From positions 7,983,132 to 8,047,131 of the forward strand of contig JAJEKV010000011.1 of assembly GCA_021234155.1 (NCBI GenBank): DNA of 64,000 bases. The letters are read 5' to 3'. The notes below the pieces were generated by a model. That model was not told where the DNA came from, ran no database searches, and saw only the letters and a program-made list of their open reading frames with translations. This document shows, piece by piece, positions 1 through 64,000 of this stretch. This DNA comes from Isoetes taiwanensis (Eukaryota; Streptophyta; Lycopodiopsida; Isoetales; Isoetaceae). Made by a program: the position numbers and the translations under genes. Every line of letters begins with the position of its first letter. Position 1 is the first letter of the stretch.

Positions 1-2700
1 GAGCAAGTCCGGCGGCCGAAATCTGCGCAGGGATGTAAGCTCCCGGTCGCGCTACCATAGGTGATGCGAGTAAGCGATGTAGCGGTGTGTCCGAGCATCT
101 AAGATCAGTGTGCTTTGCTCGCGGACATGGGCATATGCCGGGCACCCATTGGAGGGCATGGTGCTCATCCTCTATCACGTGCATCTCACAACACCGACAT
201 ATCCTCTCCTCCCAGGGGATCCCGTGCCGCCATTCACCCCCAAATGACTGCCTCAATTCGAGGTAATGGGAACCCGCCCTATGGCGGCAATAGCTCTCCG
301 TTTCTTCACAGAGATGTGTGCTTTCTGGCACCGATGGGGTCCATGCTCAAGGCTGGGATTAATCTGAGCGTGATAGTGCTCTGTCTTGGGCTTTGCAAGA
401 GTAGAGGCATCCCACAGAGTGGCAGCATAGCCCGCATCCAATTGCCCATTCTGCGCATAGGATAAAAGGAACAAAGACGAAAGAACAAAGATCTTAGGAG
501 CTAACGGGAACAAAGAATGAGTAGGACCAATGAATCAAAAGGAAGAAAGAACCAACGGGTCAAAAGGATCCAAGAAGAACAAAATGGAACTAAAGGAATA
601 GATGGAAAGGGTGCAACTGAGGCGGAACAATGCATTAAAAGAAGACAACTGAGAAAGAGGAAGAAAAAAGTGGCATTTATGCACCAGAGGAGCAAAGACG
701 AGACTGAAGATCGAGAAGAAAGAACAGACCAAAGATATTGAAGAAAGGAGGACCTCAACAGTGGCTATATGGCAAGCGACATGACAAGATCTAGGAATTA
801 AACAAGCCTGGCGAACTAAAATGATAAAAATGAACAATCAACATGAAGTGAAGCCAAGCACATAAGGGACAAGATAATTATATCATAGACCAAATTAGAC
901 ATCAAGCATTATAAATACGTATAGTAGGTAAGAACATGACATCATGAAGCAATACGCAAATCAAGCTAACAACAAGATGTATAGAACCTCGACCACAATG
1001 GCCATGACATAGTACAAAAGTAAGAAAACGAATAGATAATAGTTAGAGAGTAGAAAAACAAAGGGATCAAGTGGGAGAAATATGATACATGATATTTGGA
1101 GAGACAATAAAAACAAATAGGAAAGTCAGAACCCGCGAGGCAAATGAGACTAAAGAGACAAATACGTGCGAACCCGCGAGGCAACTCAGACTAAAGAGAC
1201 GAACGAGTGCAAATATCAAGACTCATTGGAGCAAACCAGACTATAGAGTAAATGGAATAGAAGGCCAAAGGAGCATATGTAATGCACGGAGCAACTGGAG
1301 GAAACGAAAACAAAGGGAATAAGAGCACAATAAAGGAGCAAACACACGATGAATAAGGATAAAAGGAACAAAGACGAAAGAACAAAGATCTTAGGTAACA
1401 GGATCAAAGAATTAAAAAAAAAAGAAAAAGAAAAAACAAATTGGAACTAAAGGACTAGACGGATCAAAGGTGCAAATGAAGCCATATGGAACAAAGGATT
1501 AACGAAGAGAAAAGAGAAAGAGGTGGGAAATGAGGCCGTCATACCAAGAAATAACAAGGAATAAGCAATACTCAAAAATTGACAACAACTCAACGACTGA
1601 TAACAAGTCAGGTGAGAACCGAAGATAGAGAAGAAGGGGACAAACCAACTATATACGAGAAAACCCGCAGAGAAGTGGACCTCAACAAAGGTGATAAGAA
1701 ACTAAAGGTCTAACGGAAGTAAACGATGCCACAGAATAAACCATTGGGAATAATGAGGCAAGACCAATGAAAATGTAACCAGAAAGCATCATGGAGGTAC
1801 TGAGCCACTATAAGAATGCCATCAACTAAAAGGAACATCGTAAAGCGAAAGAACAACTGGCCCAAAGACATTAATCTTGCAATGCAATGCGAAAGACAAG
1901 CTGAGTGGAATAACTAGAGAAGTGTCATTAAAGGAGGTAAAAGGGATCCACATGAGCAACCGGCAGATGGCCATCTCATGCAAAATTACCAAAATCTACA
2001 CATGGTAAGGCCAATACCAAAAAGAATAAGAGTGAAAAAGGTGGAAACCAACCAAAGAAATTACAAAAAGATCCCACCTAGATGATGTCAATACTCGAAA
2101 GTGCTTGTCATCACCTCAAAACTTCCTAACGTTAAGGGCCAAACAAAATGTCCAACGACTCATGCAACCACATGGTGTACGTCTAGCTACAAGATGCATA
2201 TCCATCTTGGTGCAATAAACAATGCAAAGGGACAGAGAGATCTGGCCAAACCAATGAGAGACATATATAAAGTGGATAAACAATCAATGACAAAAGGACA
2301 AGAGAGGTCACTATGCTAGCATAAGGATTAAAGCCTAGGTCCTTGCAAACGGAACCAATTCCATATGAAGCGAGCACCACAAGCAATCCATGCAAAAGTG
2401 GACATTCATGTAACATAATAGGTAACGGGACAAATTGAATACTGGAATGAAAGGAATTGACTCAGACCTAATCAAGCATAAAAGTCTAAAAGAACCAATG
2501 CAGAACAAATATATGCATATGAAACTCCTAGCCTGGGGCTCAAAAAAGTGAGATAATGAAATTACTAATATGTGGAATAAGGCAAATGTGAATGCTAGTA
2601 ATATGAAGCAAAATGAAAGCAAAGCACACCCATATTGACCAAATGCCTGTGTATAAAAAATAAATAGGCCCAAGAGGATACATTACTAAATACTAAAGTA
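1..2700. other. A/purine-rich intergenic DNA, no convincing gene
   Basis: The plus strand is strongly A- and purine-rich. Short open frames occur on both strands, but none has a recognisable domain and most run through low-complexity codons. Two repeats are visible. A 38-bp direct repeat is present identically at 461-498 and 1358-1395. A 41-bp tandem pair lies at 1130-1170 and 1171-1211 and begins AACCCGCGAGGCAA. This looks like decayed repeat DNA; I cannot assign a family. Confidence 0.5.
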
Positions 2701-2707
2701 ACTTAAA

Positions 2708-2727
2708 GGAAGGAAGGAAGGAAGGAA
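2708..2727. repeat. (GGAA)5 microsatellite
   Basis: Five GGAA units in a row inside an A-rich stretch. Confidence 0.85.
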
Positions 2728-2766
2728 AAGGGAAAATTCAAATTTATGTATCCATCTCAACAATGT

Positions 2767-3060
2767 CCAACTCATGCAAGAAGAAGAAACGACAAAGTCA
2801 AACAAATGTAAAAATGCTCCAATTCGTCAAGAAGAAGAAAGGGCAAAGTCAAAGAAATATAAAAATGCATCAACTCATGCAAGTCTAAGACAAGACCAAA
2901 CTGTATACTTATCAAATGAAGCGATTCTTTAAATTGAGCCAAGATCCAGCACATCGCATCCAATGCACCAACTCATGGAAGTCTAAACAGGACCAAAATG
3001 TGTACTACCAACCGAAGGGATTCTTTAAAACACGCCAAAATCCAACACATTGCATTCAAT
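2767..3060. repeat. Two nested tandem duplications
   Basis: Two roughly 51-bp units (2767-2818 and 2819-2869) share AAGAAGAAGAAA and AAAAATGC. They are followed by two roughly 95-bp units (2870-2968 and 2969-3060) that share CAAGTCTAA-type starts, GATTCTTTAAA and the CAATGCA-type ends. Copies differ at many positions, so the duplication is old. Confidence 0.65.
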
Positions 3061-3520
3061 AGTAAAGCATCCAGAAAGTAAAAAGAAACCATATCTAAAC
3101 ATGGGGTTGATGTGCCAATATCGACCAAAAAAGACCAAACTACATGCTTTACAACATGGATCAGTCAATAACACTGTGCAAGCCATGATGAATCCGAAGC
3201 ACAGTTAGAAGTCAACCATATAATTAGCTATGTTAAACACCTAAATATACCCATGGGGCGAGACCTCTACAAGACGTACGCAAAGAGGATAATGTATGAC
3301 ACTAAATATAAGCACCAAACACATACCAAATTGAATCTACAAGCAAACTGCATTAGACAATATAAATATGGGAGAGGCGAGCAAAGCTAAGATGGGACAA
3401 GAACCTTCCTAGTCCTAGCAAATACCATGCCAAACAGTAGCACAAAAACCATGGCAAGTGCATGCAACAGATAAAGGGGAAGGAAATAAAGCGATAGAAA
3501 CAACCCGACCAATGATGAAA

Positions 3521-3576
3521 ATGCAAAATCACATCCCTCGACTTCCATATGCAAAATCATATCCCTCGACTTCCAT
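3521..3576. repeat. 28-bp tandem duplication
   Basis: Two adjacent 28-bp units beginning ATGCAAAATCA and ending CTCGACTTCCAT differ at one position. The surrounding 3061-3830 stretch holds no gene I can support. Confidence 0.8.
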
Positions 3577-3839
3577 ACGAAAAGGCCAGAAAGATGATGC
3601 CGATACCTGGTTAAACATCCGTGATATCTTGAAGAGAACCTTTTAAGATGAAATGGAAAACTCTAAGATAATTGAAATCTCTGCTTATATCAAGAAACGA
3701 AGACAACTTGCCACACAAAATGAATCCCTTTATTCGAGGGAAAAATTTGCCTAATATATGAAAAGAAGTATGGAATGTGCAAAATGAAGGAAATCATGCC
3801 GTGTACAAAATGGAAAACTCCATGGCCGCCTCAAAATGA

Positions 3840-4010
3840 AATTGTAATACGAAATCACAAAATACCTCATAGAAGCTCCCTGGTCTCCTAGGATTCGAAA
3901 TCCCATCTATCCCCATCTATGTAGGGAAATTTACCAAAATAACCCTAATTATTGACTTATTTCCCAAAAAGCCCTTCGTATTTTTGAAATTCCTAAAATG
4001 CCCTTAATTC
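3840..4010 (-). repeat. SINE-like / tRNA-like repeat copy 1
   Basis: Read on the minus strand, the region at about 3890 contains GATTTCGAATCC, close to a pol III B box. It is followed by a tail shared with the copy at 7438-7640 (GAGACCAGG...TATGAGGTATTTTG). The adjoining module, GGGAAATTTACCAAAATAACC, also occurs near 7440-7520 but inverted relative to the head. The A box is not clear, so SINE identity is an inference. Confidence 0.4.
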
Positions 4011-4320
4011 TTAAGTATTTTCCTAAATAGCTATCACTAGAGATAAGCCTATCATTCCAATACTAGAAATGATCAAAGCCAACTAATCTAATGCTTTTAC
4101 AAAAATCGTATTGAAGGAGAAGCTTTGTGGGCATCTTGTGGAGAAGTTGTTTCATACCCATCCAGGTTACTTGTAGAGCTCATTTTGCTATTGATATATT
4201 GGAGCTATTTATCCTCCAAATATTGAACTTCTTGAAAATAATGAAATGCTGCCTCTACAACATGTCGTCCTCCTGGTAGGCCTAAAAGAAAACGAGATAA
4301 GACAGAAGATAGGGATAGTG

Positions 4321-4426
4321 AAAAGCGTGTGCATAAGTGCACATGTTGTGGTAACGTCAGACAAAATGAACGCAAAAGCTTGTGCATAAGTGCACACGTT
4401 ATGGTAACGTCAGACAAAATGAACGC
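4321..4426. repeat. 53-bp tandem duplication with palindromic core
   Basis: Two adjacent 53-bp units (4321-4373 and 4374-4426) differ at a few bases. Each contains the palindrome TGTGCATAAGTGCACA and ends with GACAAAATGAACGC. The function is unknown. Confidence 0.85.
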
Positions 4427-4614
4427 AGTTGCAGAAATCCTATTTGACATTTCTGTTGCATATTTTTGTTATAATGATTTTTTGAAATTTATTTTCTAAA
4501 TTATTGTCTCTTTAAGAAAAACACTTCCTCTATAAAAAATGATCTTCTATGTAAATACGTGATTTTTAGCAGGGTTGCCTAACCCCCCCTGCACAAAAGG
4601 CTGCAATTCTAGCT

Positions 4615-5030
4615 ATGCCACGTGTTGTGCCACGTCACCCAAAATCAATTTGAGCCGTCCGATTCTATAATTTCGAATCGTACGGCCAGGGAAATTAGAA
4701 AACCCAAAAAATTTTCTTCGTTAGGGCATGGCGGTATGGGGCGGCGACTCCCTCTTACTACGAATTGTTTTCATCACGGCCGGATCGGCAATGGCTAGCG
4801 TAATCAATCCCTCCCCGATGGTCACGCTTGGGCAAATCGCCAATCCCTCCTCTTGGGTTTTTGCGGCTCGGGTGCGGATTCGACAGGGCAAATGGATATG
4901 GCCGGAGGAAAAACGGGGGTTATGGCAAAGGGCGTTAGATATGGCCAATTTACGGTATGGCGGATCAGCGGAAGTAAGAGCGTATGGATATGATAGAAAC
5001 ACAGATGGTATGGAGGTGTCGGGCCGATGA
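4615..5030 (+). CDS. Weak candidate: hypothetical ORF downstream of a G-box-like motif
   Basis: A 100-codon open frame starts at 4728. About 100 bp upstream lies GCCACGTGTTGTGCCACGTC, which contains a CACGTG G-box and a second ACGT core. An imperfect inverted repeat (GCCGTCCGATT...AATCGTACGGC, about 4653-4687) sits between them. The protein has no domain I recognise. A second overlapping frame (4984-5280) is equally anonymous, so coding status is doubtful. The inverted GCCGTCCGATT motif resembles a motif near the Helitron 5' ends, so this could also be mobile-element debris. Confidence 0.2.
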
Positions 5031-5276
5031 CAAAGAAATGGCAAGAATGAAGCAAGGAATAACGAGAGGCAGATTAGAGACAACCAAAAACAAGAACGAC
5101 ATGACGAGAGACAAGAACGTTAAGGACTCATCGATTAACTTTCCCCAGCAATTGCAATACGAACACGAAAAAGCAATGCTAGGCGGATCTTTCATCCGGC
5201 ATTTCGCCCCTCTCCTTCAAAAAAGTGGTTTGCGCGGACGCCAGGAGTTTTCGATTCTAATCAACCAAGTTCAGGC

Positions 5277-5703
5277 CTAGGCTTTACCGGGCTCTTCATC
5301 ATCGGCTTTCACATCTAAACCAAGCTCTTCGTCGATATCATCAGAAGCAGATATGAGAATAAACTCGCATCCTTCAAAGTTGAGAAAATCAGGGGGATCA
5401 GCAGGCACAAATCTGTAGGAACCAATTCCACCTTGTAAGCTTGCAGGTTACAAGGTGCTCCACCTTGTCCCACGTTTGCAGGTGCTGGTTGCTCTGGATT
5501 CTTGACCTCTACATTTAACAACTCAATAAAGAAACTAATTTATGGATATGACTGGACTGGAGAAAAACACACCTGTATGATATAAGAACCCTCATATTCA
5601 ATGTTGAAGGCCGGCCATCTGTTTCCTTTTTAGGTAAATCTAACTTGTATACAAGATGAGTGTGCGTTCTACGTGCAGACATATGGCGCAGTAATCTATA
5701 CAC
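5277..5703 (-). pseudogene. Conserved plant protein, C-terminal exons, frameshifted
   Basis: Two minus-strand exons are visible. The first (5703 to 5573) encodes HLVYKLDLPKKETDG, then in another frame FNIEYEGSYIIQ, and ends at a CAG|GTGTG donor. The second begins at 5506 after a TGTAGAG acceptor and encodes VKNPEQPAP. After another frame change it ends VPADPPDFLNFEGCEF, a short acidic tail and a stop at 5277-5279. I recall this motif set (HLVY...LPKKP, EGSYVIQVKNPE, PADPPDFLNYEGCEF) from a conserved plant protein family of unknown function whose name I cannot give. At least two frameshifts and a duplicated CAAGGTG-type segment near 5430-5460 make this a pseudogene. Confidence 0.5.
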
Positions 5704-7122
5704 TCCTTCACCTACAGGCCTTGCTGCAGAGACATGTCTATGCCCCCTTGTTTTTTTTTCTTTTGATTCTCAGGGTTTGGCTATGGCTGCGAAGCTTTAC
5801 ACAGGCTGCAAATTGTGGCAAGAAAAATCGCAAGGCAATATCAAAACAGAAATACAACAGATATTCAAAACAAGGCAAAAGGAATAAGGAGTCCATTTCT
5901 TCGTAGATATGTAGCAATGCAAAGCACAGAAGGTTTGGACGCTTAGCAGTGGCAGCATTAATGCAACAATGACGTTCTTCCTCATCTCTAGTTTTGCAGG
6001 CACAGGCACATCACATCACAGATAATTTTAGAGCAAAGGACAATGGCAGCAGCCGCTCATGGAAAGCAGTAGACACGAAACAAATTTTCTTTGTTAAGAG
6101 CATGGCCAAGCATTCTATCAGATAAAAGCATGGTAAATGTAATGTTAGAGTCTGTTTTGGCATATGTAAGAACCCGATAGTTTTGTACTATTTCTTTCCC
6201 CTTATTTCATGGCAACAGAAACGAGTAAACCCGGAGTAGAGCTAGGGGGAATGTGCAAAAAGTTGGAGTCTTTATGTGGCAGGTTCTCAGTTTCCACTGA
6301 AGTAACTGAGCAAAGGAAATCAAGAACATATATATTTGGAGTTCCTTGGCAGGTTTAAAGTTCGCTGTCATCAAGGAAATCCAGAACAGATTTTGAAACT
6401 TTGAAACATCACATCATTACGCGGCCAAAAGTCTAGTCCATTTGTTGCTACTTTGTCGTCCAAATTTGGACTTTTGTAGGCATATATAAAATTCAATGGT
6501 TTATTTTTGTTTCGTCCAACCTTGTTGGCTTCAAGTAATCACTTAGAGCAATTCCGCTTTTGCCCTCATAACACGCAATCTGACAGTGAGCCCCTTCTCT
6601 AGTAACAAAGGCATAACTTTTGATTGTATTCTTGCGGGATCTCATTCTTTGGTGCTTTTCATCATTGTATAGCACCATTTCTTCGGTCTTAGGCCTTTTA
6701 TTTGCTTATATGCCAATCGTCTCATCCATGCCTTGCCATTGGGGCAAATTTATCTAGAGTATATCCAAGGTCTTTTTTGTGGCTTGATCTCGCCAAGGTT
6801 TAGGTCCTTATCATGCCCCTACCTTTGACGCTAAGATGTCCAAATCTCGAGCCTAATGTCGAATGCAACTTCTTATATTATTGTCTTATTTCGCAATCTA
6901 TTTGGCTACTAACTATTATATCTTTGACTAGAATATAAACATCTATCATATTGTAGCCATTCCCATCATTGTTCCCTTGTCTGTATCTCCTCCATTCTTC
7001 TAGTTCAATGGTGAGTTCATATATATAAAAAGCAAGGCTTAAGGTATTATGATGCACCTGCATCAGGTTGATTTCCTATTTAGCAGTTTTTGCCACCTAC
7101 CTTCCTGCAGACCAACTGTTGT
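5704..7122. other. No recognisable feature
   Basis: AT-rich DNA with scattered short open frames on both strands. None has a recognisable motif, splice pattern or repeat structure. Confidence 0.4.
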
Positions 7123-7262
7123 TTAAATGTTTAAAAGCAACACAAATGCTGCAGGATCCAGGGGAACCAATTTGAGAATATTCTTCATCGTCCGTTCTGC
7201 TATGTGTGTGGTTGCATAAATATTACAAGCTCCAAACAGTGACCTCCACATATCTACAACTC
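7123..7262 (-). pseudogene. PPR protein E-domain remnant
   Basis: The minus-strand frame reads MWRSLFGACNIYATTHIAER followed by NILKLVPLDPAAFVLLLNI. This matches the usual PPR E-motif pattern (WRSLLGAC...ELAERAA..LLELDP.NAA.YVLLSNIYA). Just upstream, LIGRIRVVDM resembles the preceding LLGRAG motif of PPR proteins. The frame stops directly after LLLNI, and no tandem 35-residue PPR repeats are visible nearby, so this is a short pseudogene piece. PPR proteins bind organelle RNA; nothing here suggests function. Confidence 0.55.
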
Positions 7263-7437
7263 GGATTCTCCCTATCAGGGTCATAATAAGGGATGCGCAA
7301 TGTAGCATTCGTGTGTATATTAATACGTATTCTCTTAGCATGCCGCCGAAATTCAAATTCATATGATTAAAATTTCAACACAAACCCATCTGCCTAGCCT
7401 TCTTCCCAACCCTGCAGTTCTGCTAGTTGGTGAGTTT

Positions 7438-7640
7438 TTGGATACAACGGGCATTTTGGGAATTTCAAAAATACAAAGGGTTTTTGGGAATTAAGTGAAC
7501 AATTAAGGTTATTTTGGTAAATTTCCCAAATACAAAATAACAAAATACCGCATAAAACTTCCTGGCCTCATCCAGGATTCGAACCCGTCTTCACAAGTAG
7601 TTAGCGCTGGCTCAGCGGCATCCTGTTCACCTGCCAGTTA
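7438..7640 (-). repeat. SINE-like / tRNA-like repeat copy 2
   Basis: On the minus strand a tRNA-like head is visible: GCTGAGCCAGCGCTAAC (D-arm-like), then about 12 bases later GGGTTCGAATCC, a perfect pol III B box. A tail GGATGAGGCCAGGAAGTTTT follows, shared with the copy at 3840-4010. The neighbouring GGGCATTTTGGGAATTTC...GGTAAATTTCCC module is the reverse complement of the module beside copy 1. This suggests a composite repeat. Confidence 0.45.
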
Positions 7641-7869
7641 AATGCAAATCGTCACACGTGCATTTGCAAGCATATAGGATGTCAAGCACTAACCAAGAAG
7701 ACAACAAGTCCTTAAATTAAGAAAAGCATCAGCTGGTTATCTTATATTATAATGTTATAGCATGTGTCTTCAATGGAGCCCTAAATCGGACGGTCGAGGA
7801 TTTGATTGGCCAATGGTGAAGATGTGTGCGTGTCTTCAACTAAAATTTCATCTTGACTATGGCTTCAAT

Positions 7870-9625
7870 ATGAAAGGGAAAAGGAAAAAGGAAAAGGAAA
7901 AGGGAAAAGGGAAAAGGGGAAAGGGAAAAGGGAAAAGGAAAATGGAAAGGGAAAAGGAAAAACGATGAAAGGGAAAAGGGAAAAGGAAAAGGGGAAGGGA
8001 AAAGGAAAAACGATGAAAGGGAAAAGGGCAAAGGGAAAAGGGAAAAGGAAAAGGGGAATGGAAAAGGAAAAACGATGAAAGGGAAAAGGGAAAAGGGAAA
8101 AGGAAAAGGGGAAGAGTAAAGGAAAAACGATGAAAGGGAAAAGGGAAAAGGGAAAAGGAAAAAAGGAAGGGAAAAGGAAAAAAAAAGATGAAAGGGAAAG
8201 GGGGAAAAGGGAAAAGGAAAAGGAAAGGGAAAAGGAAAAAACGATGAAAGGGAAAAAGGGAAAAGGAAAAGGGAAGGAAAAAGAAAAAATGATGAAAGGA
8301 AAGGGAAAAGGAAACGGGAAGGGAAAAGAAAAAACGATGAAAGGGAAAAAAAAAAAAGGAAAAGGGAAAGGGAAGGGAAAAGGAAAAATGATGAAAGGGA
8401 AAAGGGAAAAGGAAAAGGGGAAGGGAAAAGGAAAAACGATGAAAGGGAAAAGGGAAAAGAAATAAAAGAAAGGTAAGAGGAAAAGGGAAAGAGAAGGAGA
8501 AAAGGAAAAAGGGAAAGATAAAAGGAAATAGAAAAAGGAATAAAATAGGAGAGGGGGAAAGGGAAAGGAAAAAGGGCACCGTGAGAAGGGTAAGAAATAA
8601 GGGTGAGAAAAGAAGAAAAGGGCAAGGGAAAATAAGAAAAGGTTGCAAAGTCCATGGAAAAAAGAAAAGTAAAAAGGAAAAGAGAGGGGGAAAAGGGAAA
8701 AGGAGAACTTGGGAAAAGGGAACGAGAAAAAGAGAAAAAAGGAAAGGGCGTGAAAAAAAGGGAAGAGAGAAAGGGTGAAGAAAGAGAAACAGGGAAGCAA
8801 AAAGAGCATCGAGAAAAAGGAAGAGGGAAAGGATAGAAAAAGGAGGAAAAGGGTTGGGGGAAAGTAGAATAGACAAAGGGTAGGGAGCAAGGAACAGGAA
8901 AAGAGGAAAAGAGAAAGGAGAAAAGGGCACGAGAAAAAACGGAAGAAAAGGGAAAAAGAGTATGGGAAAGGGAAAAGAAAAAAGAAACAAGAAATTAGAA
9001 AGTGGAAAGGGGAAAAGGGGGAAGAGGGTGGGGAAAGAAGGAAAAAAGGGTACATAAAAAAGGTTGAGAAAAAGGAATGGAAAGAGGCATATGAAAAGGG
9101 AAAGGGGAATGGAAAATGTAAAGGAAGGGGAAAAAGAAAGGAAAGGGAAAAAGGGAACAGCACAAAGCAAAAGGGTGGGGAAAGTATGAAAAGGGAATGG
9201 AAAGTTGAAAGGAAAAGGGAAGCGGAAAAAGGAGAAGGGAAAGCAAAAAGAGCATGAGGAAAAGGGGAGAGAGAAATGGGAAAAGAGATGGGGAAAAGGG
9301 CACATGATTTACAAAAAAAAAAAAAAAAGGGGCACGTGATCAAGAGGAAGAGGGTGGGAAAAGGAAGAAAAGGGCACATGAAAAGGTAAGCAAAAGAGAA
9401 CGAAAAAAATGCATGAGAAACTGGAAAGAGAAAAGGAAAAGGAAAAGGAAGAGGAAGGGGAAAAGGAAAGGGAAAAAGAGTAGTGGAAAAATGGGAAGAG
9501 CAGAGGAAGGGAAAAAGCTTATAAGAAAAAGAGAAAGAAAAAAAGGGGAAGGGGAAAGGGAAGGCAAAGGGAGGGAGAAGGGGTTTAGAAAAAAAAAAGG
9601 GAGAATAAAAAAAGAAAGAAATTAA
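7870..9625 (+). repeat. 1.75-kb purine-only tract inside H1
   Basis: Nearly every base on the plus strand is A or G, as GGGAAAAGGAAAA-type sequence. From about 7960 to 8465 it is organised as about ten copies of a 45-60-bp unit beginning CGATGAAAGGGAAAAGGG. Beyond 8465 the order is less regular. Long open frames across it on both strands are low-complexity artefacts (Lys/Gly/Glu or Phe/Pro/Ser/Leu runs) and should not be annotated as genes. Mirror-like purine tracts of this kind can form triplex DNA. Confidence 0.9.
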
Positions 9626-9640
9626 AGGTTCCTAATTTAT

Positions 9641-9668
9641 GCCCAGCAAGGCTGGGTACCATTACTAG
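9641..9668 (+). other. Helitron H1 3' terminus: hairpin plus CTAG
   Basis: GCCCAGC-AAG-GCTGGGT forms a 7-bp stem (one G-T pair). It is followed by ACCATTA and then CTAG, with T beyond. Confidence 0.92.
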
Positions 9669-10533
9669 TACTTATACTAAATCGATTTGATCCCATAGAG
9701 CAACTGCGAACCAACTTGGAAGACTCTCGCGCTGCCAATTAGCCAAATTAAATTCGATTGTGTCCTCGCTTCCTATAGCAGAGGGCAGCAAGCTTCCGTT
9801 ATGGCCAGGATCTCGGAGGCTTAGATCCAACCTAGAAAAACAAAACTGATAAATAATCAATGAACGTACATTCATACAAACGTGACAAAGACTCAAATTT
9901 GCAACTAAAACTTGCAACTAAAACTGCTTAAAGACAACCGATCAAGTCCAAAAGATTTAAGGAAAAATAGACCATAGATCCTTGGCAACAAACCGATAGA
10001 CTCAGCAGTGAGAAAGAAGATATACAGCCAAACAGGTTTTAAAGTCGACCTTGAAGGATTCCGCAATCGAGGCAACAAATGTTTTAAGGGCAACCAAGAA
10101 AGAAAAAAGAGGCCAGGAAACTTAACTCTAAATTGAGGAAAGCTGCGGAGCCAAGAAAAATTACCAAAGGAAACTTATCGGGATAGGGAATGCTCCAAAT
10201 TGCAAAGTTGAAGCCTTGTCGATTGGTAATCCCTGAACTTTGTAGACAACAATCCATAACTGGGCTGGCACCATCTACAAAGGAAGGTTTTAAGCCAAGC
10301 AGAGGTCTGGCCCTCTGCTCATAACAAAGCTCGATTCCTTTAGACTATTGAATCTGATAAAACCATCATAAAACAAACAAAGCTCGATCCCTTTAGACTA
10401 TCAATCCGATCAAAACATCATAAAATAAGAGGCAAACGAAGTAAGGGCAATATTTCTTAGATAATCTAAAGACCAACCAGAAAAAACTGTTTAAAACAGC
10501 CAAAAGAACATGCAAACCAAGCCTTGCCCGATG
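9669..10533. other. Host DNA, possible terminal exon on minus strand
   Basis: A minus-strand frame from about 9825 down to 9672 follows a plausible acceptor (TTTTTCTAG). It encodes a segment ending WFAVALWDQIDLV and a stop. I do not recognise it. The rest of the stretch has no readable gene. H1 lies immediately beyond the stop codon. Confidence 0.25.
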
Positions 10534-10975
10534 CCATCCTGCCAGAAGGCCGTAAATCTACTCAGGGATGTGGTAAACCCGGACGCATGTCCGGGTTAAC
10601 CACTGTGTGTCCAAGCTAACCACTATTTTTGTACGAGCTAACCACCATTCTTTGGCCGGGATAGCCACGCGATGAACTGAGCGTGAAACTGGGTTCTGGC
10701 ATGCTGATCTTGGAATAGAGCTTGTAATCTGTTCTTTGAATCATTAGAATCGCCTTGCCAGTCCCTTAAAACCTCATTCATTCAATAGAGCAAGAGATTT
10801 GAGCACTGATCAAGCAAGATCAGTGAAAAAACATGGAGAAACCCTTGATTTTTGAGCTTAAAACTGAGCAGAAACCCTTGATTTTTGAGCTTAAAACTGA
10901 GTAGCAGTGGTTAACCCGAACATGTGTCTGGGTTTATCACATCCCGGAGTAGATTTACGGCCATCCCATCCTGCC
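10534..10975. mobile_element. MULE-type MITE, 422 bp, with 10-bp target duplication
   Basis: The element occupies 10544-10965. The left end reads GGCCGTAAATCTACTCAGGG, continues GATGTGGTAAACCCGGAC, and has its imperfect inverted counterpart at the right end (GTGGTTAACCCG...TAGATTTACGGCC), giving terminal repeats of about 60 bp. CCATCCTGCC occurs directly outside both ends (10534-10543 and 10966-10975). Long inverted repeats with a 9-10-bp duplication are typical of Mutator-like elements. Inside, a 36-37-bp unit containing CTTGATTTTTGAGC is tandemly duplicated at about 10838-10905. There is no coding capacity. Confidence 0.8.
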
Positions 10976-11616
10976 GCCTCACGAAGCCTTACAAAACCAG
11001 CCGATAAAAAGAATATGTAAAACTATGACTTACCTGGTGTCATCTTGCCGCCTCAAACATACCTGAGAGACCCATCAGATGCAAGAACCAGCTTGGGAAA
11101 ACCGTCAGACCAGACCAAGAAGGATGCAGCATAAGCCTTTTTGCAACAGAGCATCCAAGTTTAAGCCACTTGAAAATGAAAAAGAGCCTGCCGCTTGAAC
11201 CACCGGAACCCTTGTCCTGCAACTAGCAACTACTTCGATAGAGAGGAAGTAAACTCGGATAGAACAAAGAACCGGATAGAACAAAGAACCGGGATAAAGA
11301 TCGCATAAAGAGCCCGGATGAAATAGAGAATCACGAAATCAAACTTCTGGAGCTAAAAAATGAGCAGAATAGAAAAGAGCTCAAGAGAACGCCGATGACT
11401 GATGACTGGAAAAGAAGAAGGAGTTGATATAAATAGAAGATGCAAGGTAGGACGTCCCATTCAAGGAATGTCGGTTCTATTGCAACCGTGGCATTGTATT
11501 GAGTTCCCAAGTCTTATCTCTAATGCCTTGAACATGTATATACAAGAGAGGTCCGTAATTTTGTGGTATATCTGATATGTTTTCTAATGATCTGAATTCA
11601 TTGCCCATTTTTGCAG
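10976..11616. other. Host DNA, possible minus-strand exon
   Basis: From about 11221 down to 11055 a minus-strand frame lies between an acceptor (GTTGCAG) and a good donor (CTCAG|GTATGT). It encodes SSGRLFFIFKWLKLG and a hydrophobic continuation. It may be an exon of the same unrecognised host gene as the 9672-9825 candidate, but nothing confirms this. Confidence 0.25.
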
Positions 11617-11711
11617 GTTAAGATTCAGTTGGAAGTGGTGGAACAAAAATTTTTGCAGCTTGACAAGGACCTTGAAAGTGAATTAGAGAGTAACAGACAG
11701 TTCAGAGAAAG
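11617..11711 (+). CDS. Candidate coiled-coil exon
   Basis: After a TTTTTGCAG acceptor, 31 codons stay open on the plus strand to a possible GTTGCT donor. They read KIQLEVVEQKFLQLDKDLES and continue Glu/Asn/Arg-rich, with heptad-like hydrophobic spacing. No neighbouring exon can be linked with confidence and the gene is not recognised. Confidence 0.3.
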
Positions 11712-12301
11712 GTTGCTACTATGAGGTTGACCATAGATTTGGCAGGCAACCACCAGCCCGTGTTCCACATAATTGCCTATAGAGCACCTGGGAAATTTTC
11801 TTGAAGGGACTGAGCAAAAATCTCAAGCAGCAAACACCAAATTGATTTCTTTCTATCTATGTTCTCATCAAATAAACCATAGTTTACCAATCTCACTCAT
11901 GAAGGTAATGTTCTTAGGGAGGCATTGCATAGAAATTGGAGCAGAATAGACAAGAGCTAGAGTTATCACTATCAGCACAAGTGGATAGTCTTGAAATGCT
12001 GGAAAGGGTGAACAAAAAAAAAGTAATAAGGATAGGGGCGAAAGAGATGGCACCTAAAATCACTAGCAGGTAATGTATAAGTTAGATTATTTTTTAACCT
12101 GTCATGTATATGTGGCTTGGCAATAATCAGTGAAGCCCGAATACTTCAGAAGGAAAGCAATGGATTCAGGATGACTTCGACGAATACACGCTGTCGTGGA
12201 TTACAGTCCGCTGATCCGCGTGCATGAAAGCTTTTATGACATGGTAGAGAGAGTGCTTGATATTTGTTGGAACAAGTGGCAACAAATTAGAGGTGCAGGT
12301 G

Positions 12302-12324
12302 GGTAAAAGAAAGCTAGGGTGTCT
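12302..12324 (+). repeat. Left terminal inverted repeat of the 8.84-kb transposon
   Basis: Perfect match over 23 bp to the reverse complement of 21122-21144. Directly inside it lies a short palindrome, TACATTTGGCCAAATGTA (about 12325-12342). Confidence 0.92.
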
Positions 12325-12593
12325 TACATTTGGCCAAATGTAGAGTAAGAGATGTATCACATTTCAAATACATAACCGTTTTTTCAGTATGTACATAATA
12401 GCTATATTATGGAATCTTTTTTTTCGGAACTACTTGCCACGTCAATTAAAACGCAATCATGAAGCAGATTTCAATTCCGCCCGCTCTAACTCCAAGAAAC
12501 GCCTGAGCGTTAGGAGAATTTCCCCTTTTTCGGCTAGAACTTCGCCTGACTCTAGGATTTCCCTCCTTCTTGCGGAATTCCTCCAGCTTAACC

Positions 12594-15500
12594 CTAAACC
12601 ACGCAAGAACCATGATGAACAACGAAGGAACAGAAATGGCGCAAAGAAGATTGCAATATCGGAATGTGACAAAGAAAATGAAGCGTAAGATTGATGAAAT
12701 TTGTAAATTTATATATGATCAGGTTCAAGATTTCGTCCATACAAAGGAGAGCTTTAGCGATGAAAACCGTTCGGGATGAAAGCTGCACTTCTTCTTTGAA
12801 CCCGCCATTGGAAATCCAAAAAGCAATTCTGAAGGATACTATGCTAAAAAATATCCGTGAAGGTCGCAGGAAGTGAAACAAGCAAATAGCAATGATAAAT
12901 TAGTGACTAAGCATTCCCTGTTATCAATGATTGTTGGTGAGAATGGAAAACTTCGGGCAAAAGGAGTAGCCTCCAGAATTCTTCAAGTGCAAGCAAGAAA
13001 CCTCACAAAAGCTGCAATTAGAAGAAAGCGGATGTCATTATCGAAGCTACTATATGTGGAACGCGGCGGGAAGGCAACCCAGGCGGAGACATGCTTAGGA
13101 ATCAACCAAGCAGGTTGGTAAATGAGTTTTGGTTAACCCACACACAAAAACTTCTCCAAAGTGAGGGATGTCGGGAAGAAAAGGACACTTCAATCCAGTT
13201 TTGGACATGCCCCAGGTCAGTTTTAAGTCTTTTAATCCTCTTTTTTGCAAGCTTGATAGAAGCTAGCTTCTGTGCATCCTGGATAAGTTTAGTAATCCTA
13301 TTTGCATTCCATGCAAGGGATGTTTAGGGTATACATTGAAGTACATCCAACTACAGTAATTATATTTTTACACTTGGAAGTACTGAATGAGCTATGTTTA
13401 ACAAGAAAAGTACTTGGATGTACTTCCAATTACATCCAATGTGGAATAAGGCAGAAAATGTGTTGAAAGTCAGGCTGTGTTATTATAGTCTTGATTTTTG
13501 TAGTTCCCAAGTACATTGTAGTACATTTTAAGCTTTCCTGATCTCAAGATAGTTTTGAAAGATAGGGTGATACATAAAAGTATTTAAATGTACTTCCTTC
13601 CATAAGAAAAGTATTGAATACATACATCATGTCTGATGACAACATGCGTGACCTGGTTACATATTGAGTTTTTATGTACATGGAACTCTTTGGAGTACAT
13701 TCTTTATACATTTATACATATCATGTACATGGTATGCGATGTTGTGGTATAGTAGTTGAATGTATATCAAATCATGATCCGAATGCCATAGAACTAATGC
13801 AATGTCGCAACATCTTTGGATTAAGTAAGTAGTTCTAATTTATATCTTACTTATACATGCCGCTTTTTCCTTGCTTGAGTGAATTGTATGAGATGTTCAA
13901 AGATGAACATCACGAAGTGAAGATTAGTATCGAAAAGTTCGAGCTGCTTAAGCCTACGTGTGTGAGAAGGTTGAAAGAGGAACACATCTTCAGCTGCGTG
14001 AAGCATGAACAAGCTGATCTATGATAAAGCTTTTAGCGTCCGAGGAGCAAATTTCATGCCAATTGTACATGTTCTTGTGGTGTTTGTGCAGCAGATGAGA
14101 ACAACAAATGGCGTCTAAGCTCCTTCTAAAACATTTCAAAATGTTGGTGCTATGTGGAGAGCTACGATGCCTGTGACAAAGGAAGGCGAAGAGTGGCATA
14201 GTTTGATTTGTGTCAAGGGAGAGTGCAGGCTGGCAATTGAAAATATTCAAATCTGTCCTAAGGAGAAAGAGTCGCGGAGAATGAGAACATTGAATGGCAA
14301 GTTTACAAGAACGTGAACGAACCTTCCAAAGCTGGCACTTCAAGGAGGTTGAAGCTTGTTACTGAAAGCGGGAGTCCAGGTACATTGCTTGACAAGATGT
14401 TTCAGCACCTTACAAAGTTCACTATTCACAACTTTTCAGCAAGTTGGCAGAGCAAACAATTCAGGAAATCAGTGCAAAATTTGAGGGATGATTCTGTTTT
14501 GTCAGTAATGGACTTTGCAAAGAACTACACTTTGCAGCCATTCAGGGAGGTTCAGTCCGAGCATTGGAACAATGACCAGATAACTATTCTGGTGCATATA
14601 ACCATGATGAAAGTCAATGGCGAGCTGAAAAATACTGTTCATTTGTATGTTTCCGATGTTATGAAGCATGATGCTTTCTTTATTCAGGCTGCACTCAAGA
14701 AGCACCATATTTGGATGATGCAAAAAGGTTTTGGCCACATCAAATACCATGTCATGTGGTCTGATGGGTGTGCTGCTCAGTTTAAGTGTTCTCGAGCCTT
14801 TTATTTAAATGTGGCCCAATATTATAACAGGTATAAAATTAGGATGCAGTGGAATTATTTTGGCTCAGGCCATGGAAAAGGAGAACATGATGGGCAGGCT
14901 GCTTTGGAGAAAAGGTTCCTAGCAGACGAGCAAAGGAAAGAGAATGGTGTTCCGATTTTGGGTGCCAACTCTGCTTGCACTTTGCTGAGACAAAAGAAGT
15001 GCAAAATGGACAGAGTCATATGGGAGGTGATGGCAGAAGACATTAACAGGGACCCTCGTTCAGATTGTGAGACATTGCCTGGTACTCTAGCTATACATTG
15101 TGTGTCTGCTATTAATCCAGCTGACCCAACACTTGTCATGTATAGATCCCTGTCATGTTTTTGCAATGGTTGCTTGAATTTCGGGATGGGGAGAATGTGA
15201 GAATCTCGAGCATTGTGGTGCGTGGAATTTGCACAAAACCGGAGTCGGCCCGGTCGACGAACAAGAAGAGCTAGTTGGTTTTATGCGGTACCGATGAGCA
15301 AGAACTATCCGATGTACTCCAAATTGGAGACATATTTGCATCTTTTGCTGCTCTCCAGGGAATCATGAAAATGTTCCATACCGTCCTCCTATGCGTGAAG
15401 GAGATGCATATTCTTTAGGAAGATGTGATTGACGACTATAGAAATAGAATGCTTGCTGGTGACAGGGTTATAGCTGGTCATTACTATCAACTGCTACAAG

Positions 15501-15604
15501 GCACAAACCACAAGTACAAGTTGTTGGATGACAAAATAGTATTGGTACCAGCTGAATCAGTAATTGGAGCAAAGTTCACGATCTGTGAGTCAAGCATAAG
15601 TTGA
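12594..15604 (+). CDS. DDE-like transposase gene of the 8.84-kb transposon (interrupted)
   Basis: The best continuous part is 14313-15200 (295 codons). It shows VMDFAKNY (candidate first Asp), then VQSEHWNNDQIT, VSDVMKHD, WSDGCAAQFKCS (candidate second acidic site) and FGSGHGKGEHDGQA. I remember this order (LDFAENY, VQSAHW, SDG..SQFK, HGKG..DG) from uncharacterised DDE transposases of animal and plant repeats, but cannot name the superfamily. Upstream pieces include EHHEVKISIEKFELLKPTCV (about 13910-13975) and a Cys-rich segment HANCTCSCGVCAADEN (about 14055-14100), a likely zinc-binding site. A C-terminal piece, YYQLLQGTNHKYKLLDDK, lies near 15480-15535. Fragments at 12594-13121 are basic and probably N-terminal. 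Frame changes between the pieces mean either introns or decay. Confidence 0.6.
13325..13760. repeat. GTACAT-rich array, left
   Basis: Roughly ten copies of GTACAT or ATGTAC in about 430 bp, in both orientations and often as AAGTACAT or GATGTACTT. It has no coding potential. A matching array lies at 19140-19560. Such arrays may be binding sites for the element's own DNA-binding protein; this is inference. Confidence 0.6.
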
Positions 15605-15734
15605 AGGGGGCGCGCAAAAGATATATATGATCACACGAGAGGTGCATGACATGCTTATATCAAGCCTACCTGAGATTGTTGAGTGCACATGACTAAGTTC
15701 TATGCAAAGGAACTTTCATATTTACCATCATCTT

Positions 15735-16107
15735 CTGTTATGTTGAGAAAACTAGTCGATTGCTTCAAGTTTTTTTGTTATTTACTTATTTTTTAATCTG
15801 AAGTGCATTTTGATACTTCAATTTCAGTATCACAGAATATCTTTTGTGACCAAGCAAAATGTATATCAGAAAGTACAAAATGTTCATCAATTGTTGCATG
15901 AAGAAGTTAAACTAGTCTGTGTTATGTTGAGAAAACTAGTCGATTCTTTGCAAGTTTTTTTCTTATTTACTTATTTTTTAATCTGAAGTGCATTTTGATA
16001 CTTAAATTTCAGTATCACACAATCTCTTCTGATTCCAAGCACAATGTATATCAGAAAGTACACAATGTTCATCAATTGTTGCATGAAGAAGTTAAACTAG
16101 TCTGTGA
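15735..16107. repeat. 187-bp tandem duplication between convergent genes
   Basis: Units at 15735-15921 and 15922-16107 are about 93 percent alike by eye. Both begin TGTTATGTTGAGAAAACTAG and end GTTAAACTAGTCTGTG. They lie between the 3' end of the plus-strand transposase and the 3' end of the minus-strand phosphatase, so they may affect the termination regions of both. Confidence 0.85.
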
Positions 16108-16284
16108 ACTTGTTCTGTTATAATGGATATCAATAGCTTTTCTTTTGATTCATGAAACAAAGCAGAAAGTGGAACATGTATGGAGACAAAAACTCTTGTA
16201 TTACATATCACAAGATATACAACCTGATCATATCAGATATGATGCCAATATATACAAGTCTGTTGTTCATGTTTTATATTAACA

Positions 16285-17035
16285 TTAAATTACATTCAAA
16301 ATCTGGTCACAGCTGATGTGAAGCCAGTACATACTATTCTGCTGTTTCAATATGTTACTTTCTTGCGACTTGTCCATAGCCCTGGACATGCCATCTACGT
16401 CCTTGTAGCCCTCTGAAAGCATTTGCCTCGGGCGGTTTGTTGTTAGTACATCGGTTGGATTGCGTAAAGGATTCTGCTTCACATACTGTTGCAGGTCTGG
16501 TGCTATCAACAAACCCTCTAGCCATGGTTTCAGAAGTGTCTAGAGATCTGTGTCTTCAACATCACTTTCCTGCTATGAAGGTGGGCATATGCAATTTTCG
16601 TTGGGATTGAAGAGCATCTTGTACTCGGAGTCGTCTACTATTAGTGTGTTCTTTGTCATTCTGTCGGATACTTTCGTTATATAAACTCAATTGGCTTCAG
16701 ATACAAAGGTTTGTTTTCATATGCTGCAATCCGGAAAGGCAGCTCCAAACAGTGGCTTCCATCAAAGGTGAACCTTAAGTCCCTTATCTGCGTCATTGTG
16801 AAGATTTTATCCACTACTCTTGATAGGTTCCATGGAGCTATTGATGACCATATTCCTACTTCAAAGTGTTCAAATACAAATTCCAGGAATTCGTCTAGGT
16901 GGGGCCTTAAAAACAACATTTTCTTGCCTATTATGTCATAATTTCCAACTAGCTGATCATCTGATACCAAAGTCCTATGTATTTATTTTGCCAAAACATT
17001 ATTGATATCAAACACTATCAACCTTTTCTGTACAC
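16285..17035 (-). CDS. FCP1/NLI-interacting-factor-like phosphatase domain, transposon-borne, with an in-frame stop
   Basis: Reading on the minus strand, RLIVFDINNVLAK (17030-16990) gives the HAD nucleophile motif in the DxN form. Then come FLRPHLDEFLEFVFEHFEVG and IWSSIAPWNLSRVVDKIF (motif II region), FTFDGSHCLELPF, ENKPLYLKPI, and near 16665-16590 NTLIVDDSEYKMLFNPNENC, which carries the DDS motif. The tail QQYVKQNPLRNPTDVL (about 16500-16440) matches the usual end of plant proteins of this type. The family dephosphorylates RNA polymerase II CTD or other phosphoserines. A TAA directly after the first motif, plus a frame break, means the copy is either a two-exon gene or a pseudogene. Its place between transposase and protease suggests it is a resident gene of the element. 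Confidence 0.65.
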
Positions 17036-17169
17036 CTGATATGAAAGAACATGCAATTTATCAATAAAGTATGGTGGAGTTGAATAAAAAGAGATTTTAT
17101 TCATTAAAATTCAATGAAAAAATGTGTATTTTATAATCAAATAGTGTTTAGCATTGACAATAGGGATAG

Positions 17170-18270
17170 ACTGTTTCTCAGCCACATTTATTAGTACCAG
17201 GTGGTCTAATGGTTTCGGGTGCGATGTGAATGTGGTCCAACTCCTGAAGTAGTGCTCGGATGAGAACATCACGACGATCCTCTGCATACTTTGGCAAGAA
17301 TCAGTTTCGGGTAATCTGCAAATGTGACAACAATACTTACATAATAAGTATTAAAAACCATTTGTTTGCAAGACAAAAGAAGTGAGACACTCACATTGGT
17401 AGTTTTACCACCACGATTGTGTCCGCAAACTTACGCATATAAGCTGCAACATAGAGGCCACATGAATCCCCATCTTTTCTTGTGGACACTTATGAATCTT
17501 CACAACTGGTGAAGGATTTTATCCATGCTTCAAAAAGTGGGACACTTTCGACACACAACTGGCGTGCCATAGTGAGGATGTGGAGCCTGCAAAAGACCAG
17601 ATCTACTTTGTAGCAAATGAATGAAAGAAACTGCTAACATGGTATCCAATCCACTCAATATTAATAAAAGGAGATGTGAAATACAAAATACCTCTTAAGT
17701 GCAAGCATGTCAACGTCAATGTCCTTGGCAGAATTGAAGATCTGAATGTTGATGGTGTTCTTACTCTTAGTAAGTGCCATGTTGAAGATGGCCAAAGTGT
17801 GATGTTCAGTAACTCTACATAGCATTGGAATCATGATCCATCTGCACTTCAGCCAATTTATCCCTGTAAGAGCTACCTTTACAATATCTCTTCCACGCTC
17901 GGAGGCTGCCATAGATTTATCTTTTTCACTTGCCTTGGTCCATGCGGGAAGAACCAGACGTCGGCCTTCTTATCATCTGGAACACAGAGCTGTAGGTACC
18001 TATAACAAGTTGAAAAGGATAAAATTACTAACTTGACTTACACATACAAATGAACAAGTTCAAAGTCCAGTACCTGGCATACATATCCACATGCCGGTTG
18101 GAAAATTTTCCCACATCCATGTCCAGCACATCTTGTTCAAATAAATAACACTCCATTTCAGGCAAAGATCCTGGGAAAATCCTTGCCTTCTTGAGCTTCA
18201 TCATTCGGTTCAGCAAGGCATCATATGGCCTGTATTCAGAACTGCAGTCTGGGTTCAATGACCAGTACAT
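17170..18270 (-). CDS. Ulp1-type (C48) cysteine protease domain, transposon-borne
   Basis: Minus-strand exons encode YLFEQDVLDMDVGKFSNRHV (18270-18070), then KADVWFFPAWTKASEKDK. WLKCRWIMIPMLCRVTEHHT and LAIFNM follow (about 17870-17770), with the candidate catalytic His. Next is IFNSAKDIDVDMLALKR, ending at a GT donor. Near 17480-17425 comes RKDGDSCGLYVAAYMRKFA, the classic D-S-C-G active-site Cys motif. RALLQELDHIHIAPETIRPP is the C-terminal tail, ending at about 17180. The order His, Asp, Cys fits Ulp1/SENP proteases, which remove SUMO-like modifiers. Similar domains ride in MULE, CACTA and other transposons. Intron borders (TTGCAG-like, GTATTT) are plausible, but some joins need frame changes. 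Confidence 0.72.
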
Positions 18271-18662
18271 TTACACAAATCATCTACATTCGTCTACTAC
18301 TATCCATATTATTTTAAAGTTTTTAACTTGGATACTAGAATTAAAAAAAAATGTAAGATATGTAGTTCAAGTTACCTGTAGAGATCATTCTTACGATCTA
18401 GCGATCTTTTTTTCTCGAGTCAATTATCCATTTCCTTCCCATCTTTTGGTTTCCTCACTTCGGATTCTTATTAGGTCCGGAATCCTCGTCTTCAACCTCT
18501 CTCCGATTTCTCATTGTCATGAAATTCAGCTTCCTTTACTATGGGAAGCAAGATTTGACACAAACTTAAGAGTCCCTGCTCTACATCTTGATGCTCGGAA
18601 GATTCCTCTTCATTAGGACTCAGTAAACATAGGATGTCATGGACTTCTCATTTCTTTGTACA

Positions 18663-20763
18663 CTAAAATAAAATGCTTTTTTTACCTGTTTCTACTGCTT
18701 TAATTGTCTTCTTCTGTGGCTTTTTAGGCGTGGACTTCTTCTTTGGAGTCACATTTTCTGCTGCTGCCTTTACTTTTGAAGATGTGGCCTTAGCCTGCTC
18801 CCTCAATCTCTCGAGTTCCTCGTCATAATCTGGAATGTCACCATGCAGACCTGAAGTGCCAGCCTCCTCAACCTGTATCACCGCAGGAATAGTGATTTTG
18901 CTTTTTCCTTCAATCACTGCTTTCTTTCCCTCGGCTACATCTTGCACCTCACCTCCAAAACTGTGAAAACCGAACCAAGAATAAGAAATTGCTTCCTCTG
19001 ACACAATGCAAAACAATTTGAAAACAAAGCACCCTGACCGTGGTGTAATTTACGCCGGTTGTTTTTTTGGCACTTTGAAGCTCACGAAAATAAATCACAT
19101 AATGATCCGGATATCGGGTCTCAAACTAATGGGTCTCTAACTGTTTGCATACATATCAATAATTTGTACATATTACTAGAACTGATCTACATTCAAGTAA
19201 TTTGAGTACATACACATGTAAACAACTATTTATCTAGATGGAATGTACATGTAATGTACATGAATGTGCTCCAATGTATGCACATGTACACATCAGACAT
19301 TACATAAAATACCTCTAAATGTTCTGCCACAAAACTCAGTACACAACTCCTAATTTTATGTATTTAAGTTCTACATCTAGGACCCTACACTGTGAATGTA
19401 CAACATGTATGTAAGAAACACATATATGTATGACATGCAAGGCATGGAACTATAAGTATAAAATAACCAGTACACTCCTACATGCTGTAGCAAAACCTTA
19501 AGTGCAGCAATCTACATGTAAATGGATTCTACATGTAAATGGATTCTACATTGCAGTAATCCTGGGTGCAGCAAATTAAACATAAATCATGAAATCTTGC
19601 TTACCTCCGATTGTACACACCCAAGATCTTTGAAATGTTTTCATCCCATTTGCATGCTCTTGGGGAGATAGTCAATGGTAAATAGAATATGAGAAAGCGA
19701 GAAGATATGAAATGAATGCTCGCATGGAGCAACTAGGATAGGTTCATTATTAGCAAAGCCGTTACTACAAAACACACATCCATGCACAGATATGAATTTT
19801 TCTTCAGCTGGAGAGATCATTAAGCTTGTTTTGGGCTGAAGGAGAATCGCTGCAGAATGCATCATGTACTTATGCATATCATCAAGCCGTCTGCAGCACT
19901 CAAACTGAACTTTGTGAGCCTCCTCAAGTTTACGCAATCCTCTTTTCACATAACTCCTTCTCCCAAATGGCTTTCTCCAATGGCTCCCGAATTCTCTTCA
20001 AACATTTCTTCCTTCCCTGGTTCTATCCCTCATCAAAAGGTCAACCTCCTGGCACAGACGGTCTTGATGTCTCTCTTATTCTTAGCGTCATCGAGAACAC
20101 TATTAATGTCTTCTTGTATCTGTGCTAGGTCCTCTTCATGTGCATCCTTTCTTCCTGAAATCTTATTTATATTGTCACGTAATTCTGCCTGCTGAATTTT
20201 CAGTTCTTCAACCTTGGATGTGCTACTAATTAACTCTCCATGACATCGCTTTGCACCATGTAGTTTACGCGCAAATTCAAGCTCTTCCTTAGGGTAAAAT
20301 CCTTGCTGAAATTTAGGAACCTTGGATGTGGATTTAGAGGTCCCAATTTCTTCTGTAATAGCAGATTCTTTTGCTCCTCCCTTTGCCAAATCTTTGGCCA
20401 AAACTTTAAAAGTATCCCAATCTACTTTTTTACCTGTCGATTGAAGGGAAAATGCACGAGCAAAGTACTCAGGTACATGGCGATTTGTGACCTCCCGCTT
20501 ACCAAAAACAATTTCATAATGTTTGTAGTTCTCGGTCCACTCTGGCTTCACGCTAGATTCTTTGAACCCCCGTATGTCTTTGGGCCCCCACTGCTCGTCC
20601 ATTATCTGTTGTAAATCTGGAAAAATTTCATCCGCATTGACACATCTTACATGCTTTGCTTCCACAGCGGCCGGGTTCTTCACAAATAAGTCTTCTTTTT
20701 GCCCGGTTCCTCGAAGTTTGAGCCTTCCCTTCTTGTTTTTTGGCTTTCTTGCTAGAATCGACC
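18663..20763 (-). CDS. Coiled-coil and RING-like protein, transposon-borne, probably N-terminal part of the protease gene
   Basis: A minus-strand ATG at 20763 starts MVDSSKKAKKQEGKAQTS. A +1 change then leads into the long frame 20683-20033, with FPDLQQIMDEQWGPKD, EYFARAFSLQSTGKKVDWDT and a Glu/Lys-rich coiled coil. At 19949-19641, EEAHKVQFECCRRLDDMHKY is followed by HGCVFCSNGFANNEPILVAP and CEHSFHIF, a RING/zinc-ribbon-like Cys/His pattern. At 19016-18663, IPDYDEELERLREQAKA is followed by a basic KKKSTPKKPQKKTIK stretch. An acidic EEESSEHQDVEQ segment lies at about 18610-18570. All parts are collinear with and upstream of the Ulp1 domain, so one long spliced gene is the simplest reading. Confidence 0.5.
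19140..19560. repeat. GTACAT-rich array, right
   Basis: About eight GTACAT/ATGTAC/CATGTAC motifs in 420 bp, plus two adjacent TCTACATGTAAATGGAT units near 19520-19551. It falls inside a presumed intron of the minus-strand coiled-coil/protease gene. Confidence 0.55.
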
Positions 20764-21121
20764 ATTTTCAAATTTTTGTTTAATCTGGGGTGACTTAGGA
20801 GGCAAAGGCGTCCATTGCTTGGATTTGGGCAAGGATTTCGGAAGAAGAATAGTTATCAAAATTACTGCCGTTGATCACTCACAAACACAAAAAATTGGAA
20901 CGGCGGCAAATTTTTTTTCCTAAACAGAAACACTTCATGAAATCTCCCTCCGAAAAATTGCAATGAAGGTCCGTTCTGGTTGCCACTGCCACTCATAATT
21001 TTGAATTGCTGACGTGGCTATTCCTAATCATTGCATATCACAACTAACTAAAATTCAAAAAAATAACAAAAACAGGTGCCTACATGCCCTACATTATACA
21101 TAATGTAAGGGCATTTTTTTT

Positions 21122-21144
21122 AGACACCCTAGCTTTCTTTTACC
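21122..21144 (-). repeat. Right terminal inverted repeat of the 8.84-kb transposon
   Basis: Reverse complement of the left terminus. Just inside lies CCCTACATTATACATAATGT, another short palindrome, so both termini carry a TACATT-type hairpin close to the end. Confidence 0.92.
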
Positions 21145-21150
21145 CAGGTG

Positions 21151-22284
21151 TAACCATGCATCAAGATGAAGTAGTGGTTCTGTTAATCTTAATTGTAGCT
21201 ATTTATAGCAGAAACTTGAACGGGGATAATGATGGCATCTGTTGTATTGGAAGATATAAAAGATAATAGAAGGATTTGAACGTGTGCCTTTCCAGAAAAA
21301 TATTCTTGCTTTTCTATTTTCGTTTCTCTTTTATCACAAGGCCCCCAAAATTGAATTAGTATGATCTTTTTCTAATGATTTCGTAGTAAAAACCAACTCC
21401 TAAAATCAATACCGGTATGTGGGCCAAAAAGTTTACAAATCATGTCTAGTTATACCATATAGTTCATCAATGCAGTTTAGTAACATGCCATACGAATAGT
21501 GTTTCTTCACATGGCATTGAAAGATGATAATTTATAGCTAGTTTTTATGACAACTTGAATATACGATATGTGCTACTACTTAATTTATCACGTTTATCGG
21601 AATGATATTTGATCACATCTATTATCCTTGGTTTATTGACATTGTAATTTTACGTGCGTAATTAGTATGATATTTTACAGCGATTAATCATCTTTGTTAT
21701 TTTAGTGTATAATTATTATGGTATTTTATAGTGACTAATTATCAATAAAACTATGCTTGGTTTAGATATACCAGTATGATTTTGCTTCCATGATAACGTG
21801 AAAAACTAGTGTGTGTTTTTTTCCATGATATCAGCCTTACTGTGCTTCACGTGGCAAGTTTGGTATACGATAAGAGACCATAGTATTCAACCTTCATGTA
21901 TTAGCGTAATAAAATTTGAGGGTTCATGATTTTTTTACATGGTTCTAAATTGTGATATCTCCTAAATAAATTGGTATATTTCAGCATATGGTTCATTTGA
22001 GCATTTTTATTTTATTTTTCCCTTTTTTTTTTAATTCCAAATTTGCTTATTATCGGTATTTCGATTATAAAAGGGAAGAGTACAGAAGACCAAGATGCTC
22101 AATTTTTTTTTCCATTGAATTTTGTTATCAGAGTACAATAATATCAGGCATACACCTCTTTCCATAATCTGAAAATGTTGCTAATTTCATTGATAAATTC
22201 TTCAATTTTCTTTTGCCTAGTAGTGAGGTCCTTCGCCTAGTAGTTAGGAACACATGTGACAGCGCAGACCATTAGTTTGTTTTG
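21151..22284. other. AT-rich host DNA, no recognisable gene
   Basis: AT-rich sequence with many TTTAT/ATTAGTATGAT-type words and no coding or repeat structure I can support. Confidence 0.45.
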
Positions 22285-23565
22285 ATTGTCTTCATTTGCA
22301 CATTGCATTGTTTTCAATTTGTCGTATGCGTTCCCTAGTCACATTGTACATGTAACCCACTTCTTCAAGAGTCTTAGACCTGCCACCAGCCAGACCAAAT
22401 CGATGCCATATAATCTCTCGCTCCTGTGGTTTTAAAGTATACAAAACCTTGTCCACATCTTCTTTTAGCCACAATGCACCGGTAACTTTCTCAGTACATT
22501 CAGAGTCTCATCTGCAAGTATCTCCTGCAATGTTAAGGCTATCAGCATCTGTTTAATAGCAGTTGAATCAAGCAGAATACAAGCTTACCGTAAAGGTTGT
22601 AGTGCCATCACCAATAGGTCTGTCAAGAGACCAAATTGGCTCTGACCAATTCATAAGAGTACTTATCCTGGTCACACTCAAGCCAACAAACTCTGCCAAT
22701 TCTTGCTCTTCAGGAGCTCTCCCATGCTTCTCAAAAAAATCTATTTTGGCATTCCTTATATGCGATATTATCTCATAATGATGAACCTAAACAAAATTAA
22801 ATGTGCAGCGTTAGAGGAAAATAATTGATTAATGCACTCATAGTCAGGAAAATGAAAAAATATGCACAAGGACCTGATAAACAACGTACAGGTAGACGTA
22901 TGCTTTTTTGCCTTCAGCGTCACTGCCCTGCTTATTGCTTGTTTTATCCACCAGTACGCATATGTTGAGAGCTTAAATCCCTTGGTAGAATCAAATTTCT
23001 CTACTCCTCTGATCAAACCTATGCTCCCTTCCTGCAGCACCAAAACGTATATCATACATTCTTTGTATATCTTATGCTGAAACAGTGCCTCTAAGGAAAT
23101 TAAAATGAAATGAAGCAGGCAACAAAAATAAAAGTAGAGTGTCCCCTTTAACTGCATAGGTAGAAACAATCATATGCTTAATTAGTTCGATGTCCTTCCG
23201 TGGACCATATCAGACAAAGCAAAGTGTGATTTCTAAAATTAAAGCATTCTACGCCATAGAAACTAACATGATGCAAATGATAGTATTGGTGTCATAATCT
23301 TTTGTCAATCAAAAAGCTTTTCAGATAAACAAGTTTGATTAAGAAACGAAGAGGAAAGCCAACCTGAAGAAGATCTTGATTTGACAACCCATTTCCTTGA
23401 AACTTCTTAGCAATGATTGCAAGTAAACCAAGGTTACAACTAACCATCTTGTCCTTATATTTCTTCCCTGCCCATAATTTCTGCTGACGAACAGTTCGCT
23501 CAATCCCTGCAACTCTTGCCCATTTTATCAATGAATTCAACCTTCATTCTCTCCAATTTAAGGAG
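22285..23565 (-). pseudogene. Plastid sigma factor (sigma-70 family), fragmentary gene
   Basis: Five minus-strand exons read right to left. DLLKLERMKVEFI then, in another frame, KWARVAGIERTVRQQK and DKMVSCNLGLLAIIAKKFQG cover regions 1.2-2.1 and end at a CAG|GTTGG donor. [20 protein letters not shown] and [17 protein letters not shown] are region 2.3-2.4, followed by a frame-shifted [27 protein letters not shown] and GRAPEEQELAEFVGLSVTRI are region 3. EILADETLN starts after an acceptor at about 22527. WLKEDVDKVLYTLKPQERE and GYMYNVTRERIRQIENNAMC are region 4, with a stop just short of the usual end. Nuclear sigma factors direct the plastid polymerase to promoters. Three or more frame breaks and a missing N terminus indicate a pseudogene, although splice borders survive. 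Confidence 0.75.
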
Positions 23566-24068
23566 ATCTTGCATTGACAAATAACATGTCAGATAAGGAT
23601 TGCAGGCAAATTACTTACTCAATTCAGTCCATGGGACTTTCAACGATTGCAGACGATTTATTCGAGAAATCCAATACAACATTCGTTATTATGCTGCTTG
23701 TTAAAACAGCCCCTGCTGGAACACACTTAATCTAGCAAATAGGGAAGAATATTTTATTTTTTCTCACGTAGAAACTCAAGTTACATGTCACACAACTATC
23801 TAGCAGAGTCCTTTTTTATTTTTTCTCTCTGTTGTAAGCACTTGACGATTTTAGCTAAACAAAGGACTCTGCAATTATACCAAATGTTATATAACAGACT
23901 TGGTATAATAGACTTGATTATAAATGCAATGCCCATGATATTGCAACAAACTAATGAGATGATCAGCCAATACAACAATCAAACAAACTTCTGTAAGAGT
24001 CATAAAAAATTAAACTCACCTGGTAGAATTGAGATCGTTTATGTTCTCACAAGCTGAAGAAAGGCCAT
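23566..24068. other. Intron-like flank; ends in an exon stub cut by the LTR element
   Basis: Mostly AT-rich. On the minus strand, 24063 down to about 24020 reads LSSACENINDLNST and ends at an ACCAG|GTGAGT donor. This stub joins in frame to sequence right of the LTR element (35897 onward) once the element and one GCCAT copy are removed. Confidence 0.45.
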
Positions 24069-27000
24069 TGTTGAAGGTGTACCCTGCAAACCTTCAACTC
24101 AGTGGCCAGGTTGCTTAAGGCAACCAATCTGTGGCCAAATCCCTGCACAACTCAACTCAAACTAGCTTGTGAACCTCTTGTCCCTAAACAAGAAAAAACT
24201 GTCTACCAAAAATTGTTTGCCAAATGAAGAGGGATGAGTGTTTTTTTGTTGAGAACACTTGCAATCGATGCTCAAGGGAGTCCAAAAGATGCCTACAAAA
24301 GTAAGAGGCAAAAGGTTGACCAGAGCTAGGCAAAAAACAGCTGCCTGACTGGGTCAATTTTGGGTCAATAACCCTGTCAGAGAGCTAGAATTTGCAAAAG
24401 AGAATTCACGAGGATATTTCTGGAATTTCTTTCTTTGACACTTTCAATCTAACCTAGAAGACACGTGCATCATGTAGAAACAACAGGAAGTATGCAGTAA
24501 TTTGTACAGATGCCATTTTTATGGATTTTTTGTGACAGTCTGTGACAGAGTTCAAGGAGATGTTTTGAATCTTGGTTTTACAAGGCTTTTTAGCTTTTTG
24601 AGTGATGAAGACAGCCTACATGAGATGAAAACAAATGCTAGATAACTAAACTCTGGTATGAAATGCTATTTGACCATGCCTTTTTTGATTTTTTGAGGAT
24701 TTAATGAATGATCTAATGATGCGGTATTAATCAAGCACTTCAGGCTGAAGTCTAAGCTAAGGAATAACTTGTACAAACCACAGTTTTGTTTCTTGTTGAA
24801 TATGTAGCATAATAACAGGGGGTTTTCTTTGTGTTTTTGTACGCTTTTCACAAAGGTTTTCCTAAGATTTCATGGCGTATTCGAATGGATGTACTAATGC
24901 GTACATCTAGAGTGCACCATTTCTTAGTCGTTGATTTAGCTTTTTTTTTTTTCAATGGTCCAACATCCAAGGGCTCACAACAAAAGCCCTCTTTTTATTT
25001 TAGGGGTTAACATTGAACATGCAAGCCTCGTGGATAGCATTTTAGGGCACGAAACAGGGCTTGTAAATCTGCAACAACAACAGGGATTAGCAAGATAAGA
25101 TTACCATTTAAAGAGATCGTCGTTGCAAGGGAGAAACTTCTTCGTAAAAAATGGTGGCATGGCCCAATTGTCCTACAAGAATCTAAAGGGTTTTAGATCT
25201 TTCCATTTCATTGGCAGAAGATCTCAAATTGTTGGGACGGAGATCAAGATTAGATTGCAGTTTTTCTTGGTTGAAGCATGAAGACACGGTTAAAATTGCC
25301 CCTGCTTTTTGAATCTACAGTTGAAGGTCCGAAGTATGGATATTTTCTATGTTAGGGATTTTTCTTTTATCTGTGGGTCAAGGATTTTGCGTACATGCTG
25401 CTGTTGCTTTAGATGGAAACAGGCGAGAATGGCTTGCGTCATATAGTAGGCAAAGCAGTTCTTTCTTGGCTTGTTGCAGGATAAAACGTGGACTAGTTCT
25501 ACAAACGAGATTTCATCCATATCGAATCCATCTAATCATCCAAGCGTTGGGTAATTTCTAAGATCTCTTATATGAGAGTCCGATGGTGCCTTGTCTTATG
25601 AGAGAATTCATCTAATGTCATTTTATAATATTTTGTAAAGCCATGCATTTTTTGTAAGAAGCCTCCAAAGATACCCAAGCAAGCCGCTTCAATGCAAAAC
25701 TAATGAAGGTGAAAAATATGTTTCAGTGAAAAAATCAGGCTCCATTTCCAAATCACGATGTATCAGAAAATGAGAACCCTAATAATGGAATGAGGCATGT
25801 TAGCGAAGCATGAATCACGAGGAGCAAATTTGAGGGCGGTTTCGAGAAACAAATGGGATAACAGAAAATCCCATGCCCAAGGAGATGAAAAGGGTAGATA
25901 TGGTTGTTAGATCCCCTGCTAAACCAAGGGCTCACCAACCGGGCTTACTAAATCGCTTCTGGACATCTTACGCTAGTAAAGTCTTTGGAAGAAGTTAAGG
26001 CCCAACCCATAGCTTGAATCTAAAGTCCCCGACAAAGGTTAAATCCGGGAATAATGCATGTCCGAAATCTTAGGCGGTTGATTGCAATTCGACATTGTTG
26101 TCTCCGCTTGTTCGTTAAATGCGTGGCGGGGATGCCATATATTCTTGTGGTTTGCTTGCTCACGGATTTCGTGAGCCGTAAATTGTGTCTTCGCAGTTGA
26201 TGAAGGCTATAATGAAAGATTTGATAATTCTTGGTGTAATCGGCTGATTTAGTTGCTTACTCCATCAAAGAGTATTGTTGCAAAAGCATTGAAGCATGAA
26301 TCTAACATGCACGAGGAATTTAACATGGAAAGCAAACATCGTGCAGCCGGTTTGCAAGGGCTTAAAAAATGTGCCTTGGTATGTTGATCCTTTTTAAACT
26401 TGCCTTGTAAAGGTTTTAGCATATCTCTATATCTTGTTGTATTTGGAATGTGATGATTTCTTTGTTGTTGATGGCATTGCGGTGCTTACAATCAAACGTT
26501 GTCCAAGACCTTTATTTTCCTATTTAATTGGAATAAGGATGATCATAAGACATGCAAGTTACTGTTCTTGCATGGAAACACTCTCTGTTCATATTTCTCC
26601 TATAATTACACTCAGCACACAAGGGTCATTTTAGTCATGATGAAGTGCACACATTTCGAACTTGTACAAGCTCAAGAACCTTTTTTTTTTTTTACTTTCA
26701 ACACTCTACTCATTTTACTTGACATCCGGCAACAAGAATTTGAGGCCACATTGGCGGAGTTGGCGTGACACGTGCATATCGGACCGTTTAAAAGGTAATA
26801 TACATGGATAAATTGTTATGGTAGATGCCAAAATTGAGGTTAAAGAATCGAGATGAATTGAGGTATGCTCATCATGAAATTTCGACATTGTAAAATCGGT
26901 TAAGAGGTATTTCCATTGTACTATTCTATTGGTGATTTGGTGGGTTTACAATAGAAGGGGGCATTTTAAACTATTTTGACAGTTGATTCTCTTAAACTAG

Positions 27001-27868
27001 TGGTACTGGCTTTATATTGGGCGCCATAGCCCCTTTCAGTAAACCTTATGATGTTATTGTTGTTCTTGCCCATTTTATAACAGTGTGTTTGCGTATATTT
27101 GGGCGGCTCTTGGTATGCAATGGAAATAATTTGTTTGCCTTATGGTGTTATTGTGCTTTTTAGTAATTAATGTTTAGACCCAAAAAGTTTACCAGTTAGG
27201 GCCCGAAGGGCCCAAATTTTCTTTTTAATATAATAATCAACACACAACTACCATTAACATTATTAACACAAACCATTGCATTTGATACATTTTTATTAAA
27301 ATCCCCCTTAATTCCCCTTTGGTTTGGGTGCATATTCACACGGGGGGTTACGTAGGGCAGCGAGAGCCCCAAAAATATATTTACAATACATGTACAAAAT
27401 TAACACCATTAAGTACATTCTTTCAAACCTTATAGTATTTTGCAAACTTTAATATACAGTATACAAAAACTTGTACATGCATACCCCACAAACGAGGATC
27501 GCTATGTACGGTCCAGATCTTGGAATAAAGGGCAAATATGCCCATCCGACAGCTCTTTATTTGGGCATAGCTTTTTTTGTCGGAAGGGCATATTTGCCCT
27601 TTATTCCAAGATCTGGACCGTACATAGCGATCCTCGTTTGTGGGGTCTTCTCTTTTTTACTTGCCTTCCAATCTTTGACTCAAGTCTTGCTCATCTTTGC
27701 TAACTTGAATGCTCCTTTGAAAGTTCTCCATTGGTCTTCAACTTGGTGTAGAGATTTGTCTTCATACCTAAACAATGAGCTCCAAATAGAAATGCCTTGC
27801 AAGTGTGTTTTGATCTTTTTGTGTTTTCTTGTGAAGTTGCTCTTACATGCTGCCACAAGGTGGCAGCA
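24069..27868 (-). repeat. Left (3') LTR, 3800 bp
   Basis: 24069-24799 matches 33350-34077 and 27641-27868 matches about 35656-35891. Between these blocks the left copy holds 2.8 kb with no visible similarity to the 1.6 kb in the right copy. It includes the perfect palindrome at 27484-27645. The outer 20 bp contain TGCTGCCAC-AAG-GTGGCAGCA, a terminal hairpin. Confidence 0.85.
27484..27645. repeat. Perfect 60-bp inverted repeat (hairpin) inside the left LTR
   Basis: 27484-27543 is the exact reverse complement of 27586-27645, 60 of 60 positions. The outer ends are CCCCACAAACGAGG and CCTCGTTTGTGGGG. The 42-bp spacer adds a further 7-bp pair, TCCGACA with TGTCGGA. There is no target duplication and no copy in the right LTR. 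Confidence 0.95.
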
Positions 27869-28100
27869 TCATGCTAAACAAACAGAGGGAGTGTGGAGTG
27901 GAGATGGTGTTCTTCATATGAGCTTGCCAATGTGGTGGAATGGTTGGCAACAATCAGGGAAGAGGCTTGTGTGCATGTGGGGAACAAGGGTGGTGGAAGC
28001 AGGCTGCTTGAGTGTTCAAATGAATATGAATGAGTCAAGTGATGAACCTGCATGACAGAATGATAAATCTGTTAGTACTTTGGCTGCCATGTGGGGGTAT
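27869..28100 (-). other. 3' untranslated part of the Gypsy element
   Basis: This lies between the integrase stop and the 3' LTR. The plus strand is G/A-rich (ACAGAGGGAGTGTGGAGTGG). The expected polypurine tract on the minus strand directly next to the LTR is not obvious. Confidence 0.5.
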
Positions 28101-29338
28101 GGTGGCAGTCTTTGACCTGGTTTTGAATGAAATGGAGATGGGGGAAGGGCTTGTAATGGACTTTGGCCAACTTTGAGCAGATTATGTGCTTGTGAGTGTT
28201 CTGAAGGGTGGACCTGCAGCTTAAGGCAACATGTTGTTGCCAGTACCTCTTTAAGTGAAGGACATTGAAAGCATTTGGCAGTTCCTGGCCATCTGTGAGA
28301 TCCTTGAGCCAATAAGACTGTTTGCCAGCCTCACCAATAATTTCATAGGGCCCCTCCCACAAATTCTCAAACTTCCCTGCAACTTTCTCTCTAGCCTTGT
28401 TCCATTTCAACACGAGTTCTCCTATTTTCATGGTACCTTGTAATCTGTGAGCAGCTTTGAATGCTGCCATATCCTTAGCCTTTTTCAGTAAAATTGCATT
28501 TTCAGCATCATACCTGTGTTCCTCAAGTTGCATCAACCTAATAAACCTGTCTTGCAGAGCATCTTCCATCTTGAGGTTAATAATGTGTGCCATTCTTAAA
28601 GAAGGTAGTTCTAATTCTATAGGTAAGACAACCTCAATGCCATAAATCAAACTAAATGGGGTATGCTTGGTGGCATGCTTTATAGTAGTTCTGTAGGCCC
28701 ATAATGCATCAGTTAATCTCAAATGCCTGTCTTTTTTGGACATGCTTACTATTTTTTGCAGAATTGACTTGAGTACCTTGTTTGTTGACTCTGCCTGACC
28801 ATTTCCTTGGGGATAATATGCTGAACTCTTTGTATGCTTGATCTTGAGGGTGCAGAGTAGCTGCTCAATCACTTCATTGACAAATTGTGAACCTCTATCT
28901 GATATTAGTCAAGGGGATGCCAAATCTGGCACAAATATTTTCATGAAGGAATCTGGCTGTTGTTATGGCATTTGCTTGTCTCAATGGCACTGCTTCTGCC
29001 CATTTTGTGAAATAATCTGTAGCTACTAATATAAACTCATGCTGAGCAGAAGAAGGGGGATCTATAGGCCCTATAAAGTCCAATCCCCAGACTTGAAAGG
29101 GCCCTGGAGATATTATGGCTGTCAGTGGAGCAGGCTAGAGGATTCTCTTTCCAAATATCTGGCATTTGTGGCAACTTCTAATGTTTTCAAAGCAGTCCTT
29201 GAAGATTGAAGGCCAATAGTAACCTGACCTGAGTATCTTTTTGGCAGTTGTGTCTGCAGCAAAGTGACCTCCACATACACCCTCATGACAAGCTTTTAAC
29301 ACCAATTCTGCCTCAAACTTGTCCACACACCTTAGCAA
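28101..29338 (-). CDS. Integrase of the Gypsy element (frameshifted)
   Basis: In minus-strand order, the zinc finger is HEGVCGGHFAADTTAKK...SCHKCQ (HHCC, 29300-29150). The core has MDFIGPIDPP and VATDYFTKWAEAVPL (first catalytic Asp). A one-base frameshift near 28905 separates GIPLTNI from SDRGSQFVNEVIEQ (second Asp). Then YYPQGNGQAESTNK carries the catalytic Glu. The C-terminal GPY/F module is GPYEIIGEAGKQSYWLKDLT...NVLHLKRYW. All DDE residues are present, but the frameshift breaks the protein. No chromodomain is seen. Confidence 0.88.
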
Positions 29339-29352
29339 GACACCTTCTTTGT

Positions 29353-29990
29353 TTACTCTGCATAAACATCACCAATTAGCCTGAATTTTTTTATCTTGTC
29401 CTTGAATCTCCTGTTTTGGCTCGGGTTCTGATTCTTTGGCAGCTCTCCATTTTCAAGGTACTCTCTAATTGCCTGTTGCCAGTTCTCCTCCTCAAGTAGA
29501 TTAATTGTAGCCTCCATGTGAGTGCTGCCTAGATCCTCCAAGTCTTCATGCTTAAACAAAACATCAGTAAGATAAGAGCTGGGATCCTTAGATTTGAAAG
29601 TTACCTGAATGTCTATGTCATAGTTTTGCACTCTGCAGGCACACCTGCATAGCTTGGCTTTCTGTGGTTTTTTTGCAAAGAGTAGGGGCAGTGGATTTTG
29701 CTTCATGTACACTTGAGTCTTGCTGCTTTGGATCAGGTGTCCCTGTTTATCAAATAAATACATCAAAGCTGCTGCACTCTTCTCAAGCCTAGCATACCTC
29801 ATTTCAATATCAGACCATATTTTGCTGGAGAAAGTTACAATGTCATCCCCTGCATCAAGGCAAGGCCTACAACCTTTTTGGTTACACTCAAGTAGGCTTG
29901 GAAGGGCTCAGACAAGTTTGGTAGCTTGAGCAAGGTTGATTTGCAAATGGCCTTAATGATTGCTTCAAAGGAAGTTTGGCATGCTTCTGT
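29353..29990 (-). CDS. Remnant of the Ty3-type RNase H and connector
   Basis: MRYARLEKSAAALMY resembles the RYTPLEK..LALVFA motif of Ty3 RNase H. QNPLPLLFAKKP and RVQNYDIDIQVTFKSKDPSS resemble the later DPLKYLL and YDIEYVP.KAIKGQ..ADFL motifs. Upstream (29803-30001) the frame is broken, and the hAT MITE at 30002-30357 cuts into the region. It is not functional. Confidence 0.65.
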
Positions 29991-29993
29991 CCA

Positions 29994-30365
29994 CTCTACA
30001 GCAGTGTTGTTTCCGTACGGGTACGATACCTTTCAAGTACTTAGCATACCGTACTAGAGGTACGGTACGTACGGAATGAAAAATGAAATGTTTTTGCTTC
30101 AAATTTTTGGAGTTTTCAACACAAATACGGTAAGTATTTTAAAGGTACGGTACGTATTTTATAGGTATTTTATAGGTACTGTAAGTATTTTACAAGTATT
30201 TTATAGGTACGGTACGTATTTTATAGGTACGGTAACAACACTTTTTAACGTACTGGTTTTTTTTTCGGTACGTTAAAAACTTAGAGGTACGTTACGAGGT
30301 ATGATACGTAAAATACTTACAGTACCGTACAGGTACGGTAAGTACGTAACAACACTGCTCTACAG
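29994..30365. mobile_element. hAT-type MITE, 356 bp, nested in the Gypsy element
   Basis: The element spans 30002-30357. Termini are CAGTGTTGTT and AACAACACTG (10-bp perfect inverted repeats). CTCTACAG flanks both sides (29994-30001 and 30358-30365), an 8-bp target duplication. The CAGTG terminus plus 8-bp duplication is typical of hAT elements. The interior is built from short GGTACGGTACGTATTTTATA-like units containing many GTAC motifs. It has no coding capacity. Confidence 0.92.
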
Positions 30366-30489
30366 GTATGAACTTGCTTTCCTTTTTTGAGAACTTTCCC
30401 TTGGTCAAGTTTGTAATGGGATGAACTGTGTGAGAGAAATGTGGCACATACATCCTTAAGAAGCTTGTCATGCCTAGAAAGCTTTTAAC

Positions 30490-31743
30490 TTATTTGATGG
30501 TCTTAGGTGGTGTTAGGTTTCTAAGAGCTTGGATCTTACTTTCTGCCACCTGAATCCCTTGATTTGAGACCTCGGATTTAGGATCCATATCCTTGAAAAT
30601 GGTGTCCATTGCTCTCTGAAATGTGGTAGATGCATTCATGAGCCCAAAGGGCATTCTCTTCGTGGCAAAAGTCCCCCATGGCGTGATAAAAGATGTCTTG
30701 GCTTGATCTTCTTCCTTGATGCTAATCTGGTTAAATCCTGAGAAACCATCCAAAAATGAGTATACCTCCTTTCCTGCAACTGCCTGCAACACTTCTTCAA
30801 GAAAAGGTAGAGGATAGCAGTCTTTTATTGTTGCCTTGTTCAAATCCCTGTAATCAATGCATATCCTTATGGTTTTGTCCTTCTTTTCAACTGGTACAAT
30901 GCAAGACAGCCAGTCAGGATTGATTATCTCCTTTATAACTCCAGCCTCTTTCATTTTGAAGAGTTCTTCCCTAATAAGATCCAACAAAGAACTGTTAATT
31001 CTTCTAAGTTTTTGCACAACTGGTTTTGATTTTTCTTTTATCTTGATCTCAAATTCACAAACACTCTTATCAACACCTAAAAATTCTTTATAATCCCAAG
31101 CAAAAACATCATTCCAAGTATTAAATAAACTTACAAATGCTTCCCTTTCCTCTTCTTTGAACATATCTCCCACATATAAGACTCTATCTTCATTGTTTTT
31201 TCTTACCCTGATTTCTTTTACCTCTTTTTCAGAGCTGGCATTGATTACCAAGATTGGATAGAGTTGTTGAAGCTCCTCATCTTCCAGATCTTCCTCCTTG
31301 ATAGCTCCCTCAGCCAGATGCTCCATTAGAACATCTCTGCATAGGGAATCTGCCTCAGAGTTAAGCTCTCTGGGTATGTGCTGCATTTCCCAGGTTGTGA
31401 ACTTTGCCAGTGCCTCCAATGCTTGATCTTTGAGTTTCACCATTTCTTCATGCTTTGCCTGATATTTCCCTTCAATCTGCCTGCATATAAGTTGTGAATC
31501 TCCGAAGCTAACAAGGTTAGTAACACCCAAATGGTTAGCTTCTTGAAGACCTGCAATTAGTGCCTTATATTCTGCCATGTTTGAAGTTAGATCCTGATAG
31601 ATTCTTCCTACTTTGGCTATCAATCTGTTGTCTTTGTCCTTTATGATTGCAGCAGATGAAGCAATGCTTAGCCTTTTTGATACACCCCCATCAAACCACA
31701 TGTAAGCACTCACTTCCTTGAGCTTACCTTTGTGTACTTCCAA
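30490..31743 (-). CDS. RNase H (RVT_3-type) plus reverse transcriptase, domains in unusual order
   Basis: Residues about 14-140 form an RNase H with its four acidic residues: WFDGGVSKR (D), NMAEYKALIAGLQEA (E), FGDSQLICRQIEGKYQAKHE (D) and HIPRELNSEADSL (D). From about residue 190, a pol linker with FNTWNDVFAWDYKE leads to the reverse transcriptase: VVQKLRRIN, GVIKEIINPDWLSCIVPVEK, ICIDYRDLNKATIKDCYPLP, SFLDGFSGFNQI (first catalytic Asp) and TPWGTFATKRMPFGLMNAST. FKDMDPKSEVSNQGIQVAES then follows directly, so the segment that should hold YVDD is deleted. In Tat-type Gypsy elements, as I know them, the second RNase H follows the first, after the reverse transcriptase. Here it precedes it. Confidence 0.88.
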   Translation of the reverse strand: MEVHKGKLKEVSAYMWFDGGVSKRLSIASSAAIIKDKDNRLIAKVGRIYQDLTSNMAEYKALIAGLQEANHLGVTNLVSFGDSQLICRQIEGKYQAKHEEMVKLKDQALEALAKFTTWEMQHIPRELNSEADSLCRDVLMEHLAEGAIKEEDLEDEELQQLYPILVINASSEKEVKEIRVRKNNEDRVLYVGDMFKEEEREAFVSLFNTWNDVFAWDYKEFLGVDKSVCEFEIKIKEKSKPVVQKLRRINSSLLDLIREELFKMKEAGVIKEIINPDWLSCIVPVEKKDKTIRICIDYRDLNKATIKDCYPLPFLEEVLQAVAGKEVYSFLDGFSGFNQISIKEEDQAKTSFITPWGTFATKRMPFGLMNASTTFQRAMDTIFKDMDPKSEVSNQGIQVAESKIQALRNLTPPKTIK

Positions 31744-31769
31744 AGGCAGATTTTCTTTTACAAGATTTA

Positions 31770-32303
31770 CTAGGGTGCATCTCCCCCTCTATTCTTAATA
31801 AGATACTCTCCAATTTGTCTAGGAATTAGCATATCCTCTTGAATGAAATGGTAAGACTCATACTCACATAGTTTGTTGTAAAGTGTAACAGTCCTTCCAT
31901 CCGAGATGGTGCACTCTCCTTTTGACCAAACTGGCCTTGCATCCACAGTTGATAGCCATCTTCTTCCTAATAATAAGTCATAAATTTCCGCTCCCTCAAA
32001 TGCTACCACAACAAAGTTAGCAGCAACCTTGATTCCTTCAATATCAATTGCTACATCACTTATCATGCCTACAGGATTGATCCTTGAATTGGAGAAAGAT
32101 TTTAGGATCTTGGGGGCCTTTTTGTCCACCTCCAATCCACTTAGCTTCATAATGTGATGTGGCATGACATTCAAAGGTGATCCCCCATCTAACAATACCT
32201 TGTTTAGGATCTGATTACCAACCTTTGATGTGCAGGTGAAGGCACCAGGATCATGCTCTTCTTGTCTTAGCATTTGCTCAGCTATATGGTTAGTAAAAAC
32301 CAC
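31770..32303 (-). CDS. Aspartic protease of the Gypsy element
   Basis: FTCTSKVGNQILNKVLLDGG followed by SPLNVMPHHIM is the retropepsin active site in its DGG form. DVAIDIEGIKVAANFVVV and YDLLLGRRWLSTVDARPVWS (LLG.RW flap/helix motif) follow. The frame ends at 31770. The next frame opens at 31743, so Pol may need frameshifting or is broken here. Confidence 0.82.
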   Translation of the reverse strand: MVFTNHIAEQMLRQEEHDPGAFTCTSKVGNQILNKVLLDGGSPLNVMPHHIMKLSGLEVDKKAPKILKSFSNSRINPVGMISDVAIDIEGIKVAANFVVVAFEGAEIYDLLLGRRWLSTVDARPVWSKGECTISDGRTVTLYNKLCEYESYHFIQEDMLIPRQIGEYLIKNRGGDAP

Positions 32304-32327
32304 TTGCTCTTCTCTGGTGAGGTTTAC

Positions 32328-33303
32328 CTATTCTTCTTTGGACATATCTACAACCTTTTCACTATAAGAAGGAGCAATTCTTAGCAAAGTCAACAGATCT
32401 ACACTTACTTTAGCATTTTTGAGCAGATATTCAAACTCATCATTATCGTTTTTTAGAAATTTTTGGTGAGGAGGAGGAGATACAACCTGATTATCAACTT
32501 GCTTTAGTTTCTGCACCTCTTGTTCACGAGACTCAAACTCTGCTTCTTTGCCTTTGGCATTTAGGGCTCCCCTTGTGTGCACAGCCATGATCTCCTCTTC
32601 TTTTGAAAGCTTTTACCCTCAGAGTGCAATGAATTGCTTTCTTCCTGCAAATATCTGATGGAAGCACTAGGCTCAGGTCTTGAAAAACATCTTTCATCCT
32701 TCAAAAACTTAACAGATGCACTTGGCTCAACAGCCTTAGCCTTCTCTTGCCTAGCAAAATACTCTTTAACACTACATTTATCTTCATAGTGTCCTATAGC
32801 TTTGCAGAAAGTACAAAGAGGTACCACATTTTAGACATGTCCTATACCAACAATAATCTGAAGAATGGGTGTTTCTGGTGCAGTGAGCACATGCTGGGTA
32901 GACTCTCCTTTCTGGTGGCTGACCTTCATTTCCATGAGTTGTTTGGTCACCTCAGCCAAGGCCTCAGTGACCTTGTTGAGATCTGCTCTCATGTCTGACT
33001 CAGAACAACTTGCATCATCAGTCTTAGTTTTCTTCTTTTGCTTTTGAATGGCATAGACATGCACAGGGGCAGATCCTATGTATTCTTGATCATAATCAGG
33101 GAAAAAAGGGTCATTTGAAGCTTGCAGGTTATCAGGGAGGTAGGCCAACATTTCAGATGCTTCAATGGATCTCGATTCAGCTCGAAATATGTGCAAGGCA
33201 TGCCTGAACCATTTGACAATGTGACATGTGGTATTGATGATGATTCAGGGTTTTCTGGTAATTCAGCATGTTCAACATCATCAACATTTCTTCTGGGAGC
33301 CAT
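32328..33303 (-). CDS. Gag of the Gypsy element, shortened
   Basis: The start ATG is at 33303, 46 bp from the 5' LTR (MAPRRNVDDVEHAELPENPE). After a frame change the sequence reads ASEMLAYLPDNLQASNDPFF and a Lys-rich, coiled-coil-like part (MRADLNKVTEALAEVTKQLM). At about 32820-32780 there is a zinc knuckle CTFCKAIGHYEDKC, a perfect C-x2-C-x4-H-x4-C. The 150-200-residue retrotransposon gag core expected between start and knuckle is absent, so Gag appears internally deleted. A Glu/Lys-rich linker follows down to 32328. Confidence 0.72.
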
Positions 33304-33349
33304 GCGTTCCAAGATCCAGGTGATATGGATCTCGGTAGAACCTCCAAGA

Positions 33350-34820
33350 TGTTGAAGGTGTACCTGGCAAACCTTCAACTCAGTGGTTGAGAACCTCCAG
33401 GTTGCTTAAGGCAACCAATCTGTGGCCAAATCCCTGCACAACTCAACTCAAACTAGCTTGTGAACCTCTTGTCCCTAAACAAGAAAAAAATGTCTACCAA
33501 AAATTGTTTGCCAAATGAAGAGGGATGAGTGTTTTTTTGTTGGGAACACTTGCAATCGATGCTCAAGGGAGTCCAAAAGATGCCTACAAAAGTTAGAGGC
33601 AAAAGGTTGACCAGAGCTAGGTGAAAAACAGCTGCCTGACTGGGTCAATTTTGGGTCAATAACCCTGGCAGAGAGCTAGAATTTGCAAAAGAGAATTCAC
33701 GAGGATATATCTGGAATTTCTTTCTTTGACACTTAGAAGACACGTGCATCATGTAGAAACAACAGGAAGTATGCAGTAATTTGTACAGATGCCATTTTTA
33801 TGGATTTTTTGTGACAGTCTGTGACAGAGTTCAAGGAGATGTTTTGAATCTTGGTTTTACAGGGCTTTTTAGATTTTTGAGTGATGAAGACAGCTACATG
33901 AGATGAAAACAAATGCTAGATAACTAAACTCTGGTATGAAATGCTATTTGAGCAGGCCTTTTTTGATTTTTTGAGGATTTAATGAATGATCTAATGATGC
34001 AGTATTAATCAAGCACTTCAGGCTGAAGTCTAAGCTAAGGAATAACTTGTACAAACAACAGTTGTGTTTCTTGTTGAAAATCAAGCACTGCTACAACATA
34101 AGATGAACCAGCAAGATTTGATCTTTAGAAATGTCAAACATGATCTTCACCAACTTCAAATTTTCATTCAAAGGAGCCGTAAAGAATTACAATGAGAGAA
34201 CTTCCCAGTGATCTAACATGGGGAAATTCATACAATGAAGTAAACAAAGGTAATACATATCTTCAAATGATAATAAAGGACTTTATTGCATCAGATCTTC
34301 AAGAAATCTGACACAAGAAGGCAATACAGAGCAAGCAGAGGTCATTCCCAACAATAGTATGCTGGATTAGATCGCTCAAAGCGCTGGGGTGCTCAAAAAA
34401 TCTCTGAAACCTCAATGACCTCTTAAATCTGGCAATTTTCGGTCAGTTCTTCATAATGCAGTTCGGTTTTTTGCCTCCTCCGCCTGTAAATGAGTTCTTG
34501 ATCTGCCAGTCAATCAGTTGTGCTGTAATAATCATGATTTCTTCTTCAAAGTGGAGCCCCTTTTTTCGAATAATCCCCTTTATCGTGGCCTTGCTCTTGT
34601 CTGTCACTAATAAATGAGTTTTTAACAACCTTAGGCGAGATTCTTGGCATCAAAGGGCTTAATCCGGCCGGTTTAATCATGATTTGCCAGTTAGTGGGGC
34701 TAATTCCTCGGATCTTGCCATAATTCTAGGGTTCTTCATGGCAACGGATATATCCCACAGGCATTTGGCGAAAAATAGGCTTGATTCTACGTGGCTGAAT
34801 GTGGTTGGCCGGGGCGTGAC

Positions 34821-34853
<33 letters not shown>

Positions 34854-35891
34854 GGAGGGTAGTTTAAGCCAAATATCAATACAATTAGGGTATGGCGCGC
34901 ATCCCGAGAATTCCCAAAACTAGGGCTAGATGTGGTCAAAGTAGGAATCTTTGACCACCATTTTGCATGATTTTTTATGGGCTTTCAGATGGAAAAAACA
35001 AATTTTGAAAATAAGCACTTTATTTTTGGGCCTTTTTTTCCATGGTGTACAAGGGGATGTGGCACATGTGAGATGACTAGGCAAATGCTGATGATGTGGC
35101 ATGGTGAGGTGGAAGGCAAGGTATCAAAGAAATTTTCCCTAGGTAAAATCTTAATGAAGTGTGACAAGGTGTGGGTGACACGTGTTGGGTGACTTGGTGA
35201 TGATGTGGATGATGTGTGCATGAACTTTGAAGGTGAGGTGGCACTAGATATTGATTTCTTTCAACTTAGTCAACTTTGGACCTTTGGGATTTTATCTTTG
35301 ACCCATACTTTGGTCTTGAATTGGTCATGTAATGGACTAATGGAGCTTCTCTCCTCTTTCTATCTCTTTTTTTAGAGAGAGAGTATGCTTCTAATGATTT
35401 GTCAAGTGCATGGTCATGGATCATGATGTGTGTGTGTGTGATGTATATGGTGTACATGTGTGAAATATGTGGTGTGTGAGATTTTTGCCCTAGGGAAAAA
35501 AACTTTGAGCCATGGAAAAGAGATGAATGAAATGAGGAATGGGTATGAAGGATCAATGTAGATGTGAGCAATGCCTTCTTTAGCCAATATCACTAAGGTA
35601 GTGTGAAAAACTCAAAAGTTGGCAAGACAACATACTTCTTTTGGGGTCTTCCAATCTTTGACTAGGGGTCTTCTCTTTTTGACTTGCCTTCCAATCTTTG
35701 ACTCAAGTCTTGCTCATCTTTGCTAACTTGAATGCTCCTTTGAATGTTCTCCATTGGTCTTCAACTTGGTGTAGAGATTTGTCTTCATACCTAAACAATG
35801 AGCTCCAAATAGAAATGCCTTGCAAATGTGTTTTGATCTTTTTGTGTTTTCTTGTGAAGTTGCTCTTACATGCTGCCACAAGGTGGCAGCA
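33350..35891 (-). repeat. Right (5') LTR, 2542 bp
   Basis: Starts TGTTGAAGGTGTACCTGG at 33350 and ends GGTGGCAGCA at 35891. It contains a T28-type homopolymer at about 34826-34853. Near 35643-35690 the phrase GTCTTCCAATCTTTGACT is repeated beside GGGGTCTTCTC, marking a rearrangement close to where similarity with the left LTR resumes. Confidence 0.85.
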
Positions 35892-35896
35892 GCCAT

Positions 35897-36060
35897 AAGC
35901 ATTATTTCTGGTTTTACAATTTCCTTGCCCATCCAGAGCTTCTCCAGCTTCAACTAATTCTTGCAATCCATGAATCCGGCTCAAGTTTCTGCTAATCAAG
36001 CCTCATCACCTGCATCAAGATAATTACTTTAAACAACACACCTAGCATATATATAGATTG
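35897..36060 (-). pseudogene. Exon cut by the LTR element
   Basis: Minus-strand frame SRNLSRIHGLQELVEAGEAL leads through NCKTRNNA to the insertion point. Removing the element and one GCCAT copy continues it in frame as YG-LSSACENINDL, to a donor left of the element. A possible acceptor (ATTAGCAG) lies at its start. The gene is not recognised. It could be an upstream exon of the sigma-factor gene, which follows on the same strand. Confidence 0.4.
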
Positions 36061-36064
36061 TTTA

Positions 36065-37215
36065 TACCTCAATCGCATTCTCTAAATCCCAGAAAATAAA
36101 ATCCGATGAAGTGAATCCAGTGGCAATAGTTTTAGAATAAGTGTCCCTCTCCGCGTCTTGAGTAGATTTGATCATAGTCAATGTCTATATACTTTCTATA
36201 TGTACACAAACCAGCATTTCCACAGGAGTACTACTGTCGTATAAAAACTTGCAAATGCAACCATCCCGCCCTGTCTGCACCAATTTGCAAAAAGGGTAAA
36301 TTACTTTACAAGTGGAGACAGGAAAATACTGAGCTATACCTACAGATATTAATTGGCATTGTTTGCCTGGAGCTGCGGCTGATAAAGCTATGCTAGCAAC
36401 AACAGATATTCCATGGGCCCCTTTAAATGATACCGCATTTACAATCCAGCTTGAAGCCATATCTTTTTGTCCTTCAAAAATGGTCCAAAGGCAATTGAAT
36501 GCCACAATATTTCCACATTGATCACCACAAACAATGAGCTGCAGCCAAGAAGTTATTCAGTCGTGATTCAAAAGAGCTTTACTTAGCACTTATCAGGCCG
36601 CTGCTTGAAGAAAAAACTAACAAATAAAATAAATACCAAGAAAGCAAGGAGCTCGCATTTGTAACCAAGAATTTAAGAGTTGGTTACCTCATGTTCCCAG
36701 CTTGCATCCAAGCAGACAATCCGGGAACGAAATGAAGATTCCAAAATTGCCAATAACTTTGATTTGCACTCTTTGCTCGCAAAATCACAATCCCGGCATC
36801 CCTCAGGTATCTGATCCAAAAGCCAGATGTGTATCTTCCCTTCTGGATTTGCAGTAAAGACATACCTAAAGACTAGACCAAAACGATCAACATTGCATGT
36901 AGGCCTCACATGAGCCTATGTCTATTATGGAAGGAATTGATACAATACCTGTGCCCTAAACTCTTACAACAGAAAACTCCTAGAAGTTGCCATTCCTTTT
37001 CTGCAATCCACTGATAAGTTTGAATCACTTTTACAATAGTTTGGCTGCATTGCACCCTTACAACCATGACTTCTCCTTGCCCATTTCCACATGCAGGATG
37101 TTCCTCCTGAGTAGCTGCTACTAATACATTATCCAAAGCCAGCAGATCCATGCACACAATGGGGCTATTATTGCTTCCATGCAAAAGCTCCGTCCACTCT
37201 CCTTTCCAAAAACCA
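36065..37215 (-). pseudogene. WDR6-like WD40 protein, C-terminal fragment
   Basis: Minus-strand exons read: WTELLHGSNNSPIVCMDLLA and LDNVLVAATQEEHPACGNGQ (about 37200-37080); FRYVFTANPEGKIHIWLLDQ and FRSRIVCLDASWEHEV (36870-36690); FKGAHGISVVASIALSAAAP and TGRDGCICKFLYDSS (36440-36220); ATGFTSSDFIFWDLENAIE (36130-36068), ending at a GT donor. I recall the sequence ...RIMCIDAS..., KGAHGIS.VSS, TGGDGCIC and GFTSTDFIIW from plant WDR6 homologues, which act with a methyltransferase on tRNA wobble nucleotides. N- and C-terminal parts are missing and exon joins need frame changes, so this is a fragment. Confidence 0.5.
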
Positions 37216-37299
37216 GCCCTGCATTTGGAATTGTATCTGACCGCATTTGTCCAAATTGCTCCATTATATAGCCAGTCTGCTTTTTATTTCTTTTTCTAT

Positions 37300-37743
37300 T
37301 CAGACTAGAAACTTGATGAATAGATGGTGCCGAATGATCAATAGATGGTTCGCCTCTAGAAGTAGATATAGAAAAAATACCTTCAGTATTTGAAACAACT
37401 TGGGACTTGATCTCATCCCGCAAAGCAACAATTCCTGCAACTATTCCAATCACGAGCCCCAACTTCTGCCAATCAGATGACTCCAAATTGAGGAACGAAA
37501 TCCCAAAAATATGATTTTCATTGATGCTACGTTTAATCTATTCAGCAACAGAAGAAAATCTTTTAGCAATATAACAAGCAAAAGCACTGGCTCCCACTTA
37601 GATACTTCTGCCATGAATGGCACTTGTTCAACCATGTTTATCAGAAAACAGAATGAAAATAGGAAGGAGAATAGCATACCTATACAATCACGGCAGTATC
37701 CGTTGAAGAGCTGCAAGACAATTTCGCCGTAATGATTTATCAT
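37300..37743 (-). pseudogene. Membrane-protein exons of unknown family
   Basis: The first exon, MINHYGEIVLQLFNGYCRDC (37743 to about 37681), ends at a GTATGC donor. The next, after a TTGGCAG acceptor at about 37470, has KLGLVIGIVAGIVALRDEIK (one transmembrane segment) and a polar tail with VSSLNRKRNKKQ. It lies just upstream of and on the same strand as the WDR6-like exons, but I see no evidence that they form one protein. Confidence 0.3.
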
Positions 37744-37929
37744 GGCAGAGGCGTTTCTCCATACCGGATGCCGGGAAAATTGATTTCTGTTGTTACTTCA
37801 AAGTTAGGTTTAGAGAGTGAACAAAAAACTACTAGGTTTGGCAAATTTTTTTACGTCTCCAGATTTCTTGCAATAGCCTACAACATTAATAAGATATGAA
37901 TTTTGAATGTTGGTATGATGGTGAATTTT

Positions 37930-38657
37930 GAACGACAATACCAGTGCGGTGTTGCATCCAGAGGAGCAGAGTTACCCTAACACACATGTTTGAGGAGTAG
38001 AAGATCGAGCAAAAGTCCGAATTGCCGAGTACATGCTATGTTTATTAGACTAGTGCACTAGGCAGGGAGCATATGTTGAGCGAAAGGTCCACTAGTTGCC
38101 CATGGCGAGTCGAGTTTGGCTATGTTGTTCCTACTGGTTGGTTTTGGAGTAAACTGGATGCTTTGAACTCATATACGAAGATTGGAACAGCCGAACTGGG
38201 GCGACCCTTCATTTCCCCGTCGTGCGCCTATATACGTCGGAAAGGGGAAATTTGGGGCTTGGCACATCCGTGCGGGGGATGGCCATTTTTTCTTTTCGAA
38301 GATGTTTCTTGGGACATGAGCTACCACTTGAACGGTTGGATTAGCAGATGGAGTAGCTTTGGTATCCCGATACTTAAACCCTACAAAATCTGTAGGGTTT
38401 GCGTTTTGGCAGCCCTCCCTGCCTTTGAAGTGGCTGAGAGCTTGCGTGCAGGGTTTCCTCGAGGGTTCGAAGGGCGGGAGAACAATAAAAGCCCTCACAG
38501 GCACCAGTTCCAAACCTGCTTAGACCCGATGTCGTGTTCCCAAGCTTGGACATCGTGACCTCGAGCATGCCAGAAGGCACGGAACGACAATACCAGTGCG
38601 GTGTTGCATCCAGAGGAGCAAAGTTACCCTAACACACATGTTTGAGGAGTAGAAGAT
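37930..38657. repeat. 76-bp direct repeats flanking a 576-bp insert
   Basis: 37930-38005 and 38582-38657 are identical except for about one base. Both begin GAACGACAATACCAGTGCGG and end GAGGAGTAGAAGAT. Between them lies a 576-bp segment of higher GC with a 161-codon open frame (38073-38558) of no recognisable family and a TGCAGGGTTTCCTCGAGGGT-type end. This could be a very short-LTR (TRIM-like) element or a local duplication. Confidence 0.7.
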
Positions 38658-38720
38658 TGCCGTTTGCTATGCTGAGAAGATCTTAACAAAACACGTGTTC
38701 TATCCAAGTTATAGCATAAA

Positions 38721-38936
38721 CAAAATATAGGGAAAAACTACAAAATGCCCCTAACTTTTTGCAAAATTCACAGTATACCCCTAACTTTCTAAAAATTCAC
38801 AAAATGCCCCTAAAAATTCACAAAATGCCCCTAAAAACCTATAGGTTAGGGGCATTTCATGAATTTTCTAAAAGTTAGGGGTATGGTGAATTTTGCAAAA
38901 AGTTAGGGGTATATTGTAGTTTTTCCCCAAAATATA
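38721..38936. mobile_element. MULE-type foldback MITE, 198 bp, with 9-bp target duplication
   Basis: The element spans 38730-38927. The left arm, GGGAAAAACTACAAAATGCC, continues CCTAACTTTTTGCAAAATTC. The right arm is its inverted counterpart, ending TTGTAGTTTTTCCC, so almost the whole element folds back. CAAAATATA flanks it at 38721-38729 and 38928-38936. It has no coding capacity. Confidence 0.9.
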
Positions 38937-40400
38937 TCCTTATAGCACTAAGAATAAAATATTCCAGTGTCACCTAGAAATATCAGAGGAATGAAATATC
39001 AATTATGGTATAAATATTTGAGAACTTAGCTTCGAAAGCCCAAGCATACTCCTGCAAAACAGCCCGATCAAGTTAGCTTACCCATATGCATTGATTCGCT
39101 CCTTCTTATTATTTCTCTTTTAGGCGATTCCGATCATATAGATCCTTCTCTGATTCAAACCTTCCCTTTCCAGATATAATGTAATATGGCTTCACCTCAT
39201 TTGACCGATTCCGTTGTTTCCGAAACCATTGGGCGATCATAGAGCACCCTTAAGACTAATATTTAACCTTTAACTTTGTCACTTATTTATCCATAGGATA
39301 TTTCACGTTTTTCCTTTAAATGTTCTGTAGGCTCAAACCTTAAGTCAGATTATCTTGCCTCTATTCTCAGATCGCTATAACATGAACCCAAATTCTATCA
39401 GATATGGAGAACAATGTAAAAAGGTTTCAATAAATTAATTTGAGAGAGTTGGAATGATAAATAAATTGTATTTTGCAACCATTGAAACGTGTTTCCTATT
39501 CCTACACCTTGCTTTTGTTCGTTGATCCCTCACAATATTTTCATGTAACACGACGTATTTTTTCAATATTCTAGAGTGCATTGCAGGAACTACTTTGTGA
39601 AGCTAGGGATTCGTTCCTAACCTCTCTTATTATTGGGCCGTTCACATGAAGGAGTTTTTTTCAGCGCTGAAACAGCGCTGGGCCATTCATCAGCAGCTTA
39701 AAAAATTCCACTCAGCATCGCGCCGCTCACGGCGCGCGAGTTGAGTCAAAATTTTCTGTCTGGCTGAGAAGTGCTTAACCAGCCGGGTGACTTCAGCAGA
39801 CGATACAAGAAAATTTTGCACACAAAAAAACTCAGCAGCATGTGAACGGCTGCAGGGTTCAAGAGTTCAGCGCGGGGCAGCAGGGCTTCAGCCCCCGCAG
39901 AAAAACTTGGCCATGTGATCGCTGCATATGTTGTACTAATAAACTAAGGCAAATAAAATCACTAATAAACTAAGGCAAATAGAATCACTCAATACGTCTT
40001 TTGCAGCTGGATTGTTGTCACATTAGCAATAGATTGTTTCCCATCTATAAATTATATTAAACTGTGGCATGACTAATTGCTGGCTTTTTTTTTGGACTTG
40101 CCAAGAGCTCTCTGTAATAAACAACCATTTATATCAATCATGCAATTCAAATAGTAAAATCGATAGTGGAGAATAAAGCAACTACTGTGAAATGATAGTG
40201 GAGAATAAAGCAACTACTTGAAAGAATAAAAAACAAACCCCCTCAAGGACAAAGTAACTACCACTACCTTTGTTATTTATAGGTAACTCTAGAGACAAAG
40301 CATATATACATTTGTTCCACATAAATAAGTCTAACGTATCACCTTAAATGGTTTCAAGGCCAATTTTAATATATGACACTAGAAACCCAACATAACAGTT
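38937..40400. other. Intergenic DNA with a GC-rich inverted-repeat patch
   Basis: Most of it is AT-rich without genes. At 39634-39930 the ends GGCCGTTCACATG...AGTTTTTTTCAGCG and CTGCGGGGGC...CATGTGATCGCTGC are roughly inverted copies, with further palindromes (CAGCGCTG repeats, CGCGCCGCTCACGGCGCGCG) between them. This resembles a MITE, but I could not define a target duplication. At about 39941-39985 a roughly 28-bp direct repeat (CACTAATAAACTAAGGCAAA) is present. Confidence 0.4.
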
Positions 40401-40411
40401 TACAATAATTT

Positions 40412-40786
40412 GTGTTGGTTTCAAGTTTAATTTCATCTCAATATTTAGTAACGCGTACAACCATTATGAACCCCTATGTTGTGACAAACCCTTATGGAGG
40501 TGGGATCCCAACCACATTCTCAAGAGCTTTTCAGAATCTAGAATCTGTCTTGACAAGTTTTTACTTTGAACACGGTCCTAAAGAACTCGACCAGAAGCAA
40601 GTAGGAGATCACTTTGCCGACATGAAGCACCCTGGTCTGTATGCCAGGGTAGTGCCGCCGTACTTGTATATGCAAGTTGTGTCTAAACCGTCATGCACAA
40701 TTTGCAAAAGCCGGCAAATTGGTTACTTATCTTTAAACGGGTTGATTATGACGTTGCATCATGATGCAAATTTTCTAAGCACTTGA
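40412..40786 (+). CDS. Hypothetical ORF upstream of the LRR gene
   Basis: A 124-codon open frame with no recognised domain (MNPYVVTNPYGGGIPTTFSR; CTICKSRQIGYLSLNG near the end). It ends 230 bp before the LRR start. Codon pattern gives no strong support and it may be chance. Confidence 0.2.
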   Translation: MLVSSLISSQYLVTRTTIMNPYVVTNPYGGGIPTTFSRAFQNLESVLTSFYFEHGPKELDQKQVGDHFADMKHPGLYARVVPPYLYMQVVSKPSCTICKSRQIGYLSLNGLIMTLHHDANFLST

Positions 40787-41017
40787 CTTATGTCTTATTC
40801 TCTTTGAATTCTTTTGACTTGTGCTTTGGGGCCGCGTCTGCGGCTATCAAAATGACTGCCAGAATGGCGGTTAAGGCGAACAACGTGCAGCAATCTTCCT
40901 CAAATTCAGATTATAAAGACATCATCTCAAGCATGACATCCATCACAGCTCACAGGTTTTTTTCAGCAATTTCAAGCATCATTTTAGGCTTTGATACAAT
41001 TTCTATTCCTTGGGATA

Positions 41018-42778
41018 ATGGCGTCCCTATACTGGATAGCAGTACTATTAATAATATTATTCTGGACAGCTACAACATCTGTTCAAGCAGCCGAGCAATG
41101 TATACCTGCAGATGGCATTGCTTTGCTTAAACTCAAATCTCAGGTAACAGATCTTGCAGCCATTTGGAATTCAAATGATACAAATTGTTGTAATTGGTAT
41201 GGGGTTGAATGCAATGTTACAACAGGGCGAGTTCATTATTTATATCTGCCTTCTGGTTCTGCTGAAACTCCCACTTCTGTTCTTGGGGCTCTAGCCACTA
41301 TGTCAGAGCTTAAAACCCTAAATGCTATAGGGCGGCCTTTTACAGGTCCAATCCCTACATCCCTTTCCAACCTTACAAAGTTAAAAAATCTGTGGTTGCC
41401 CAACAACCCAGGTATCAATGGTACCCTTCCTCACTTTCTCTTCAGCCTTCCTAATCTAGAAGAGCTTGATTTGTCTTGTGATTATTCTTTCTCTGGCATT
41501 ACTGGCAGTCTGCCGTCAAAATTCTCCAAGCTTAGCAAGCTCAGGATCCTCAAACTAAAGAAAGCTAAATTGGTAGGGACTATACCTTCTGCACTTTCTA
41601 TGCTCCATAACCTTGAAAGCTTGGATCTATCAAATAATCTTTTACATGGCACCATACCTTCTGCCGTTGGTTTGCTCCACAATCTTCAAGATTTGGATCT
41701 CTCAAATAATTTCTTACATGGTCCCATCCCTGCCAGTTTAGGAGACCTTTCTAAGCTTCAATACTTATCACTTCAGGATAATCCAGATATCGGAGGAACT
41801 CTTCCCTCTTCTTTTGAAGGCCTTAATACATTGTCAACATTGAGAATATCCAACACAAGTCTATATGGTCCCATTCCTGATATATTTAGAGGAACCCCAA
41901 ATCTGCAAGTTCTTGAGATCCAGAACAACTACTTCACAGGCCCACTTCCTCCATCGCTTAGCCTCCTTGGCAAGCTGTCAGAGTTTGATGGACATAGCAA
42001 CTATCTCTCTGGTCCTCTTAGTGATGGATTTGGCAGTAACCTCACGAATCTATATTATTTAGATCTCAGTTACAACAAGATTAATGGGCTGCCTACGGAT
42101 TTAAAGTCAATGAAAAACTTGTTTACTTTGAAATTAAGCGGAAATGTGCTAACCTTTGATTCTATCAAAGGCATTACAAGCATTCCAACACTTTCGGTTA
42201 TCAAGTTAAGCAACTGTAGCCTCAAAGGTCCCATACCTAGCTGGTTCAGCAAGCTCAGGTTACCAGGAGACCCAGATGATCCGCATCTACCAGCTGTTAT
42301 TGATTTGTCATTTAACTCCATTACAGGAAGCATCTCCCCTGAATTTGGTAACATAATAGGTCTTGGTGGTTTATATCTTCACAACAACAAGATTTCAGGC
42401 ATAATACCATCAAATCTTGGAAATGCAGAGAGCCTGGAAAATGTGGACCTATCAGAGAATCAGCTAAGTGGCTCAATTCCTGAGTCATTGTCGAAACTGT
42501 GGCAGCTAAAGTCTTTAGATTTATCCCACAACAAAATTTCTGGTAAGCTGCCATCTGGCATAGGATCTTTAGTTCGTTTGAAAGACTTGGATTTGTCCAG
42601 GAATAAATTGAGTGGCTCAATCCCAGAGTCTTTCTTGAATCTATGGTTGGAATCACTAGATTTGTCATACAACAAATTAAGTGGGAAGATACCACAAGGA
42701 GACGCTTTAAACAAGTTCAATTCATCAAGCTACGAGGGCAATCCAAGGCTATGTGGCTACCCTCTTAAAGGATGCTAA
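41018..42778 (+). CDS. Secreted leucine-rich-repeat protein (LRR-RLP/DRT100-like), intact
   Basis: The only long intact host gene. I prefer the second Met (41018, giving 586 residues) because it starts a clean signal peptide (MASLYWIAVLLIILFWTATT, cleavage after VQA). The nine upstream codons from 40991 would spoil it. Next comes the LRRNT cap (CIPADGIALLKLKSQV...NCCNWYGVEC) with paired Cys. About 19 plant-type LRRs follow with the LxGxIPxxLxxLxxLxxLdLSxNxL pattern. The C-terminal cap is SSSYEGNPRLCGYPLKGC, directly before the stop. There is no transmembrane segment or kinase. The mature protein would be apoplastic, perhaps in recognition or cell-wall functions, or it may be a receptor truncated after its ectodomain. 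It has a single exon, N-glycosylation sites and no frame damage. Confidence 0.88.
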   Translation: MASLYWIAVLLIILFWTATTSVQAAEQCIPADGIALLKLKSQVTDLAAIWNSNDTNCCNWYGVECNVTTGRVHYLYLPSGSAETPTSVLGALATMSELKTLNAIGRPFTGPIPTSLSNLTKLKNLWLPNNPGINGTLPHFLFSLPNLEELDLSCDYSFSGITGSLPSKFSKLSKLRILKLKKAKLVGTIPSALSMLHNLESLDLSNNLLHGTIPSAVGLLHNLQDLDLSNNFLHGPIPASLGDLSKLQYLSLQDNPDIGGTLPSSFEGLNTLSTLRISNTSLYGPIPDIFRGTPNLQVLEIQNNYFTGPLPPSLSLLGKLSEFDGHSNYLSGPLSDGFGSNLTNLYYLDLSYNKINGLPTDLKSMKNLFTLKLSGNVLTFDSIKGITSIPTLSVIKLSNCSLKGPIPSWFSKLRLPGDPDDPHLPAVIDLSFNSITGSISPEFGNIIGLGGLYLHNNKISGIIPSNLGNAESLENVDLSENQLSGSIPESLSKLWQLKSLDLSHNKISGKLPSGIGSLVRLKDLDLSRNKLSGSIPESFLNLWLESLDLSYNKLSGKIPQGDALNKFNSSSYEGNPRLCGYPLKGC

Positions 42779-42880
42779 ATGTTGCGTGTATTTCTGACTG
42801 GCAATGCATGTTGCTGGATTATCATCTACTAAGTAAATAAGCTGATGTTTTTAACTGGTACACGATATAAAAGTATGGTT

Positions 42881-43936
42881 TTACAAGTTTATTCTACTCG
42901 CTCTTCCTACTTAATAATGTGTCATGGATGTTAATACTCATATTTTGCCTGCATTTGACATAAAAACTTAGACTAGGAACATAATTCAATGTTGTTAATC
43001 ATGAGAAAAGTGATAAAAAGCAAATAAAAAGAAAAGAGCATTTGTAATGTTCCAACACACACAACGTCAATGCGTTCACCTTTAAGGGAGATCAATTTGT
43101 GTTTAAGCCACCATTTTTCTCATCTAGCTAGAATGAATTTCTTTCATCTAAAAGAAAATTTTCTATGCGATTACTAAAAAAGAATGGATCATGGAAACAT
43201 CTAAGGAATATATTCCATGAGTATCCATATGCACCCTTCCTTGAGAGTCAAGATGGGGTCGAACAGGCCCATATTGACTCGATTTATATGGGGGGTTTAA
43301 AAGCTCCCTATTCAATGGTTAGATCATTCGAATTTCCCTAACACCAACACAACAAAACAAACAACCAGTACATCAAGTGAGCTTGGGGAATCGAATCCCA
43401 ACAGGGATCCAACGCCCTCCACATACTTAACATGCCTCGTTGAGGATGTCTCTAATTTCAACAACATTATGCATCGAGATGATCAGTCTGGCGTCACTAA
43501 CAATCAGGGGCATCAGACTGATGATCATGATACATAGTTGTTGTTAGTATCAACTCGCCTCCGGATGGTGGTAAAGCTCTAGAGTACTCTCAAAGGCTAA
43601 AGTTCAACAGCCATCAAGAGCATTATTACCATCCGGAAGGCCGCCCATCACCATGCACACTATAAGAAAACAACTCACACATACCAGTGAACCCGGGAAG
43701 TTGAACCCCAACACAATGCCAATGCTCATCTGGGCATAGGAGCAATCCCAACACAAGGGATCTCCCCTATATTCAGGGGCTTAGCCCGCTGAAATTTTAG
43801 AAGTGTCAGTGCATATGTCAACCTACTCTGAATAAGCACGGTTTCCAGAAACTGAAATCACAAATTTCAGAGATCACATTCAACATATCACAGAAGAATA
43901 GATATGCCTCTACAAGCATGAAACAACCCATAAAAA
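42881..43936. repeat. 1.05-kb direct repeat, left copy
   Basis: About 95 percent identical by eye to 45372-46423, starting TTACAAGTTTATTCTACTCG and ending CAACCCATAAAAA. It is non-coding and contains short inverted repeats such as CCGGATGGTGGTAA...TTACCATCCGG (about 43561-43640). It starts 100 bp after the LRR stop codon. Confidence 0.88.
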
Positions 43937-45371
43937 GGGGGGGAGGGGGGACAATACACACTAATTCATGGGCGGTCCAGATGTGGCATGCCTAATGACG
44001 ACGTCAATCTGCTGGATTTCCCGCACCAAGAGAACTTTTGCAAGGCTCGTGTGGGACCTCATGGTATACAGTTCAGAGACTAGAACACCAAGATATTCCT
44101 ACTCCACACTAGACATTGCAGAATCTATGGCATCAAAAAAACCTGTGAGCTGTCGTCGCAAAATTTGAAGGGAGGCTGTTATTCTATGCCCCTCAGTGCC
44201 AATCTGTATGACATTAGAAACAAAATCCTGAGCATAAAACACTTGCTCAGCTTCAGCAGGGTAAACATGTGGGTCAGGATGGGATGCATTAATCCGTGAG
44301 CTTATGAACGAAGGGTCCGAGCTCAAAACCGGATGACCATTATCACCTTGTACATCACCACCATCATAGCACTGTAACAGGAAGTTACAAATAAGAAACA
44401 AAAATGCGAGACTGAAATACAAACTTTACAACAAGAAAAAACAATATGATCACTCGTGTGGACTGGAATGTAACCAGGTTCCAGAATCATAACGTCAGGT
44501 TTGAAAGAAGAGACAACAATATCCTGGAAGTTAGCATCATCTTCGTCAGCAGGAATAAAATCATTCCAATAACGCCTACGTCCTGGGCCATTTCGTTCCA
44601 CGGGGACGAAGCCTGCATGTAAACCAAACAATATCATTCTAATGTTAAATGGCATACGATGCCCAGGATTTAGAAGAACTCTCCATGCAGCTCTGATGTG
44701 CTCGTTCACATGAGCAGTATTACAAGGTACAATCCAATTACTAGATAATGTATACTTCCCAGTACTTATCATCCTGCACAAAGTATAGGTTAAACTAGAA
44801 GTAAGCCTACGACCCCCGTGGTAAAACACAAAGTGAGCAGCCTTGTTTGATAAATTTCTATTATCCAAGACACAAAGCCCTTTAGTATCACCTACACCCC
44901 ACCTTAAATACAAATCTTTACCCTTCTCGATCGCGGATTCAGACACAAAGAGTAATGGACCTTCCCTATATCTTTCATACAATATCCCACCATACCTTCA
45001 AAGCAATGAAACCTACTAATCTTGAGAGCCTTGCACACCAAGACCACACCAGGAGGTTTAAAAGACTAGGGAAAGTCTCTTTTAATGGCTTCATTTAAAG
45101 CCTTAGGGGACTTATACTGTGCTCTCAAGAGTGCTTGAACATGAAGATTGTCAACAAAGGCACCCCTCTCAAGGGCAACTGTACCATCAATACAAATCTT
45201 GTTACAGAAAGACTATTAGGTACATCCCAGCCTGAGAGGCCAAGAGTGACAGATACATTTGCCCCTCAGTTCATCTCCAAATTGGGATCACCACATGGAT
45301 TACTTGCCTCAGCACAAGAATTATATGTTTGAACAGAAGTGGAAGGCAAGGGTGCAGCGCCAATGGCCCAC
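43937..45371 (-). pseudogene. Truncated copy of an unidentified gene (copy 1)
   Basis: A close copy of 50530-52015. Minus-strand pieces include ESAIEKGKDLYLRWGVGDTK, MISTGKYTLSSNWIVPCNTA, HVNEHIRAAWRVLLNPGHRM, FQDIVVSSFKPDVMILEPG and, after an apparent intron, HPVLSSDPSFISSRINASHP, VYPAEAEQVFYAQDFVSN and LQILRRQLTGFFDAIDSAMS. I do not recognise the family; the PAEAEQVFYAQD piece recalls transposon-type QVFYVxD motifs, but that is thin evidence. The 5' end stops abruptly where the right direct repeat begins. Frame changes show it is inactive. Confidence 0.6.
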
Positions 45372-46423
45372 TTACAAGTTTATTCTACTCGCTATTCCTA
45401 TTTAATAATGTGTCATGGATGTTAATACTCATATTTTGCCTGCATTTGACATAAAAACTTAGACTAGGAACATAATTCAATGTTGTTAATCATGAGAAAA
45501 GTGCTAAAAAGCAAATAAAAAGAAAAGAGCATTTGTAATGTTCCAACACACACAACGTCAATGCGTTCACCTTTAAGGGAGATCAATTTGTGTTTAAGCC
45601 ACCATTTTTCTCATCTAGCTAGAATGAATTTCTTTCATCTAAAAGAAACTTTTCTATGCGATTACTAAAAAAGAATGGATCATGGAAACATCTAAGGAAT
45701 ATTCCACGAGCATCTATATGCACCCTTCCTTGAGAGTCAAGATGGGGTCGAGAGTCAAGATGGGGTCGAACAGCCCCATATTGACTCGATTTATATGGGG
45801 GGTTTAAAAGCTCCCTATTCAATGGTTAGATCATTCGAATTTCCCTAACACCAACACAACAAAACAAACAACCAGTACATCAAGTGAGCTTGGGGAATCG
45901 AACCCCAACAGGGATCCAACGCCCTCCATATACTTAACATGCCTCCTTGAGGATGTCTCTAATTTCAACAACATCATGCATCAAGATGATCAGTCTGGCG
46001 TCACTAACAATCAGGGGCATCAGACTGATGATCATGATACATAGTTGTTGTTAGTATCAACTCGCCTCCGGATGGTGGTAATGCTCTAGAGTACTCTCAA
46101 AGGCTAAAGTTCAACAGCCATCAAGAGCATTATTACCATCCAGAAGGCCGCCCATCACCATGCACACTATAAGAAAACAACTCACACATATCAGTGACCA
46201 ACACAATGCCAATGCTCATCTGGGCATAGGAGCAATCCCAACACAAGGGATCTCCCCTATATCCAGGGGCTTAGCCCGCTGAAATTTTAGAAGTGTCAAT
46301 GCATATGTCAACCTACTCTGAATAAGCACAGTTTCCAGAAACTAAAACAAATTTCAGAGATCACATTCAACATATCACAGAAGAGTAGATATGCCTCTAC
46401 AAGATGAAAACAACCCATAAAAA
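45372..46423. repeat. 1.05-kb direct repeat, right copy
   Basis: Second copy of 42881-43936. It differs by small indels, for example a duplicated GAGTCAAGATGGGGTC at about 45736-45768 and the loss of about 15 bp near 46195. Confidence 0.88.
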
Positions 46424-47068
46424 ACAAGGTGCTGCGCACGGAGGGTTGCCCTCTGGTGACCCAAGAGTGCATTTTCGGTTTGATTGTTTCGTGTTGGATC
46501 TTCTTTGTTTAATATCGAGCCATTTGAATGGTATAATTATAGGGATTTGTTTTCCTAGCCTAAAAGTGTTCGCATTTTAAAGCTAAAATACCACTAACAA
46601 GGAATAGAATTTCACTACATGCAAAATTGGACTTGCATATGGATGACACTTCATTCAATTGTTGCCTTTTGAAGTTTTCAGTATCTTATTCATGAATGCT
46701 GTCAGCATTTTCGACATAAGGGCCATACCTATTGCATATTATGTCCAACATTATCCCCAACATCCTGCAGAGTCACGAACAAAGGGTGATCTAACTGGGC
46801 ATCGATGCTAAGATAAATCGTGGAGCAATTGACACTATGCAATCCATCAAATTATACAGCTATATATCCCATGAGCTATATATCCCATGAACGATCATGT
46901 CTCAAAAATTGTTACCTTGCACATCTGAATAAGAGCACCTTCCATCATATTCTGCCCACAAGTGACTTCACATTGTTCAAATAGCGCCCTATCAAGGGAC
47001 CTGATCACAGCTTCTGCAACATGTGATCCTGATGGGTCCATTGAAAAACGCACAAATTTCTTGTTAGA
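46424..47068 (-). pseudogene. Pumilio/NOP9-like repeat exon
   Basis: On the minus strand, 47068 down to 46916 reads KKFVRFSMDPSGSHVAEAVI, then RSLDRALFEQCEVTCGQNMM, ending at a CAAG|GTAACA donor. FSMDPSGSHVAEA fits the Pumilio-type repeat as found in NOP9/PUM23-like rRNA-processing proteins (MDPAGSHV.E). A possible following exon at about 46840-46780 reads PFVRDSA. No other repeats are visible, so this is at best one exon. Confidence 0.4.
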
Positions 47069-47082
47069 ATGTATTCAAAAGG

Positions 47083-47626
47083 ATGATACTTGAATGGTTG
47101 CATGACCCAAGAGATTGTCAAGAGCTGGACTGCATGAACAACATCAAGCAATACATTGAGAGCATTTCCAATCAAAATTTTTCTTTCTTTATGATCGTTG
47201 ACAGACCGTTCAATTTAGGTAGCCCCAGCAGACTCTTTACAAACCATGGCGAACCTGAACCAACTTCAGAACAGATAGACATAAGGATTTGAACACAGAA
47301 AAACATGTTCGCCTGCCCTCAGAAAGGAGCTAGAATGCGAATATAAGATGCAGCATATAAGCTAGACTTTGTCAAAAAATCATGCTGATTTACAACCTCA
47401 AAAATATCGATTTAATGTTGTTGCTTCAAACATCCTTCACCATTGGAACTTTTATTGGGGTTTCATAGAAGAAATTCATGGCCCTTATCTGGCACAACGG
47501 AGATAAGATTCTGCACATCAATGACCTGGAACAAAAGATGAACAATAACCCATCTAGAACCTAACTTTATGTAGATTTCAATGGTGGTGTAGAAGGTGTA
47601 GCGAGAGTCCCTTGACTTATTATGAC
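47083..47626. other. No recognisable gene
   Basis: Contains a 69-codon plus-strand open frame without motifs. On the minus strand a short segment, VIDVQNLISVVPDKGHEFLL followed by a stop (about 47530-47470), sits after a CCAG acceptor. It could be a terminal exon of an unknown gene. Confidence 0.3.
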
Positions 47627-48955
47627 TTATGGATAAGCATCGAGTAAAGCAGATTCCTGACTTGTGAAAGCTTCAACAGAAGGCTCAGGCATTAGGCTCC
47701 TGAATAACTTGTCTTCCATGCTCTTTTTTACCAAAGCCATGTTAGGTCTATCTTCTCTGTTCTGTTGAGTACATGCTAAGCCAAGGTGAAACAATGTCAT
47801 AAACTCATCCTCATCATAACAGCCCTGCAAGGCAGGATCAAGCAAAAGTTTTAATTCCTGTTTTTCCTGCTCAAATTTTCTCCTCACCCAATTAACCAGC
47901 AATATTTCTTCAACATCAGAGCTATGGCGAGACTAAGAAGAAACTGCAGACTCATTCGATAGATCCTCATGGCCCTCGGCCGTAAATAATCTCTAATACT
48001 AAAACTCCAAAACTACACATCATTCTTGGTAGAAAGGGTATAATCCACACACTTAATGAAGGATCCATGTATCCTCTTGATCCTCCAAGGCAGCTTACAT
48101 CCGTGGGTTTCAAGGTTGTATCCCCGGGGGACGCCTTTGTTTTGATATGCCAAAATCAAACCTTGGTCAGATATCCCGTGATCTAGCAAAACATTCTCGT
48201 GCTTCACAACTGTGTGAATAATTGAAGGATCTCGCTCCATGGTGAAGATAATCCAAACCATGAGCCACATGGTATGCTATTTTCACTCTCATCCGCCATG
48301 TTAGTACCATGTCCTTTGCCTCATGAAGCACTGTCTAAGATTTCCCTTTGACATAAACTCAAACAAAGAAAGATATGTTCCCCCGTTTGCACACATGAAC
48401 CGAGTAAGAAACATAGGTTTTATATAATTTAAAACTACAACAACATCATATTTTCTAGAGTCAAGAAAAGACCAAGTTTTGTTTGCTAGTATAAAATTCT
48501 AAGACCGGAATTTGCCTTTTTAGATCCACGTAAGCCTTTGAAATCAACAATATGTTTGTGATGAATTCTCTCCAAAATTCCAACCTCTTCAAGGAAAACC
48601 TTGGAAGAAATTCTAACATCTTTTCTTTCACGTTTTCACGACCATGGCGCCTTTTTAGGATATCCCACATAGAAAGTGCCGAAACCTCCTTGTCCGATCA
48701 CATTCCTCTCACTAAAATCTGCAGTCATCTGTCTAACTTCTGCAAGCCTGTATCTTCTCACCCGCAACTTACCATCGCCAAAAAAGCCATATGTATCATA
48801 ATACCACCATATCAAAAACCCCAAAATTACTACAGTACCAAGAACAGAATCTAGCACACCTCCGATGATGGCAAAATGATTTTTTTTGGGAGAATATATG
48901 TGGGTTTCTGCTCCTGGTTGATCTGTGCATGTCCCGTTCACGCAGGCCAGGGAAG
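47627..48955 (-). pseudogene. Receptor-like kinase, transmembrane and kinase domain, degenerate
   Basis: Minus-strand order: HFAIIGGVLDSVLGTVVILG (transmembrane, 48890-48830); RLAEVRQMTADFSERNVIGQ and GGFGTFYVGYPKK (Gly loop, about 48750-48665); a frame-shifted helix C region; then about 48270-48180, DPSIIHTVVKHENVLLDHG, where the HRDxKxxN catalytic loop has lost both R and D. RGYMDPS and FSFGVLVLEII (in other frames) match the activation segment and helix F. DPALQGCYDEDEFMTLFHLG and LACTQQNREDRPNMALV (47850-47740) are the end of the kinase. Many frameshifts and the lost catalytic Asp mean no kinase activity. The ectodomain cannot be recognised upstream. Confidence 0.8.
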
Positions 48956-50529
48956 TAATGCAAGAAGTAATAAATCAACTTATTCAATCGCTATGATATT
49001 CCTAAAGCCATAACTTGATTGTCTCTTTCCATCCTCTGTATGATGGCCTTATGTCTTTCAGCTCCAACCTAATCATTGTCCTACTTTCGTATGCATCTTT
49101 ATTCCAATATTTCTTCGAAATGTGCATATCCAAAACCAGTCTTTTTGTTATTCCACGTCACTTCGCAACTAACATGTGTGTTGCCTAAGGATTTATTGGA
49201 ATGTTTTTGTAAAAACAAGGATGGATGCAAAATCTCAACTTCTATCACCCCCAAAGATAGACAAAAATATACCAATTATGATGACCAACCGGTTGGCTTC
49301 ATAATAAAGCTTATGTGAATATACCCCCCGTTTCATATGCAAACATTCACTCCAAAAACGCAAAAAACTTAGAAAGGAACCATGACGTGGCAAAACATAT
49401 CATGTCATTATTATGTTCTACTTCTGTGGCAAAAAATCAATAACATTAACATAATGCACTTGAAAAGCTTCGAAGCTGCATCACAGAAAGTTGATATGTT
49501 AAAGATCTCAACCAAGAAACAATGACAAGAATTACCAAAATGGAATATTCAAGAACAAGAAACTTCTGTTAGGAATAAAAAGGCATCTTCATCTATCTTA
49601 CATAAATGAATTTTGAATATGGATAAGACATGCACTTATCTAGAGCTGCAATTCCCAAAAATCCACTTCCAGATCAAGACCATTATGGGCCATCGAGGAT
49701 TCTATTTTCATTCCATAATCCAGGTTTTGCAATTTCTTAGATTCCCTTACAAGACAGTAACTCTGATGTCGCATAACCTCTGCAACATGAATTGCATTTT
49801 CCAGATTTCCAAATCCACCTAGAGATTTAAAGAACCGTGCCGTAACATTGTGCAACAAAACATATGGAAGTAGTTGTTCTTTAACAACTGTTGTGGAGAG
49901 TGTTGAACTACTCTGGCATGGTTATGAAGAAGCAATTTAACAACAGGAAAACAATGACAAAGCAAAAGCAAGAAGGGAAATCTTTGAACCTTATTAATAT
50001 AAGCATTTGAAGTTGAAGCAAACAACGTTGATACCATAGCTTCCACGGCCAAGGCCATCGCCCATGTTTCCCCTTGTCATAGTGAATCAAAACATGCTCA
50101 TCAAACTTGCACTTCAAAATGGGGGATTTCACAGACTTGTGTTCCTTCTATCGAAAAGGTTATCCCAGCAAAATGTCCAAGCAACGCTATTCCATGCCAT
50201 TGCTCATGATATTACTACGCCTACTTCTAATAGGCATCGGATTACAACTTTGGAAGATCTGGCATCTGTTCGATTGAGCATGGTTTGAAATATTCGATTA
50301 TACGGAATCTTCCCGTCATTCATCCTTCCGATTGAGATGCCTCTATCTCACTTAAGATTGACTAAGGCAGTGCCGGTTAACCAGTACCCACACCAGCCGC
50401 ATAGCAACAATGGCGACCAAGAGTTTACAGGTAAGAGTAGGTTTGGAGCAGTCACATCATATCATATCTTAGGTATATTCCAGCATATACCTAGGATATG
50501 CCAAAAGCCCACATAAACAACCCCCCTAG
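48956..50529. other. Degenerate DNA upstream of the kinase remnant
   Basis: Short frames only. It may contain the decayed ectodomain of the receptor kinase, but no LRR, lectin or Cys pattern is readable. At 50404-50421 a plus-strand ATGGCGACCAAGAGTTTACAG followed by GTAAGA looks like a tiny first exon, and at about 50463-50500 an inverted repeat (ATATCTTAGGTATA...TATACCTAGGATAT) is present. Confidence 0.35.
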
Positions 50530-52117
50530 GGGCAACCCAAAAAGGGGGAACAATATACACTAATTCATGGGCGGTCCAGACGTGGCATGCCTAATGACGA
50601 TGTCAATCTGCTGGATTTCCTGCACCAAGAGAACTTTTGCAAGGCTCATGTGGGACCTCACGGTATACAGTTCAAAGACTAGAACACCAAGATATTCCCA
50701 CTCCACACTAGACATTGCAGAATCTATGGCATCAAAAAAACCTGTGAGCTGTCGTCGCAAATTTTGAAGGGAGGCCGTTATTCTATGCCACTGTAATGCC
50801 AATCTGTATGACATTAGAAACAAACTCCTGAGCATAAAACACTTGCTCAGCTTCAGCAGGGTAAACATGTGGGTTAGGATGGGATGCATTAATCCGTGAG
50901 CTTATGAACGAAGGGTCCGAGCTCAAAACCGGATGACCATTATCACCTTGTACATCACCACCATCATAGCACTGTAACAGGAAGTTACAAATAAGAAGCA
51001 AAAAAGCGAGACTGAAATACAAACTTTACAACAAGAAAAAACAATATGATCACTCGTGTGGACTGGAATGTAATCTACACCAGGTTCCAGAATCATAACA
51101 TCAGGTTTGAAAGAAGGGACAACAATATCCTGGAATTTAGCATCATCTTCGTCAGCAGGAATAAAATCATTCCAATAACGCCTACGTCCCCGGGCCATTT
51201 AGTTCCCGCACTAAGCCCCGCATGTAAACCAAACAATATCATTCTAATGTTAAATGGCATACGATGCCCAGGATTTAGAAGAACTCTCCATGCAGCTCTG
51301 ATGTGCTCGTTCACATGAGCAGTATTACAAGGTATAATCCAATTACTAGACAATGTATACTTCCCAGTACTTATCATCCTGCACAAAGTATAGGTTAAAC
51401 TAGAAGTAAGCCTACCCCCCCCCGGCGGTAAAACACAAAAAGAGCAGCCTTGTTTGATAAATTTCTATTATCCAAGACACAAAGCTCTTTAGTATCACCT
51501 ACACCCCACCTTAAATACAAATCTTTATCCTTCTCGATCGCGGATTCAGAGACATTATGAAGATGGCAAGAGTAATGGACCTTCCCTATATTTTTCATAC
51601 AATATCCCACCATACCTTCAAAGCAATGAAACCTACTAATCTTGAGAGCCTTGCACACCAAGACCACATCAGGAGGTTTAAAAGACTAGGGAAAGTCTCT
51701 TTTAATGGCTTCATTTAAAGCCTTTGGGGACTTATCCTGTGCTCTCAAGACTGCTTGAACATGAAGATTGTCAACAGAGGCACCCCTCTCAAGGGCAACT
51801 GCACCATCAATACAAATCTTGTTACAGAAAGAAGATAAAGCACCAAAGAGGCTATGAGGTACATCCCAGCCTGAGAGGCCAAGAGTGACAGATACATCTG
51901 CCCCTCAGTCCATCTCCAAATTGGGATCACCACATGGATTACTTGCCTCAGCACAAGAATTATATGTTTGAACAGAAGTGGAAGGCAAGGGTGCAGCGCG
52001 AATGGCCCACTTACCTCTCCTTGTAGCCCTCTTCATGAACATACTGACCAACACAAACAGAAAACCACAAACCAATACAACAATTACCTTAGCCCCAGAA
52101 CCACAAAGACAGGCCAA
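50530..52117 (-). pseudogene. Unidentified gene (copy 2, longer than copy 1)
   Basis: Same gene as 43937-45371 but extending further upstream. Minus-strand start MACLCGSGAKVIVVLVCGFL continues FVLVSMFMKRATRRG (one transmembrane segment). Then come PSTSVQTYNSCAEASNPCGD, a stop shared by both copies, DVSVTLGLSGWDVPHSLFGA, VALERGASVDNLHVQAVLRA, and the ESAIEKDKDLYLRWG...SSVEWEYLGVLVFELYTV parts seen in copy 1. It carries its own small indels, e.g. an 18-bp insertion near 51550 and a C-run change at 51414-51424. The stop shared with copy 1 suggests it was already inactive before duplication, or that an intron lies there. Confidence 0.55.
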
Positions 52118-53350
52118 CAGAATTTATCCTCTGCTTTGCCATGCAGGCAACATGGCATACCCGACAGCACAATAGATCAAAATTAGAAGGATTTGCATTT
52201 CCACTCCATTTTAGATAATGTGGTTTTAGAATATTGCAGTAGAGATTATATCATTCATCATTGTAACATATAAATGTGTTTTTTCTTTTCTCTCTCTCTT
52301 TTTTTTTTTTTTTTTTTTTTTCTTGTAACTTAAGTTGTTGACCAAGGTTTGTGGCATTTTTTTTATCTTAACTCCTGGACCAAAGTTTTGTCTTTCTACT
52401 TCATACTACTTCCATAACCAAGAATCTACGTTAAAGTTAAAATCTACGAAGGCAAAAGTGTGTTAGTTTAAGTTTAATGTCTTTAGTAGCACAAAAACGA
52501 GCTTTGTATTGTTTAGCACTGCACTGCTTAGCATTGCAGATGCTGCAGAAGAGAGACTTTGGGCTAAATCTATTATCTTTATAGTTTCTGAAGTACTCAT
52601 TCTTGTCTTGTGGTTTGATATGAATAGAAGAATGAATTTTCCTTACCAAAAATTCATAAGACCAAGCATTCCAAGCGTCTGCTCTAGCTCCCCTTTACTT
52701 TGCAACATAGTTACAGGTAACCAGGTTACAAACTTGGTTCCCATTTCTCGAACTAGTTCCTAGGGGCCGGGAGTTTCGGGGACACTTATGGACATTCCCA
52801 TATGGCTTGTTACCAGGAACTAAGTTTCACAACTAGTTCTTACTATTTGGGAACCTCGTTCCAAACAAAGCTTATGCCATAAAGGGTTCGCATTTGAAAA
52901 AACTCTGTCTATTGTATTCCTCCATTCCGACAAGCTTGGTCGTGCCGCAAAGAAGCTCGTTTACTTTGCTTGAAGAATCGACCTCAACAAACAACAATGG
53001 ATCTTTTGGAATACAACGAATGATGTAGAAGCCAGGAACCCTAATGTTGTTCTGGATGCCAAAATTATGGATCCAATTTTGTATGCATGTAAGCTACTGA
53101 AGAGTATTTATTGTGTATTACTGAGTAAACTTGCGACTCCAATCTGTGTATATGAATCTGCTCTATCTATTATCTATTTGCTAAGCTTGGGATCAACCTG
53201 TCTATTTGCTAAGCTTGGGATCAACCCTGATGTATCAAGTGAAGACCACGTCAACTTTTTTTTTCTTTGTCCTATATATTCTGATGATGTTCCCTATTGT
53301 TGCAAGATTTCCTGTTTTCAATATTGAATCGTAGAAGATGGAGAACTCTA
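52118..53350. other. Intergenic DNA with a T-rich tract
   Basis: A (TC)n followed by about T28 run lies at 52281-52322. A 33-bp tandem unit with TTGCTAAGCTTGGGATCAAC is duplicated at about 53178-53227. There is no gene I can support. Confidence 0.45.
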
Positions 53351-53605
53351 TCTTATATTATAATGTTATTGTGTAAGTGTTGGACCCAGCCCTAATTTGG
53401 ACGGCCCAGATTTGATCAAGCCAACGGTGCAGATGATGCCACGTTAGAAGCCCTTTTTAGCTCAAAAAAGGCCCTAATTTGAACGGCCCGGATTGATCTA
53501 CCCAACGGTGCAGATGATGCCATGTTAAACGCTTTTTTTAGGTAAAAAAAAAAGCAAAAAAAGAAAGGGTTTTGGACGTGCCGCAACTAAAGCATTACGG
53601 CAGCT

Positions 53606-53869
53606 ATGGTGAATGCTTTAGTTGTAGATGCAGGATCTGGAGCTCCCTTTGATGCGGCTCACATTGGAGAAGTGAAAACATGTCTTCAAAGCAGCAGGTA
53701 AGGATGTGCTGGTCCGAGAGTTGGGATGTTAAGTTAGGATCTGAGGGGACGGGAACTATAACAGAGACTGTATTTCCTTCTCTCTTCTCTTTGCAGCATT
53801 GCCACAATCATAGGGATGATCGGCAGCGTAGCTGGGCTATTGTATTTGTCATTGTTCCCTTCTTGGAAG
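53606..53869 (+). pseudogene. Captured fragment 1: small membrane protein, two exons
   Basis: Exon 53606-53697 starts MVNALVVDAGSGAPFDAAHI and ends at an AGCAG|GTAAGG donor. Exon 53797-53869, after CTTTGCAG, continues in frame as SIATIIGMIGSVAGLLYLSL, one membrane segment. The family is not recognised. Splicing phase is consistent across the intron. Confidence 0.5.
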
Positions 53870-54099
53870 GTTTTGGCAGTCTTAGTTCTTCAATGAAGGC
53901 ACAAAATAAACGCTGCATGAGTGGACATGAGGTAAGATACCTCAGGAGAAAACATTTATGGCAAGGGATTTAAGTTTCACGTAGGTTGTATTATTTCGAC
54001 AATGAAAGGAGCAAAGGGAAATAACTTAAGGCTAAGAGAAACAGAAGATCTGGCAGCCAAATACATAGAAATTTATACGGATCGGGGTTTTTATTCATA

Positions 54100-54790
<691 letters not shown>

Positions 54791-55028
54791 TATGATTTAT
54801 ACATGCCTAGATTGGAAGGGACATGGTTGCTCAGAAAAGCAGGAAAAAGATGCAAGGGCGGCCATCTATAGAGTCTATCCCTCTTCTTACATAATCACGT
54901 CTTCTTCAATCCGGGCTTTCCTTCTCCTTAAATGGATGCTTCATTTCCATGGATTTATCCAATTTTGCTGAATTCAATTGTTTTGTGGTAAAAATCCCCT
55001 GCAGATTGGCTCTGGGTTTTGTAATATA

Positions 55029-55418
55029 ATGGGGTCAGATTCGGCGTCGTTAGATTCAAGGGAATCATCTGATTCTGGACATTCATATGGAATTGTTTTG
55101 ATGCATCAGGAAATGCGAGTGTGGCACCGTCTTTCTCGCCTTCTGTTTACTCTGTATAAATATGAGGTCCTGCATTTGGTTGCCTTAATATTTGTTGCAA
55201 ATGCCGACGAGGATGTGCAACTGTTTAATGTCGAAAGCCTCAGAAAATTCGTCCAAGCACCTCCTTCTGGCAGGCTGTTAAGGAAGAGGAAGATTTTATT
55301 TATATCAGGTGCTGCTCTGACTGTTGGATTTGTTGCTGCTGCCCCATATTTGCATCCTGCTTCTTATCCTGGTTCTAAAGTCCTTATAAGGGGACCCGTT
55401 GCTGCTGTTCTTGGATGA
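55029..55418 (+). pseudogene. Captured fragment 3: unidentified gene
   Basis: Open frame from MGSDSASLDSRESSDSGHSY through RLLFTLYKYEVLHLVALIFV and NVESLRKFVQAPPSGRLLRK to a hydrophobic ALTVGFVAAAPYLHPASY end. I recognise no family. Its position between two clear captures suggests another host exon or exons, but this is weaker. Confidence 0.35.
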
Positions 55419-56350
55419 TTTACTGTGTTAAGTTTAAAGATGCATGTAAATTGTTTGTAAAAATGCCACAGCATGACACTATCTCATGGAATACAATGAC
55501 TGTAGCATATATGCACCAGGGACATGAAAGCAAGGTTTTTGTAAAATGCATGTGCTATGATAGGCATTTCCAATCACCAAGTCAACAGAGATGGTTAAAA
55601 CTTTGATGTCTGAAGTTTTTACAGGAACAAGGAATTTCCATATCTAGAAATCTTGCCTACCACATCATCCATGTGTGTACAAATCCTCAGAAAGATTTTA
55701 CATTTGAAAAGAATCTCTATTCTCTTATTGTATAAAGTGGCCTTAATTGCATTGGGGTGCTAGCAAACCATCTTATTCAAGTATTGGTTACTTAGTGGAA
55801 GCAAATGTTGCCTTTGCTAATCTGGTAAAACCATGTTAATTGGAATGCAATTTTCGAGGCTCATAACAAACATGGCAATGAGAATTTGAGTCTACAGCTT
55901 TACAATAGCATGAGCCAAGGGGACTCCATGCAAAATTATTTCACATTATCAGTCATCTTGAAAGCAAGAAGATGTCTAAACGAGATGTTATATCTTGGGC
56001 CGCAATGGTAGGAAGTTATGCAGAGCATGGCAAAGGTGCACTTGCACTATGGCAAAGGTGCACTTGCATTAAACTGGTCCAAGAAAATGCAAGTTGAGGG
56101 TGGGAAAACAAACAATGTACAATGTCACATTCCTTTGTTTCAAGGAAATGCAAATTGCTCTGTGTTCTCGCATGTAAGCACGTTGACTTAGTGGATCAGG
56201 CCTCTTGATATCTGGTATTTCGCACAAATCAAGTGGCATGGTTTTGAGCCAACCATGGATCAGAACAATTGCATGATTCATCCTGTAGGCCATGCCTATT
56301 ATTTCAAGGAGGCAGAGAATATATTACAAGCCTTCAACAAAATGTATGAG
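55415..56350 (+). pseudogene. Captured fragment 4: PPR protein
   Basis: DACKLFVKMPQHDTISWNTM followed by AYMHQGHE (55445-55535) matches the PPR-L/S pattern (DARKLFDKMP.RDVVSWNTMI.GY...G). Further repeats: HNKHGNENLSLQLYNSMSQG (55860-55920), KMSKRDVISWAAMVGSYAEH (55970-56030), and KWHGFEPTMDQNNCMIHPVG followed by YYFKEAENIL (56228-56325), which matches the GIEPTVDHYNCMVDLLGRAG region. Several frameshifts separate the pieces. PLS-type PPR proteins edit organelle RNA; this copy is dead. Confidence 0.8.
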
Positions 56351-56670
56351 AAGCCGTGAACCTCAATCTCTTCATAGAAGAAGTTCTATGCAAGATAAAC
56401 ATATGCATTGAAGTTTATGTGTTAGAAGCAATGGTTGAAGTGAATCCGTTTAAATGGCTCAATTTTGCAACAAGTTAAGAAATCAATTTCTTTAATGCAA
56501 ACACGAAGAACGCAACCTAGCAATGCTCTCCCCTATCTAAGCTCACATATTGCCATGCCAACAATAAAAGATGTCAAGAATAAGAGTTCAACTGTAGAGT
56601 TTATACTACACTCTCGAGTTTATACTACACTCTCTTCTCATTCTTCTTATAACTTTACAAGGTTCAAACT

Positions 56671-56703
56671 AACCCCGAGCAACGCTGTGCACTGTTACTA
56701 TGT
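56671..56703 (+). other. Decayed internal Helitron 3' end within H2
   Basis: CCCCGAGCAACGCTGTGCAC followed by TGTTACTATG resembles the family terminus (GCCCAGCAACGCTGGGCACC, then TTACTAGT). Hairpin and CTAG are both damaged. It lies 107 bp before the intact end. Confidence 0.55.
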
Positions 56704-56782
56704 TTGGACATTTTTGTTAAAAAAAAAGGTTACTGCACACTTTCCTCATTGCAATCAAAACATTTATAGACTTCGAACTTAT

Positions 56783-56810
56783 GCCCAGCAGCGCTGGGCA
56801 CCCTTACTAG
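56783..56810 (+). other. Helitron H2 3' terminus: hairpin plus CTAG
   Basis: Perfect 7-bp stem GCCCAGC/GCTGGGC with a 3-base loop, then ACCCTTA and CTAG. Confidence 0.93.
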
Positions 56811-56975
56811 TTCTTTATAAAGTAGTTGGCATGGAAGTAGATCAGAAGGAAGTGCATATAAGGAGAATAGAACCAATAGCACTGGCAGCAGGATATTTGC
56901 AATCTTCTGATATTCTCATGAGTTTTGGTGCAGGATATTGCGAATGATACCTAACTGATAGGCATACATTTAATG
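56811..56975 (+). pseudogene. Deg-type serine protease, PDZ-region fragment
   Basis: Directly after H2 the plus strand reads VVGMEVDQKEVHIRRIEPIA, LAAGYLQSSDILMSFG and, one frame over, VQDIANDT. This fits the plant Deg9/Deg10-like sequence I recall (KGVRIRRIEPTA...LKPSDVILSFDGV.IANDGT). A one-base shift and the loss of the rest make it a pseudogene. No matching part is readable left of H2. Confidence 0.55.
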
Positions 56976-57002
56976 CATATCATCATTTAGAATTTGATAC
57001 AT

Positions 57003-57058
57003 GTTTATGTTTATGTTTATGTTTATGTTTATGTTTATGTTTATTTTTTTTTTGAAGG
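57003..57058. repeat. (TTTATG)n microsatellite forming the 3' tail of a LINE
   Basis: Seven TTTATG-type units followed by about ten T on the plus strand, i.e. A10 then (ATAAAC)n at the 3' end of the minus-strand LINE. Confidence 0.85.
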
Positions 57059-58135
57059 ATGAAAGCCAAGACATTTATTAATCAGCTAAAGAGTACAAAA
57101 TTTACATGTCTCATCTAATTGTGTAAGCACAAAAAGATGCCACGGGAGGACGAGCCTGGAGCACAATGTACTTACTCCAGAATAGGAGACTAACGATAAG
57201 AATCGAAGATACTGGATCCAGTTGCATTTCATCATTTCTGATTCAAGGGAGGAACATTCATAGGCTGTCAATATCTTTTTGTGGGCCACCGTAATAACAC
57301 CGCGTGCAGATGAATTAATGCCCTGAAAGATGTGGTGTCTGCGACGCTCCCATATCGACTATAGGAGCCAACCGGAACCAAGAAGGAATGCTCTTTGCTT
57401 AGCTGGAGGCCATGCGTTGGGATAGGATGCCAAGAGGATGCATTGGCAGTCCAATGTACTGTTAAACAAACCTTGTAGCCAGGACCATGCTGGTTGAACC
57501 TCAGGACAATCAAAGAGACAATGCTCAAGAGTCTCAACGTCTGAAAGACAAAGCGGGCATACTACAGATATGCGAGGATCATAGCGATGTCGGAAGGCAT
57601 TAACCCGCAAGCACTTGTGGATAACCTGCCACCACAGTTCAGAGACTTTAGGGTGGAGCAACGTATCCGAAAGCCTGTACGACACAAAGTGGGCTGTGGA
57701 ACCTGTAGGTGCCACCCATCTGGCAACTGGAGGGGCTCTGGTGCTAAAAGAAGGCGATATACTGATCTGACAAAGTGCTTGCCTTTGTGAATATTTTCAT
57801 GACAGTCCCATGACACCCTTTCAGCAACACAAACTTGCACTATAAGAGGCAAATTTTCTACGACCTTCTCCCATAGAGATATATCCCAACGAGAGAGCAG
57901 GAACTTTGCCTAAAATCCAGGCCAAGACAGTAGGTGACCCGCTTCATACCATGCTTGAATAGAAACACCACCTGCAAGAACCCATCGTCTCTGAGTTAGG
58001 GGATCAACTGATGCTGCCAATGGAGGTGCTGAGGGGTCTGGAGGCAGTGGTGCCCACCATTATGGAGTCTCCAATAGGGTGTGGATAGAGAGCATGGCCA
58101 GAAAAGATGTCTGACTGCCTCCCATGTTGTCAACA
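57003..58135 (-). mobile_element. 5'-truncated LINE (non-LTR retrotransposon)
   Basis: The minus strand encodes the C-terminal part of a LINE polyprotein. TWEAVRHLFWPCSLSTPYWR and KHFVRSVYRLLLAPEP come first, then a zf-RVT module (LWWQVIHKCLRVNAFRHRYD, CPLCLSDVETLEHCLFDCPE, VQPAWSWLQGL). After frame changes follow RRRHHIFQGINSSARGVITV and a short tail. An AATAAA signal (about 57076) precedes the A-rich tail. Endonuclease and reverse-transcriptase catalytic parts are missing, so the copy is truncated at about 58135. I could not define a target duplication. Confidence 0.85.
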
Positions 58136-58954
58136 GGCCATGCAAAAATGGAGAAGCACTTGGAAATTTCAAATACAAAATACACAATTAAGTTAACTGT
58201 CAATTTCAAATACACAATTAATTTAAAGGTTGTGAGGTGCATTGTACACATGTACGCTACACATATACTAGCGTATGTGTTTGGGGCTCCTCGCCAATCG
58301 TTGGATGCCCTGTACAAATATCAACAAAAACAACCTGGGGGTTCGGGGGAAGGGGAGGGGGATAATTTAATGGTTCAATTTCTTAATATGTTAGATGCTC
58401 CTTTCAATGGTTCGATGTGCTATATTAATGCATCTTCTTTTTCATTTTCGTAAGGTGTTGGTAATTGTGCCTGTGCAGCCGCATGGAACGCCGCATGGAA
58501 CGTCGCATGCGGCGTTCCCTTCCCCCCTGCGGGACCTTTTCCACTCTGCGTCTGGTCTCCCTTTCCGTATTTCAAATTCCAGAGGGAAGGGAGCGGGATA
58601 GGGCGGGCGGTGATGGCCTGGTTCGTGCTTCTCTTTACGTTGGTGAGCCATTATTTTTCCCTTTCTCCCCATTAGAGGAAGCTTTTTTTCGTCTCCATCT
58701 GCATTCAACTCGGATCTTTATTCTGGGCGAAGCTTCTGCGCTTCTGATCGCAGATTCAAGCCTTAATCCTCCTTTTTTTCCCGCAGCAGATCTGCTATAC
58801 GATTCTGAGCTTCTAAACAGGTATTCGAAATTTTTTCCTTTGATCATACTTGCTTTTAAGTTCTTCAATCTCCTTTTCACAGATTCTAAACCCTTTGAAA
58901 CATCATCCTGGTTCATATTTCCACGTCCCAAATCGTCCAGATCGGGCCGAGAAC
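58136..58954. other. Upstream region of the 59-64 kb gene; palindrome
   Basis: A nearly duplicated AATTTCAAATACA(AA)TACACAATTAA unit lies at about 58163-58221. At about 58484-58522 is a palindrome, GGAACGCCGCATG...CATGCGGCGTTCC. The T/C-rich 58540-58950 stretch could be promoter and 5' UTR of the following gene, but no promoter element is decisive. Confidence 0.35.
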
Positions 58955-61900
58955 ATGGATCTTCCTTTGGTAGGAATGCTTCTTTTTGAAAAAAATCTGC
59001 TACATCAAATCCACAGTAGAAAACATCCTTCTGGTACACAAAAAAAAAACAGGGTTTCCTGCCAGATTTGGGGAGGAAGGAATATAACAATGGCTATAAA
59101 TTGGAACCAAAGGGGGGATTTGTTTGAGTGCTGCAGTGGCGGTTTGAACAGCTTCATCTATGTCTTTCGGCTTAGAGCCCCATTTTTTCCAACAAGAAGC
59201 TTTGGCGTCATTGGAGCTCCATCGCAGAAGAGGAGGTTGCCATGACTCAGAAATAAAGTAATGTAGAACTTTCAGAAATTTCAGGCAAAGCATCACTAGA
59301 AACCATTTTTCTACTACAGTAACTATAATGGTTTTTGAAATCTAGCCATGCTGCCGATGTTTGCACCGAGAGTGGTAAGAATATTTTAAAATGAAATGAA
59401 TGTAATGATTTTATGCATATAAGATTGTTAACAAAAAAGGTGCAAATGGAAAAGGCTATTCTGCCATATTTTGTACAGTAGGCTGAAGATGTGGCCGAAC
59501 GACTTATTGACTTTGGTTTCCACGCTTCTACAATGTCTTGACATGTTCTAGGCACAATGATGGTTCAGCCTAAAGTTTAAGCAAGGTGCATTCCTACCAT
59601 TGAATATCCATGTCTAAATCTGCTCTATGATGACGAGTTAATTTCTTTTATTCGTTTCAGGTTGAGCTAGACTGCTTATGTGAAGACACCAGCTCTATAG
59701 GAGGAGAGATGCATGAAATAGAGGACGACATTTCAAACTATGACGTTAATCTTTTGAAGGCAATGCGGGTATGAAATCAGTTTATTGTAAAGAGGAAACA
59801 AACTTCTACTAATAACTCAGATGCCTGATTGCTTCTCTCCCTCATTGTCTGTGACGTTCCAGCACAGTATACGGTCCCAGGACGTATACTGTACTGCCTC
59901 GTCACGCGTACACGCCACCCCGACTGACGTGTACGCCGACGTGTAGCCAAGTGGGTAGCCCCTAGGGGGGCAACTTGCTAAGAATGTGCATTAGTATTAA
60001 TGTGCACATTTTCCAATGTACACATTAATGTGGGCACACATTTCCATGTGGCCACTTGATGCCAAGTGGGCCATACCCAAGTGTGCAATTAATGTGCACA
60101 TTTTCCAATGTACACATTAATTGGGTGCACACATTTCCATGTGGGCACATTTGGCCACCTAGCCATTAAAGGCAAGTGGGCCCATTCCCAATTATCCCAC
60201 ATGCCTAAAGGGGATAATTGGAAACCCTAGCCAACCCCCTTGTCTATTTAAGTAGGAGAACCCTAACTTGCCCATTTTCGTTTCTAGGGTTTTAGAGCTC
60301 TGTTTTGACTGCCCCAAGGGTCAAAACCGCCTCCCAGACTCTGTCTGAGAGAATTGCATCATTAGTTTTCCTTGATTCGAGCATCTCAGCAGGATGGTCG
60401 AGCTCAGGTCAGGAGGAGGAACTCAAGGATCAGGTATTTAGGCAATTTAGTAGTCTAAACCCCATTTCAGCCATCGAATCAGTAGGTTTAGCCTCTTAAA
60501 TTGCCCATAGCGACCCCTCTAGATCTCTAGATAGCAGATTCTAACTAAAGAACCTAACTCTATGATATAGATTAGATCTAGTTCTTTAGTTCTCTGTGAA
60601 GTATATGGATGATGTATCTCTATGAACTCCTTGTATTGGGAAGGGGGGTAGAGACCTAAAGCTTTGTAGTTGATGCTCCTAGAGTAGCCTCTCTAGCACA
60701 CCGTAGAGATTCGCCCTACCGGTACAAGAGCCACACCTGGTTGTGGGTGAAGGGGCCAGACTGGCTAAGAAGGAGGTTCATGTCCTGACTCTTGAACGAT
60801 CCCTCTGGTGTGTAAAGCCTACCAGGGATCATTGTGACTAGGTCTAATGGCTTGCCACCGAAGCGGGCAAGGCATGGGCTCCGACACCGTGGGGTGGGGT
60901 TCACCTTCAGTGGGTTCGGGCCGAATACGGGCGGTGGCCCTCTAGTCACCTTGAGTCGGCATGTAGATCTCTGGAGGGAGTGATCCCCACCGCCCCATCG
61001 GAACTGGGGAGATGAAACCCAGGAATAGCCCTTTTGGCTATGCATCCAGCGGGCTACAGTCAGGTCCCAACACTTTTCAGCCTACTCTGCAAAGTGTACA
61101 CGGTGAGGGGCGGATGGAGTGGACAACCCTATGCCATGTTCTTATGCCACCCAAATCCATTGCCATGAATTAAATGCGCAATGAATCCCGGAGACCCAAG
61201 CCGTCAGTCATCCCTTTGAGTCTGAGCCTTGGGTAGGATTCCCTATGTGATGTGCTGATCTTTGTCTATGCAGATATGTGGAGGACCATCCTTCGTGATG
61301 GTCATATCATGTTGATGTATGTACTACTGACATGTATGTTTATGCTTCCGCAGCTAGGTAGGCCCTGAGGGAGACGGGGTACAATGACCCCTTCACTCTT
61401 CCCACTGGAACCCGCCGCTGGGCGTTGTCAGCGTGAAGGGCCCCAGATGGGCATGGAGCTGGTATGGGGGAAGAACTCCTGTTTGTATACGGTGAGTGCA
61501 CCGTATGCGAGTAGGGGACGTCACATTGTCCTTTGAGCTTTGTGGTTTTAGGTTCCAAATGATGTTAGGGAGGAAATGATGTTAAAGTTTTGTTGGAAGT
61601 CAAAGCCGTGAACACTTATGTACTTTTATTAGATAGTTTGATGACTTGCACACTTAGGAGCATTTACTTTCTATTGTATTCGCGTGCTTCCATAAAATTG
61701 TTTGGGTTATTTCTCATTCAGACATGCAGTTGCATTTTGCTTAGCAGGTTGTTCTTAATCAATAGGGTGCAGTTTGCAGGTTGTAGTTGCATTTTTTGCT
61801 TACATCTGTGTCAATTGTTGACAAATTTATGATGAACAGCGCATGCTTTATTCTCCCTTCTAATTCAATTTTGTGCTTTTTCTTGCAGCCGGTTTTATAA

Positions 61901-64000
61901 TCAGACTAGTTAAGGTGCCCAGCGTTGCTGGGCATAGCTAGAAACTGTGAATGACATACTGGAGCAATTGTTAAATGGATTCTTGTTTTTAAAATTGGAT
62001 AATCAAGAGCATTCGACCACATTTCGCACTTTCCCTTATCTTTTCCGTTTTCCTTTTTCATTTTGCCTTTGTCTACTATTTTTTTTTTCCTATTTTCCCC
62101 TTGCCCCTTTTCCCTTTTTACATTTTTCAATTTACTTTTTTCTTTTTCCATTATTCCATTTCCTCTTTTTCTCTTTTTTGTTTCTGCTTCCCCATTTTTC
62201 CTTTTCTATTTTCCCTTCCCTTTTCTCCAATTTGTGGTTGCCCTTTTTCCCTTTCCTTGTGCCCTTTCCCCCCTCTCTTTTCCCATTTCCCTCTTCCCCT
62301 TTTCCTCGTGACCTTCTTTCTAAGTTTTCCTTTACCCTTTCCCCTTTCCTTTTCCCTTTTCCCTTTCCTTCTCCCCACCTTTTCTTTTTTTTTTCCCCTT
62401 TTCCCCTCCCTTTTCCTCTTTTGCCCAAATTCTCTCACCTTTTTTTTTTTTCTAGTGCCCTTTTCCTTCCTTTTCCCCCCTCCTTTTTTCTTTTCCCTCT
62501 TTCCCTTTCCCTTTTCCATGTCCATTTTTTTCCTGGTTTTCCCCTTTCCGCGACCCTTTCCCTCTTCCCTTTTTTTGCCATGTCCTTTTTCTTTTCTATT
62601 TTTTTCATGCTCTTTTTTCGCTCCTCTTTTTCCCCCTTTCTTCACCTTTTTCCTCCTCCCCTCCTTTTTCCTTTTTTTTCCTTCGCTTTTTTTTTTTTCT
62701 ATTTTGCTCTTCCTTTTTATTCACCTCCCCTTTCTATTTTTCCATTTTACCTCCCGTTTTTTCCCTTTTGCCTTTTTCCATTTGCTTCTACTTTTTTCAC
62801 GTTTGCCTTTTCCATTTTCAACCTCCTTGCTTTTCCCTTTTTCTATCCCCTCCCCTTTTCAGATTCCCTTTTTCATTTTACCTTATTTTATTTTCCTTTT
62901 CTCCCATTCCATCCCCTACGCTTCCCTTTCCCCCTTCCCCTTTACCCATGGCCTTTTTCCCTTCCCTTTTCCTCCTCTCCCGACCCTTTCTCTATTCCGC
63001 TTTTTTTCGTGCCCTTTTTCCCTTCCATTTTTCTCTCTTCCGCCTCCTTTTTATTTCTTTTTTCCCTTTCTTTTTCTCATGTATTGTTTTCCCTTCCCTT
63101 TATTTCCTCACCCTTTCCATCCCTTCTCTCCTCCCTTTTTCTCTTTCCTTTTTTTTTTCGTGTCCTTTTTCCCTTCATTTTTTCTCCTTTCCCCACTTTT
63201 TTTCTCTCCCCCTTTCCCACTGTCCCTTTTCGCTCCCTCCTCCTCTCCCCATTTTCCCTTTCCATTTTCCTTTCCTTTTCCCTTTTCCTTTTCCCTTCCC
63301 TTCTCTCTACCCTTTTCCTCATCCCTTTTTTCCCTTCCCTTTTACTCCTATCCTCACCCTTTCCCTCTTTTCCTGTCATTTTTTCCTTTATTTTCTCTCT
63401 TACTTTTCCTTTCTCTTTTTTGTGCTATTTTCTATTTCCTTTTCCCTTTTATCCGTGCCTTTTTGGCCTTTCACTTTGCCTTTATCTCCTCCCTTTTCCT
63501 CCTTTCCCCACCTTTTTACTCTTCCCCTTTCCCAGTGTTCCTTTTCACTCCCTCCTCCTCCCCCTTTCTTTTACCTTTTCCTTTCCCTTTCCCTTTTCTT
63601 TCCTTTTCCCTTCCCTTTTCTCTACCCTTTTCCTCATCCCCTTTTCAACTTCCCTTTTACTCCTATCCTCATCCTTTCCATCTTCTCCTTTTCATAGTGT
63701 CCTTTTTCTTTATTTTCCTTTCCCTTTTTCGTGCTCTTTTTGCTTTCCTTTTTTCCTTTCTTTCTTTCCCTTTTACCCGTGTCTTTTTGCCTTTCACTTT
63801 ACCATTTTCTCCTCCCTTTTCCTTTTCCCTTTCCTCTTCAGACATTAGAGCATGGCCAATCATGGTGGAGGGAAGTCGTGCGATAAATCTCGACCTCCGA
63901 ATGCAATCGGATGATCTCAACCATCCAAATTAGGGTTTCATTCATGACATACTTACGCTATAACATTATAATATAAGATATTCGGAGAGGTGCCAAATAT
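58955..64000 (+). CDS. Unidentified host gene, exons 1-4, broken by a solo LTR and Helitron H3
   Basis: Exon 1, 58955-58969 (MDLPL, donor GTAGGA). Exon 2, 59661-59768 (VELDCLCEDTSSIGGEMHEI then EDDISNYDVNLLKAMR; acceptor TTTCAG, donor GTATGA). Exon 3, 61552-61580 (VPNDVREEM; acceptor TTTTAG, donor GTTAAA). Exon 4, 61889-61905, continues after Helitron H3 at 63979-64000 (RFYNQIFGEVPN). All joins keep one frame. The protein start is acidic and not recognised. A solo LTR occupies intron 2, which splicing could tolerate, but H3 interrupts exon 4, so this allele is probably disrupted. The gene runs off the window. Confidence 0.45.
59845..61530 (+). mobile_element. Solo LTR, 1676 bp, with 5-bp target duplication
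   Basis: The LTR spans 59850-61525. Ends are TGTGACGTTCC and GGGGACGTCACA, a TG...CA pair within an 8-bp inverted TGTGACGT/ACGTCACA. TTGTC flanks both sides (59845-59849 and 61526-61530). A TATA-like CTATTTAAG at about 60243, followed by ACCCTAACTTGCCC, suggests the LTR promoter. A 64-codon open frame at 60305-60499 is probably not a gene. No internal domain or second LTR is present, so recombination between LTRs is the likely origin. Confidence 0.9.
59996..60170. repeat. About 90-bp tandem duplication in the solo LTR
   Basis: Two adjacent units share AATGTGCACATTTTCCAATG, ACACATTTCCATGTGG and CAAGTGGGCC. They lie upstream of the presumed TATA box, a usual place for LTR enhancer repeats. A further inverted repeat, CAGTATACG...CGTATACTG, lies at about 59870-59893. 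Confidence 0.75.
61906..61933 (-). other. Helitron H3 3' terminus: hairpin plus CTAG
   Basis: Perfect 7-bp stem read on the minus strand, 7 bases, then CTAG next to T. Confidence 0.93.
62030..63840 (-). repeat. 1.8-kb pyrimidine (plus) / purine (minus) tract inside H3
   Basis: Almost only C and T on the plus strand. A longer-range repeat is visible: blocks near 63235-63360 and 63541-63680 share CTCCCTCCTCC, CTACCCTTTTCCTCATCCC and TTTTACTCCTATCCTCA. Relative to Helitron polarity the purine strand is the same as in H1. Confidence 0.9.

Follow-up and report, generated by a model that had tools for sequence, protein, structure and literature searches.

A decayed, probably Sola-like DNA transposon of Isoetes taiwanensis with RING-like, Ulp1-type and NIF domains in its accessory gene

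Structure of the element

The window, a 64,000-nucleotide stretch of the Isoetes taiwanensis genome, contains a DNA transposon at positions 12301-21145 (8,845 bp end to end) bounded by perfect inverted ends of 24 bp that start GGGTAAAAG. The element encodes a transposase and, on the opposite strand and convergent with it, an accessory gene in which a coiled coil is followed by a RING-like part and then a NIF domain; in the window's lineage a Ulp1-type protease sits between RING and NIF. A sequence-only reading had proposed a complete transposon of about 8.84 kb at this locus, and the perfect ends, the length and the many copies in the genome bear this out. The features are as follows.

12297..12300, no strand: left target-site duplication AGGT, set by the 4-bp rule across two-ended copies
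12301..12324, plus: left terminal inverted repeat GGGTAAAAGAAAGCTAGGGTGTCT; right arm 100% complementary
12792..13223, plus: transposase N-terminal exon, homologous to L018:8375-9256 (tblastn E 1.7e-18)
13341..13725, plus: GTACAT/ATGTAC-rich stretch between the transposase blocks (13223 and 13878), from GTACAT counts and block limits
13878..15680, plus: main part of the transposase, with a Cys/His-rich N-terminal part, RNase-H catalytic core and C-terminal part (tblastn to the L018 620-aa ORF)
14262..15200, plus: 312-aa open frame with the DDD triad (Asp codons at 14511, 14763 and 14889)
15766..16106, no strand: direct duplication between the 3' ends of the convergent genes, 156 nt, 94% identical, 185-nt period (repeat search)
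16665..17045, minus: NIF/FCP1-like domain (PF03031, 29.3 bits), motif DINNVL within 16986-17015, stop soon after the motif
17412..17942, minus: Ulp1-type cysteine protease exons, frame broken (tblastn to L023 Ulp1, E 1.5e-7)
19701..19928, minus: RING-like zinc-finger part (PF17123, 25.8 bits; cut-off 27), present in 17/17 copies
20036..20767, minus: N-terminal and coiled-coil part, 244-aa open frame, present in 17/17 copies
21122..21145, minus: right terminal inverted repeat, 24 bp, inverted-repeat match to the left arm
21146..21149, no strand: right target-site duplication AGGT, set by the same 4-bp rule

A repeat search of the window paired arms at 12300-12324 and 21122-21146 (25 nt, 100%), of which 24 bp belong to the element; the termini had been described as perfect, which they are, and as 23 bp long, which they are not. 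CAGGTG appears at both edges because a C precedes and a G follows the AGGT target while the element starts with G and ends with C. This motif had been taken as a 6-bp (or 4-bp) duplication. Among 29 copies with both ends, drawn from three sets of ends, 27 show a duplication of exactly 4 bp (window family 14/16, family B 12/12, L020 family 1/1); a length of 6 bp is ruled out, being found in none of the 29 once the end is set at GGGT. A single lineage-C element, read by eye, has CAAA on each flank. GGGT is the terminus in every family read.

The window copy is decayed. One stop codon lies just inside the NIF domain and another ahead of the transposase ORF, the active-site exon of Ulp1 carries a frame break, and K replaces the otherwise nearly invariant E of the transposase motif DFAENY.

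Copies and lineages in the genome

The 23-bp terminus occurs at 566 places with up to three mismatches in the 1.66-Gb genome, versus 2 for the reversed pattern, so the repeats of the terminus are not chance; the search also disposes of the possibility, raised at the outset, that there is no second copy. Related elements are 8,827 bp or, in other cases, 7.5-7.7 kb long. For the element at L018 no right end was found within 15.5 kb, and at L024 no left end was found, its place being taken by a second right-type end. None of the copies examined has the whole gene set intact, all being decayed; open-framed relatives do exist in the genome.

Two further lineages (B and C) are present in the same genome, with transposases about 30-50% identical over the aligned parts. 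Both end in GGGT, show duplications of 4 bp and carry, in convergent orientation, a gene for coiled coil, RING and NIF; Ulp1 was detected in the window's lineage only.

Transposase

A DDE-like transposase had been suggested from sequence, with its protein at 14313-15200, and the open frame 14262-15200 is indeed of DDE/D type, with a DDD triad. The main block matches the L018 620-aa ORF in three pieces (13878-15182, 15299-15583 and 15609-15680) and is interrupted, with a stop before 14262 and the next matching piece from 15299. The three Asp residues are invariant in 15/15 aligned transposases and, in a second set with lineage C among its members, in 12/12. RNase-H topology was recovered in two predicted models (mean pLDDT 54 overall and about 70-90 over most of the core in one, 71.8 in the second). 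The predicted core places D226 on beta-1; D310 closes beta-4, and D351 immediately precedes the next helix. From this placement D351, rather than the equally invariant E364, would be the third catalytic residue. The best 50 structural matches of the predicted core are RNase-H-fold integrases, Ago proteins, Mos1 and Metnase, at Z 9.5-8.0 in one search and 8.8-7.4 in another; values near 8 are common, and such lists say nothing against transposase families absent from them. The motifs SDG..Q.K and HGKG..DG may resemble those of Sola.

Foldseek alone gave no match for the transposase model at E 0.001 or better, and none at that threshold against viral proteins. Pfam (for the frames scanned) and NCBIfam also returned no match, and a search of PDB sequences with the transposase alignment returned none at E up to 1. 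In viral and prokaryote contig collections 14 and 103 stretches, respectively, fit short patterns, and none was confirmed as a relative, from which absence does not follow. A transposase that these resources leave unnamed and without confirmed relatives is what would be expected of an undescribed superfamily apart from Sola, one whose hallmarks would be GGGT termini, a duplication of 4 bp, the HGKGxHDG transposase and a RING-NIF helper gene. However, the missing library match is uninformative here, as the libraries searched lacked Sola sequences.

Accessory gene

The coiled-coil part proposed from sequence is confirmed, and the RING-like part proposed with it scores just under its cut-off. RING models fell below threshold in all four copies scanned (window 25.8/27, L024 21.6/27.3, L030 18.5/27.3 and L071 15.7/29.1 bits). 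The predicted Ulp1-type protease gained firmer ground from its alignment to L023, which matches PF02902 (Peptidase_C48) at 33.9 bits (cut-off 20.7). The window retains a His-containing TEHHTLAIF (17784-17810) and a Cys-containing GDSCGLY (17451-17471). A Pfam scan of the window frame 17661-17969 gave no match, and the same stretch aligns to L023. The region of the direct duplication has more than one match in 16/17 copies.

The NIF domain resembles the NLI/FCP1 phosphatases (PF03031; cut-off 21.8 bits) with 29.3 bits in the window and 72.4 in L024, L018 falling just under at 21.4, but differs from them at the second catalytic Asp. This residue is Asn (DxN) or, in L018, Gln (ExQ) in all transposon-linked NIF domains read, none of which has the catalytic motif I, DxDx(T/V). 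The motif is DINNVL in 16/16 window-family copies with NIF and D[IL]NG[VA]L in 7/7 aligned copies of lineages B and C; L018 has EIQGVL. An FCP1/NLI-like phosphatase had been called from sequence: the domain is confirmed, with DINNVL in place of the catalytic DxDxT. In HAD chemistry, loss of the second motif-I Asp predicts lost or altered catalysis. An active phosphatase is thus doubtful on the motif, and the transposon NIF, lacking this Asp, may bind phosphoproteins instead of dephosphorylating them. PDB sequences searched with the NIF-bearing protein of L024 gave no match at 0.001.

NIF is a common family in this genome, with 54 top-ranked places, and all five read from these are of DxD type. 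None of the 54 has a listed transposase of lineage B or C nearby, and 30 of 96 lower-scoring places lie beside a transposase (0.28 expected). The 3 kb read downstream of L055, one of three extra NIF places tested, held no recognisable transposase. In a tree of NIF domains a 100/100 branch splits 11/11 transposon-type or DxN rows from five DxD rows; a single origin of the transposon type is not proven by it, because the window lineage has long branches and plant DxN-type host genes are absent from the rows. Between lineages, synonymous sites of the NIF genes are saturated. Within lineage B, dN/dS was 0.14-0.51 (six pairs); in lineage C the six pairs gave 0.43-0.83 apart from one value of 3.4 that reflects a single synonymous change, which amounts to weak evidence for recent constraint on the lineage-C domain.

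A candidate retropepsin domain in the lineage-C accessory gene, in the L071 frame ahead of NIF, was rejected at 19.1 bits (cut-off 28.2). Residues 1-101 of this frame recur at about 94-97% identity in most of the 150 matches listed, so it is probably a fragment of an LTR retrotransposon beside NIF in that copy, and no shared domain.

Retention of the gene set

Across 17 window-family copies examined, the transposase, coiled coil and RING are each kept in 17/17, and NIF and Ulp1 in 16/17, the exception being a shortened copy of 5.4 kb (L016). This answers the question, posed with the original reading, of whether all genes are retained across copies. Its description of the gene set as unusual also holds up. 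The RING-NIF gene turns up again in both divergent lineages. The set is not uniform, as NIF was not found in L020 and L023, and no Ulp1 was found at five loci of family B or in one element of lineage C.

Gene capture is common among plant transposons, and the phosphatase and protease could be passengers, host fragments picked up by an ordinary element (Pack-type). The decay of every copy examined and the abundance of NIF in the genome are in keeping with such capture. Against it stand the retention of each part in at least 16 of the 17 copies, the same convergent position of the RING-NIF gene across lineages whose NIF genes are synonymously saturated, and the DxN or ExQ motif of the transposon type versus DxD in the top-ranked family members. 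On these three grounds we reject an origin of NIF and Ulp1 by capture, and the Pack-type reading as a whole is largely excluded. Judged by its distribution among copies, the gene set is no chance capture. The accessory gene has long been part of this group of elements, because lineages with transposases about 30-50% identical have it too, and the versions of it in related elements suggest that it helps the element spread.

Relationship to known transposons

The best explanation, at a probability of roughly 0.65, is a decayed cut-and-paste transposon of Sola or a close sister group, with a conserved helper for ubiquitin, SUMO and phospho-signalling. In the available excerpts, Sola elements are described as having a DDD transposase, 4-bp duplications, a length of mostly 2-9 kb and variable ends (PMC10741241). 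They are reported in moss (PMC10741241; PMC9033089) and appear in a fern repeat table (PMC6890710). Extra genes also occur: amoebal Sola elements carry Fanzor1 (PMC3627910), and an Ectocarpus Sola1 encodes a ParB-methyltransferase on its other strand (PMC12477816). Set against this description, the element agrees in its duplications, DDD triad, inverted ends and length within the 2-9 kb range, and differs in its helper gene, RING-NIF or Ulp1-NIF genes going unmentioned in those excerpts. Membership of Sola, to which the element is compared by published description alone, is therefore likely, not shown.

The undescribed superfamily introduced above draws further support from the occurrence of GGGT ends, one duplication length and the helper gene in several divergent lineages of one genome. 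Yet DDD and 4-bp duplications, the Sola traits that can be checked in the excerpted description (PMC10741241), both fit, so no undescribed superfamily is needed; we regard one as an unlikely, though serious, alternative to Sola or its close sister.

Other superfamilies that carry Ulp1 were also considered. The ends and duplications of CACTA differ from those of this element, as does the Mutator transposase from its transposase, and in the transposase frames scanned Pfam shows none of the domains of Ginger1, Mutator or CACTA. Ginger1 shares 4-bp duplications (PMC10045372) and, in some families, Ulp1, but has TGTNR ends (PMC2836005), where this element has GGGT. As far as the excerpts go, Ginger1 carries Ulp1 or OTU at the C-terminus of its transposase, unlike the separate opposite-strand gene here, encodes a Gypsy-type integrase with a GPY/F motif, and is described with no mention of NIF or RING. 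Plant Mutator elements likewise include Ulp1 carriers (PMC2836005), but Mutator duplications are 7-12 bp (PMC10741241) versus 4 bp here. Assignment to any of these superfamilies is very improbable, even more so than capture. The open-access literature, as far as its text was available, yielded no description of a transposon that combines NIF with either Ulp1 or RING; with most subscription papers and Repbase Reports outside this scope, that is weak evidence.

Proposed mechanism and significance

Under the Sola or close-sister reading, a transposase of about 850 aa (the sum of two L018 frames), whose conserved D-D-D triad sits in a predicted RNase-H core, would recognise the GGGT termini of 24 bp seen in the window. 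By the chemistry that we infer, it would cut the element out and reinsert it where the target has been cleaved in a staggered way, which would produce the 4-bp duplications observed. The accessory product could act as a helper on host ubiquitin/SUMO and phospho-signalling, with the RING and Ulp1 parts altering the modification of the transposase or of repair factors; NIF would more probably read phospho-peptides, or be a slow enzyme, than act as an ordinary phosphatase. The putative activity and splicing of these genes are predictions from decayed copies.

Transposons bearing SUMO or ubiquitin proteases are known, and in the excerpt available the function of those proteins is only suggested (PMC2836005). 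In these elements a helper gene that encodes RING, NIF and in some cases Ulp1 has been retained through deep transposase divergence and in many copies within one genome, and the transposon-type NIF copies read share a change that points to lost or altered phosphatase chemistry. More speculatively than any reading above except capture and the other Ulp1 carriers, these elements might form an unnamed ancient plant transposon group, marked by GGGT termini, duplications of 4 bp and a DDD transposase with HGKGxHDG; their helper, combining RING with a catalytically altered phosphatase domain (and a SUMO protease in one lineage), would read and edit host ubiquitin, SUMO and phosphorylation signals. 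Because the helper gene is kept and open-framed relatives exist, the finding opens a testable question: does a plant transposon manipulate the SUMO/ubiquitin and phospho-signalling of its host in order to move?

Element ends, copies and target-site duplication

The copy in the window measures 8,845 bp between its outer ends. Its terminal inverted repeats match perfectly, as the sequence-only reading had reported, but the true ends are 24 bp long rather than 23. The inverted ends bound a complete DNA transposon, as proposed there, in a copy that has decayed and presumably no longer makes transposon proteins.

Features of the window element
12301-12324: left terminal inverted repeat, 24 bp, perfect match to the right arm (repeat search)
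14262-15200: transposase open frame, 312 aa, part of a longer gene
14511, 14763 and 14889: codons of the transposase DDD triad
17045-16665, minus strand: NIF domain
17942-17412, minus strand: Ulp1 exons
19928-19701, minus strand: RING-like part
20767-20036, minus strand: coiled-coil part
21122-21145: right terminal inverted repeat, 24 bp, perfect match to the left arm (repeat search)

We searched an assembly of 1,658,258,908 bases in 1,110 contigs; the published I. taiwanensis assembly has 1,658.30 Mb in 204 scaffolds and 909 contigs, built in part from Nanopore reads (PMC8566536). The 23-bp terminus occurs at 566 sites with three or fewer mismatches, versus 2 for the reversed control. Copies of the window family are 89-96% identical to one another (alignment without L015, which was not comparable there).

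Sixteen terminus-bearing stretches were fetched. Both ends were available in 15 of them and in the window; the stretch for L015 stops short of the right end and is not in the duplication count. When GGGT is taken as the element start, the duplication is exact at 4 bp in 14 of these 16 copies. In L007 three of four bases agree, and in L003 the flanking 4 bp disagree between sides. The duplication is also exact at 4 bp in 12/12 copies of the divergent family B and in the related element L020 (CACT). Pooled, 27/29 copies are exact at 4 bp and 0/29 at 5 or 6 bp. Comparison of several insertions thus fixes the length at 4 bp, one of the two values initially offered, and rules out 6 bp; the CAGGTG at the window element is AGGT lengthened by chance.

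Transposase

The transposase gene extends from about 12792 to 15680, limits taken from homologous sequence in the related element L018, where an open 620-aa frame has an upstream exon. A genome search returned 131 transposase matches, some within long stop-free frames. The DDE-like assignment is borne out by a D-D-D triad (D226, D310 and D351 in L018 numbering) that is invariant across 15 aligned transposases. A first structure prediction has a mean pLDDT of 54 and is uncertain as a whole, but most of residues 215-470 are confident and in RNase-H order. In it D226 lies on strand 1, D310 ends strand 4, D351 stands just ahead of the next helix, and the equally invariant E364 sits in that helix. 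Another model, restricted to the core (mean pLDDT 71.8), repeats this order.

Foldseek with the predicted transposase found no structure at an E-value of 0.001 or below. A second-look structural alignment showed 50 rows for each model (Z 9.5-8.0 for the first, 8.8-7.4 for the second), comprising RNase-H-fold enzymes: retroviral integrases, prokaryotic Ago proteins, Mos1 and Metnase. By the tool's own warning a Z near 8 is commonplace, so our argument rests on the triad and not on this list.

The transposase piece is stop-free in two of 17 window-family copies (the window and L010); the others have 4 to 24 stops, counts that include out-of-frame ends of tblastn pieces. The window-family copy L017 (C1054:3484100-3494000) has a 572-aa transposase frame; reverse-transcriptase-like frames, seen by eye on its reversed strand (5307-6688), look like an inserted non-LTR retrotransposon. 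Elsewhere in the window, long open frames on the minus strand (28075-28908 and 30493-31788) resemble by eye LTR-retrotransposon integrase and RNase H, and the start of a 596-aa plus-strand frame (40988-42775) resembles a plant leucine-rich-repeat protein.

Accessory gene

On the strand opposite the transposase, the accessory parts follow in transcription order as coiled coil, RING-like part, Ulp1 and NIF, in one or several proteins. All are largely retained in the window and the 16 family copies fetched: the coiled coil and the RING, like the transposase, occur in 17/17, NIF and Ulp1 each in 16/17, the exception being L016, just 5.4 kb long. Frame breaks and stops are frequent among these copies. 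Some small indels may be assembly errors, because the genome was assembled partly from long reads.

Between the convergent 3' ends lies a direct duplication (15766-16106; 156 nt, 185-nt period), with more than one match in 16/17 copies. GTACAT/ATGTAC is clustered between coding blocks (13341-13725 and 19166-19396), with 28 occurrences in the window element (3.2 per kb) versus 0.56 per kb in the remaining window. L018 has 23 in 9.5 kb, with a cluster about 1342-1651 from its left end, L020 has 10, and four family-B copies have 4-6 each. The clusters could be candidate binding sites for the transposase or a regulator.

Related elements

L020, an element of 8,827 bp, has ends related to those of the window family and carries Ulp1 besides a coiled-coil gene. 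In L023, a member of the L020 family, a Ulp1 frame matches PF02902 (33.9 bits). Searches with three NIF queries turned up no NIF in L020 or L023. L018 has both Ulp1 and NIF (motif I, EIQGVL). The L018-type end occurs at 1,410 sites with two or fewer mismatches, and a terminus variant recurrent among the sites listed, GGGTAAAAGCATGTTAGGGTGTCC, points to further families in the same transposon group.

Family-B ends, GGGTGAAAGTATGCTGGTGGGT, occur at 1,020 sites with two or fewer mismatches (0 in the control). Four copies fetched whole are 7.5-7.7 kb long; in this family the transposase and a coiled coil-RING-NIF gene converge. RING and NIF were present in 5/5 family-B loci searched and Ulp1 in 0/5; the family-B NIF in L024 scores 72 bits. 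Lineage-C transposases (L054, L056) are numerous, many with open frames. One lineage-C element (7,357 bp, summed) bears GGGTGTAAATATGGTTCTGCTACCC at its ends, is flanked on each side by CAAA, and includes coiled-coil, RING and NIF parts; Ulp1 was not found in its four fetched pieces. Between lineages, transposases are about 30-50% identical over aligned parts: B to L018 29-51%, C to L018 31-39%, and C to B 46-50% (for C, larger aligned pieces).

At L070 (C1051:6999700-7001699), the transposase end of the lineage-C element, NIF queries also match, probably in a second NIF-bearing sequence beside it. Directly ahead of a lineage-C NIF domain, L071:2-415 (C1051) resembles a retropepsin; this fragment belongs to an abundant repeat that is probably an LTR retrotransposon.

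Linkage and constraint of NIF

A genome search gave 151 NIF matches, 150 of them listed, which we split by rank into the top 54, scoring at least 80.7 bits, and a remaining 96. In the lower-ranked set, a listed lineage-B transposase stands within 8 kb of 14 matches and a listed lineage-C transposase near 14, and 2 more were read directly. Hence at least 30/96 stand beside a transposase versus 0.28 expected by chance, a lower bound since the transposase lists hold the best matches returned. None of the top 54 lies near a listed B or C transposase. Orientation is convergent in 27 of the 28 list-derived pairs.

Three further NIF neighbourhoods were checked: two hold a transposase, and L055 has none in the 3 kb read downstream. 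L055 belongs to a further repeated group at about 70-80 bits (G000 C1027:14502774, C961:1012383 and similar; motif DMNGVL), which could represent a family of host DxN genes or else a fourth lineage.

The FCP1/NLI-like phosphatase first proposed does carry a NIF domain, but the second aspartate of motif I is absent: the window family has DINNVL in 16/16 copies with NIF. Lineages B and C have D[IL]NG[VA]L in 7/7 aligned copies (C1086, one of four from lineage C, was placed by sequence only), and two unplaced copies have DMNGVL. Top-ranked NIFs have DxD in 5/5 read (DLDETL, DLDQTL or DLDHTL). In a 16-row tree with several long branches, whose rows exclude plant host DxN genes, a 100/100 branch separates the DxN-type and window-lineage rows, 11 in all, from the five with DxD, and a single origin of the former is likely. 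Within lineage B, dN/dS is 0.14-0.51 (six NIF pairs). Lineage C gave 0.43-0.83 for five pairs, while a sixth, having just one synonymous change, gave 3.4. Synonymous sites are saturated between the two lineages.

Classification and proposed mechanism

Sola elements are described as having a DDD transposase, 4-bp duplications, variable ends and a length of mostly 2-9 kb; they occur in moss and are seemingly uncommon in flowering plants (PMC10741241). Every checkable trait agrees with the window element, compared by description and not by sequence. Ginger1 shares the 4-bp duplication (PMC10045372) and Ulp1 but differs in ends and gene layout (PMC2836005). We therefore call the window element Sola-like, on described traits rather than sequence.

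For an element with these observed ends, duplication, triad and conserved convergent second gene, and a predicted RNase-H fold in its transposase, we propose that the transposase would act by cut-and-paste. The helper may oligomerise via its coiled coil and bring in ubiquitin or SUMO machinery via RING and Ulp1, and the NIF domain, lacking the usual second aspartate, may read a phosphorylated host protein. Action of transposon-borne Ulp1 on repair during or after transposition is raised as a possibility in PMC2836005. Searches of open-access literature (Repbase and most subscription journals lie outside it) on this gene combination, and on Sola, transposon superfamilies and Isoetes, turned up no transposon described with a RING-NIF(-Ulp1) helper. 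The window element is best read as a Sola-like transposon carrying a conserved RING-NIF(-Ulp1) helper.
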